38,694 nucleotides of DNA from positions 1 through 38,694 of the forward strand of contig JALVDI010000174.1 in the NCBI GenBank assembly GCA_027009115.1, read 5' to 3'. Source of the stretch: Polyangiaceae bacterium (GTDB taxonomy: Bacteria; Myxococcota_A; Polyangia; Polyangiales; Houyiibacteriaceae). The position numbers and the translations under genes were made by a program. Below, in pieces: positions 1-38,694 of the stretch. The notes under the pieces are model-generated. The model was given only the letters and a program-made list of their open reading frames with translations, searched no databases and had not been told where the DNA came from. Position 1 is the first letter of the stretch. Each line of letters starts with the position of its first letter.

Positions 1-1
1 G

Positions 2-187
2 GGGAGCGCGTCGCGTCGGCGTGCGATGCGAGGGGTGCTGGAGGCATTCGCCGAAGCGTACGAGCGCGCGCTGTTGAAGTATCGGGCGGGGGAGCCGGCG
101 GTGTTTCCGCGGGGGACGTGGAAGATGGTGCGGCTGTTCCATGTGCCGGTGGAGGGGGGCGCGGATCCACCGGCGGCGGCCGCGTAG
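2..187 (+). CDS. C-terminal fragment of an unidentified protein (possibly transposase-related)
   Basis: An open frame enters from the left edge and ends at TAG 185-187, giving 61 residues. The readable part contains an amphipathic stretch (EAFAEAYERALLKYRAG) followed by VFPRGTWKMVRLFHVPVE and an Ala/Pro-rich end. The ending 'FP.GT[WY]...RF..V' reminds me of C-termini of REP-associated or IS200-like transposases in deltaproteobacterial genomes, but this is a recollection of style and not a domain match. Codon use is G-rich, unlike the more C-rich third positions of the later genes. The following repeat-bearing spacer would suit a mobile or REP-like context. Function is unproven. Confidence 0.4.
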   Translation, partial: GSASRRRAMRGVLEAFAEAYERALLKYRAGEPAVFPRGTWKMVRLFHVPVEGGADPPAAAA

Positions 188-310
188 AGCGGCCGGTTCG
201 GACAACGCCTGGGGAGGAGGCCGAGGGGGCTCTCGGGGCGCGGGGGTGCGCCTGGAGGGCCCCCCGAGGGAGCGCAGGGGGCGGCGGAGCGCGCGGGACC
301 GCGCTCCGAG

Positions 311-371
311 GAGGGGTGGGGGTGGGGCGGTGGCGTCTTTCGGGACCCCTCCGCACCCCCCCCCACCCCTC
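311..371. repeat. 12-bp perfect inverted repeat (possible terminator stem)
   Basis: GAGGGGTGGGGG at 311-322 is exactly complementary to CCCCCACCCCTC at 360-371, with a 37-base loop. It lies between convergent genes, so a termination or RNA-stabilising hairpin is possible. No T-run follows on either strand. The left arm extends into further G runs (GGGGTGGGGGTGGGG, 313-327), so a G-quadruplex is an alternative structure. Confidence 0.4.
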
Positions 372-376
372 TTCAG

Positions 377-445
377 GAACAGGAGGGTGGGTGTTGTCAC
401 GGCGCAACGCGGCCCAAGAACAGGAGGGTGGGCGTTGTCGCGGCG
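377..445 (+). repeat. Two 28-bp direct repeats 41 bp apart
   Basis: The units at 377-404 and 418-445 both read GAACAGGAGGGTGGG, then Y, GTTGTC, R and CGGCG. They differ at two positions only (T/C and A/G), both transitions. The GTTGTC core recurs a third time at 472-477, giving a spacing of 41 and then 38 bases. Regular spacing near four helical turns suggests either a duplicated element or binding sites. No gene starts nearby to be controlled by them. Confidence 0.65.
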
Positions 446-471
446 GAAGAGGGGCTGCCGCCGGCCGGCGC

Positions 472-485
472 GTTGTCTCGACAAC
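472..485. repeat. Short perfect hairpin GTTGTC-TC-GACAAC
   Basis: The 6-bp arms at 472-477 and 480-485 are perfectly complementary around a two-base centre. The left arm repeats the GTTGTC core of the 28-bp direct repeats upstream. It could be a dyad operator or the end of a structured element. It is too short for a confident terminator call. Confidence 0.35.
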
Positions 486-670
486 CTGGCAGATCGAGCC
501 CCGTGGGCCCTGACACAACCTCACCCCTCCAAAGTTCCTACTCAGCCCTCGGTGGCCGCCCAGCACCACAGACCCGACGCAGGGATCAACGGATCAACAC
601 GACCTGCTCCCCACGAAAGTAGACCTCCCGTTGAGGACACAGTGGGCTCTCCGCGAAGGTGGGGCAGTCC

Positions 671-2350
671 TCACACGCCGGCTCGATTGCCCCGCTCTTC
701 CGCGATCTCCTTCGCCACGCTCTCGAGCAGTTCGCGGCACTCCGGGCGCTGCCGAAGGTGCTCCAGCAGGACGCCCGAAGCCTCCATGAAGGCCTTCTCG
801 TAACCCAAAGCTTCCCGGACTCGCGCCGCAATCCGATCTCGGCCAGCCTGTAGGTCGTTCTCCAACGCCTCACTGTAGCGCTGAAGCTGCGACTTGAGGT
901 CTTCGATCTGCTTGCGAAGACCGCCCGCATACTTCTCACGGTCGCGCGCGCGCCGTTCGTAGTCGCCGATCACCGCGGCGTAGGCTTCGGCACGCGCCCT
1001 CGCGGCGCCGAGTTCTTGATGCGCCTCGGCCCCCCCTCCGGCCCGGACCTTCTGCTGCGCCGCCACCAGGTCCTGCTCGGCCTGCATCCGCAACTCGCTC
1101 AGACGCATCGCACGCTCTCGCTCCGCCGCTGCTTCGCGCAACGCCCGGCTCTCCTCCCCAGCGAGCTCTTCCACCTTTCGGCCGATCTCCGCCCGGAGCG
1201 CGCGGCCCCTTTTCTCGATCGCCTCCAGCTTCTTCGAATGGCTCGCCAGCTCGCCCTCGAGTCGCGACGCACGGGCCGCCAGCTCCCAGATATGCTCCGA
1301 GGCCTTTCGGATCTCTTCGGGCGCTTTCCCGTTCGGATACGCCCGAGCTGTCGCACGCAGGAAGTTCGCCGCACGCCTGGACCACTCGACGACTCCCGGC
1401 GATGGCGCCGGCGGAGGTGGCACCGCCTGTGCGGAGGACTGAACGACGGGTTTCTCGGTCACTTCCCACACGGTCGACGGCAACGAACGCTGCAGTCGCT
1501 TGAGTTCCTCCTGAAGATGGTGGCCGTCCCGAAAGCGGTCCTCCACACGCTTCTGCAGCAGGCGCAGGCAAATGGCTTCGGCCGCCTCAGGTAGGTCCTT
1601 CCGCAGCGCGCGCGGGCGCGGCGGCGGCGCGCTCTTCTGCATCTCCAAGAGAGTGTCTCGGTCATGGGAGCGAAACGGCAGCTGTCCCGTGACCATCTCG
1701 AAAAAAAGGATCCCGAGCGCGTAGAGATCACTTGCGGGTCTTGCGTCCTCGCCACGCGCCTGCTCCGGCGACATGTATTCCGGGGTCCCGAAAACTGCGC
1801 CCTTCGGCGCCAGACGATGGTCACGCGCCAACGCCGCCAACCCGAAGTCGAGGATCTTGACGAAGTCTGCGCGGCCGCGGCGATCGGTGAGCATGATGTT
1901 GTCGCTCTTCAGATCGCGGTGCACGACCCCAAGATCGTGGGCACGCGCAAGCGCGGCGCACATCTGCTCGAGGATGTCTACGGCCCGAGACACCGGCATC
2001 GGCCCCTTGGCGATCTCCGAGCTCAACGCCGTCCCCGTCAGATACTCCATCACAAGGTAGAGTTCGCCCTGCTCGGTCTCACCCACATCGTGGATATCCA
2101 CAATGTGGGCGTGGTCGACGCGGTTGGCCGCCCGCGCTTCGCGGAGCATCCAGGCCCGCAGATGCGTCTCGCCCCGCAAGTCCGGACGGATGAGCTTGAG
2201 CGCCACGACCCGATCGATGAGCACGTGCCGCGCTCGGTACACCACCCCCATGCCGCCTTCGCCGAGGCGCGCCTCCAGGCGATATCGGCCCGCAACCACC
2301 TTCCCCAAATACGGGTCACGGTTCTTCGGCGCCGTCTGTGTTCGTCCCAT
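671..2350 (-). CDS. Ser/Thr protein kinase with C-terminal coiled coil
   Basis: Eukaryote-type (Hanks) kinase of 559 residues. The catalytic domain spans about residues 21-290: glycine loop LGEGGMGVVY (29-38), ATP-binding Lys in VALKLI (K52), helix-C Glu in the LREAR segment, HRDLKSDN (144-151), DFG (168-170) and a GTPEYMSPEQ activation segment, so it should be active. A Pro-rich linker (about 300-320) leads to a long Glu/Arg/Ala-rich coiled coil (about 345-530). No membrane span is seen, so it is probably cytoplasmic. I prefer the ATG at 2350, preceded by GAGGGGAC, over the in-frame ATG at 2404: the latter has no ribosome site and lies upstream of a TATGAT box. It is transcribed divergently from the next kinase. 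The coiled coil probably mediates dimerisation or scaffold binding (inference). Confidence 0.93.
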   Translation of the reverse strand: MGRTQTAPKNRDPYLGKVVAGRYRLEARLGEGGMGVVYRARHVLIDRVVALKLIRPDLRGETHLRAWMLREARAANRVDHAHIVDIHDVGETEQGELYLVMEYLTGTALSSEIAKGPMPVSRAVDILEQMCAALARAHDLGVVHRDLKSDNIMLTDRRGRADFVKILDFGLAALARDHRLAPKGAVFGTPEYMSPEQARGEDARPASDLYALGILFFEMVTGQLPFRSHDRDTLLEMQKSAPPPRPRALRKDLPEAAEAICLRLLQKRVEDRFRDGHHLQEELKRLQRSLPSTVWEVTEKPVVQSSAQAVPPPPAPSPGVVEWSRRAANFLRATARAYPNGKAPEEIRKASEHIWELAARASRLEGELASHSKKLEAIEKRGRALRAEIGRKVEELAGEESRALREAAAERERAMRLSELRMQAEQDLVAAQQKVRAGGGAEAHQELGAARARAEAYAAVIGDYERRARDREKYAGGLRKQIEDLKSQLQRYSEALENDLQAGRDRIAARVREALGYEKAFMEASGVLLEHLRQRPECRELLESVAKEIAEERGNRAGV

Positions 2351-2386
2351 CGTCCCCTCGTCCGGGTTCCGCCCGGCAAGAGTCGC

Positions 2387-2392
2387 ATCATA
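2387..2392 (-). promoter_or_regulatory. Putative -10 box (TATGAT) of the coiled-coil kinase gene
   Basis: On the minus strand TATGAT matches the sigma-70 -10 consensus in five of six positions. It sits about 36 bases before the preferred ATG at 2350. A clear -35 partner is not visible (GCTGAA lies at 17-base spacing). Its position downstream of the alternative ATG at 2404 supports the shorter start. Confidence 0.45.
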
Positions 2393-2407
2393 CACAAACG
2401 CCATCGG

Positions 2408-2436
2408 TTTTCAGCGAACTCGTGCTCCCCTATGCT
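2408..2436 (+). promoter_or_regulatory. Putative promoter of the PATAN-domain kinase gene
   Basis: TTTTCA (2408-2413) and TATGCT (2431-2436) are separated by 17 bases, with the start codon at 2486. A ribosome site GGAGG (2473-2477) precedes the ATG. The element overlaps the divergent gene's upstream region, so the two kinases probably share an intergenic control region. Confidence 0.45.
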
Positions 2437-2485
2437 AGGGGGGTGAGCTCGCCGGCCCCGAGCTCCGCGGCTGGAGGTTACCTCG

Positions 2486-4471
2486 ATGGGGCAGGCCCCA
2501 ATCGGACCCTACGTCATCGACCGACGTCTCGCGATGGGCGGCATGGCGGAGGTCTTCGTCGCCATGCGCAAGGGCCCCCACGGCTTCAGCAAGAAGGTCG
2601 CCCTCAAGCGCATCCTCCCGCAGTATGCCGGCGACCCGGACTTCGTGTCGATGTTCATCGACGAGGCCAAGCTCGCCGCGCAGCTCCATCACCCGAACGT
2701 AGTACAGGTCTTCGACTTCGGTGAGCATGGAGGCGAGCTCTTCCTCGCGATGGAGTTGGTCGATGGGACGAACGTCCACCGGTTGCTCCGAGTCATCAAC
2801 ACCCAGGACGAGCAAGTCCCGTTGGACACGGTGCTCTACATCGTCGGCCAGACGGCCCACGCCCTCGCCTACGCCCATCGCCTCTGCGACGAGGACGGCG
2901 AACCGATGGGCTTCGTCCACCGCGACGTGAGCCCCGCGAACATCCTCCTGACGTCTTCCGGTCATGTGAAGCTCACCGACTTCGGTATCGCCAAGTGCGC
3001 CACCCAGCGCCAGCGGACCGAGGACGGCCACGTCCGAGGCAAGCTCGGCTACATGTCCCCAGAGCAAGTCATGGGTCGCGCCATGGACGGCCGCAGCGAC
3101 GTGTTCACGCTCGCAACGGTCTTTGCCGAGCTGCTCATCGGCGAACCCCTTTTCGGGACAGGAAAAGAGCTGGACATCCTCATACGTATCCGTGACGTCG
3201 ACCTCTCCCATCTCGAGCGCTCCGTCCGCCGCATCCCCCGTGATGTCCGTCGACTCGTCGAGGCAGCCCTCGCCCGCGATCCGGCTCAGCGACCGACCGC
3301 CAAGGAGCTCGCCGAAAGCTGCGACGAGGTGCGTCGCCGCCGCGGCATGAGCCATGGCCCGAACCGGCTCGCGCGACTCCTGGCACGCCTGGACCTCATC
3401 GCAACGGAGCCCGGGAACATTCCTCCCGATCGGGGCACCGCGCTGCTGGACACGAGCCTGCTGAGCCCACAGGCCGAAGCGCTCATCGGCGAGGTTGGCG
3501 CGACGGCCCCCGCCATCTACACCGTACGTCTCGCGGACGGACGGGAGATCGGGCCCGTCAGTTTTCCACGCCTCGTCCAGATGATCACTAGCGGGAAGAT
3601 CCACTCGGAGACCCTGATCCGCAAAGAAGAGGGCGCCTATGAGCCGGCGACGGCGCTGCCCGAACTGACCCGCTTCGTCACCTCGCCGGCGCTGCAGTGG
3701 AAGCTCGACGAGCTCCGCCTGGCTGAACGCGGAGGCGAACTTCGAGGCGCCAGCCTCGTGCCGATCGTGTTCAACCTCATGAAGACACGAGCAACCGGCG
3801 TGCTTCACCTCTGGGATGGAGAGCGGCGCAAGAAGATCTACTTCGAGAACGGCAAGCCCGAGTTCGTCGCGTCCACGGACCGACGCGAGCTCCTTGGCGA
3901 GTTCCTCGTCGAGCAGGAGCTCTGCCTGCGCATGGAGGTCGAGATGGCCCTCGCCCTGCTACCCCGCTACGGCGGACGCCTCGGCGACGCACTCGTGGGC
4001 CTGGGGATCTTGCGACCGTTCGAGCTCTTCCAGGCGATCAGCCAACAGGTTCGACAACGTCTCCTCGAAGCCTTCGCGTGGCGGCGCGGCCGCTGGGCCT
4101 TCGTCCCAAACATGCGAAGCCACGAGGAAACCTTTCCCTTGGGCCTCTCCTACTGGGAGCTGCTGCGCGAGGCCATCGAGACCGCCCACGCCGACGAGCT
4201 CGAGGCCGCGCTCGCGCCGCTCTGGGAGCGACGCCTCCGCCAGGTCGTGCGTCCGAGCGTGCCCCGCGAGAGCTTCGACCTCCCGCCGACCTGGGTGAGC
4301 CTGATCGACTCCGTGCAGGAGGGCCGCACGGCCGGCGCCATCCTCACCCGAGCCGCGGCCGAGGACGCGATAGACCTCGAGGATGCCTACCGGGCGTTGT
4401 TCTTGGCCTTGGCCTGCGGCTTCGTCGAGACCTTCGACGGACCTTCCCCGGACGCGGTCGACGAGGGCTAG
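2486..4471 (+). CDS. Ser/Thr protein kinase with GYF_2-like and PATAN (DUF4388) domains
   Basis: 661 residues. The kinase domain (about 9-290) carries MGGMAEVF (17-24), VALK (K41), Glu in the helix-C segment FIDEAKL (E60), HRDVSPAN (145-152), DFG (165-167) and GYMSPEQ (188-194). After a linker, IYTVRLADGREIGPVSF to about residue 390 resembles a GYF_2 domain. Residues about 417-545 resemble the PATAN/DUF4388 domain: ELRGASLVPIVF, TGVLHLWDGERRKKIYFENG and LGDALVGLGIL. In known proteins PATAN modules mediate protein contacts in signalling. No transmembrane segment is seen. The start is well supported by GGAGG seven to eight bases before the ATG. It is head to head with another kinase, suggesting a paired signalling locus. 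Confidence 0.93.
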   Translation: MGQAPIGPYVIDRRLAMGGMAEVFVAMRKGPHGFSKKVALKRILPQYAGDPDFVSMFIDEAKLAAQLHHPNVVQVFDFGEHGGELFLAMELVDGTNVHRLLRVINTQDEQVPLDTVLYIVGQTAHALAYAHRLCDEDGEPMGFVHRDVSPANILLTSSGHVKLTDFGIAKCATQRQRTEDGHVRGKLGYMSPEQVMGRAMDGRSDVFTLATVFAELLIGEPLFGTGKELDILIRIRDVDLSHLERSVRRIPRDVRRLVEAALARDPAQRPTAKELAESCDEVRRRRGMSHGPNRLARLLARLDLIATEPGNIPPDRGTALLDTSLLSPQAEALIGEVGATAPAIYTVRLADGREIGPVSFPRLVQMITSGKIHSETLIRKEEGAYEPATALPELTRFVTSPALQWKLDELRLAERGGELRGASLVPIVFNLMKTRATGVLHLWDGERRKKIYFENGKPEFVASTDRRELLGEFLVEQELCLRMEVEMALALLPRYGGRLGDALVGLGILRPFELFQAISQQVRQRLLEAFAWRRGRWAFVPNMRSHEETFPLGLSYWELLREAIETAHADELEAALAPLWERRLRQVVRPSVPRESFDLPPTWVSLIDSVQEGRTAGAILTRAAAEDAIDLEDAYRALFLALACGFVETFDGPSPDAVDEG

Positions 4472-4505
4472 CGGCAGCTGCTACAAGTGCGCGACGAGGC
4501 GGGCG

Positions 4506-5348
4506 GTGCCGGAGCAAGCAACAACGACGTCGCGCTACTTCACGCTGCATCGCCCCAAAGTGCAGCGACCGGTACTCGTCGAGATCCCCCACGCGGGGCT
4601 TGCGATCCCTGAAGACCTCGGCCAAGAGCTGCGCGCGCCCCTCGACAGCGTCCTGCGTGACGCCGACCTCTTCGTGGACAAGCTCTACGCGGACGCACCG
4701 GAGCACGGCGCGAGCATGCTCGAGGCGCACATCTCGCGCTATGTCGTCGACCTCAACCGGGCACCACACGACGTGGACCTCCAGACGGTCCCCGACCATC
4801 CGGCGCCCCGTGGAGTGCAGGCGCGAGGTGTCGTCTGGCGCACGACCACGGGCGGGCAGCCGCTCCTGCGACGTCCGCTCACCTATCGGCAGCTTCAGGA
4901 CCGTCTCGCGCGCTACCATCGCCCCTATCACGACGCGCTCCGCGCGGAGCTCGGCCGACTCCGAGAACGCTTCGGCTTCGCGCTTTGCTTGGCGGCCCAC
5001 TCCATGCCGAGCCGCGGCCGTACCCTTGGCTCGGACCGAATCACGCGGCGCCCCGATGTCGTCCCGGGCACCCGCGGCGGCACGTCAGCAGATCGGAGGC
5101 TCATCGAGTTGGTGGATGCCCACTTCACCGAAGCAGGGCTCAGCGTGCGCCACGACGATCCCTACCGCGGCGGCTACACGACGGCACACTACGGACGCCC
5201 ACGGGAGGGCTGGCACGTCGTCCAGATCGAGATCAACCGCGCGCTCTACGTCCACGAGGCCACGTCCCGACCGAAGCAGACCGAGTTCGAAGAGCTTCAG
5301 CGGGTGCTCGAGGAGCTCGTCGCGAAGGTCGCCAAGCTGACGCTCTGA
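4506..5348 (+). CDS. N-formylglutamate amidohydrolase-like protein
   Basis: 280 residues from the GTG at 4506, chosen because the frame upstream overlaps the kinase and GAGGCGGG precedes this codon. Family landmarks are visible: VEIPHAG (25-31), YVVDLNR (79-85), HSMPS (165-169), RPDVVPGT (182-189), DDPYRGGYTT (217-226) and VQIEINRALY (239-248). This family (Pfam FGase) hydrolyses N-formyl-L-glutamate to glutamate and formate in histidine breakdown. No other hut gene is nearby, so the true substrate is open; some homologues act on other N-acyl or N-formyl amino acids. It lies 34 bases after the kinase stop and may be cotranscribed with it. It is probably cytoplasmic. Confidence 0.85.
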   Translation: MPEQATTTSRYFTLHRPKVQRPVLVEIPHAGLAIPEDLGQELRAPLDSVLRDADLFVDKLYADAPEHGASMLEAHISRYVVDLNRAPHDVDLQTVPDHPAPRGVQARGVVWRTTTGGQPLLRRPLTYRQLQDRLARYHRPYHDALRAELGRLRERFGFALCLAAHSMPSRGRTLGSDRITRRPDVVPGTRGGTSADRRLIELVDAHFTEAGLSVRHDDPYRGGYTTAHYGRPREGWHVVQIEINRALYVHEATSRPKQTEFEELQRVLEELVAKVAKLTL

Positions 5349-5355
5349 CCGCCGC

Positions 5356-5613
5356 CTACTTCGCGACGGGAGCCTCGACCACGAGCGGGTCGGAGCTTCG
5401 GACCTCCAGACGGTACCGACTGTTGGCCGTTTGGATGTAGTAGATGTCGCGGTCGGAGAGCTTCAACACACGCTTGACTGGCGTCGTCACGTACTCGTGC
5501 AGTCCGTCGGGGAACTCGATGACGACGACCGAGCCCTTTCGCGGCGGACGCAGGAGCCGCCCAACGACCGCCCGGCCTGGCTTGCGTCCGACCTTGCGAA
5601 GAACGACCTCCAC
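5356..5613 (-). CDS. Small beta-rich protein of unknown function (85 aa)
   Basis: 85 residues, basic at the N-terminus (MEVVLRKVGRKPGR), then strand-like segments VVGRLLRPP, SVVVIEFPDG, HEYVTTPVKRVLKL, DIYYIQTANSRYRLEV. It has no signal peptide or membrane span. It looks like a small barrel-type fold, but I recognise no named family. An in-frame TAG 15 bases upstream leaves GTG 5613 as the first start. There is no Shine-Dalgarno sequence, yet a TTGACC-N16-TAGTTT promoter ends six bases before the GTG, suggesting a leaderless transcript. The gene converges on the amidohydrolase gene with only seven bases between stop codons. Confidence 0.7.
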   Translation of the reverse strand: MEVVLRKVGRKPGRAVVGRLLRPPRKGSVVVIEFPDGLHEYVTTPVKRVLKLSDRDIYYIQTANSRYRLEVRSSDPLVVEAPVAK

Positions 5614-5619
5614 GCCACA

Positions 5620-5647
5620 AAACTAGCACAGCGCCGGAAGGGGTCAA
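5620..5647 (-). promoter_or_regulatory. Putative leaderless promoter of the 85-aa gene
   Basis: On the minus strand TTGACC (5642-5647) is followed after 16 bases by TAGTTT (5620-5625). The -35 hexamer matches consensus in five of six positions; the -10 keeps the key T, A and final T. Only six bases separate it from the GTG start, so transcription would begin at or next to the start codon. Confidence 0.5.
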
Positions 5648-5663
5648 AGGGCGGAAAGGGAGT

Positions 5664-6380
5664 TCACGGCCGGCGCAGGCGGAAGCGGAACGAGACGACC
5701 ACCGCGCGGGCCCCGAGCTGCGTGCGCAGCCCCTCGATCGGCGGACCAAGACACGCGCTCAAAGGCCCCAGAGGGAGAGGGGCCTCGCCCCAGTCGCGGA
5801 AGCGGAGCGTCGTCGGTTCATCGCCGCGAAGATGGAGCCGCAGGTCCCCCGTACCCTCGACCTGGGGAGCTTGGGGACAGCCCGGCAGCTCGTCCAAGAT
5901 CGTCCACACGCGGGCCTCGAGCTCGCGGTCGCGTGGGCACCGGCCGTCCGCACCCTCGGCGCCGGGGCACTGGAGGTACGCGAGCCGGCCCCGCTCCACC
6001 ACGAGTCCATACGCTTCGTCCGGCGAGCCCGAGGAGAGGCCGGCCGCGCCCTCCGCCTCGCGAGGAAGCGATCCTTCGGGCGCTCCCTCAGCCTCCTCGC
6101 CGAGGGCGGCAGACGCGGGCTCGGCGCTCTCCGCGAAGCGCGCCCCGGCCGCACCGCCGTCATCGGTCGGCGGGCCAGCCTGCCGGTCCCGCTGCTCTCC
6201 CTGCTCCCGCCGAGCCCCGTCGCGCTCGGCGCTCATTCCGCGCGGCGGCGGCGCGATGCTCCACGCAGCGGCGGACAAACCGACCCACAGGCCGGCGATG
6301 GCGGCGGCCGCCACGACCCACGCGCGCGGCGGCCGTGGGTTCACCTGGACGCGAGGGGACACCGCTGGCCCATAGCTCAT
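5664..6380 (-). CDS. Single-span membrane protein of unknown function
   Basis: 238 residues: a short Pro/Arg N-terminus, one hydrophobic segment at about 21-43 (WVVAAAAIAGLWVGLSAAAW), a low-complexity Glu/Ala/Gly-rich linker (about 48-120), and a C-terminal domain from about 122 (YGLVVERGRLAYLQCPG, CPRDRELEARVWTILDELPGC, LRLHLRGDEPTTLRF). The topology suggests an anchored periplasmic domain with three or four cysteines. I do not recognise the domain. The gene is divergent from the sigma factor, 137 bases apart. That position would suit an anti-sigma or accessory role, but nothing in the 20-residue cytoplasmic end resembles an anti-sigma domain. The ATG at 6380 has a G-rich stretch (GGGGGTTGG) upstream. 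Confidence 0.75.
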   Translation of the reverse strand: MSYGPAVSPRVQVNPRPPRAWVVAAAAIAGLWVGLSAAAWSIAPPPRGMSAERDGARREQGEQRDRQAGPPTDDGGAAGARFAESAEPASAALGEEAEGAPEGSLPREAEGAAGLSSGSPDEAYGLVVERGRLAYLQCPGAEGADGRCPRDRELEARVWTILDELPGCPQAPQVEGTGDLRLHLRGDEPTTLRFRDWGEAPLPLGPLSACLGPPIEGLRTQLGARAVVVSFRFRLRRP

Positions 6381-6517
6381 CGGGCCAACCCCCGCATGCG
6401 GGTGCGGGGGATCGGTGCGGCAAAGCGCCGCGGCGCGCGCGTCCTCGCTCCCCGAGGTCGCGAAAATCGCCGGGCGTCGGAGACGGAACGAAAGCTGCTG
6501 TGCTGCGGAGCAGGCCC

Positions 6518-7321
6518 ATGAACGTGCACCGGACGAGCTTCGAACGCTACCGCGCCGCCCTCGCGGCGACCTCCCCTCTCTCCACGGAAGAGGAGCTCGC
6601 CCTCGCCCGGCGCTGGCGTGACGGCGACCTCGCCGCTGGCCACCGCCTGGTGAGCGCGTCCCTCCGCTTCGTCATCAGCGTCGCCCTGGAGTATCGCCGC
6701 TGGGGCACCCCCATCGAAGACCTCGTCCAGCAGGGCAACGTGGGGCTGCTCAAAGCCGCCGCCAAGTTCGATCCCGACAAGGGCTGCCGCCTCGTCACCT
6801 ACGCCGGCTACTGGGTTCGCGCCGAGATCCGGGACTACGTGCTGCGCAACTACCGTGCCGTGCGTCTCGGAACGACCCGGACGGAGCGCCGTGCGATGCG
6901 CCTGTACCGCCGGCAGAGCTCCGAGAGCGCAGCAGCGCTCGCGAACAGCTCGGGCATGCCGCCAGCTCGCGCGGCCCAACTCCTGCCGCTGCTACGCCAG
7001 GGCGACGTCTCCTTCGACGGAAGCGCCGGCGACGCTCCGCGACGCGATGGCGGCCTCCCGGCCACGACCGAGACGCCGGAAACCGCGGCGATGCGCAACG
7101 ACACGGTCGCCGGGGTGCGACGTGCCCTCCAGGAGTTGCTCCCCCGCCTGAGCCCCCGGGAGCGGCGCATCGTCCATGCCCGGCTGATGTCCGAGGAGCC
7201 GATGACGCTGGCGCAGCTCGGCGCAGAGATGGGCGTCAGCAAAGAGCGCGTTCGACAGATCGAAGCACGGCTTCGCGCCAAGCTTCGGACGTTGCTGTCC
7301 GAGTTCCGCCCGGCGGCCTAG
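6518..7321 (+). CDS. RpoH-like sigma-70 family RNA polymerase sigma factor
   Basis: 267 residues from ATG 6518, preceded by GGAG (6507-6510). Region 2 covers about 25-105, with LVSASLRFVISVALEY, IEDLVQQGNVGLLKAAAKFDPDKGCRLVTYAGYWVRAEIRDYV. Region 4 is at about 200-258, with LSPRERRIVHARL and the helix-turn-helix TLAQLGAEMGVSKERVRQIEAR. Region 3 is short. TRTERRAMRLYRRQ (120-133) lies where RpoH proteins carry their 'RpoH box'. There is no N-terminal region 1.1, so it is an alternative sigma factor close to the RpoH group and to myxobacterial SigB/SigC types. The neighbouring genes give no direct hint of its regulon. The longer open frame upstream of 6518 is low-complexity and overlaps the divergent gene, so I reject it as the start. 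Confidence 0.93.
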   Translation: MNVHRTSFERYRAALAATSPLSTEEELALARRWRDGDLAAGHRLVSASLRFVISVALEYRRWGTPIEDLVQQGNVGLLKAAAKFDPDKGCRLVTYAGYWVRAEIRDYVLRNYRAVRLGTTRTERRAMRLYRRQSSESAAALANSSGMPPARAAQLLPLLRQGDVSFDGSAGDAPRRDGGLPATTETPETAAMRNDTVAGVRRALQELLPRLSPRERRIVHARLMSEEPMTLAQLGAEMGVSKERVRQIEARLRAKLRTLLSEFRPAA

Positions 7322-7376
7322 AAACTGGGGGCGACCGAAACTATCCTCCCATGCTGACGGAGACGGGAACCCGCCC

Positions 7377-8582
7377 TCAACCCCTCGGGGGCGCAGCCTC
7401 CTCGGCCAAGCGATCGAGGAGGTCCGCCAGAGGCCGGGCAGGTCCCAGGCGCCATTCGCCGTTCCACATCGCGATCCGCTTCGCAAAGGGTTCGCCGAGC
7501 GCCAACTGCACCTCCAGGGCAGGACGCGGCTCGTCGGGCAGGCCCATCTCACGCAGAGGCCCCAGCAACCAGATGGCCGCGTAGCGCAAGGCCTCGCCCA
7601 CGGCGCGCAGCTGCCTCGGACCGAGGGTGCTCCGACGCGTCGAAACCACGACCGCCCCGGGACTTCGAGACGTCACGATCCGCTCCCCGTTGCCAAAGAG
7701 CTGTAGGCGTCGGAGGCCGTGGATGTCAGAGTCCATGGAGGTCCAAGTGAGCAGGAAGTTCCCGCGTTGATCCGGCTGCTCGATCACACGATCGAGCATC
7801 ATGACGAAGGGAAGATCCGCGGCGGAGGGGTCTTCGCCCGCGAGATGTGCGAGCCAACCCTCGGCAAACGCCAGGGCACGCTCGGCGTGAGGTAGCTGCG
7901 CCCGCAGCTCCGCGACGGCCTGGCGCCCCTGCGCCCCCATCAGGCCCAACGCATCGAGGGCCCGCCAGCCCAGCGTCGACTCGGCGCCCGACGAGAGAAT
8001 GCGAGCGACCCGTCGGGCCGCGAACACGGCACCGCCTCGGCCGAAACGACGCAGTTGATCGATGAGGTCGCTGCCCCCCCTCAATAGCGCGGCGTCGAGC
8101 TGCGCCTCGGCGACCTCGTCGATGCCGGCGTCACGCAGCGAACGAGCCGTCGTCACGAGAAGCTCAGCGACCGCGGTGGTGGCCTCACCCCTGGGCTGCC
8201 ACGCCTGCCCCCGCACGCTGGCTCGGACAGGATCGTACGCGAAGGCGATCGGCCAGCGCCCGGCTCCCCGCCGGTCGAAGGCGAAGGAGAGGTCAAGCCC
8301 TGAAGCCACCACCTTCCCGGGCAGCACGCGGGTGAACGCCTCGGGCGGGTGCAGGACGTTGACGTCCGCAAACGACACGCGGATCCAAGGTCGATGCGGC
8401 TTCGGCGGCGAGACGCGCAACGATCGCGGATAGGCCGGCTGAAAACCGAAGACCTCGACGGCCGCGTCCGACAGGTTTTCGCAGAGGAGCTCCAGCCGGA
8501 CAGTCCCGCCCGACTCCGCCTCCGCAGGAACCCGCAGCCCGAATCGTACTCCTCCGTTGGCACTCCCCCAGTGAACGTTCAC
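7377..8582 (-). CDS. Conserved-looking protein of unknown function (401 aa)
   Basis: 401 residues from GTG 8582, the only start after an in-frame TAG at 8592-8594. The N-terminal 120 residues look like a beta sandwich (FGLRVPAEAESGGTVRLELLCENLSDAAVEVFGF), similar in style to protease-inhibitor or immunoglobulin-like folds. An alpha-helical, HEAT-like middle follows (about 140-250), then a mixed C-terminal domain (LLTWTSMDSDIHGLRRLQLFGNGERIV). There is no signal peptide. I do not recognise a family. It converges on the sigma factor gene, 55 bases apart. No Shine-Dalgarno sequence is present, but TAGGCT lies six bases before the GTG. The start codon lies in a perfect 12-bp palindrome. Confidence 0.75.
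   Translation of the reverse strand: MNVHWGSANGGVRFGLRVPAEAESGGTVRLELLCENLSDAAVEVFGFQPAYPRSLRVSPPKPHRPWIRVSFADVNVLHPPEAFTRVLPGKVVASGLDLSFAFDRRGAGRWPIAFAYDPVRASVRGQAWQPRGEATTAVAELLVTTARSLRDAGIDEVAEAQLDAALLRGGSDLIDQLRRFGRGGAVFAARRVARILSSGAESTLGWRALDALGLMGAQGRQAVAELRAQLPHAERALAFAEGWLAHLAGEDPSAADLPFVMMLDRVIEQPDQRGNFLLTWTSMDSDIHGLRRLQLFGNGERIVTSRSPGAVVVSTRRSTLGPRQLRAVGEALRYAAIWLLGPLREMGLPDEPRPALEVQLALGEPFAKRIAMWNGEWRLGPARPLADLLDRLAEEAAPPRG
8571..8582. promoter_or_regulatory. 12-bp palindrome overlapping a start codon (operator-like)
   Basis: GTGAACGTTCAC is a perfect palindrome whose last three bases encode the GTG start of the leftward gene (GTG AAC GTT CAC). Together with the TAGGCT hexamer at 8589-8594 it could place an operator at the transcription start. 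It may equally be a chance effect of codon choice. The spacer 8583-8821 beyond it is gene-free and should hold both divergent promoters. Confidence 0.3.
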
Positions 8583-8821
8583 GGGACGAGCCTACAGCAC
8601 ATCTCAACAGCGATCGTCGATCCATCCGTGGACAGGGCGGGACCGGTGGCGCATCCACGAGCGAGGGAATACCGACCCTTGTCGAGGTGAGAGAATGGCG
8701 GCAGAGGGCGTGTGCAGAGCGCGGAGCGCCGACGAGGGGTTTGGAGAGGGGCTCTGGCAACGAACGGGAGCACGGCCATCGGAGCTTGACCCGCCGCGTT
8801 CGCCGGCCACAAGCTCGGCGC

Positions 8822-9853
8822 ATGATCCGCTTGACCGGTCTCGCGCTGTCCCTCCTCTGCGTCGCCGCGTCGGCCTGCCAGCCCACGCTTGGCGAGTGCG
8901 CCACGGGAGAGGGCGCCGGCGAGGACCGCGAGGTGGTCTTCCTGGTCAACGGCAGCCCCGAAGACGGAACACCCTTGTATGCCGGCCAGGCGCTCCAACA
9001 ACGAAGCTGCGGCAACTCCGGCTTCTGTCACTCGCAAGCGGCCACGGGCAACGGCCGCCGGGGCGCGCCCGCGGGCCTCGACTTCGATGTCTTTCCCGCA
9101 TGCACTGACGAGGCCTCCTGCGACACCGCGATCGAAGGACCCCTCGAGCGGCTCCGCGAGAGCCAGCGACAGACCTACGACCACCGCTACGACATCTGGC
9201 GAACCATCGAGGATGGATCGATGCCCCCGGGAGCGGCCGGCGAGAGCGTGCTTGCCGACGATGTGTACTACCGAGACTTCGACCCGGACACGGGTACCTT
9301 CTCCAACCCACTCCCCGGGCTCGACACCGCCGAAGGCCGACGCATCTACCGCAACTGGCTCGCGTGCGGCGCCCCGGTCGTCGAGCAAGCGCGAGAAGCT
9401 GCCGCCGGAGAACGGCCCGGCGGCAGCTGCGCCAGCGTCATGGGGACGGTCGGCGACTGCCGCGTCCGCGCGGGCAGGATCGAGCCGCCGGACCCCAACT
9501 GGCCGTCGATCTTCGCGCGCATCGTGGAACCGCTCTGCGTGGAGTGCCACCGGGACGACGGGAACCCCTTCTTCGGGCCCTCCGACCAGCAGCTCGATCT
9601 CTGCCGGAGCACCCCGGCGGACTCGGGCCCCTGCGACCCGGCGGCGGTGCACGCGGCCCTGGTGGGGCAGGCGGCCGAGGGCTGTGGAGGCACGCTCGTC
9701 GCGCCGGGCGACCCGGACGCGTCCGTGTTCCTCGACAAGATGGGCGCAAGCCCGGGGTGCGGCGACCCGATGCCCCTCGGCGACGACGACGGGCTCGCGC
9801 CGGAGCTCCTCGCCCCCATCCGCCAGTGGATCCAGGACGGCGCGAGCCTCTGA
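8822..9853 (+). CDS. Secreted lipoprotein with a c-type haem motif
   Basis: 343 residues. MIRLTGLALSLLCVAASAC gives a signal peptide ending in a lipobox-like ASAC (C19), so it is probably lipid-anchored. Two cysteine-histidine motifs occur: CGNSGFCH (63-70), a CX5CH arrangement, and CVECH (239-243), a canonical CX2CH haem c site preceded by WPSIFARIVEPL. The C-terminal part (VAPGDPDASVFLDKM...MPLGDDDGLAPELLAPIRQWI) closely resembles planctomycete-type cytochrome C modules common in myxobacterial lipoproteins. Several further cysteine pairs suggest disulfides. I chose ATG 8822 because the signal peptide begins there; the open frame to 8687 is Arg-rich. An electron-transfer role is plausible, but the partner is unknown. 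Confidence 0.82.
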   Translation: MIRLTGLALSLLCVAASACQPTLGECATGEGAGEDREVVFLVNGSPEDGTPLYAGQALQQRSCGNSGFCHSQAATGNGRRGAPAGLDFDVFPACTDEASCDTAIEGPLERLRESQRQTYDHRYDIWRTIEDGSMPPGAAGESVLADDVYYRDFDPDTGTFSNPLPGLDTAEGRRIYRNWLACGAPVVEQAREAAAGERPGGSCASVMGTVGDCRVRAGRIEPPDPNWPSIFARIVEPLCVECHRDDGNPFFGPSDQQLDLCRSTPADSGPCDPAAVHAALVGQAAEGCGGTLVAPGDPDASVFLDKMGASPGCGDPMPLGDDDGLAPELLAPIRQWIQDGASL

Positions 9854-10575
9854 AGGGGTGGCGACTGCTCGACGGGGCCATGGGGACGGCCCTGATCGCG
9901 CGCGGTCACCGGCCCGAGGCGATCGCGAACCTGCCGCTCACCCAGCCCTCGGCCGTGCGCGCAGTGCATGCCTCCTATCCGGAAGCCGACGCGATCACCG
10001 CATGCACCTTCGGCCTCTCGTTCACCCAAACGAACGCCAGCCGAGTCGCGGCCGCCGCCCTCGACCTGGCCCGGCGTGCTGCCGGCTCTCGGGTCGTCGT
10101 AGCGTCCCTCGGACCGGGCCCACGTCTGGTCGAGGCAAGCCGCGCGCTGGCGGCTGCCGACGTGCTCCTCCTCGAAACGTTCCGCTCCCTCGCGGCCCTC
10201 GAGGAGGCCCTGGCCCTGGTGTCCCATCGCCGGATCTGGGCAACGCTGAGCTTCGCTGAGGGACGCACGACCGACGGCTGGTCGCCCCGTGAGGCGGCCG
10301 AGCGCCTCGCAGGACGGGTCGAAGCGGTCGGCGCGAACTGCGGGGACGGGCTGGCGGCGACGACGGAGGCCGCCCTCGCGATGGTCGGCGCGGGCGTCCC
10401 GGTCCTCGGACGCCCCAGCGCAGGGGTGCAGACGAGCGCGCGACCGGAGGCGTTCGCGGCGGCGGCGCGACGCATGTGGAGCGCTGGCGTCACGTACGTC
10501 GGCGGGTGCTGCGGCATCGGGCCGGCGCACGTCCGTGCGGCCGCGCGGACGCGGCGGATGCGGGGGGAGCGCTGA
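9826..10575 (+). CDS. Homocysteine S-methyltransferase family protein (short)
   Basis: The protein contains LLDGAMGTAL, the usual N-terminal signature of the family, and the zinc-ligand motifs GANCGDG and GGCCGIGPAH, so the methyl-transfer core is present. Homologues transfer a methyl group from S-methylmethionine, betaine or methylfolate to homocysteine. With GTG 9826 the product has 249 residues; family members usually have about 300, so the barrel looks shortened in the middle. The start is uncertain: ATG 9880 lies inside the DGAMG motif and would destroy it; GTG 9826 overlaps the end of the upstream gene by 28 bases; a CTG start at 9850 is another option. None has a good ribosome site, so translation is probably coupled to the lipoprotein gene. 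Confidence 0.8.
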   Translation: MDPGRREPLKGWRLLDGAMGTALIARGHRPEAIANLPLTQPSAVRAVHASYPEADAITACTFGLSFTQTNASRVAAAALDLARRAAGSRVVVASLGPGPRLVEASRALAAADVLLLETFRSLAALEEALALVSHRRIWATLSFAEGRTTDGWSPREAAERLAGRVEAVGANCGDGLAATTEAALAMVGAGVPVLGRPSAGVQTSARPEAFAAAARRMWSAGVTYVGGCCGIGPAHVRAAARTRRMRGER

Positions 10576-10612
10576 AGGCCCGCAACGCACCCACCGCGCT
10601 CGAACAGGCAAG

Positions 10613-10631
10613 CCTCGACGACGAGTCGAGG
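10613..10631. terminator. Perfect 7-bp hairpin between convergent genes
   Basis: CCTCGAC (10613-10619) and GTCGAGG (10625-10631) pair perfectly around GACGA. The hairpin lies 38 bases after the methyltransferase stop and 29 bases beyond the end of the convergent lipoprotein gene. No T-run follows, so it is at best a GC-rich bidirectional terminator stem. Confidence 0.4.
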
Positions 10632-10659
10632 GAACGCGACGAAGGACATGACCGTCGCG

Positions 10660-11487
10660 TCACTCGCAGCGCACCTCCTCGACCCTCAGCCCGGGCGGCG
10701 GGGTCTGGCGAAAGACCTCCGGCGCCGGCGGCGACGGGAGGATCTCGAGCTCCTTCATGCGCACGAGGGTGTCCGCCCCCGTATCCGGATCTTCAAAGCG
10801 CACGACGAAGGGAAAGGCGACGCCCCGCCCGTCGGGGTCCCGAGGATCGGGGACGACCCGATAGTCCTCGTACGTCGCGCGCCAGTCCACGCGTCCGTCC
10901 GAGTGAAACAGCGTGGAGCGACGCAGCCGCAGGTGCTGGCCTTCCGGGGGGGCGTCGCGGTCGGCGGCACGTGGCGACAAGACGATCTCCTGGCGCCGTC
11001 CGTCCGGCGCGCGCAACGTGATCACGTAGCCTTCTTCGCCGCACCGCATCTGTGGCTCTTCGGCAGGCAGGCGCGGTGTATCCCCCATGAGAAAGCGCGC
11101 CACGTCTTCGCCGCTCATCGCGATCCCGAGCAGGCGCTCGATGTTCGCAGGGCAGGTCGGCCCTCGAAGGAAACGATCGTCCCGCTGGTCGAGGAGCTGG
11201 AAGCTGGCCCCGTCGCTCGTGAGGATCGCCGCCGGCCCGAACTGAGTCATCGCATCGAAGCGCACCCGGTCCGGTCGTTCGAGGTACATCAGCACGGTGC
11301 CGCGGATCCTCCCTCGCTCGCCGCGCTGGTCGACCCGCGCCTCGGCCCGGATGGCCTGGACGGTGCGTCGCAACGAGCGGTGCATCCGGAGCGCCTTCGC
11401 TGGATCGGAGTGAGGAATCGTCGGACACGTCGGGCGTGGGCATCCGGCGAGCAGCGAGAGGAGAACGAAGCCCAACAGGCGCGCCAT
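10660..11487 (-). CDS. Lipoprotein resembling DUF4292 / LolA-LolB-like proteins
   Basis: 275 residues. MARLLGFVLLSLLAGC gives a short signal peptide and a clean lipobox (LAGC, C16). The mature part contains LRRTVQAIRAEARVDQRG, RGTVLMYLERPDRVRFDAMTQFGP and ILTSDGASFQLLDQRDDRFLRG. This is the pattern of LolA/LolB-like half-barrels (DUF4292 type), in which a hydrophobic cavity holds lipid. The most likely role is an envelope lipid or lipoprotein carrier (family-based inference). I chose ATG 11487 because the longer frame to 11697 would bury the signal peptide. TAGGCT lies eight bases before this ATG and no Shine-Dalgarno sequence is seen. It is divergent from the Crp-family gene. Confidence 0.8.
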   Translation of the reverse strand: MARLLGFVLLSLLAGCPRPTCPTIPHSDPAKALRMHRSLRRTVQAIRAEARVDQRGERGRIRGTVLMYLERPDRVRFDAMTQFGPAAILTSDGASFQLLDQRDDRFLRGPTCPANIERLLGIAMSGEDVARFLMGDTPRLPAEEPQMRCGEEGYVITLRAPDGRRQEIVLSPRAADRDAPPEGQHLRLRRSTLFHSDGRVDWRATYEDYRVVPDPRDPDGRGVAFPFVVRFEDPDTGADTLVRMKELEILPSPPAPEVFRQTPPPGLRVEEVRCE

Positions 11488-11626
11488 GGCGCCCGAGCCT
11501 ACGCTCTCGCCCCGCCCTCCGCCACGAAGCGGCGTCCCATCGTCCCGGAACCGGCGGCCCGACCGGCGGTGAGCACGCGCGATCCCCTCGACGGGCCGCG
11601 CCGCTTGCAGTAAGTCATGAGCCGCG

Positions 11627-12292
11627 ATGGACGACCTCGCCGAAGGCCAGCGGACCAAGCTCTTCGAGCGTTTCGGACGCACCTTCGAGGCGGGCACCCC
11701 GGTCTACTCCGAGGGAGACGCCGCCCACGAGTGCTACCTCATCGAGGAAGGCCGGGTGCGGCTGGTCAAACGCATCCGATCCTCGGAGCGAAGCCTCACA
11801 GTCCTCCGTCCAGGGGAGCTCTTCGGCGAAGACGCGCTCCTCGACGGGGCCGCGCGCGGAGCCACCGCCGTGGCTCTGACCGACCTCTCGGTCCTCGCCC
11901 TGGACCGGCAGACCTTTGCCGTACTCCTCTCGGGCAACCCCCAGGTGGCCGAGCGCCTCGTCGGCCAGCTCGTCCGGCGGCTGCGCGACGCGGAGGAGCA
12001 GCTCGAGAACGCCATGCTCCGCGACCACCCGTCGCGCATCATCAACACTCTGCTCCGCCTGGGCACGGCCGCCGGCGGCGACGGCCCTGTCTCCCTCGAC
12101 ATCTCGCCCCTGGAGCTCTCGAGCCGAGTGGGCCTGGACGTCGACGCGGTCAAGCGGGCGGTCCAGCAGCTCCGCGATGGTGGCTACCTGCGCATCGTGG
12201 AGGAGCGCATCGTCTTGCCGGACCTCGATGCGCTGCGGCGCCTCTACGACCTACTCGGCATGAAGGAAGAGGTGCGCGGCGGTGTTTCGTGA
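11627..12292 (+). CDS. Crp/Fnr-family transcription regulator
   Basis: 221 residues. The N-terminal cyclic-nucleotide-binding fold (about 10-115) shows GTPVYSEGDAAHECYLIEEGRVRLVK and RPGELFGEDALLDGAARGATAVAL. A dimerisation helix follows (about 105-135), then a winged helix (about 155-198) with SPLELSSRVGLDVDAVKRAVQQLRDGGYLRI. Only one cysteine (C36) is present, so it is not an iron-sulfur FNR-type sensor. The phosphate-cassette region GE...R is partly kept, so nucleotide binding is possible but unproven. The ATG at 11627 has no strong ribosome site. The downstream lipoprotein gene begins at or just beyond its stop, so the two may form one transcript. Its target genes cannot be read from the sequence. 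Confidence 0.9.
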   Translation: MDDLAEGQRTKLFERFGRTFEAGTPVYSEGDAAHECYLIEEGRVRLVKRIRSSERSLTVLRPGELFGEDALLDGAARGATAVALTDLSVLALDRQTFAVLLSGNPQVAERLVGQLVRRLRDAEEQLENAMLRDHPSRIINTLLRLGTAAGGDGPVSLDISPLELSSRVGLDVDAVKRAVQQLRDGGYLRIVEERIVLPDLDALRRLYDLLGMKEEVRGGVS

Positions 12293-12329
12293 GTTATTTC
12301 GCAACCTTACAAGAAACGTCGGTATTCCG

Positions 12330-13286
12330 ATGGAAGCTGACGGTGTCGGGGCAGGCCCTGTCTCGCGCTTGATCTCCCGCCCTACCCTGGGTAGATCCTC
12401 CCATCTCCCAACGGCCGCCTTGACGGTCCTCCTGTTGGCGCTGACGGCGTGCCCCGGTCGGGGACCGTCGAGTGAGGATATCCTTCGGTCGCGTCGTGAG
12501 CTCGAACTGGCTGCCGCCTTGCAACAAGAGAACAACATCCCTGGAGCCATCGGCCACCTGCGCACAGCGCTCGAGCTCGACGCCGAGAACGCCGAAGCGC
12601 ACCTGCTGCTCGCGCTCATTCACTTCGTGAACCGGAACAACCCACCTCTCGCCGAAGAGCATGCGCGCCGCGGCGTGGAGATCCTCGTCGAACAGGAGCG
12701 CCACGGCTCGACGCTGGCGGAGGCCCGCAACATCCTCGGCACGATCCTGATCGCCCGCGGCAAGTACGAAGAGGCCGTCGCGATCCTCGAGCGCTCGGCG
12801 ATGGACGACATGAACACCTCCCCTCATCTGGCCTGGGGCAACCTGGGGTTGGCGTACCTCGAAGCCGGCCGACCCGCCGACGCCGTCGAGCCCCTCGAAA
12901 CGGCCGTACGGGCGCAGCCGCGCTTCTGTGTCGGCTACCATCGCCTCGGGCGCGCCTACTACGAGCTCGACGAGCTGGAACGAGCCGAGGCGGCCCTCGT
13001 CCAGGCCATCGAGGCCGACGAGTCCTGCGCGGACAACCCGCTGCTCCAGAACGCATGGCGCCTCCGCGGCGAGGTCCGCGCGCGCCTCGGACACCGGGAC
13101 GAGGCCCTCGCGGACCTGGAGCGTTGCGTCGCGCTCAACCCTCGAACGGAGGACGGTGCCGCATGCCAACGACTGCTCGACCGCACCCCCACTCACCCAA
13201 CGCCCGACGACGCTGGGGCGCAGGATCCTCCTTCGATCGAACCCTCTTCGGCCCAAGCTCAGCCAGCGCAAGGAGACGCCCGGTGA
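12330..13286 (+). CDS. TPR lipoprotein, PilF/Tgl-like pilotin candidate
   Basis: 318 residues from ATG 12330, with hydrophobic segment LPTAALTVLLLALTAC and lipobox LTAC (C41). At least five tetratricopeptide repeats follow (about 55-90, 130-160, 165-198, 199-232, 240-273), then a Pro/Ser/Ala-rich tail. The size, lipid anchor and repeats match PilF/Tgl proteins, which help the type IV pilus secretin assemble in the outer membrane. The partners RodZ-like and recO directly downstream fit a Tgl-type neighbourhood, as far as I recall it. The start is uncertain: GTG 12282 overlaps the end of the Crp gene, and TTG 12367 would give a more usual signal peptide length. The stop overlaps the next start (GTGA), so translation is coupled. 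Confidence 0.8.
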   Translation: MEADGVGAGPVSRLISRPTLGRSSHLPTAALTVLLLALTACPGRGPSSEDILRSRRELELAAALQQENNIPGAIGHLRTALELDAENAEAHLLLALIHFVNRNNPPLAEEHARRGVEILVEQERHGSTLAEARNILGTILIARGKYEEAVAILERSAMDDMNTSPHLAWGNLGLAYLEAGRPADAVEPLETAVRAQPRFCVGYHRLGRAYYELDELERAEAALVQAIEADESCADNPLLQNAWRLRGEVRARLGHRDEALADLERCVALNPRTEDGAACQRLLDRTPTHPTPDDAGAQDPPSIEPSSAQAQPAQGDAR

Positions 13287-13753
13287 ACGCCCCGCTCGAC
13301 GGCTGGTCCCAGGAACCCGCCAGCTTCGAGACGCTGGGGGAATTCTTGCGTCGCGAGCGGGAGCTCCGATCGATCTCCCTCGAAGAGATCGCACGAACCA
13401 CCCGCATCCCGCTGCGGACCCTCCGCTGCATCGAGCAGGACGAGTTCGACCACCTCCCGGGTCGGGTCTTCACGCGAGGCTTCCTGCAAGCGTACGCACA
13501 AGCTCTCGACTTGGACCCCGCACCCCTGCTGCAACGCTTCGATCGGAAGCGCCCGGCGACCGACGACGAGCTCGCTCTCGAAATCCGAGGAGGCGCGCCG
13601 GAGCGGGGACGCCGTTTCGGCATCGCGATCGCTGTCGTCGTGCTTCTGATCCTCTTCACCCTCGCCCTCTCCATCGTCTTGCGTCCTCGACATCGGCGCG
13701 CACCGGTCGAGCTCTCGGGAGACGGATCGATCGCCGCGCCGCTTCGGGGCTGA
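13283..13753 (+). CDS. Short RodZ-like helix-turn-helix membrane protein
   Basis: 156 residues. The N-terminal HTH_25-type domain (about 15-85) reads LGEFLRRERELRSISLEEIARTTRIPLRTLRCIEQDEFDHLPGRVFTRGFLQAYAQAL, which is the RodZ pattern. One transmembrane helix follows at about 112-134 and only about 22 residues lie beyond it. The periplasmic beta domain (DUF4115) of full-length RodZ is missing. RodZ links MreB to the elongation machinery through this N-terminal domain; here that interaction, or a role with the neighbouring pilotin, is inference. The GTG start at 13283 has an excellent AAGGAG (13270-13275) and overlaps the upstream stop. Confidence 0.85.
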   Translation: MNAPLDGWSQEPASFETLGEFLRRERELRSISLEEIARTTRIPLRTLRCIEQDEFDHLPGRVFTRGFLQAYAQALDLDPAPLLQRFDRKRPATDDELALEIRGGAPERGRRFGIAIAVVVLLILFTLALSIVLRPRHRRAPVELSGDGSIAAPLRG

Positions 13754-13771
13754 GCGCACGAGGGCGAGGGC

Positions 13772-14563
13772 GTGGCGAACGAGCGAGCCTGGGGCCGCGA
13801 GCGGAGTGTCGAGCTCGGGACCGGTCGCCGCCCCCGACGTACGCGCGCCTATCTTCTGCGGGCCATCGATTACCGCGACGCCGACCGCATCGTTACGCTT
13901 CTGACCCGCGACTTCGGGCGCCTGAGCGCGGTGGCGCGGAATGCACGACGCAGCCGGAAACGCTTCGGTGGCTCCCTGGAGAGCTTCATGGAGCTCGACG
14001 TCGAGTTGCGCTGGGGACGAGGCGACCTGGCGACCCTGGGCAGCGCCGCGGTCGCGCAGGCTCACCTCGGCCTGGTCGCCGATCTGCGCCGCATGCGCTG
14101 CGCCGGGGCGTGCCTCGAACTGGTTCGGCTCCTGGCGCCGGAACGCGAGCCCGAACCGCGCCTCTTCGAGGCCGTCGGTGCGATGCTCGAAACGATCGAG
14201 GCCAGCGCGCCAGAGGAGGCCGCCGACCGTGGCCTCTCCTTCTGCGCCCGCGCCTTGGCGATCGTCGGCTGGGCGCCGGACCTCGAGACCTGCGGCGTGA
14301 CGGGGCGGAGGTGTCCTCCCGAGCAGCCAGCCTTCTTCGATCCGAAGCGCGGTACGATCGTGGCGCGCTCGGCCGGAGGCGGTCCACTGCTGCTGCACGG
14401 AGACACGCGGCGAACGCTCCGCGCGAGCTTCGAGGATCCCTCGCTCCGGATCGGCTGGAGTCCCCGAGCCCGACAAGAGGCGGCCGACGCCATCCGCGGG
14501 CTCGTCCGTGCGCACCTCGACCGCGAGCTATCGAGCGCCTGGGCCCGCGCCCTCGGAGGCTGA
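13772..14563 (+). CDS. recO: DNA repair protein RecO
   Basis: 263 residues. RecO binds single-stranded DNA and, with RecR, loads RecA at gaps in the RecF pathway. The N-terminal OB fold (about 23-90) shows RAYLLRAIDYRDADRIVTLLTRDFGRLSAVARNARRS and FGGSLESF, typical of RecO. The helical C-terminal part has only C174 and C181 of the usual four-cysteine zinc site; the second pair is replaced near IVARSAGGG, so zinc binding is probably lost. An extra basic N-terminus of about 20 residues precedes the OB fold. The GTG start at 13772 follows GAGGGCGAGGG and lies 18 bases after the RodZ-like gene, so these form one operon. Confidence 0.9.
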   Translation: MANERAWGRERSVELGTGRRPRRTRAYLLRAIDYRDADRIVTLLTRDFGRLSAVARNARRSRKRFGGSLESFMELDVELRWGRGDLATLGSAAVAQAHLGLVADLRRMRCAGACLELVRLLAPEREPEPRLFEAVGAMLETIEASAPEEAADRGLSFCARALAIVGWAPDLETCGVTGRRCPPEQPAFFDPKRGTIVARSAGGGPLLLHGDTRRTLRASFEDPSLRIGWSPRARQEAADAIRGLVRAHLDRELSSAWARALGG

Positions 14564-14660
14564 GCCGGCCCGAGCGAGTGCGATTTGCCCTGTGTTCTCC
14601 GGGCGTTGCACCGCGACAAGAACATTTGGGGGCCGCCCGGCGTCCGTCCAAGGTGGCGAG

Positions 14661-17192
14661 ATGCCAAGGTTTTTTGCCAACTTTGTGCAGAGTGCGCACA
14701 CTGATCACGGTGTGTGGCGACTCCTGACTCTGGCGCTCCTCGGGTTCGCGTTGCCGGCCAAGGCCTGGACTGGCGAGCCCGTCTGCGCCCTCGAGCCACC
14801 GCCGGAGCTCTCACTGCCGCTGAGCCTGGAAGCGCCCGAGCCGCCCCGGATGTGCATGCCGGTGCTTCGGGATCCGAACGGGGCCCAGGACTGGAGCGCT
14901 GAAGCTGCGCGGGAAGCGTGGCGGGCCCACCGAGCCCTCGCCGGCAGCGACCCGCAGGCGGCGTTGCTGCGGTTGCCGCTCCTCGAGGCAGCGCTGCCCC
15001 GGCTCGCCGACGTCTTCGCCCTCCGGCGCGGGGACCTGCTCTTCGAGCTCGGCCGGCCAACCGAGGCGGAGGCTGCGTATCGTCGGGCCTTTGAGGCGAG
15101 CATCGACAGCGACGTTCTTGTCCGTGCGCGCGTTGGCCGCGTACGTGCGCTCGTCGCAATGGGCCACCGCGACGCACCCAACGCGCTCACGCAGCTGCTG
15201 CGGCGCTACCCCGAGCTGCCCGAGGCACCCTTGCTCGAGCTCGAGCTCGCTCAGATGCGCGAACGCCAAGGGAAGCTCCGCGACGCGCTGCGCACCTACC
15301 GCCGGCTCGACGTGCGTCATCCGGGCAGCGCCGCCGCCGCCCGCGCCCGCGCCCGGCTCCAGGAGCTGCGCGACGAAGGCGTGCGCGTCCTCCCGCTCAG
15401 CCCCGCGCAGCAGGTGGAGCGCGTCGAACGGCTCGCGCGCCGCGGACCGCTGGACAGCGCCCGGGCCCAGCTCGCCGCGCTGCTGGATCGGCCCCCGCTC
15501 TCGCCGGCGTTGCGGGCGAGGGTCTACCTCACCGCAGCACGGCTCGCTCGACACGAGGGGCGCTGGGAAGAGGCCGAGGCTCTCCTTCGGCGCGCCCAGA
15601 GCACGGGGGCGCTGCCAAGCGACCCGGAGCAGCGCGCGCGCATCGCGGAGCGCACCACCGAGCTCGGGCGCACCCTCGCGGCACGGCGACGGGAGAGCGC
15701 CGAGCGGCAGCTCCGGCAGCTCCGGGCCGGTCGCCCGCTGCGGCGCATCGCCACGGGCCGCCTGCTCCGGATGGGCCGGGTCGCAGCCCGAGCCGCCCTC
15801 GGCGACACCGTCGACGCGATCGCCCAAGAGCTGCACCGCCGCGAGCTCCCAGCAGTGCTCCGGCTCCGAGCAGCCCTCGAGCTCGCGGGGGCGGCAAGCG
15901 ACGAAACGGTCCTCGCCCTGCTCGATGGCCTCCACGAGCTCCAAGGCAGCCTCGGGGTCCGGGCGGCCTACCACCGGGCCCGCGCCTTGCAGCGGCTCGG
16001 CCGCTGGGCCGAAGCCGAGCTCGCGTTCCTCGACGTCCTCGCCCGGGACGACAGCCCAACGCCTTTCTATGCGATGTGGGCCGAGCTGCAGCTCGACGAG
16101 GTGCGCGCCTCCATGGTGGGCGCCTGCGGACCGCTGGCGACCTGTGACCTCGGCAGCGCCGGGACGCCCCCGACGACGGACCTCGCGACGGAGCCCGACG
16201 AACGCTCCGAGTACGCCGAGCGACTGCTCGCCGACGCCGCGATCGTCGGTCCACGGACGCCGGCGGAAGGCCTGATGGAGCGGCTGGTCCCAACGCCCCC
16301 AACGGAGGTCGACATCGAGGGCGCCCTCGCGCTCTTGGGTCCGATCGCCAAGGAACACGGCGAAGCGTACCCCTGGTTGGGACGCGCCGAGGACTACCTC
16401 CGCCTCGGCGAGGCCGAACTGGCCGGGCGCCAACTCTACGAGACGTTCTTGGCGTGGCGCGAGGCCTCCGGACGACCCATCCGCCGCGCCGGCCGGGAGT
16501 CCGTCGCGCGCGGAGCCAACCGCGGCCGCCGCTTCCTCGGATTCGCCCTCAAGCAAGAGCGCCGCGCCCTCGACGCCGCGGCCCGCTCCACCCTCAGCCA
16601 AATCGGCGAGCTGCTCGGAGACTATGGCGTCGCGACCGGCTTCGGGGGCTGGGACAAGATCCGTCAGCGGCCCCGCGCCTACGCCCCGCTCGTCGAAGCG
16701 GCCGCGAGGCGCCACGGCCTCGATCCCAACCTCTTGTTCGCCGTCATGCGCGTCGAGAGCGTCTACCAGAAAGAGATCGTCAGCTACGCAGGCGCCATCG
16801 GCCTCTGCCAGATCATGCCACGCACCGGGCAGCTCATCGCGCACGCGCGCGGCCGCGAGGAGTTCACCGCCGCGGACCTCCTGGACCCGGCGACCAACCT
16901 CGACTTCGCCGCCTGGTACCTGCGCTCGCTCATCGACCGCTTCGACGGTCGGCTCCCGCTAGCCATCGCGAGCTACAACGGCGGTCCCCACAACGTCCGG
17001 CGCTGGATGGCGGACCAACCCGAAGGGATGCCGCTGGATGTCTTTCTCGAGCACATCCCCTTCGACCAGACCCATCGCTATGTCCGGCGCGTCCTCACCC
17101 ACTACCGCGCCTACCGAGCCCAACAGGGCTTGCCCATGGTCGCCTTGAGCACCCAGCTCCCGGAGCCGCGCACCGACCCCCTCGGGTTCTGA
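14661..17192 (+). CDS. Soluble lytic murein transglycosylase (SLT domain, TPR-like superhelix)
   Basis: 843 residues from ATG 14661, preceded by AAGGTGG. A signal peptide (VWRLLTLALLGFALPAKA) precedes the mature protein. Residues about 95-600 are alpha-helical, TPR-like repeats (for example LAQMRERQGKLRDALRTYRRLD). The C-terminal SLT domain, about 675-830, contains LLFAVMRVESVYQKEIVS, with catalytic Glu at E699, GAIGLCQIMPRTGQLIA and IASYNGGPHNVRRWM. Such enzymes cleave peptidoglycan between MurNAc and GlcNAc, forming anhydro ends. The architecture matches Slt70-like enzymes but is longer than the roughly 650-residue E. coli enzyme. It is periplasmic. It converges on the next gene with 20 bases between. 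The 97-base gap after recO suggests its own promoter, which I could not locate. Confidence 0.93.
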   Translation: MPRFFANFVQSAHTDHGVWRLLTLALLGFALPAKAWTGEPVCALEPPPELSLPLSLEAPEPPRMCMPVLRDPNGAQDWSAEAAREAWRAHRALAGSDPQAALLRLPLLEAALPRLADVFALRRGDLLFELGRPTEAEAAYRRAFEASIDSDVLVRARVGRVRALVAMGHRDAPNALTQLLRRYPELPEAPLLELELAQMRERQGKLRDALRTYRRLDVRHPGSAAAARARARLQELRDEGVRVLPLSPAQQVERVERLARRGPLDSARAQLAALLDRPPLSPALRARVYLTAARLARHEGRWEEAEALLRRAQSTGALPSDPEQRARIAERTTELGRTLAARRRESAERQLRQLRAGRPLRRIATGRLLRMGRVAARAALGDTVDAIAQELHRRELPAVLRLRAALELAGAASDETVLALLDGLHELQGSLGVRAAYHRARALQRLGRWAEAELAFLDVLARDDSPTPFYAMWAELQLDEVRASMVGACGPLATCDLGSAGTPPTTDLATEPDERSEYAERLLADAAIVGPRTPAEGLMERLVPTPPTEVDIEGALALLGPIAKEHGEAYPWLGRAEDYLRLGEAELAGRQLYETFLAWREASGRPIRRAGRESVARGANRGRRFLGFALKQERRALDAAARSTLSQIGELLGDYGVATGFGGWDKIRQRPRAYAPLVEAAARRHGLDPNLLFAVMRVESVYQKEIVSYAGAIGLCQIMPRTGQLIAHARGREEFTAADLLDPATNLDFAAWYLRSLIDRFDGRLPLAIASYNGGPHNVRRWMADQPEGMPLDVFLEHIPFDQTHRYVRRVLTHYRAYRAQQGLPMVALSTQLPEPRTDPLGF

Positions 17193-17212
17193 CGCCGAAA
17201 CGAGCGCCGTGA

Positions 17213-18310
17213 TCAGCGGGCTCGGGCGCGCCACCGCTCCAGAGTGAGGCGGGGAAGCTCCGCTGTCATGCGGCTGATCCCAGGACCCACGAAGGGCGCA
17301 CCGGCCCCCACCAAGTCCTCGAGCATCACCGTCGAGCGTCCATAGACACGAGCCCGCAGACGCGCACCGAAGTCGCCGAAGTCCTGCACGACGTAGTGCC
17401 AACGGTCGCCCGCCGCGTTCGGGAGGGAGGGATGCCGCGTCGTCCGCACGACGAGCGTCTGGGCGTCCGTCGGCAAGGCGCGCATGTTCTGGCGAAACTG
17501 TGGCGTGTAAGCGAAGAACTGCTCGGCGTTGCTGAAGTAGATCACCCGGACGACCGCCCCCAGCCGACGGAGCGCCGCGCCGATGCCGACGAGCGTCGTC
17601 GTCCCCGTCAAGTCGCCGGTGCGCGCCACGACACGTCCGTGAAGGAAGAGCTCGCGCACGTGGTCGTAGAGCGCCGCGTCCGCGAGCCAGCTCCCTGCTC
17701 GGCCTTCGCGGACCCGACCGATCTGCCGGGCCAGATAGTCCTGCATCTGCGCCCGCGTGCGTCGGTAGAGGCGCACGATCTGCCGCTCTCGGGACCCCTC
17801 GAAGACCTCGGCGAGGACCGCCACCGTCGCGGCTTCGCGCTCCGCGTCGAAGTGCGCCACGAGCTCGGCGGGCGTGGCGCTGCGCGGAACGAGCGCCCCA
17901 TAAAGCTCGTGCACCAAGCCGACCCGGGCGTCGTAGTCGACGGCGAGAAGCAGCGACGCCCGAGCATAAGCCGCCAGGGTGTAGAGCTGATCGGCTCCGA
18001 CCCCAAGGACCACGCCTCCGACGCCGTCCAGGAGCTCCGCGACCAGATCGTGCCGGCGCTCGTTGGAGCGGTAGTAGAACTCACGTGGCGGCGGGATACG
18101 CTCGCTGGGGAGCGCCGCGAGAACGGCACGGGCCTCCTCAGGGAGGGGCGCGGACGCGCGGCCCAGAACGCCCGCGGTCGCCGACGAGCCCAGGCAGGCG
18201 TCGTGCTCGCGAAGGGTCGACGCCTCGGCGCCGGACCCATCGCACGACTGGCCGCGAGCGAGCTCAGGCAGGGCGACGCAAACGAGCGTCCAGAGCAGCA
18301 GCCACCGCAT
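17213..18310 (-). CDS. Secreted LIC_10091-family-like protein (methyltransferase-like fold)
   Basis: 365 residues with a signal peptide (MRWLLLWTLVCVALPELARG). The mature protein includes FYYRSNERRHDLVAELL, GGVVLGVGADQLYTLAAYARASLLLAVDYDARVGLVHELY and VRVIYFSNAEQFF. The GVG..Q..TL segment looks like a Rossmann nucleotide-binding loop. The FYYRSNE and YFSNAEQ motifs are those I associate with the LIC_10091 family, whose known Leptospira member has a SAM-methyltransferase-like fold. A secreted location is odd for a SAM-dependent enzyme, so it may act as a binding or structural protein. Family naming is from memory of these motifs. It lies 42 bases downstream of the SUMF1-like gene, in the same direction. 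Confidence 0.72.
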   Translation of the reverse strand: MRWLLLWTLVCVALPELARGQSCDGSGAEASTLREHDACLGSSATAGVLGRASAPLPEEARAVLAALPSERIPPPREFYYRSNERRHDLVAELLDGVGGVVLGVGADQLYTLAAYARASLLLAVDYDARVGLVHELYGALVPRSATPAELVAHFDAEREAATVAVLAEVFEGSRERQIVRLYRRTRAQMQDYLARQIGRVREGRAGSWLADAALYDHVRELFLHGRVVARTGDLTGTTTLVGIGAALRRLGAVVRVIYFSNAEQFFAYTPQFRQNMRALPTDAQTLVVRTTRHPSLPNAAGDRWHYVVQDFGDFGARLRARVYGRSTVMLEDLVGAGAPFVGPGISRMTAELPRLTLERWRARAR

Positions 18311-18352
18311 GGGCCCGACGATGCCCTCGGAGGCAGCGCCCCGTCCAGCGTT

Positions 18353-19363
18353 TCAGCCGCGCGTCAGCGAGCGCGCGCAGCGAAAGCCGTAGCGGTGGTG
18401 GGCGCCGTTCGCCGGGGGCTTGCCGCGGCGAAAGGTCCCTGTCGCGTGGTCGATGGGCCACCACCAAGAGCCGCCCCGCACGACCCTCAGCCGCCGATCG
18501 CACTCGGCCTCACCACCACAGGGACCCTTCGGTTCCTCGCCGGCGCAGGCATCGCCGCACTCGCCAGCGCAGCCGCGATAGCAGGGCGCGTACCAGTCGG
18601 CAGTCCACTCGTCCACGTTGCCGGCCATGTCGTGCAGCCCCCAAGGACCGGGAGGCAGGGTGCCGACCTCGCGCGTGGTCTCGGTGCCGCACCCATGACC
18701 CCGAGCGTCCCGGACGTGGGCATGGACGCAAGGCCGGGCGGCGCTCTCGCCCCAGGGAAAGCGGGTGTTGGCCGGCCCGCGCGCGCCACGCTCCCACTCG
18801 GCCTCCGTCGGCAAGCGGCGACCGCGCCAACGGCAGTACGCGTCGGCGTCCGCCCACGTCACGGCGACCACCGGCTGCCGCGCGCCACGAAACCGGCGGT
18901 ACGGAAAGGGGGGCCGGCACGGACCTGCTTCGACACAAGCCTGGTAGGCCTGGTTGGTGACCTCGTGGCGCTCCATGAGGAACGTCTCGACGAAGACCTC
19001 TTCGGCCGAGCCCTCGTTCGGGTGGGCGTCGCTGCCTCGAACGAACCAGCCTCCGCCAACGCACGCCAAGTCCTCCGGCAGCGAGGCTGGACAAGGACGC
19101 GGCGCGCGGCGCCCGGGGAGAGTCGGGGGCATCTGGACAGCCTCCGTCCGCTCAGGTCGGACCCGCGGCGCGGACTCGGCAGGCCCCTCGGCCGAAACCG
19201 CGGAGGACAGCGGTGCATCCGCGGGTGGCTGCCGTCGCACCTCCTCGATGCCCCTGCGCTGCGGGACCGGGGCAGCACGCTGACCCCTCGCGTCCGCGCC
19301 GCAGGCGAGGGCGAGCACCAACGCCCCCAGGGTGAGCGCTCGACGAGGAAGCGCTCCCTTCAC
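18353..19363 (-). CDS. SUMF1/FGE-fold protein lacking the catalytic cysteines
   Basis: 336 residues from GTG 19363, which follows GAGG by about eight bases. A signal peptide comes first (ALTLGALVLALACGADARG), then a Pro-rich linker to about residue 90. The SUMF1 domain (about 100-333) shows GGWFVRGSD, ERHEVTNQAYQACVEAG, VAVTWADADAYCRWRGRRLPTEAEWERGARG, GLHDMAGNVDEWTADWYAP, RVVRGGSW and YGFRCA. True formylglycine-generating enzymes have two copper-binding cysteines between RGGSW and the end; here that stretch is WWPIDHATGTFRRGKPPANG, with none. It is therefore unlikely to oxidise sulfatase cysteines and may bind a ligand or peptide instead. Several extra cysteines (CYRGCAGECGDACAG) form an insertion that suggests disulfides. 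Confidence 0.88.
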   Translation of the reverse strand: MKGALPRRALTLGALVLALACGADARGQRAAPVPQRRGIEEVRRQPPADAPLSSAVSAEGPAESAPRVRPERTEAVQMPPTLPGRRAPRPCPASLPEDLACVGGGWFVRGSDAHPNEGSAEEVFVETFLMERHEVTNQAYQACVEAGPCRPPFPYRRFRGARQPVVAVTWADADAYCRWRGRRLPTEAEWERGARGPANTRFPWGESAARPCVHAHVRDARGHGCGTETTREVGTLPPGPWGLHDMAGNVDEWTADWYAPCYRGCAGECGDACAGEEPKGPCGGEAECDRRLRVVRGGSWWWPIDHATGTFRRGKPPANGAHHRYGFRCARSLTRG

Positions 19364-19450
19364 TCCACCATCCTCAGCGCCACCGCGCCGGAGGCCGTGT
19401 TCCTTCGATGCGTCTTGCGAAAACACCGCTCTCGTCTTCTCCTCACAGCG

Positions 19451-19474
19451 ATGCCCGGGGTGTATCTCAGGTGA
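19451..19474 (+). CDS. Possible 7-codon leader ORF overlapping the flavoprotein start
   Basis: ATG 19451 opens a seven-residue frame (MPGVYLR) ending at TGA 19472-19474, which overlaps the GTG start of the flavoprotein gene as GTGA. Such an arrangement can couple translation. It has no clear ribosome site of its own, so it may be chance. Confidence 0.2.
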   Translation: MPGVYLR

Positions 19475-20562
19475 GCGACGCGGTCGACGCCGTCGTCGTG
19501 GGCGCGGGGCTGGTTGGCGTCGCCTGTGCTCGGCTGCTCGCTCGCCAAGGCCGCGAGGTGATCGTCGTGGAGCGGCACGGGCGCGCCGGATGCGAGACCT
19601 CCAGCCGCAACAGCGGCGTGATCCACGCTGGGCTCTACTACCCGCCCGGGAGCGTGAAGGCGATCACGTGCGTTCGCGGGCGGGAGCTCCTCTACGAGTA
19701 CTGCGCCAGGCGAGGGGTGCCGCATCGGCGAACGGGCAAGCTCGTCGTCGCCGTCGACGAAGGCGAAGCCGAGGGTTTGGTCGCGCTGGCCCACAACGCC
19801 GAACGGAGCGGCGTAGCGGTGGCGCTGCGCGATCGGCGCTGGCTTGCTCGCCGAGAGCCCGCGCTGCGCGGCGTCCTCGCCCTCGATGTCCCATCGAGCG
19901 GCGTCGTCGACCCCCACGCGCTGTTGACCGCGCTCAAGGCGGACGCCACGGACGCCGGCGCCGTGTTCGCCTTTCGCACAGACGTGCGGGCGCTCGAAGC
20001 CGCATCGGAAGGGTGGACCGTGGTCGCAGGCGAGACCACGGTGCGCGCGCGCCTCGTGATCAACGCAGGAGGGCTCGGGGCCGATCAGCTCGCGGCAGCG
20101 GCCGGCTGCGACGTAGAGGCCCTCGGCTGGACCCTCCACCCCTCCAAGGGTTGCTGGTTCGACGTGGCCCCGCGTGCGCCGCAGCCGCGCCGCGCGCTCG
20201 TCTACCCAATGCCCGTCAGGGGCGGCCTTGGTATCCACCTGACCCGCGGCATCGACGGCCGGCTGCTCGCCGGCCCGGACGTTCGTCCAGCGCGCCTGGG
20301 CGACTACGACGTCCCCACCGAAAGCGCCCTCACCTTCGCCCGCGCCGTCGCCCGCTACCTGCCGGGCCTGAAGGCCGAGCACCTGAGCCCCGCCTATGCT
20401 GGGCTGCGACCCAAGCGGCGCACCGACGGTGGGTTTGCGGACTTCGTGGTCGAAGAACGCCCCGCAGGCGTCGTTCAACTCGTCGGGATCGAGTCTCCGG
20501 GACTGACGGCGGCGCTCGCCCTTGCCGAGCGCGTGGGAGCCCTTGCATTGGCCCACGATTGA
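19471..20562 (+). CDS. lhgO: FAD-dependent L-2-hydroxyglutarate dehydrogenase-like oxidoreductase
   Basis: 363 residues from GTG 19471. The N-terminal FAD-binding motif is AVVVGAGLVGVACARLLARQGREVIVVER (8-35), followed by TSSRNSGVIHAGLYYPPGS (43-61), the characteristic segment of the LhgO/L2HGDH branch of the DAO family. Further landmarks are PSSGVVDPHALLTALK, YPMPVRGGLGIHLTR and GIESPGLTAALALAERV. LhgO oxidises L-2-hydroxyglutarate to 2-oxoglutarate and feeds electrons to the quinone pool. It is slightly shorter than the usual 395-400 residues. An in-frame ATG at 19408 is possible but would add a poorly conserved 21-residue extension. It is divergent from the SUMF1-like gene and 66 bases upstream of trxB. 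Confidence 0.85.
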   Translation: MSDAVDAVVVGAGLVGVACARLLARQGREVIVVERHGRAGCETSSRNSGVIHAGLYYPPGSVKAITCVRGRELLYEYCARRGVPHRRTGKLVVAVDEGEAEGLVALAHNAERSGVAVALRDRRWLARREPALRGVLALDVPSSGVVDPHALLTALKADATDAGAVFAFRTDVRALEAASEGWTVVAGETTVRARLVINAGGLGADQLAAAAGCDVEALGWTLHPSKGCWFDVAPRAPQPRRALVYPMPVRGGLGIHLTRGIDGRLLAGPDVRPARLGDYDVPTESALTFARAVARYLPGLKAEHLSPAYAGLRPKRRTDGGFADFVVEERPAGVVQLVGIESPGLTAALALAERVGALALAHD

Positions 20563-20628
20563 GGGGACATAACGGACGCTGCTTCGCCCGCGCCGACCGC
20601 GGACGGAGAGGCTCGAAGGAGACAGCCC

Positions 20629-21576
20629 ATGGCTCATCAAGTCGTCATCATCGGTTCAGGCCCCGCGGCCCACACCGCCGCCATCTACACAGCCCGCGCG
20701 GAGCTCTCCCCCGTGCTCTTCGAGGGGTTCATGGCCGCCGGCGTCGCCGCAGGAGGACAGCTCACGACGACCACGGAGGTCGAGAATTTCCCCGGCTTTC
20801 CCGACGGCATCCTCGGCCCCGAGCTAATGGACCGGATGCGAGCGCAGTCGCTTCGTTTTGGAACGGAGATCGTCACGGAGACCGTGACGGAGGTCGACCT
20901 CTCGACCCGCCCGTTCCGCTACAAGACCGACAGCCAACAGGGCGAGGCCGAGACGCTCATCGTCGCGACCGGCGCGACGGCGCGGCGGCTCGACGTGCCG
21001 GGCACACGAGACGGCGAGCTCTGGATGAAGGGAGTCAGTGCCTGCGCCGTCTGCGATGGGGCCCTGCCCATCTTCCGAGACAAGCCGCTGGCGGTGATCG
21101 GCGGCGGCGACAGCGCCATGGAGGAGGCCACCTTCCTGACGAAGTACGGCTCAAAGGTCTACGTGATTCACCGGCGCGACGAGCTGCGGGCCTCCAAGAT
21201 CATGCAGCAGCGGGCGCTCAACAACCCAAAGATCGAATTCGTCTGGTCCCACCAACTCAAGGAGGCGAAGGGGTCGGACCTGCTGGAGTCCATCGTGCTC
21301 GAGAGCACGAAAGACGGCTCGACCCGTGAGCTGGCCGTCAGCGGCCTCTTCTTCGCCATCGGGCACGAGCCCAACACGGGCTTCCTCGCGGGGCAGCTCG
21401 ACCTCGACGCCGACGGGTACATCGTCACCAAGCCCGGCACGACGGAGACGAGCGTCGAAGGTGTCTTCGCGTGCGGCGACGTCCAGGACAAGAAGTGGCG
21501 TCAGGCCATCACCGCGGCGGGGACCGGCTGCATGGCGGCCCTGCAGGCAGAGCACTTCCTGGCGGCCGGCCGCTGA
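20629..21576 (+). CDS. trxB: Thioredoxin-disulfide reductase
   Basis: 315 residues, the normal length for low-molecular-weight TrxB. The enzyme passes electrons from NADPH through FAD and a redox disulfide to thioredoxin in the cytoplasm. Visible landmarks are [19 protein letters not shown] (FAD, 5-23), [10 protein letters not shown], the active site CAVC (C139, C142), the NADPH motif [12 protein letters not shown] (156-167), HRRDELRAS (181-189) and [24 protein letters not shown] near the end. ATG 20629 has an ideal AAGGAG ribosome site. It may be cotranscribed with the flavoprotein gene upstream. It converges on the metallophosphoesterase gene, with 64 bases between. Confidence 0.97.
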
Positions 21577-21640
21577 TCGCCGCCGACCCGACGCACGAGG
21601 CCGGCTGCTCGCGCCGGAGCCGGGAGCGTTCCTCGGACCT

Positions 21641-22606
21641 CTACCGGCGCCGCCCTACCCGCCGCCGTCGCTTGCGTTCGACGGCCACGGCTCTCCTGCG
21701 ACGGACCCGCTCGGACGGCCTGCGACCGGCGAGCGGCTCCTGCTCGCCGAGGGGCTCCTCGAAGGCGCCCGGAGCGTATCCCAACTCGAAGATCGTCACC
21801 TCGCGCTTCGAGCGCTCGCCCACCCTCAGGGGCACCACCGCCGCGCCGATGCCGGCCCCCACGTAGACCGCACCAGGCGCCTCGGTTCCGCGAGGGTCGC
21901 GCCGACCGTACAGACCGTGCACGTACTTGTGACCCGCGATTCGGCCGACGGCCAACTCGTGCAGCCTCGCCAGCGTCACCTGACCGGCGTGCGTGTGCCC
22001 GGAGAGCACGAGCGGGACGCCCTGCGCCCAGAGCGCGTCGGCCTCTTCGGCGATGTGCGACAGACCCACGGTCGGCCGGGCGGCGCGCAAGCCCTTGCAC
22101 GCTTTCCGCCAGTCCGCGTGCCCCGTATAAGCGTCGTCCAGGCCGACGACCTGAAGACGCTGGCCGCGAAGGGTGATCGTGGTCCAGGCGTTGTCGAGGA
22201 CTTCGGCGCCCGCCCGCCGCAAAGCCCAGCGCACCTCCCGGTCGCCGCTCCAGTAGTCGTGGTTGCCGAGCACGGCGAAGACCGGCGCATGGAGGCTGGC
22301 GACGACGTGCGTGAGCGCGTCGAGGTGCATCTGCGAATGGCAAACGAAGTCGCCGGTGATGAGGACCGCGTCGGGCTGTGCCGCGTTCGTGAGGCGAACC
22401 GCCTCGATCTGGACCTCCATGGGGGTCACGCGCCCGACGTGCAGATCCGTGAGGTGGGCGACCCGTAGGTCCAGCGCGCCGACGTGTTGGCGGGGGCCGG
22501 CAAAGCGACGAACGCGGAATTGCCGCCCCACGTCTCTCTTGCGGGGCCAGCGACCCAAGGTCCGAACCAGCGCGCCGATCTCGGTGGGCTCGGGCGACGA
22601 CACCAC
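21641..22606 (-). CDS. YaeI/LpxG-like calcineurin-type metallophosphoesterase
   Basis: 321 residues from GTG 22606 (a second GTG follows at once). The metal-binding motifs are complete: HLTDLHVG (D54, H56), ITGDF (D86), LGNHDYW (114-119), LSHIAEEAD and SGHTHAGQV (203-211). The pattern is that of the YaeI-type subfamily, whose members hydrolyse phosphodiesters and include UDP-diacylglucosamine hydrolases (LpxG). No N-terminal membrane anchor is seen. The C-terminal 25 residues are strongly basic (RRPSERVRRRRAVAVERKRRRRVGRRR-type), perhaps for binding membrane or nucleic acid. It begins six bases after the stop of the small FeoB-linked gene, so it belongs to the feo operon and could be iron-responsive. 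Confidence 0.88.
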   Translation of the reverse strand: MVSSPEPTEIGALVRTLGRWPRKRDVGRQFRVRRFAGPRQHVGALDLRVAHLTDLHVGRVTPMEVQIEAVRLTNAAQPDAVLITGDFVCHSQMHLDALTHVVASLHAPVFAVLGNHDYWSGDREVRWALRRAGAEVLDNAWTTITLRGQRLQVVGLDDAYTGHADWRKACKGLRAARPTVGLSHIAEEADALWAQGVPLVLSGHTHAGQVTLARLHELAVGRIAGHKYVHGLYGRRDPRGTEAPGAVYVGAGIGAAVVPLRVGERSKREVTIFELGYAPGAFEEPLGEQEPLAGRRPSERVRRRRAVAVERKRRRRVGRRR

Positions 22607-22612
22607 CGCAGG

Positions 22613-22795
22613 TTAACCACCCGGCTGGGGCTTGTCAGGGGGCGACCCGCCCTTGCGCCGCGCTCCCTTTCGCACGAGCCCCGAGACGGGCACGTCGGGG
22701 CGTCGGCGCGAGCGCGATGCGAGCCCAAGCTTCCAGACGAGGTAGACGAAGGCGCCGGTGACGACGAGCCCTGTGAGCAGCCCCTGGACGCTCAC
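22613..22795 (-). CDS. Small FeoB-associated membrane protein
   Basis: 60 residues from GTG 22795, which overlaps the feoB stop as GTGA. It has one membrane helix (about 5-24, GLLTGLVVTGAFVYLVWKLG) followed by a basic, Pro/Gly-rich tail. The position directly after feoB and the YLVWKL ending match the small 'FeoB-associated' proteins of many bacteria. Those usually carry cysteines in the tail; this one has none, so a redox or metal-binding role through cysteines is excluded. It may assist FeoB assembly or gating (inference). Confidence 0.75.
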   Translation of the reverse strand: MSVQGLLTGLVVTGAFVYLVWKLGLASRSRRRPDVPVSGLVRKGARRKGGSPPDKPQPGG

Positions 22796-24969
22796 CCGGT
22801 CCCCCAGCCGAGCGCCTCCCCCACCCGAAAGACAAGCCAGGAAGCGACGTAGGCCAAAGCGCTCATGTACGCGAGCATCAGCAGCGGCCAACGCCAGCTC
22901 CCGGATTCGCGCCGCACCACCGCGACCGTGCTCATGCATTGGCAGGCGAAGACGAAGAACACCATCAGCGCCACGCCCGTCAGTGGCGTCATGAGCGGGG
23001 TTCCGTCGGCACGGGTGGCCGCGCGGAGCCGCTGCCTCAGCGTGTGGTCGGCCTCGTCGACCTCGCCGCCCACTCCGAACACGATGCCCAAGGTCGACAC
23101 GAAGACCTCCCGCGCGGCGAACGCGCCGATCACGCCGATCCCCAGACGCCAGTCCATGCCCAACGGCTCGATCACCGGCTCGATCAGCTTGCCCAGGCGG
23201 CCGGCGGCGCTTCGCTCGAGCTGGTCGGCTGCCTCGCGCCCGTCCAACGTCTCGAGCCGCGCGCTCAGCTCCGGCTCGACGAGCGTGGCCCGCGCGTCCT
23301 CCCGTAGCGCCGCGTAGCGCTCGGCCACCTCCGCGTCCTTCGGGTAGCTCAACAGGGCCCACAAGACGATGGTCAGCGCCAGGATGATGGTCCCCGCGTC
23401 GACGAGGAACGAACGGACCCGCCCCCAGGTCGTCGTCAGGAGATTGCGAAGGAGGGGCCACCGGTAGGGCGGCAGCTCCAGCACCAGAGTCGGCCGCGGG
23501 CCACGCAACACTGTCCGCCGCAGGACGGCGGCCGCGCCGAGCGTACCGGCGAGGCTCAGCGTGTACATCGCCAGCAGGACCAGGGCGCCCACACTCAGCG
23601 GGCCGACCCGCGCCTCGCTGGCAAAGACGGTCGCCGTCAGCAACACGTACACGGGCAAGCGAGCACTGCACGACATCAGCGGCAGGGCCAGCATCGTCAC
23701 CAGGCGGTCCTTGCGATCGGCCAGCGTGCGCGTCGCCATGACGGCTGGAACGGCGCACGCAAAGCCGCTCAGCAGAGGCACGAAGGCCTTCCCGTGCAGC
23801 CCGACGCCCTTCATGAGGCGATCGATGACGAAGGCGACGCGGGCGAGGTAGCCGGAGTCCTCGAGGAAGGTGATGAAGAGAAAGAGGATGGCGATCTGCG
23901 GAACGAAAACGACCACGTTGCCGACGCCAGCGACAACCCCGTCGACGAGCAGATCGTGAAACGGCCCCGGCGCCAAGAGGTGTCCGACCAGGCTCTGAAG
24001 CGCAGCAATCCCCTCCTCGATCGCACCGACGAGGGGCTCCGACCAGCGGAAGAGGGCCTCGAACACCAGGAGCATCGTGACGGCGAAGACGACGAGGCCA
24101 GCGACCGGGTGAACGAGCACGGCGTCGATTCGGTCGGTGAGCGCGCGGGGGTTGCCGTCGCCCCGCTGCACCTCGGCGCAGACGCCGTCCAGGAAGCGAT
24201 AGCGCGCCGCCACGACCGCTTCGTCGAGATCGATCCCCGCCGCCCTGGCAGCAGCGCGAACCTCGCGCACCCGGGCGCGAACGGACGGCTCCACGTCCAG
24301 CTCGTCCTCGTCGTCCACGCTCATGAGCACCCAGGCCGCCCAGGCTCGAGCTGAGACCCCTGGCGGCGCGAGCTCCGCAAGGGAAGCAAGGGCGTCCTCG
24401 GCGGGGCCATAGTCGATGTGGAGGGGCTCCGGCGGCGCTCCAACCAGGCGGTCGGCGACGGCCTGTGCCAGGGCCTGGACGCCTTCCCCGCGGGACGCGA
24501 CGAGCTCGACCACCGGCGCGCCGAGACGAGCCGCCAGCCGCTCCCGATCGATCTCGACGCCCGCGGAGCGAGCCTCGTCCATCATGTTGAGGGCAACGAC
24601 GGTCGGCACCCCTGCCTCGAGGACCTGCAGGACCAGGTAAAGGCTGCGCTGCAGGGCGGTCGCGTCGACGAGCGCGACGACCGCCGCCGGAGCGCTGTCG
24701 AGTACGGCATCGGCGGCGATGCGTTCCTCCGGCGAGCGCGCCGAGAGGCTGTAGGTGCCGGGAAGGTCGACCCACTCGACCGCGACGCCACCCGGCAAGA
24801 CGCGGCGGGCCGTCCGCCGCTCGACGGTCACGCCAGGGAAGTTGCCCGTCCTCGCTCGGGTCCCGGCGAGGCGGTTGAAGAGCGTGGTCTTCCCCGCGTT
24901 GGGGTTGCCCACGAGGAGCACGACGGCCGGGGCCGCGGACGCCTCGGCCGCGCCGGCGGCCGAGCTCAC
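22792..24969 (-). CDS. feoB: Ferrous iron transporter FeoB
   Basis: 725 residues. FeoB imports Fe(II) across the inner membrane. The N-terminal G domain shows G1 GNPNAGKTT (21-29), GNFPGVTVE with the G2 Thr, G3 DLPGTYSL (68-75) and G4 NMMD (128-131). A helical linker domain follows to about residue 260. The membrane part holds two gate-like repeats, with PQIAILFLFITFLEDSGYLAR, HGKAFVPLLSGFACAVPAVMATR, MSCSARLPVYVLL and GAFAAREVFVSTLGIVFG. Length is near the usual 750-770. The GTG start at 24969 overlaps the feoA stop by four bases. Expression should follow the Fur box upstream of feoA. Confidence 0.97.
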   Translation of the reverse strand: MSSAAGAAEASAAPAVVLLVGNPNAGKTTLFNRLAGTRARTGNFPGVTVERRTARRVLPGGVAVEWVDLPGTYSLSARSPEERIAADAVLDSAPAAVVALVDATALQRSLYLVLQVLEAGVPTVVALNMMDEARSAGVEIDRERLAARLGAPVVELVASRGEGVQALAQAVADRLVGAPPEPLHIDYGPAEDALASLAELAPPGVSARAWAAWVLMSVDDEDELDVEPSVRARVREVRAAARAAGIDLDEAVVAARYRFLDGVCAEVQRGDGNPRALTDRIDAVLVHPVAGLVVFAVTMLLVFEALFRWSEPLVGAIEEGIAALQSLVGHLLAPGPFHDLLVDGVVAGVGNVVVFVPQIAILFLFITFLEDSGYLARVAFVIDRLMKGVGLHGKAFVPLLSGFACAVPAVMATRTLADRKDRLVTMLALPLMSCSARLPVYVLLTATVFASEARVGPLSVGALVLLAMYTLSLAGTLGAAAVLRRTVLRGPRPTLVLELPPYRWPLLRNLLTTTWGRVRSFLVDAGTIILALTIVLWALLSYPKDAEVAERYAALREDARATLVEPELSARLETLDGREAADQLERSAAGRLGKLIEPVIEPLGMDWRLGIGVIGAFAAREVFVSTLGIVFGVGGEVDEADHTLRQRLRAATRADGTPLMTPLTGVALMVFFVFACQCMSTVAVVRRESGSWRWPLLMLAYMSALAYVASWLVFRVGEALGWGTG

Positions 24970-25250
24970 GGAGCCAGCTCTTTGGCGACCGCGGCGGGCG
25001 CGGCGGCGCCCCGAGCACTCGCGAGCTGCTCGACCTCGATCGTGGCCGCCTCGTCACGACGGATGGACAGCGCGTAGCCGCGGAGACGAAGCTCGATCGG
25101 ATCGCCGAGGGGTGCGCGCCGGACCACCTCCACGCGGGTGCCCGGCAGCAGGCCCAGCTCGAGCAATCGGCGGCGAAGCGCCCGTGGAGAGCTCACCTCG
25201 CGGACGATGGCGTGGGTTCCCACAGGCAGCTCGGCAAGCGCACAGCTCAT
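24966..25250 (-). CDS. feoA: Ferrous iron transport protein FeoA
   Basis: 94 residues, an SH3-like beta barrel of the FeoA family: ALAELPVGTHAIVREV, ALRRRLLELGLLPGTRVEVVRRAPLGDPIELRLRGYALSIRRDEAATIEV. FeoA is needed for FeoB function in several bacteria and contacts it. The C-terminus ends in an Ala-rich tail. It is the first gene of the leftward feo operon. ATG 25250 has no Shine-Dalgarno sequence, and the predicted transcription start is only a few bases upstream. Confidence 0.95.
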   Translation of the reverse strand: MSCALAELPVGTHAIVREVSSPRALRRRLLELGLLPGTRVEVVRRAPLGDPIELRLRGYALSIRRDEAATIEVEQLASARGAAAPAAVAKELAP

Positions 25251-25259
25251 ACGCCGTTA

Positions 25260-25287
25260 TTGATAGTCACTTTCAACAAACGGGCAA
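25260..25287 (-). promoter_or_regulatory. Putative feoA promoter overlapped by the Fur box
   Basis: On the minus strand TTGCCC (25282-25287) and TATCAA (25260-25265) are separated by 16 bases, ending nine bases before the feoA ATG. The Fur-box-like dyad covers the -10 hexamer and most of the spacer, which is the usual geometry for repression. Confidence 0.5.
25261..25275. promoter_or_regulatory. Fur-box-like 7-1-7 dyad upstream of feoAB
   Basis: TGATAGTCACTTTCA matches the 7-1-7 Fur motif (TGATAAT-N-ATTATCA) in six of seven positions on the left arm and five of seven on the right. The two arms are inverted copies with one mismatch. It stands out as AT-rich in a very GC-rich window and lies directly before feoA. 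Repression by iron-loaded Fur is therefore the expected control; this is strong by position but not tested. Confidence 0.8.
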
Positions 25288-25303
25288 GGCGAGCTGTGAG
25301 AAA

Positions 25304-26296
25304 TCAGGGGCGATCGAAACGCAGGACGTAGTCGAACACCCGCACGTCCTCGGTGGTCGAGAGGCTCACGAGAGCCTCGTTCGGCAGCCCGGTGGCCCTC
25401 AGAACCGGGCAGCCGTTGCCCGCCTCGACGGCACCGACGGCGAGGGTGTCGCGGCCATCGGCGCTCAGGACCCGGAGCTCGAACAGGGCCGTGTCGTCCG
25501 GACACGGCGCCCCGCCGACCGCACGCATCTCGATGTTGAGCGCGCCGTCCGAGGTCTGCACCGCGTAGATGTCCACGTCGCACTCCGTTGCGAGCTGACC
25601 GACGACGTCGAGCGGCTCCGAAGACGAGCGCACCGCGTTGGCTCCCGTGAAATCGTCGTTCGGTTCCCGCTCGCCGCGAGCGCCCGGTGAGAGCTCCACG
25701 CGGCACTGGCCATCGCACCCATCGCCCGGCTCGGTGTTGCCGTCGTCGCAGGTCTCGCTGTGTTCGAGCACCCCGTCACCGCAGGTCGGACGCACGGCCA
25801 AGAGCTCGTAGACGCCACCGGGTCCGGGCACGCGGCTGTCGACACCGACGAAGAAGACCCCGGCGCGAGGCGCGACGAAGGTGAGGTGCTCGTCACGGTC
25901 GTCCCCGCAACGGTCGATCCCGTCGCCGGGGCCACAACGCCGTGGATCGCACGCGGAATCGAGCACGTAGATGGCCGGATCGAGGCCGGCAGCGCCGGTG
26001 TTGCGGAGGTGGAAATGCCACTTCTCCCCTGCCTCCATGGATACGGCGAAGAAGGCGTCCGCACCCGGAGTACGGCTCCCGGTGCACGCATCGAGATCGT
26101 CGATGTCGTCTCGGAAGCCGGAGAGATCCACGATGGCCTCGTCGAAGCTCTCGGCGATCCTGGGAACCTCTCCAACGCAGCTCTCGGCGAGGGCGAGGAC
26201 GACGCCGCCGTCGAGGCCGCCGTCGAGTAGCTCGCGCGGGAAGAGGTCGCACCCCAGCAGCACAACCAGAGAAAGGCAAGAGGCGATGCGTGTCAT
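25304..26296 (-). CDS. Lipoprotein with a myxococcal cysteine-rich repeat
   Basis: 330 residues. MTRIASCLSLVVLLGC gives a lipobox LLGC (C16). The mature protein has two beta-rich segments resembling pre-peptidase C-terminal (PPC) domains (WHFHLRNTGAAGLDPAIYVLDSAC; about 210-325). Between them, at 172-198, sits one copy of the Myxo_disulf_rpt motif: CGDGVLEHSETCDDGN, then GDGC and QCRVE. This repeat is typical of myxobacterial surface proteins. It is probably outer-membrane or surface exposed. Its ATG overlaps the stop of the upstream kinase gene (ATGA), so it is made together with that kinase and may be its extracytoplasmic partner (inference). Confidence 0.88.
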   Translation of the reverse strand: MTRIASCLSLVVLLGCDLFPRELLDGGLDGGVVLALAESCVGEVPRIAESFDEAIVDLSGFRDDIDDLDACTGSRTPGADAFFAVSMEAGEKWHFHLRNTGAAGLDPAIYVLDSACDPRRCGPGDGIDRCGDDRDEHLTFVAPRAGVFFVGVDSRVPGPGGVYELLAVRPTCGDGVLEHSETCDDGNTEPGDGCDGQCRVELSPGARGEREPNDDFTGANAVRSSSEPLDVVGQLATECDVDIYAVQTSDGALNIEMRAVGGAPCPDDTALFELRVLSADGRDTLAVGAVEAGNGCPVLRATGLPNEALVSLSTTEDVRVFDYVLRFDRP

Positions 26297-27996
26297 CGGG
26301 CCAGATACGGGTTGGTCTCGAGGGGTGGGGGAGTCGGCCTGGGGCTTCGTCGCCGGTCGGGGCGGGGCGGGCGCCGCGGCGTCGCTGCTGTGGCCCGCCC
26401 TGGCGCCTCGGCCTCGAGCGCCTCGTCGGGATCCTCGCTAGCAGGCGCCTCGGCCTCGAGCTCCTCGGCCTCGAGCGCCTCGGCCGCGAGCTCCTCGGCC
26501 TCGAGCTCCTCGGCCTCGAGCGCCTCGGCCTCGAGCGCCTCGGCCTCGAGCTCCTCGGCCGCAGGTTCCTCGGGCCCAGGCTCGCCGAACGGGGATACGA
26601 CAACAGCGTCGCGCTGCCCTGCGGAACCCCGCGTGTCCGCCTCGTCGCCCCGCGACGCGACCGCAAACGCCAGGCCCAAGAGCGCGGCCCCAGTCGCCGC
26701 GAGGGCCGCGGCCCAACGCATCCAGCGCTGCGGGGACTCGACGACGGACGCGATCTTCCCGCCGGCCCCCTGACCGGCCTCGTCCACCCGCGGGTGCGAG
26801 GCCGAGGTCGCGGTGAGGGCGAGCTCATGCGCCGGCATCTCGTCTGCTGAACCGGGCGCAGGCGCTGAGGCCGCGGGATCGCTCCGCGGCGTCTCGTACC
26901 ACGGCTCCGAAGTCGGCTCGGCGGCCGCGCGTGCTTGCGCCTGCAGCCGCGGCACGTCGTAGATATCGCTGCTGAGCATCGGCTCGGCAGGGGTCTGCCC
27001 CAGACTCCCAACGTGCGAACGGATCGCCGCGCGCCGCTTCTCGATCGCGTCCGCGAAGAGGGTCGCCACCGCGTCGGCCACCTCGTGACGAGAGGCCAAC
27101 CATCCCTCCTGCGAGGCCACCCGTTCCAGGGCGTCGGCGAGAGCGCGAGCCGAAGCCGTCCGCCCGTCGAGATCGCGCTCCAGCGCCCCCATCACCACCT
27201 CGTCGATGGACGATGGGAGCCCTTCGTGGCGCGATGAGGGTGGGTCGATGGGTGCGTTGCAGACCTGCAGGAGCGTGACCGCAGCGCCGCCCTCCGGCGA
27301 CTGGAAGAGCCGGGTACCGGCCAAGATCTCCCACAACACGACCCCCAGCGCGAAGACGTCGGCGCGGGCGTCGAGATGCTCGCCACCGCGGGCCTGCTCC
27401 GGTGCCATGTAGCAGGGCTTGCCCTTGAGCATCCCTGGACGCGACGAGGTGATCCGCGCCGCCGCGCGCGCGACCCCGAAGTCCGTGATCCGCCCTGCCC
27501 CGTCGGTGCCGACGAGGATGTTCTGAGGCGAGACGTCCCGATGCACGATGCCCAGCGGCTCCCCCTCGTCGTCGGTGAGGCGGTGCGCCGCGTCCAACCC
27601 GGCGCACGCGTCGAGAAAGATCCGCATGCCGACCCGCGCTCGCTGCCGCGGGTCCTCCAGACGCCCCAGGAGTTGGTCGAGCGAGAAGCCGTCGACGTAC
27701 TCCATCACGAGGTAGTAGCCGAGCGGCGAGTCGCTCACATCGACGATGCCGACGGCGTTGGGGTGATGCAGCCGCGCAGCGAGCCGCGCCTCGTCGAGCA
27801 ACATCGAGACGAACTGGGGCTCGTCGGCCAGGTGGCGGTGCAGGAGCTTGAGCGCGAAGAGCCGCTGAAAACCCGCCACGCCCTCAAGCCGTGCGAGGTA
27901 GACGGTGCCCATGCCGCCGCGGGCGATCTCGGCGACGATCTCGTAACGGCCGAGCTTGCGCCGCGACGAACGAGCCGCCTCGGCGAGGTCGCTCAC
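26293..27996 (-). CDS. Transmembrane Ser/Thr protein kinase with acidic repeat tail
   Basis: 567 residues from GTG 27996, which overlaps the stop of the upstream gene by four bases (GTGA). The kinase domain (about 17-295) has ARGGMGTVY (25-33), ALKLL (K50), the helix-C Glu in LLDEARL (E69), HRDVSPQN (152-159), DFG (172-174) and CYMAPEQ (195-201); all catalytic residues are kept. A Ser/Pro-rich linker (about 330-420) leads to one membrane helix (about 427-447). Beyond it lie about 120 residues outside the cytoplasm: a strongly acidic pentad repeat (LEAEA/LEAEE, about 477-517) and then a basic, Pro-rich end (RRPPRPDRRRSPRPTPPP). The tail may bind a cationic ligand or cell-wall polymer. The longer frame upstream to 28347 is a shadow of the neighbouring gene. 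Confidence 0.93.
   Translation of the reverse strand: MSDLAEAARSSRRKLGRYEIVAEIARGGMGTVYLARLEGVAGFQRLFALKLLHRHLADEPQFVSMLLDEARLAARLHHPNAVGIVDVSDSPLGYYLVMEYVDGFSLDQLLGRLEDPRQRARVGMRIFLDACAGLDAAHRLTDDEGEPLGIVHRDVSPQNILVGTDGAGRITDFGVARAAARITSSRPGMLKGKPCYMAPEQARGGEHLDARADVFALGVVLWEILAGTRLFQSPEGGAAVTLLQVCNAPIDPPSSRHEGLPSSIDEVVMGALERDLDGRTASARALADALERVASQEGWLASRHEVADAVATLFADAIEKRRAAIRSHVGSLGQTPAEPMLSSDIYDVPRLQAQARAAAEPTSEPWYETPRSDPAASAPAPGSADEMPAHELALTATSASHPRVDEAGQGAGGKIASVVESPQRWMRWAAALAATGAALLGLAFAVASRGDEADTRGSAGQRDAVVVSPFGEPGPEEPAAEELEAEALEAEALEAEELEAEELAAEALEAEELEAEAPASEDPDEALEAEAPGRATAATPRRPPRPDRRRSPRPTPPPLETNPYLAR
26446..26565. repeat. Eight tandem 15-bp coding repeats
   Basis: Units of 15 bases, such as CTCCTCGGCCTCGAG and CGCCTCGGCCTCGAG on the + strand, follow without spacers at 26446, 26461, 26476, 26491, 26506, 26521, 26536 and 26551. 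They differ at one or two positions. Another copy lies apart at 26404-26418. In the kinase frame each unit encodes an acidic pentapeptide (LEAEE or LEAEA). Near-identity implies recent expansion, so the copy number may vary between strains. There are no unique spacers, so it is not a CRISPR array. Confidence 0.9.
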
Positions 27997-29081
27997 CGGT
28001 ACCCTCCGAAGCGGCGGACGAAACCAACGGCGCCCCCTTCCGGTGAGAACGAGAGGGTCGGCACCCAGGCGTTGTCCCGATCTGAGCTGCGGGCCGAGCT
28101 TGGGCCGTCGTCGCGCCAGTCGGTGGCCAACACCGCGATGAGGAGCGTGCCGAGAGCCGCGAGACCCGTGGCCGCACCCAGCAACCCCGTCCGCCGAATC
28201 TTGTCCTGACCGCGCTCGTAGAGCTCGCGGGTCGGGTTGGCCTGGTAACTCTCGCTCGTGTCCAAGAGGCTGGCGACGGACCACACGAGCGCGGCTCCGA
28301 GCACGGCCGTCACTCCAACACCGACATAGGTGACGGCCGGCGGCCATCCACGCCTCGACGGCCGCGCGAGACGCCGAGGCTCGCGGCGGAAGGCACCGCG
28401 AGACGACGCGCCAGCTTCGGGCTCCGCGGTCGCCGGCTCCACGGTCGTCGGATCCGCGCTCCCCGCCCCTGTCGCCGGATCCGCGGTCGCCGGCTCTTCG
28501 GTTGGCGGCTCCGCGGCGCCCGTCGGCGCCGGCAAGTCGAGCTCCACCGTGCGCACCTCACCGGCCGCGACGTCCACGGTGGCCGTCGCCTGGCCTCCCC
28601 GGTCGAAGTCCGCGCGCAGCGTGCGGGCCCCCGGCGAGACGAAGAGCTCCATCTCGCGCACGGACTGAAGCGACACGAGCGCCCCGTCCACGGACACCCC
28701 GCAGCTCAGCGCGCATCGCACGCGGATGCGCGCCAGCCCATCCTCGTTCTCGCTGAGCACCTCCTGCGCCAACGCACGGGTCGCAGAGTCCGTGGCGTAG
28801 CGGGAAATGGCCTCCAGGCTGAGGGTGGCGGCACGCGCCAGAGCTCCCGCCGCGCGGTAGTTGCGAATCGCCGCGCGCAACGCGGCAGGAGCCGGCGCCG
28901 CTCGATGAGCAACCTCGAAGAGGTTCGCCGCGCGTTCGTACTCGCCGGCGAGCTGCGCCCGTTGTCCCTCCTCGAAGGCCCGAGCCGCCGCTCGGACGTC
29001 AGGCTCTACCTGCGCCTCGCTCCGCGACGCAGCCACGACGAGCGCTGCGGCGAGGCCAACCGCGATGAGGGTACGAGACAC
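27993..29081 (-). CDS. PEGA-like membrane protein with TPR-like N-terminus
   Basis: 362 residues from GTG 29081, with GGAG seven bases upstream. Signal peptide VSRTLIAVGLAAALVVAASRSEA is followed by a helical TPR-like part (about 28-115: AFEEGQRAQLAGEYERAANLFEVAHRAAPAPAAL). A beta segment resembling a PEGA domain comes next (about 118-185: ARIRVRCALSCGVSVDGALV, FVSPGARTLRADFDRG). A Pro/Ala/Thr/Glu repeat linker (190-225) leads to two membrane helices (about 249-271 and 299-320). TPR-PEGA membrane proteins are common beside myxobacterial Ser/Thr kinases. It is the first gene of a three-gene overlapping operon with the kinase and the Cys-repeat lipoprotein, so it is a good candidate sensor or scaffold for that kinase. 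Confidence 0.82.
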   Translation of the reverse strand: MSRTLIAVGLAAALVVAASRSEAQVEPDVRAAARAFEEGQRAQLAGEYERAANLFEVAHRAAPAPAALRAAIRNYRAAGALARAATLSLEAISRYATDSATRALAQEVLSENEDGLARIRVRCALSCGVSVDGALVSLQSVREMELFVSPGARTLRADFDRGGQATATVDVAAGEVRTVELDLPAPTGAAEPPTEEPATADPATGAGSADPTTVEPATAEPEAGASSRGAFRREPRRLARPSRRGWPPAVTYVGVGVTAVLGAALVWSVASLLDTSESYQANPTRELYERGQDKIRRTGLLGAATGLAALGTLLIAVLATDWRDDGPSSARSSDRDNAWVPTLSFSPEGGAVGFVRRFGGYR

Positions 29082-29179
29082 GAGGAGGCTCCACGTCCGA
29101 GCATATCGGAAGGGGCACTCCGACGCCACGCCGCGCGCACGTACGCGCGGCTCCGATATCGCCTCCCCCCGGAGGGCGT

Positions 29180-29185
29180 TATGCT
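29180..29185 (+). promoter_or_regulatory. Putative -10 box (TATGCT) for a leaderless phosphatase transcript
   Basis: TATGCT ends six bases before the ATG at 29192, and no Shine-Dalgarno sequence is present. A clear -35 hexamer is not visible. The same hexamer occurs in the -10 position before the kinase at 2486 and on the minus strand at 37798-37803. Confidence 0.4.
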
Positions 29186-29191
29186 CGCCGC

Positions 29192-30877
29192 ATGCTTCAG
29201 TTCTCCGGAGACCCACAGCTCGCCGAGCAACAGATGCGCGCCATCATCTTTTACCTGACCACGTTCGGGTACATCGACGGGGACTTCGACCAGAGCGAGC
29301 GCGAGTTCGTCCGCGACTACATCGAAAAGCTCGTGCGGCAACGGGTGCGGGCGGGGATGCCCTCGGCGACCCCACAGGTGCATGAGGAGCTCAGCCGGCG
29401 CTTTACCGCACACTTCCACGAGGTCTTCGAGAACATCGACGCCTACGTGCGCGACCTCTTCACCGAAGCCGTCGCTCAAGACGAGAACCAGGACGCCTTC
29501 ATCCACGCCAAGCTCAAGCTCAAGTGCTTCGAGCTCTTCCAGAGCTTCGACGCAGAGAACCAGCGTATCCTGCTGGACGCGGTGGACGAGCTCATCGCCG
29601 CGGACGGGCAGGTGCACCCGGCGGAAGAGAAGTTCCGAAAGGAGCTGGCGCAGCTCTTCGACGAGCACATCGAGATCGAGCTCGAGGACGAAGACTCGGC
29701 GCGACCGACGATCGTCGATCCGGTGCCTCGAACGCCCGCCAAGGACGACCACCCCTTCTTCGGGCAGTTCGAGCACCACTACTCCGCGGACAAGCAGAAG
29801 ATCCTCAAGCAGCTCGAAGCCGACCGGAGGCTCCTCGACCGCGTCATGGCGGAGCTCGCCGAGCAACGCGCGGCCGGCACGGGGAAGCTCTCGGGTGTCG
29901 CGCGCGTGGATGCCTTCCGCGGCCAGGAACCCTTCCTCGACGGCCACGTCTACGTCCACCCCGCCCAGCCCGGAGGGCCCGGCTACGAGCTCACCGTCCT
30001 TGGCGACCTGCACGGATGCTACAGCTGCTTGAAGGGTGCCGTCCTGCAGGCCGACTTTTTCGAGAAGGTCGCCGCCTACCGCAAAGATCCGAGCGCTCAC
30101 CCCAAGCCGCTGCTCGTGTTCCTCGGAGACTACATCGATCGGGGGCTATTCAGCCTCAACGGCGTCTTTCGTACGGTGCTCCAGATGTTCCTGACGGCGC
30201 CCGAGCACGTCTACGTGCTCCGCGGCAACCACGAGTACTACGTCGAGTACAAGGGGCAGATCTACGGCGGCGTCAAGCCGGCCGAGGCGATCAATACGCT
30301 CAAGCCCTACGTCCCCATCGATGTGTTCCGCGACTACATGCGGCTGTTCGAGGCCTTGCCCAACGTCCTCGTCTTCGACCAGGTGTTCTTCGTGCATGCG
30401 GGTATCCCACGAGAGAAGACCCTCAAGGAGCGCTGGCAGGACCTGTCCTCCCTGAACGATCCGGACCTGCGCTTCGAGATGATGTGGAGCGATCCGAGCT
30501 CCGCCGATGTGATCCCGTCGACCCTACAAGAGCAGTCGGCGCGATTCCCCTTCGGGCGCCTCCAGGCGGCCCATTTCCTCCAACGCATCGGGTGCTCCAC
30601 CCTCGTGCGGGGTCATGAGAAGGTCGACGACGGCTTCGCCCGCACCTACGACGACGAGCAGGGGACGCTCATCACGCTCTTCTCGGCGGGCGGCAAGGAC
30701 AACCAGGACCTGCCCCCGAGCTCGAGCTACCGGAGCGTGACCCCCAAGGCGATGACGCTGACCTGGAAGGATGGCGAGATGCAGATCACGCCCTGGGACA
30801 TCGACTACGCCCACTACAACGATCCCGACCGAAACGCCTTCTTCAGAGCCCCCATGGAGCTCGAGCACCGGACCTGA
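29192..30877 (+). CDS. TerB-like domain fused to a PPP-family protein phosphatase
   Basis: 561 residues. The N-terminal part (about 10-165) is helical, with two EF-hand-like acidic turns (YIDGDFDQSEREFVRDYIEK; LIAADGQVHPAEEKFRKEL), the pattern of TerB-like domains. The C-terminal half is a PPP-type metallophosphatase with the full signature: GDLHG (271-275), GDYIDRG (312-318), RGNHE (344-348), FVHAGIP (400-406) and VRGHE (472-476). It should remove phosphate from Ser/Thr with two metal ions. It is probably cytoplasmic, since no signal or membrane span is seen. The gene is head to head with the operon of the transmembrane kinase, with 110 bases between starts, making it the natural antagonist of that kinase (inference). 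Confidence 0.92.
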   Translation: MLQFSGDPQLAEQQMRAIIFYLTTFGYIDGDFDQSEREFVRDYIEKLVRQRVRAGMPSATPQVHEELSRRFTAHFHEVFENIDAYVRDLFTEAVAQDENQDAFIHAKLKLKCFELFQSFDAENQRILLDAVDELIAADGQVHPAEEKFRKELAQLFDEHIEIELEDEDSARPTIVDPVPRTPAKDDHPFFGQFEHHYSADKQKILKQLEADRRLLDRVMAELAEQRAAGTGKLSGVARVDAFRGQEPFLDGHVYVHPAQPGGPGYELTVLGDLHGCYSCLKGAVLQADFFEKVAAYRKDPSAHPKPLLVFLGDYIDRGLFSLNGVFRTVLQMFLTAPEHVYVLRGNHEYYVEYKGQIYGGVKPAEAINTLKPYVPIDVFRDYMRLFEALPNVLVFDQVFFVHAGIPREKTLKERWQDLSSLNDPDLRFEMMWSDPSSADVIPSTLQEQSARFPFGRLQAAHFLQRIGCSTLVRGHEKVDDGFARTYDDEQGTLITLFSAGGKDNQDLPPSSSYRSVTPKAMTLTWKDGEMQITPWDIDYAHYNDPDRNAFFRAPMELEHRT

Positions 30878-30907
30878 AACCGTCGCCACCCCGAGCCGTT
30901 CAGGCGT

Positions 30908-32890
30908 TCAGCAGAGCAGGCGCTCGGCCTCTTCGACGACGCGCGCCGCCGTGATCCCGAGCTTCTCGTAGAGCGTCTCGTAAGGCGCGGATGCGCCGAA
31001 GCGCTCCAGGGTGACGAAGCCGCCGTCCCCAACCCAGCGCTCCCAGCCCTGCCGTACGCCTGCTTCGACGACGACCCGTGCACCCACCGCGGGAGGCAGC
31101 ACCTCGTCGCGGTAAGCCTGCGGCTGCGCGGCGAAAAGCTCCCAGCAGGGCATGCTCACCACCCGCGTCGCGACGCCTTTGGCCGCCAGGATCTCCGCCG
31201 CGTCGAGAGCGATGGCGACCTCGCTGCCGCTGGCGATCACGAGGACCTGCGGCTCGCTCCCGCCACGGTCCGTCAGCACGTACGCGCCGCGATGCAGCCC
31301 CGTCGCCGCGCCCATCCCGGCGCGGTCGAAGGTCGGCACGTTCTGGCGCGTGAGCACGAGGGCCGCGGGCCCCCTGCACTTCATGGCGGCGATCCACGCT
31401 TCGCGGGTCTCGTTGGCGTCTGCCGGACGCAAGACCGTGAGCCCCGGGATGGCTCGCAACGACGCCAGCGTCTCGATGGGCTGATGCGTCGGTCCGTCTT
31501 CCCCCAAACCGATGGAGTCGTGGGTGAACACGTAGCGCGTCGGCAATCCCATGAGCGCCGCCATGCGGATCGCCGGTCGCATGTAGTCGGCAAAGACGAG
31601 AAAAGTGGCGCCAAAGGGGACGACTCCCCCGTGAAGCGCCATCCCGTTCATCGCCGCGCCCATGGCGTGCTCGCGAACGCCCCAGTAGACGTAGCGCGGC
31701 GGAACCCCCTCCCCCTCCGGGCGGAAGCAGTCGTCGCTGATCTTGGTCTTGTTGGACCCCGCCAGGTCCGCCGACCCCCCGACGAGGTTTGGCACCGCCG
31801 CGGCGATCTGCATCAGCACCTTTCCGCTCGAGGCACGGGTCGCCATCCCCTTGGGATCCGGCTCGAAGCGCGCCAACCCTTCCTCCCACCCTGGGGGCAG
31901 CTCACCGCTCAGAGCCGCAGCGAGGCCCGCGGCCGCCTCCGGGTTCGCCTCGGCCCACGCCGAACGCTTCTCCTCCCAGCGGCGCCGCGCCTGCGCCCCC
32001 CGCCGAAGGATCGCCGCGCGGGCCTCCTCGAGCTCGCTCGGCACATAAAACGGCTCGGCGGGCCACCCCATCGCCACCTTCGTGGCGGCGATCTCCTCCT
32101 CGCCGAGCGGGGCCCCGTGCGCGGCGGGGGTGTCCTGCTTGTGAGGCGCGGGATAGCCGATGATCGTCTTGACACGGATGAAGCTCGGCCGCGGATCCTC
32201 CAGCGCCTGCCGCGCGGCCTCCTCCAGTGCGCCGAGATCGTTGCCATCCGCCACGCTCGCGGTGTGCCATCCGTAGCTCGCAAACCGCCCGACAACGTCC
32301 TCGGTGAAGGTCAAGCTCGTGCGACCGTCGATGGTGATCTCGTTGTCGTCCCAGAAAACGACAAGGCGCCCGAGCTTCAGGTGCCCCGCGAGGGACGCCG
32401 CCTCCGACGCGACGCCCTCCATCAGATCGCCGTCCGAAACGATGACCCAGACGCGGTGGTCGAAGAGCTCCTCGCCAAAGCGGCGCGCCAGATGCCGCCC
32501 GGCCATGGCCATGCCGACAGCGTTCGAGATACCTTGGCCGAGCGGTCCGGTGGTCGTCTCCACCCCCGGCGTATGGAAGACCTCCGGGTGCCCAGGCGTC
32601 TTGCTTCCCCACTGGCGAAACGCCTTGATGTCGTCGAGGCTCAGGTCGTAACCGCTGAGATGCAGCAGCGAATACTGAAGCATCGAGGCGTGGCCGCAGC
32701 TCAACACGAAGCGGTCGCGCCCGACCCACCGGGGCTCGCGAGGGTCGTGCCGCATGAGCTTGGAGTAGAGCAGCCAGCCGAGGGGCGCGAGCGCCATGGG
32801 CGTGCCCGGGTGGCCGCTCTTAGCCGCCTGCACGGCGTCCATGGAGAGGCCGCGGATGGTGTTGATGGCCAGCTGATCGAGGTTCGCCAT
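30908..32890 (-). CDS. tkt: Transketolase
   Basis: 660 residues, the usual transketolase length. The enzyme moves two-carbon units between sugar phosphates with thiamine diphosphate in the pentose phosphate or Calvin-type pathways. Landmarks are [24 protein letters not shown] (10-32), [16 protein letters not shown] (113-128), the ThDP motif SDGDLMEG to [10 protein letters not shown] (152-189), [56 protein letters not shown] and [12 protein letters not shown] 32890 follows a weak AG-rich site (GGTAGAAG); longer frames upstream would add a sequence unlike the family. It converges on the phosphatase gene, with 30 bases between. Confidence 0.97.
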
Positions 32891-33009
32891 GGCTGCGCTT
32901 CTACCGAGGCTGCCTCGGCGCATCAACCGTGCGCCGAGAGCGCACGCACGAGTCCCCAAGCAGCGGGGCCGAATTCCCCGACGATCGGCGAACCGCAACC
33001 GAGCCGAGG

Positions 33010-33744
33010 TCACGAAGGCGAGCGAAGACCTCCGCGCGAGGACGATCCCGCGGCTCCGGCGCGCCACAGCCAGGGGACAGCCAGCAGCGACGCGCCCACG
33101 GCTGCGCCCGCCGCCACCGCCATCTGCGCGGACAGCGGCGGGTCGGGCCACCACCGCAGAAGGTAGCGCGCCCGGGCCGCCTGCCACGCGAAGGCCCACA
33201 GCTGAAAGTAAGCGGTGGCTGCGAGCGCCCGACGTCGCGTGTCCCGGCCCCAGCGCCACCACGCAGCGCCCGCCGCCGCGGCCAGACCCGCACCGGCGCC
33301 TGCGGCGAACAGCGACAGGAAGCGCTCCCTCCCGGGCGAGAGCGCCCACGCCCCGAGTTGCAGCAGCACCGCCACCAGCAGGCCGAAGGACGTCCCGCGG
33401 TCAAAGCCGAAGCATCGCTTGGTCGCCCCCAGGCCCATGAACCCGAAGAGCACCGTGAGGACGACGTAGGGGGCGGCCGCGTAGGCTTCCGCGGCGCGCC
33501 TCAAGGCGGCCCAAGCGGAGTCCGCTTCCTGCTCCCGAAGCGCGTGCAAACCCGGCGCACGCCACAGCGTCCAGGCGACCCAGGCGACCACCGTGGTCGC
33601 GCCAAGGGTCAAAGCGGCCGCGTAAGCGCGTGAGACCGCGTCGGCGTCCACCCGCCAGCCGGAGCGCCGGACGATGCTCTCCGGCGGCGGCTCCCAGCGA
33701 CCGAGGGCCGCGGGGCGAGTCTCTTCGTCCGCACCCTGCCCCAC
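33010..33744 (-). CDS. Multi-span membrane protein of unknown function
   Basis: 244 residues from GTG 33744. A hydrophilic N-terminus (about 1-38) is followed by about six hydrophobic segments (near 41-62, 90-108, 119-136, 142-162, 174-191, 207-227). Loops are Arg- and Trp-rich. I recognise no family. It begins seven bases after the stop of the monooxygenase-reductase gene, so it is cotranscribed with it. A transport or membrane-anchoring role for that pathway is conceivable but has no motif support. The start is tentative because no clear ribosome site is present. Confidence 0.72.
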
Positions 33745-33751
33745 GGACCCG

Positions 33752-36013
33752 TCACTCTTCGGGCGCGAACATGCGCTCGGCGACCGGTGCGGCCGCCCGG
33801 TAGGGAGGGGGCCACGGCAGCTCGTAGCCGAGCTCAGCAGCGGCGCGGCGGGTCAGGTAGGGGTCGGCCAGGTGAGCGCGCGCCAGCGCGACCAGATCCG
33901 CGCGCCCCGCCACGAGGATCGTGTTGACACGGTCGTGGTCGAAGATGCTCCCCACCGCGATAGTCGGGACGCCCACCTCGTTGCGGATGCGCTCGGAGAA
34001 GGGCGTCTGGTACGCGCGGCCGTAGACCGGCTGCTGCTCCGGGGTGACCTGTCCCGTGCTCACGTCCACGATGTCCACGCCGCGCTCCTTGAGCAGCGTG
34101 CAGAGAGCGACGGCCTGCTCGATGTCGAAGCCGTCAGGCACCCAGTCCGTCGCGCTGATGCGCACGCTGAGAGGGCCGTCCCACACCGCGCGAACGGCCT
34201 CGAAGACCTCGAGGGGATAGCGCGCTCGGTCCTCCAGGCTTCCACCGTAGGCGTCCGCCCGCCGGTTCGTGATCGGGCTGAGGAAGCTCGAGAGGAGGTA
34301 GCCGTGGGCCATGTGGAGCTCGAGGAAGTCGAAGCCGCAGCGGCGCGCACGCCGAGCCGCCCGGACGTGCTGCTCGCGGACGCGCACCATGTCCTGGCGC
34401 GTCATCTCCCGGGGCGTACAGTTGGGTTCGTAAGGGATCGGCGAGGGCGCAAAGATGGGCCAGCGCTCGGACTTCGGGAGCGGTTCGTTCGTGCCTTCCC
34501 AGGGCACCTTCGTGGCGCCCTTTCGACCCGCGTGCCCGAGCTGGAGGCCGATCTTCGCTGGAGAGTGCGCGTGGACGAACTCCACGATCTCGGTCCAGGC
34601 CGCCTGCTGTGCGTCGTCCCACAGCCCCGTGCACCCCGGCGAGATGCGAGCGTCGGGCGCGACACCGGTCATCTCCGCCAACAAAAGCCCCGCGCCACCG
34701 ATGGCCCGAGACCCCAGGTGCACGCGGTGCCATTCCCCCGGCACCCCATCGACAGCCGAGTACTGGCACATCGGCGACAGGACGACCCGGTTGGGGATCG
34801 TCAGCCCGCGCAGCGTGAAAGGGAGGAACATCGGCGGCACGACGGCCTCGGCACGGACCCCCTGCTCCTGCATGTACCAGCGGTCGACGGCCTCGATGTA
34901 CTCGGGGTCGCGGCCTCGAAGATTCTCGTGGGTGATCCGCCGAGTGCGCGTCAGGAGGCTGAAGGTGACGCGCTCGGGCGGGTGCTTCAGGTGGCGCTTG
35001 GACTCCTCGAACCATGCCTGCGCTTGCCGCGCCGATTTCTGGATGCGCGCCGCCGGATCCCGGCGAGCCCTCTCGTACTCGCTGAGCGCCGCCTCGACGT
35101 CGCCCCTCCCGTGGTCGGCCAGCACACCGGCGAGCGCGATGGCGTCTTCCATGGCCAGCTTCGTCCCCGAACCGATCCCAAAGTGCGCCGTGTGGGCGGC
35201 GTCGCCAATGAGCACGACGTTCTCGTGGTGCCACGCCTCGCAGCGGACTTCCCGGAAGCGGATCCATGCCGAACGGTTGGCCAGGAGCGGATGGCCGCCC
35301 AGCTCTTGTCGAAACAGCCGGCCGCAGTATGCGAGGGTCTCCTCCTCCGTCGCCTCGTGCAGCCCCGCGTTGCGCCACGACCGCTCGTCGCACTCCACGA
35401 TGCAGGTGCTCGTGTGCGCATCGAACGAATAGGCGTGGATCTGGAAGAGTCCGTGTTCGTTCTCGCGGAAACTGAAGGTGAACGCCTCGAAAGTCTGTGG
35501 CGTACCGAGCCAGATGAAGCGTGCCTTGCCCTCCTGAACCGTCGGACGGAAACGGTCGGCATAGAGCGTGCGCGTCTTGGAGTTGATTCCGTCGGCAGCC
35601 ACGAGCAGGTCACAGTCACGGCGGAGCGCGTCCACGTCATCCACCTCGTGCTCGAAGACGAGCGTGACCCCGAGCTCTCGAGCCCTCGCCTGAAGCAACG
35701 ACAAAAGCCGCATCCGCCCGATGCCACAGAAGCCGTGGCCCCGGCTGCGAATCACCCGATGGATACCGTCCCGCCAGAAGTGGGTGTCGATCGCGTCCCA
35801 GTAGACGAAGTCCTCACGGATGGCGTCGTAGCTCGGACGGTCCGCCTCTCCGAAATGACCCAGGGTCGCCGCCGAAAACACGACCCCCCATCCGAAGGTG
35901 CTGTCGGCAGCGTTCCGCTCGAAGACCGTCACCTCGACGTCGGGGCGCGCCTTCTTGAGCAAGAGGCTCAGATAGAGGCCGCCAGGCCCGCCGCCGAGAA
36001 CATGGACTCGCAC
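33752..36013 (-). CDS. Fused FAD monooxygenase and OYE-type reductase (anthraniloyl-CoA / salicylyl-CoA type)
   Basis: 753 residues in two flavin domains. The N-terminal FAD monooxygenase (about 1-385) has [17 protein letters not shown] (5-21), [14 protein letters not shown] (135-148) and the second FAD motif [25 protein letters not shown] (267-291). The C-terminal old-yellow-enzyme domain (about 393-740, YqjM-like) has [27 protein letters not shown] (491-500), [29 protein letters not shown] and [12 protein letters not shown]. This fusion is known from 2-aminobenzoyl-CoA monooxygenase/reductase and from proteins named salicylyl-CoA 5-hydroxylase/oxidoreductase. Such enzymes hydroxylate, and in the first case also reduce, an aromatic CoA thioester. 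No CoA ligase is in the window, so the substrate is open. The GTG 36013 start lacks a strong ribosome site. Confidence 0.92.
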
Positions 36014-36067
36014 GGTCTTGGGCTATCGCCGCGGGACCTGGCCGGGAAGGACCTTTCTCACCGCACC

Positions 36068-37747
36068 CTATTGGAAGTGGTAGCTGAGCCCGAGGGACAC
36101 GATGTCGAAGTTCGACGTGTAGCGCCCGGTGTTGACCACGGTGCCCTGCCCGAAGTTCGACGGACCCGTCGAGGGGGGATAGCCGCGCAAGCAAGTGCCC
36201 TGCTGACAGAGCTCGCCATAGCTCGCGTCGGCGCTGACTTGCGTGATCCGCGCGTCCGCCGGAGAGACCGTGGTCGCGACCTGCTGGATGTGCGCATAGG
36301 CGAGCGAGAGGTCGAAGCGGCCGAACCGGAGAGTCAGCCCCAGGTGGGCGCCGAAGCGCATGAAGGGCAGGAAATCGAGCTGCTCGTAGCCGTCCTCGAC
36401 CCCCTTCGTCTCGAAGGACGCACCCAGCCGAATGGCGAGCAGCCCAGGCATCACGTTGTAATCGCCGCCGAGGCGCACCGAGAGCGTGTCCTTCCAGTTG
36501 TGCACGAGATTCAGGCTCGGGGGCACGGGCGCCGGAATGCCCGTGTCGGCGATGATGTCCCAGAGCCCGTCGGCGGAGTCGGGATTGGCACCGAGGTCGA
36601 CTCGGTATCCATCGACGTTCGAGTTGCGTTCGTAGACGACGTCGAGCTCGATGTCGAAACGCTCGTTCGACATCGGGTCCTCGACGCGGTCGCTCAGGCG
36701 CGAGACGGACCGCGCGTCCACGGGACGCGGAGCGACCCGGTCGGCATATCGGATGCCGAAGGCGAGCTGCCACGGAGCGGGCGCGACGAGCCGCGAGTTC
36801 GGGATCTCGAGGGTCTGAAGGATCGCCTCGCGGTAGTAACCGGACTCGAGCTTGACCGTGCCGTCGGCGTCGATGCCGTCGGTCCAGGTAAAGGAAGCCA
36901 TGACGTCGAGGTTGTCGTGGGGGACCGCATGCGCCGAGACGACGATCCGGGGCACGAACGAGTCCGTTGCGTCGAGGGTCGTGTAGATGTCGTTGGCGAA
37001 GTCCTCACCGCGACGGGCGCGCGTCACGTTCTCGAAGTGTGCGCGCGCGAAACCGGAGCCGAAGCTCGCACCGACACGAAAGCGCGGATGCGGCGCAAAG
37101 CCGACACCAACCATGGGGAACGCAAGAAGCAGCTGCGACTCGACCAGGTTGTAGCGCGAGGGGGCCGGGAGACCGTCGACGATGCCCCGATAACGCCGGT
37201 CACCGATGCGCTGGCTGCCGCCCCACTTGGTGTGCGCGATGCCCGCCGGAGCGACGAACCCAATGGACACGCCGACCATCTCGTGCACACGCCAATTGAG
37301 GATCAGCTCCGGGATCACGCTCGGCGGGCCCGAGTTGCAGACGCGCGGCATGGGCCGATCCGGGATGCCGCTGATGTCGTCGTTGAAAGCACTCGGGTTG
37401 AACTCGTCGCCGCTCTGAACCCGGGCGTCGGGCTCCCGCGAGGGATCCGGGCCGTTCGTCTCGTAGGCCGGCGTTTCCCCATGCCGCAGGTAGGTCCCGT
37501 CTCGCTGAAAGCAAGCGTCGTAAAACGCGGCGTGAGCTTGCAGCGTGAGCTGGAGCCCGCTCTCAGCTGCAAGGTTGGCCGGGTTGTAGAGGAGCGCCAT
37601 GCCGTCGCCGGGGCGCGCGAAGCCCGCGCCGCCGCGCCCGAGCACGTTGGTCCCTGCGGCAGGGAACTCGACGCCGCCCGCCTGAACCCCGGCCGGCGCG
37701 CCGAAGATCCCCAGAGCCAGCACCACCCCGATGATTCGCTTGGTCAT
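36068..37747 (-). CDS. OmpP1/FadL/TodX-family outer-membrane transporter
   Basis: 559 residues. Signal peptide MTKRIIGVVLALGIFGAPAGVQA leads to GGVEFPAAGTNVLGRGGAGFARPGDGMALLYNPANLA, the characteristic FadL N-terminus (the hatch region). Repeated amphipathic strands follow, ending in FDIVSLGLSYHFQ with a C-terminal aromatic residue, as in outer-membrane barrels. FadL/TodX proteins import hydrophobic compounds such as long-chain fatty acids or aromatic hydrocarbons. The length exceeds the usual 430-460, mostly through extra loops with Cys (CFQRDG..., CQQGTC). It lies 54 bases upstream of the fused flavoenzyme gene in the same direction, suggesting uptake of that pathway's substrate. ATG 37747 is chosen by the signal peptide. 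Confidence 0.9.
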   Translation of the reverse strand: MTKRIIGVVLALGIFGAPAGVQAGGVEFPAAGTNVLGRGGAGFARPGDGMALLYNPANLAAESGLQLTLQAHAAFYDACFQRDGTYLRHGETPAYETNGPDPSREPDARVQSGDEFNPSAFNDDISGIPDRPMPRVCNSGPPSVIPELILNWRVHEMVGVSIGFVAPAGIAHTKWGGSQRIGDRRYRGIVDGLPAPSRYNLVESQLLLAFPMVGVGFAPHPRFRVGASFGSGFARAHFENVTRARRGEDFANDIYTTLDATDSFVPRIVVSAHAVPHDNLDVMASFTWTDGIDADGTVKLESGYYREAILQTLEIPNSRLVAPAPWQLAFGIRYADRVAPRPVDARSVSRLSDRVEDPMSNERFDIELDVVYERNSNVDGYRVDLGANPDSADGLWDIIADTGIPAPVPPSLNLVHNWKDTLSVRLGGDYNVMPGLLAIRLGASFETKGVEDGYEQLDFLPFMRFGAHLGLTLRFGRFDLSLAYAHIQQVATTVSPADARITQVSADASYGELCQQGTCLRGYPPSTGPSNFGQGTVVNTGRYTSNFDIVSLGLSYHFQ

Positions 37748-37797
37748 TCCCCGTACACCCCGCCAGGCATTGGCCCCCGCCTCCCGGGAGCGCGGGG

Positions 37798-37803
37798 AGC
37801 ATA
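37798..37803 (-). promoter_or_regulatory. Putative -10 box (TATGCT) of the fadL-like operon
   Basis: The minus-strand TATGCT lies about 50 bases before the ATG at 37747. The -35 region is filled by a perfect GGGCCCGGGCCC palindrome (37810-37821) with no consensus hexamer. The palindrome may be an operator, or simply reflect high GC. Confidence 0.35.
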
Positions 37804-37909
37804 GCGAATGGGCCCGGGCCCGGGGAAGCCCTCTTCGGGACCTGCACCCAACCGCCTGGCGCCGAAGGACGTCCGGCCATCTCCCACGCCCGGGCTTCGA
37901 GGGGCGCGG

Positions 37910-37915
37910 TATCAT
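37910..37915 (+). promoter_or_regulatory. Putative -10 box (TATCAT) of the cyclotransferase-like gene
   Basis: TATCAT matches the -10 consensus in five of six positions and lies 27 bases before the TTG start, leaving room for the ribosome site GGGAGG (37931-37936). No -35 hexamer is recognisable at 16-18 bases upstream. Confidence 0.4.
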
Positions 37916-37942
37916 CGACTGCCAGCCCCGGGGAGGTCGCGC

Positions 37943-38694
37943 TTGTTCTACTATTTCGGCTACGGCTCCAACCTGAGCGTCGTCTCGCTCCGCGCAAAAG
38001 GCGTCGACCCACTCGCGAGCGAACCCGCCATCCTCTCCGGCTGGCGCCTCGTCTTCGACATCCCGGACTTCTTCCCCATCGAGGGCGGCACCGGCAACAT
38101 CCGGCCGGAGAAGGGGCACGCGGTGCACGGCGTCGTGCACGCCTGCCGAGATGCGGACCTCTCGACCCTCGACACGCTCGAAGCGCTCGGCGTGACCTAC
38201 GAGCGCGTGGAAGCCTCGGTGGTCACCTATGCTGGCCGGCGCCTTCGCGCGTTCGTCTATGTCGGTCTGCCCGAATGCGTTGGCGAAGACGACGTCCCCT
38301 CCGAACGCTACCGCAACATCTTGGTCGCCGGCGCAACGGACGTCCGGCTCCAGCGCGACTACATCGAGTGGCTCCGGGGCATCCCCACCAAGCCACGACC
38401 CAACCCTCCGCCCTTCGTCGTCCCCGACGCACTGCCGGTGTTCTCACTCGGAGAGCTCGCGAACAGCCCAACCTTGGTAGGGCTGCACGGAGCCGTCTTC
38501 GACATGTCGGAGGCCCGCCCCCGCCACGAGTACCTCAAGGGCCTCCTCGGCGGGCGCGACGCGACGCTCCTCTTCCTCAAGAGGATGGACACGAGCGTGG
38601 GCGACGAATCCTTCGAACAGCTACGTCGCGGCGAGTTGAACGAGGCCCAGCGCCGCTACCTCAACGCCTACCTCCACGAGTTTGCCCGCGAGTA
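37943..38694 (+). CDS. Gamma-glutamylcyclotransferase-like protein fused to a cytochrome-b5/MAPR-like domain (3' end at window edge)
   Basis: 250 residues are visible; the last bases TA could be the start of a stop codon. The TTG 37943 start is supported by GGGAGG six bases upstream and by FYYFGYGSNL beginning directly, the usual start of the family. The GGCT domain (about 2-150) has YGSN (7-10), WRLVFDIPDFFPIEGGTGNI, VHGVVHACRD and the TLEALG segment with the expected acidic residue (E80). From about 165, FSLGELANSPTLVGLHGAVFDMSEARPRHEYLKGLLGGRDATLLFL resembles cytochrome-b5-like MAPR domains (GRDAT motif), which bind haem in eukaryotes. GGCT-type proteins release 5-oxoproline from gamma-glutamyl peptides. 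The fusion suggests haem- or ligand-controlled activity (inference). It is probably cytoplasmic. Confidence 0.85.
   Translation, partial: MFYYFGYGSNLSVVSLRAKGVDPLASEPAILSGWRLVFDIPDFFPIEGGTGNIRPEKGHAVHGVVHACRDADLSTLDTLEALGVTYERVEASVVTYAGRRLRAFVYVGLPECVGEDDVPSERYRNILVAGATDVRLQRDYIEWLRGIPTKPRPNPPPFVVPDALPVFSLGELANSPTLVGLHGAVFDMSEARPRHEYLKGLLGGRDATLLFLKRMDTSVGDESFEQLRRGELNEAQRRYLNAYLHEFARE

Follow-up and report, generated by a model that had tools for sequence, protein, structure and literature searches.

Human IDO1, with the reductase and b5 that serve it, is among the closest described counterparts of the protein reported here. Passages of one source state that NADPH-cytochrome P450 reductase (CPR), with or without cytochrome b5, supports the activity of IDO1 in vitro, and that the operation of such systems in vivo is unclear (PMC13142367). 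A 2014 review presents b5 plus the reductase as the route for IDO1 (PMC4032907). The cellular reductant of IDO is still under debate. The bacterial gene analyzed here appears to combine an IDO-type haem domain, a CPR-type reductase and a cytochrome b5 in one chain instead of three proteins. Unlike the human system, it has no detected FMN domain, lacks the tryptophan-site arginine, and carries additional GGCT (gamma-glutamylcyclotransferase) and MAPR domains.

Two other groups of proteins share parts of this arrangement. Members of the IDO-related superfamily of His-ligated haem proteins have a similar haem domain and include enzymes that use substrates other than tryptophan, but in the present protein a reductase and b5 are part of the chain itself; the published account of the superfamily nowhere uses the words reductase, fusion or fused in its text. 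Self-sufficient P450-reductase fusions and nitric oxide synthase also join a haem oxygenase domain to a CPR-type reductase, and PDB searches with the reductase part match proteins of both kinds. They differ in that the present protein has an IDO-type His-ligated haem, and cytochrome b5 in place of the FMN domain. Among the open-access PMC papers that literature searches listed, judged by title and the start of the abstract (a scope that leaves subscription papers mostly outside), none describes an IDO-reductase-b5 or a GGCT-MAPR fusion.

A reading frame that very probably continues on a second contig

The window, which is the whole stretch of DNA analyzed, comprises the 38,694 nucleotides of contig C174 from a Polyangiaceae bacterium. 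From a TTG start, an open frame (37943-38692, + strand) reaches the contig end without a stop and runs off it. The 250 codons at 37943..38694 (+) therefore appear to be the 5' part of a gene of ~1,555 codons, because the frame continues on another contig of the same genome, C154 (L022). The last 99 bases of the window (38596..38694, +) overlap the start of C154 with 2 mismatches and encode the same 32 residues. On C154 the frame is open for 1,337 codons and adds 1,305 residues beyond the overlap, so that the joined contigs yield a protein of 1,555 residues. As inferred from this join, the window frame is about the first sixth of the protein.

The earlier note described the frame as a fusion of a GGCT domain and a MAPR-like domain. 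That fusion is real, but the note missed the cut at the contig end and the further domains; what it described is, by the sequence join, a fragment of something larger, and the giant IDO-reductase-b5 protein is the main finding. Stand-alone GGCT-MAPR proteins of 263-267 residues do exist, and the assembler left C174 and C154 separate, as would be expected if the window gene were a plain two-domain protein and C154 unrelated. We regard this as very improbable. The two contigs encode identical protein in their overlap, window residues are 53-68% identical to giants versus 40-50% to stand-alone proteins, and a chance join of contigs is unlikely because eight relatives carry the whole protein in one unbroken frame.

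These eight giants (L002, L003, L004, G043, G002, G034, G707 and G703) have lengths, as used in the residue comparison, of 1,425 to 1,618 residues, and the G043 giant lies on a single 10.3-Mb contig. Together with G000, in which the protein is split, and G704, whose contig begins inside the MAPR domain, they make up ten giant genomes. The giant is rare: it is present in 4 of the 377 genomes of the phylum sample, to which G002 adds one. In the phylum of G398, five of 58 genomes match the IDO-reductase-b5 model end to end.

Upstream of the gene, its divergent neighbor (36068-37747, - strand) looks by eye like an outer-membrane protein of the FadL/OmpP1 type, with no NCBIfam match. Two genes upstream of the giant, also on the other strand (33752-36013), lies a bifunctional salicylyl-CoA 5-hydroxylase/oxidoreductase (NF006101, 1096.4 bits against a threshold of 1078), which may hint at aromatic-compound metabolism nearby.

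GGCT and MAPR-like domains, fused and alone

The first 150 residues (37943..38392, +) form a GGCT domain, as the earlier note had read them. Pfam GGACT matches the window protein with E=1.4e-11 (45.4 bits; cut-off 22.8), AIG2_2 matches with 3e-10, and human GGCT aligns with E=1.5e-5 (2pn7). For the complete relative L005, an AlphaFold2 model (built from 13 sequences; pLDDT 93.9, pTM 0.86) has the same fold (2rbh_A; Z 23.1, rmsd 2.0, 160 aligned). Within the YGSN motif (residues 7-10, 37961..37972, +), G8, S9 and N10 are invariant in all 15 sequences compared. Equally invariant is Glu80 (38180..38182, +), which the 2pn7 alignment places at the catalytic glutamate of human GGCT, which we take to be Glu98; the glutamate is kept in 9 of 9 giants. 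Thus the domain shares with human GGCT its fold, motif and catalytic position, differing in its fusion to a MAPR domain and in that its activity here is predicted.

The second domain spans residues ~160-250 (38420..38692, +), with its last ~10 residues on C154. Foldseek, fold comparison and a profile search all place it with MAPR proteins. A profile of 15 homologous regions, searched against 177,635 PDB sequences, ranked three MAPR-type proteins at the top (1t0g, E=0.0024; 1j03, 0.0035; PGRMC1 4x8y, 0.0052), followed by true cytochrome b5 at 0.11. Residues 162-262 of the L005 model superimpose on PGRMC1 (4x8y_B) with Z 9.8 (rmsd 2.6, 88 aligned), compared with Z 6.9 for bovine cytochrome b5, and Foldseek matched 4x8y_A with E=4.7e-3 and probability 1.00. 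The MAPR-like reading of this half thus agrees with both profile ranking and structure prediction, whereas a direct search with the Cyt-b5 model, a check proposed in the earlier note, remained below threshold (E=0.18; 12.3 bits, cut-off 23.7).

PGRMC1 holds haem via Tyr113, without the b5 histidines (PMC4802085). At this position the window has Lys199 (38537..38539, +), and tyrosine occurs in none of the 15 sequences. Because the haem tyrosine is missing throughout, we classify the domain, by alignment, as a MAPR-like fold and not as a haem-binding MAPR member. A haem link at this domain, raised in the earlier note, is consequently not kept as the default. Prokaryotic MAPR-like proteins (cytb5MY) are already known, as part of one source describes (PMC10093951). 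The present domain shares the MAPR-type b5 fold with these proteins and PGRMC1, differs in its fusion to GGCT and its missing tyrosine, and adds to the known set a MAPR fold without that residue. It may be a docking or ligand module instead of a haem site of the PGRMC1 type.

The order GGCT then MAPR recurs, as the earlier note had asked to be checked: 12 of 12 loci found among genome contigs, from several phyla, align over residues 1-250. Algoriphagus, Motiliproteus, Gallionella, a Gammaproteobacterium and G811 carry stand-alone versions, whose lengths, given above, are counted from the homologous start. Three neighbors recur beside them: a phosphoesterase, a protein of 238-243 residues without a listed family, and a kinase-AAA protein of very large size, which in the L008 copy has GAF and GGDEF domains as well. 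G326 contains a distant GGCT-MAPR-like frame (L070:108-1052, - strand; 315 codons; E=9e-28 over query positions 2-260), a possible third branch.

Glutathione synthetase is near the stand-alone gene in six of eight genomes checked. It is on the same contig in G404, G405, G811 and G406; in G401 and G402 its proximity follows from position arithmetic only, and in G400 and G403 it is not nearby. In G404, the one operon read further, the run continues with GshB, DNase II and glutamate-cysteine ligase family 2. Of all the evidence, this gene context points most strongly to glutathione or gamma-glutamyl compounds as what the GGCT domain acts on, and it lends indirect support to the link with gamma-glutamyl turnover suggested in the earlier note. 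The GGCT-MAPR pair thereby gains a genetic context in glutathione synthesis. The GGCT domain would cleave a gamma-glutamyl bond and release 5-oxoproline; its target may be glutathione, a gamma-glutamyl peptide, or a gamma-glutamylated substrate or product.

In Algoriphagus, a single-strand run (L120:5053-16441, -) comprises GGCT-MAPR, a 238-residue protein of no assigned family, a 1,806-residue kinase-type protein, GshB, DNase II, GCS2 and a HAD phosphatase.

IDO-like, reductase and cytochrome b5 domains

Sequence and structure comparison gives the domain order of the ~1,555-residue protein as GGCT, MAPR, IDO, FAD/NADPH reductase, cytochrome b5, a helical region and an unassigned C-terminus. 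On the G043 giant, Pfam places GGACT at 4-108, IDO at 333-616 (E=1.8e-35), NAD_binding_1 at 959-1087 and Cyt-b5 at 1140-1212 (E=4.1e-20). In the protein of the window genome, the second b5 domain, encoded on C154, matches Cyt-b5 with E=7.8e-15, and both axial histidines of a cytochrome b5 are present. NCBIfam and PDB searches show that the reductase part resembles CysJ, P450 reductase and nitric oxide synthase. It has the FAD and NADPH domains of the CysJ/P450 reductase group, without a detected flavodoxin domain: FMN-binding flavodoxin had no Pfam match in L104 or in three giants of which all or nearly all was scanned. Across ten giants, the proximal haem histidine, the b5 histidine pair and the NADPH-site glycine are each kept in 10/10, and the FAD-site arginine in 9/10. 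The serine that follows this arginine is kept in 8/10.

Beyond the b5 domain, a helical region leads to an alpha/beta end of ~110 residues, which by reading is missing in L104 and L105. A STAS-like character, read by eye, was not adopted and the end is left unassigned, since no assignment came from Pfam on C-terminal pieces of four giants, from a PDB profile search, or from Foldseek, whose best E was 0.014 with a poor model (pLDDT 59.5, built from 3 sequences). At L104:9945-11069 and L105:3657-4793, an adenylate/guanylate cyclase gene overlaps the 3' end of the giant.

We aligned 22 IDO domains, from seven giants, L064, the smaller IDO-b5 proteins L078 (Gallionella) and L093 (G469), four proteins of an IDO-cNMP-binding type, and eight conventional bacterial IDOs. 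The conventional set comprised six of ten with E below 1e-87 and two from a further search; L045, L046, L050 and L053 (extracted in the wrong frame), L055 (a weaker match) and L062 (below cut-off) were left out. L078 and L093 form two long branches of unsure placement in the resulting tree. The proximal haem histidine is invariant in 22/22. In contrast, the position that binds the tryptophan carboxylate, presumably R231 of human IDO1 by alignment with that protein, is arginine in 8/8 conventional IDOs and in 0/14 divergent domains. In the giants, a stretch of ~17 residues just after it is deleted.

On these residues, the giant domain is best called IDO-like and is not filed as an IDO, and free tryptophan is an unlikely substrate because the arginine that would bind it is missing. 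A strong Pfam IDO match, the presence of IDO1 and IDO2 as the best PDB matches and the universal proximal histidine would all suit an ordinary tryptophan-cleaving IDO with extra domains. We find that explanation improbable, given the altered tryptophan site, a separate tryptophan dioxygenase in the genome of the window, and a conventional IDO in addition to the giant in G158.

Several relatives have other architectures. L064 (1781-6166, - strand) lacks GGCT-MAPR and consists of IDO, reductase, b5 and helical regions followed by two cNMP-binding domains. A protein resembling EgtC-type glutamine amidotransferases, below cut-off, is encoded beside it (669-1751, + strand) and is possibly another gamma-glutamyl enzyme. 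In four Myxococcota proteins (L065, L066, L067 and L068), a divergent IDO domain precedes what reads by eye as a cNMP-binding domain; L065 and L066 have a further C-terminal domain.

Oxygenase and sensor readings of the giant protein

We consider it probable that the gene encodes a self-sufficient haem oxygenase of the IDO type, a prediction made from sequence. NADPH would reduce the FAD of the reductase part, FAD would reduce the b5 haem, and b5 would reduce the ferric IDO-type haem and so permit O2 binding. With O2 bound, this haem would oxidize a substrate, probably one other than free tryptophan. The proposed path most likely mirrors, by analogy, the way in which P450 reductase and b5 support human IDO1 in vitro. 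This reading is favored by the continuation between contigs, the eight unbroken giants, the Pfam and PDB domain matches and the conserved cofactor residues. The smaller IDO-b5 proteins, the IDO1 precedent and the link of GGCT to glutathione genes also favor it.

Some observations count against the oxygenase reading. The R231 position is not arginine in 14 of 14 divergent domains, and FAD_binding_1 is below the Pfam cut-off in G043 and in the window genome's own protein (it is above cut-off in L004, L064 and L104). The FAD-site serine is threonine in 2/10 giants, and giants are rare (4/377). The reading is also weakened because, of seven genomes with a stand-alone GGCT-MAPR that were searched, six show no IDO-like match (L010 and L012 were outside that search), so that the front end need not serve an oxygenase. 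Gallionella, which has a stand-alone GGCT-MAPR, carries its IDO-b5 gene elsewhere in the genome. A fuller proposal is more tentative and, in our estimate, somewhat short of even: bacteria would have evolved an oxygenase of the IDO type permanently wired to an NADPH reductase and b5 of its own, whose GGCT-MAPR module acts on a gamma-glutamylated aromatic compound, either a substrate or a product of the haem pocket, to uncap or recycle it.

The main rival is that the haem and flavin chain reads the state of the cell, as a sensor of redox, oxygen or haem, and signals through second messengers or phosphorylation, by way of C-terminal regions and neighboring genes, without a catabolic role. In G703 the end of the giant is overlapped by a cyclase gene, and in G704 such a gene comes after the giant; the L064 variant ends in cNMP-binding domains, and a histidine kinase (L002, L003 and L103) or a Ser/Thr kinase (L025) adjoins others. 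In Gallionella the IDO-b5 gene comes after a receiver gene, and a stand-alone GGCT-MAPR gene adjoins that for a kinase-AAA-GAF-GGDEF protein. This neighbor support is weak, as such genes are common in these genomes. Because the window and L004 have no such neighbor, the C-terminal end matched no family, and a full NADPH-driven chain exceeds the needs of a sensor, we judge a sensing role unlikely, at perhaps one chance in a handful.

If the fuller proposal holds, the fusion would show independently, from outside mammals, that a reductase plus b5 is a native drive for IDO-type haems. Having an IDO-type haem, NADPH/FAD reductase and b5 in one chain makes the question of IDO reduction testable, and the giant may give a self-contained catalyst of the IDO type.

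Two other contexts were considered. An anti-phage defense role was rejected: neither the G043 giant nor a GGCT-MAPR protein had a PADLOC match at 1e-5, and the kinase-AAA neighbor matched kinase models only. Among 72,556 plasmid records, GGCT-MAPR had no match; the IDO piece had seven, at 25-30% identity, three of which are annotated as indoleamine 2,3-dioxygenase.
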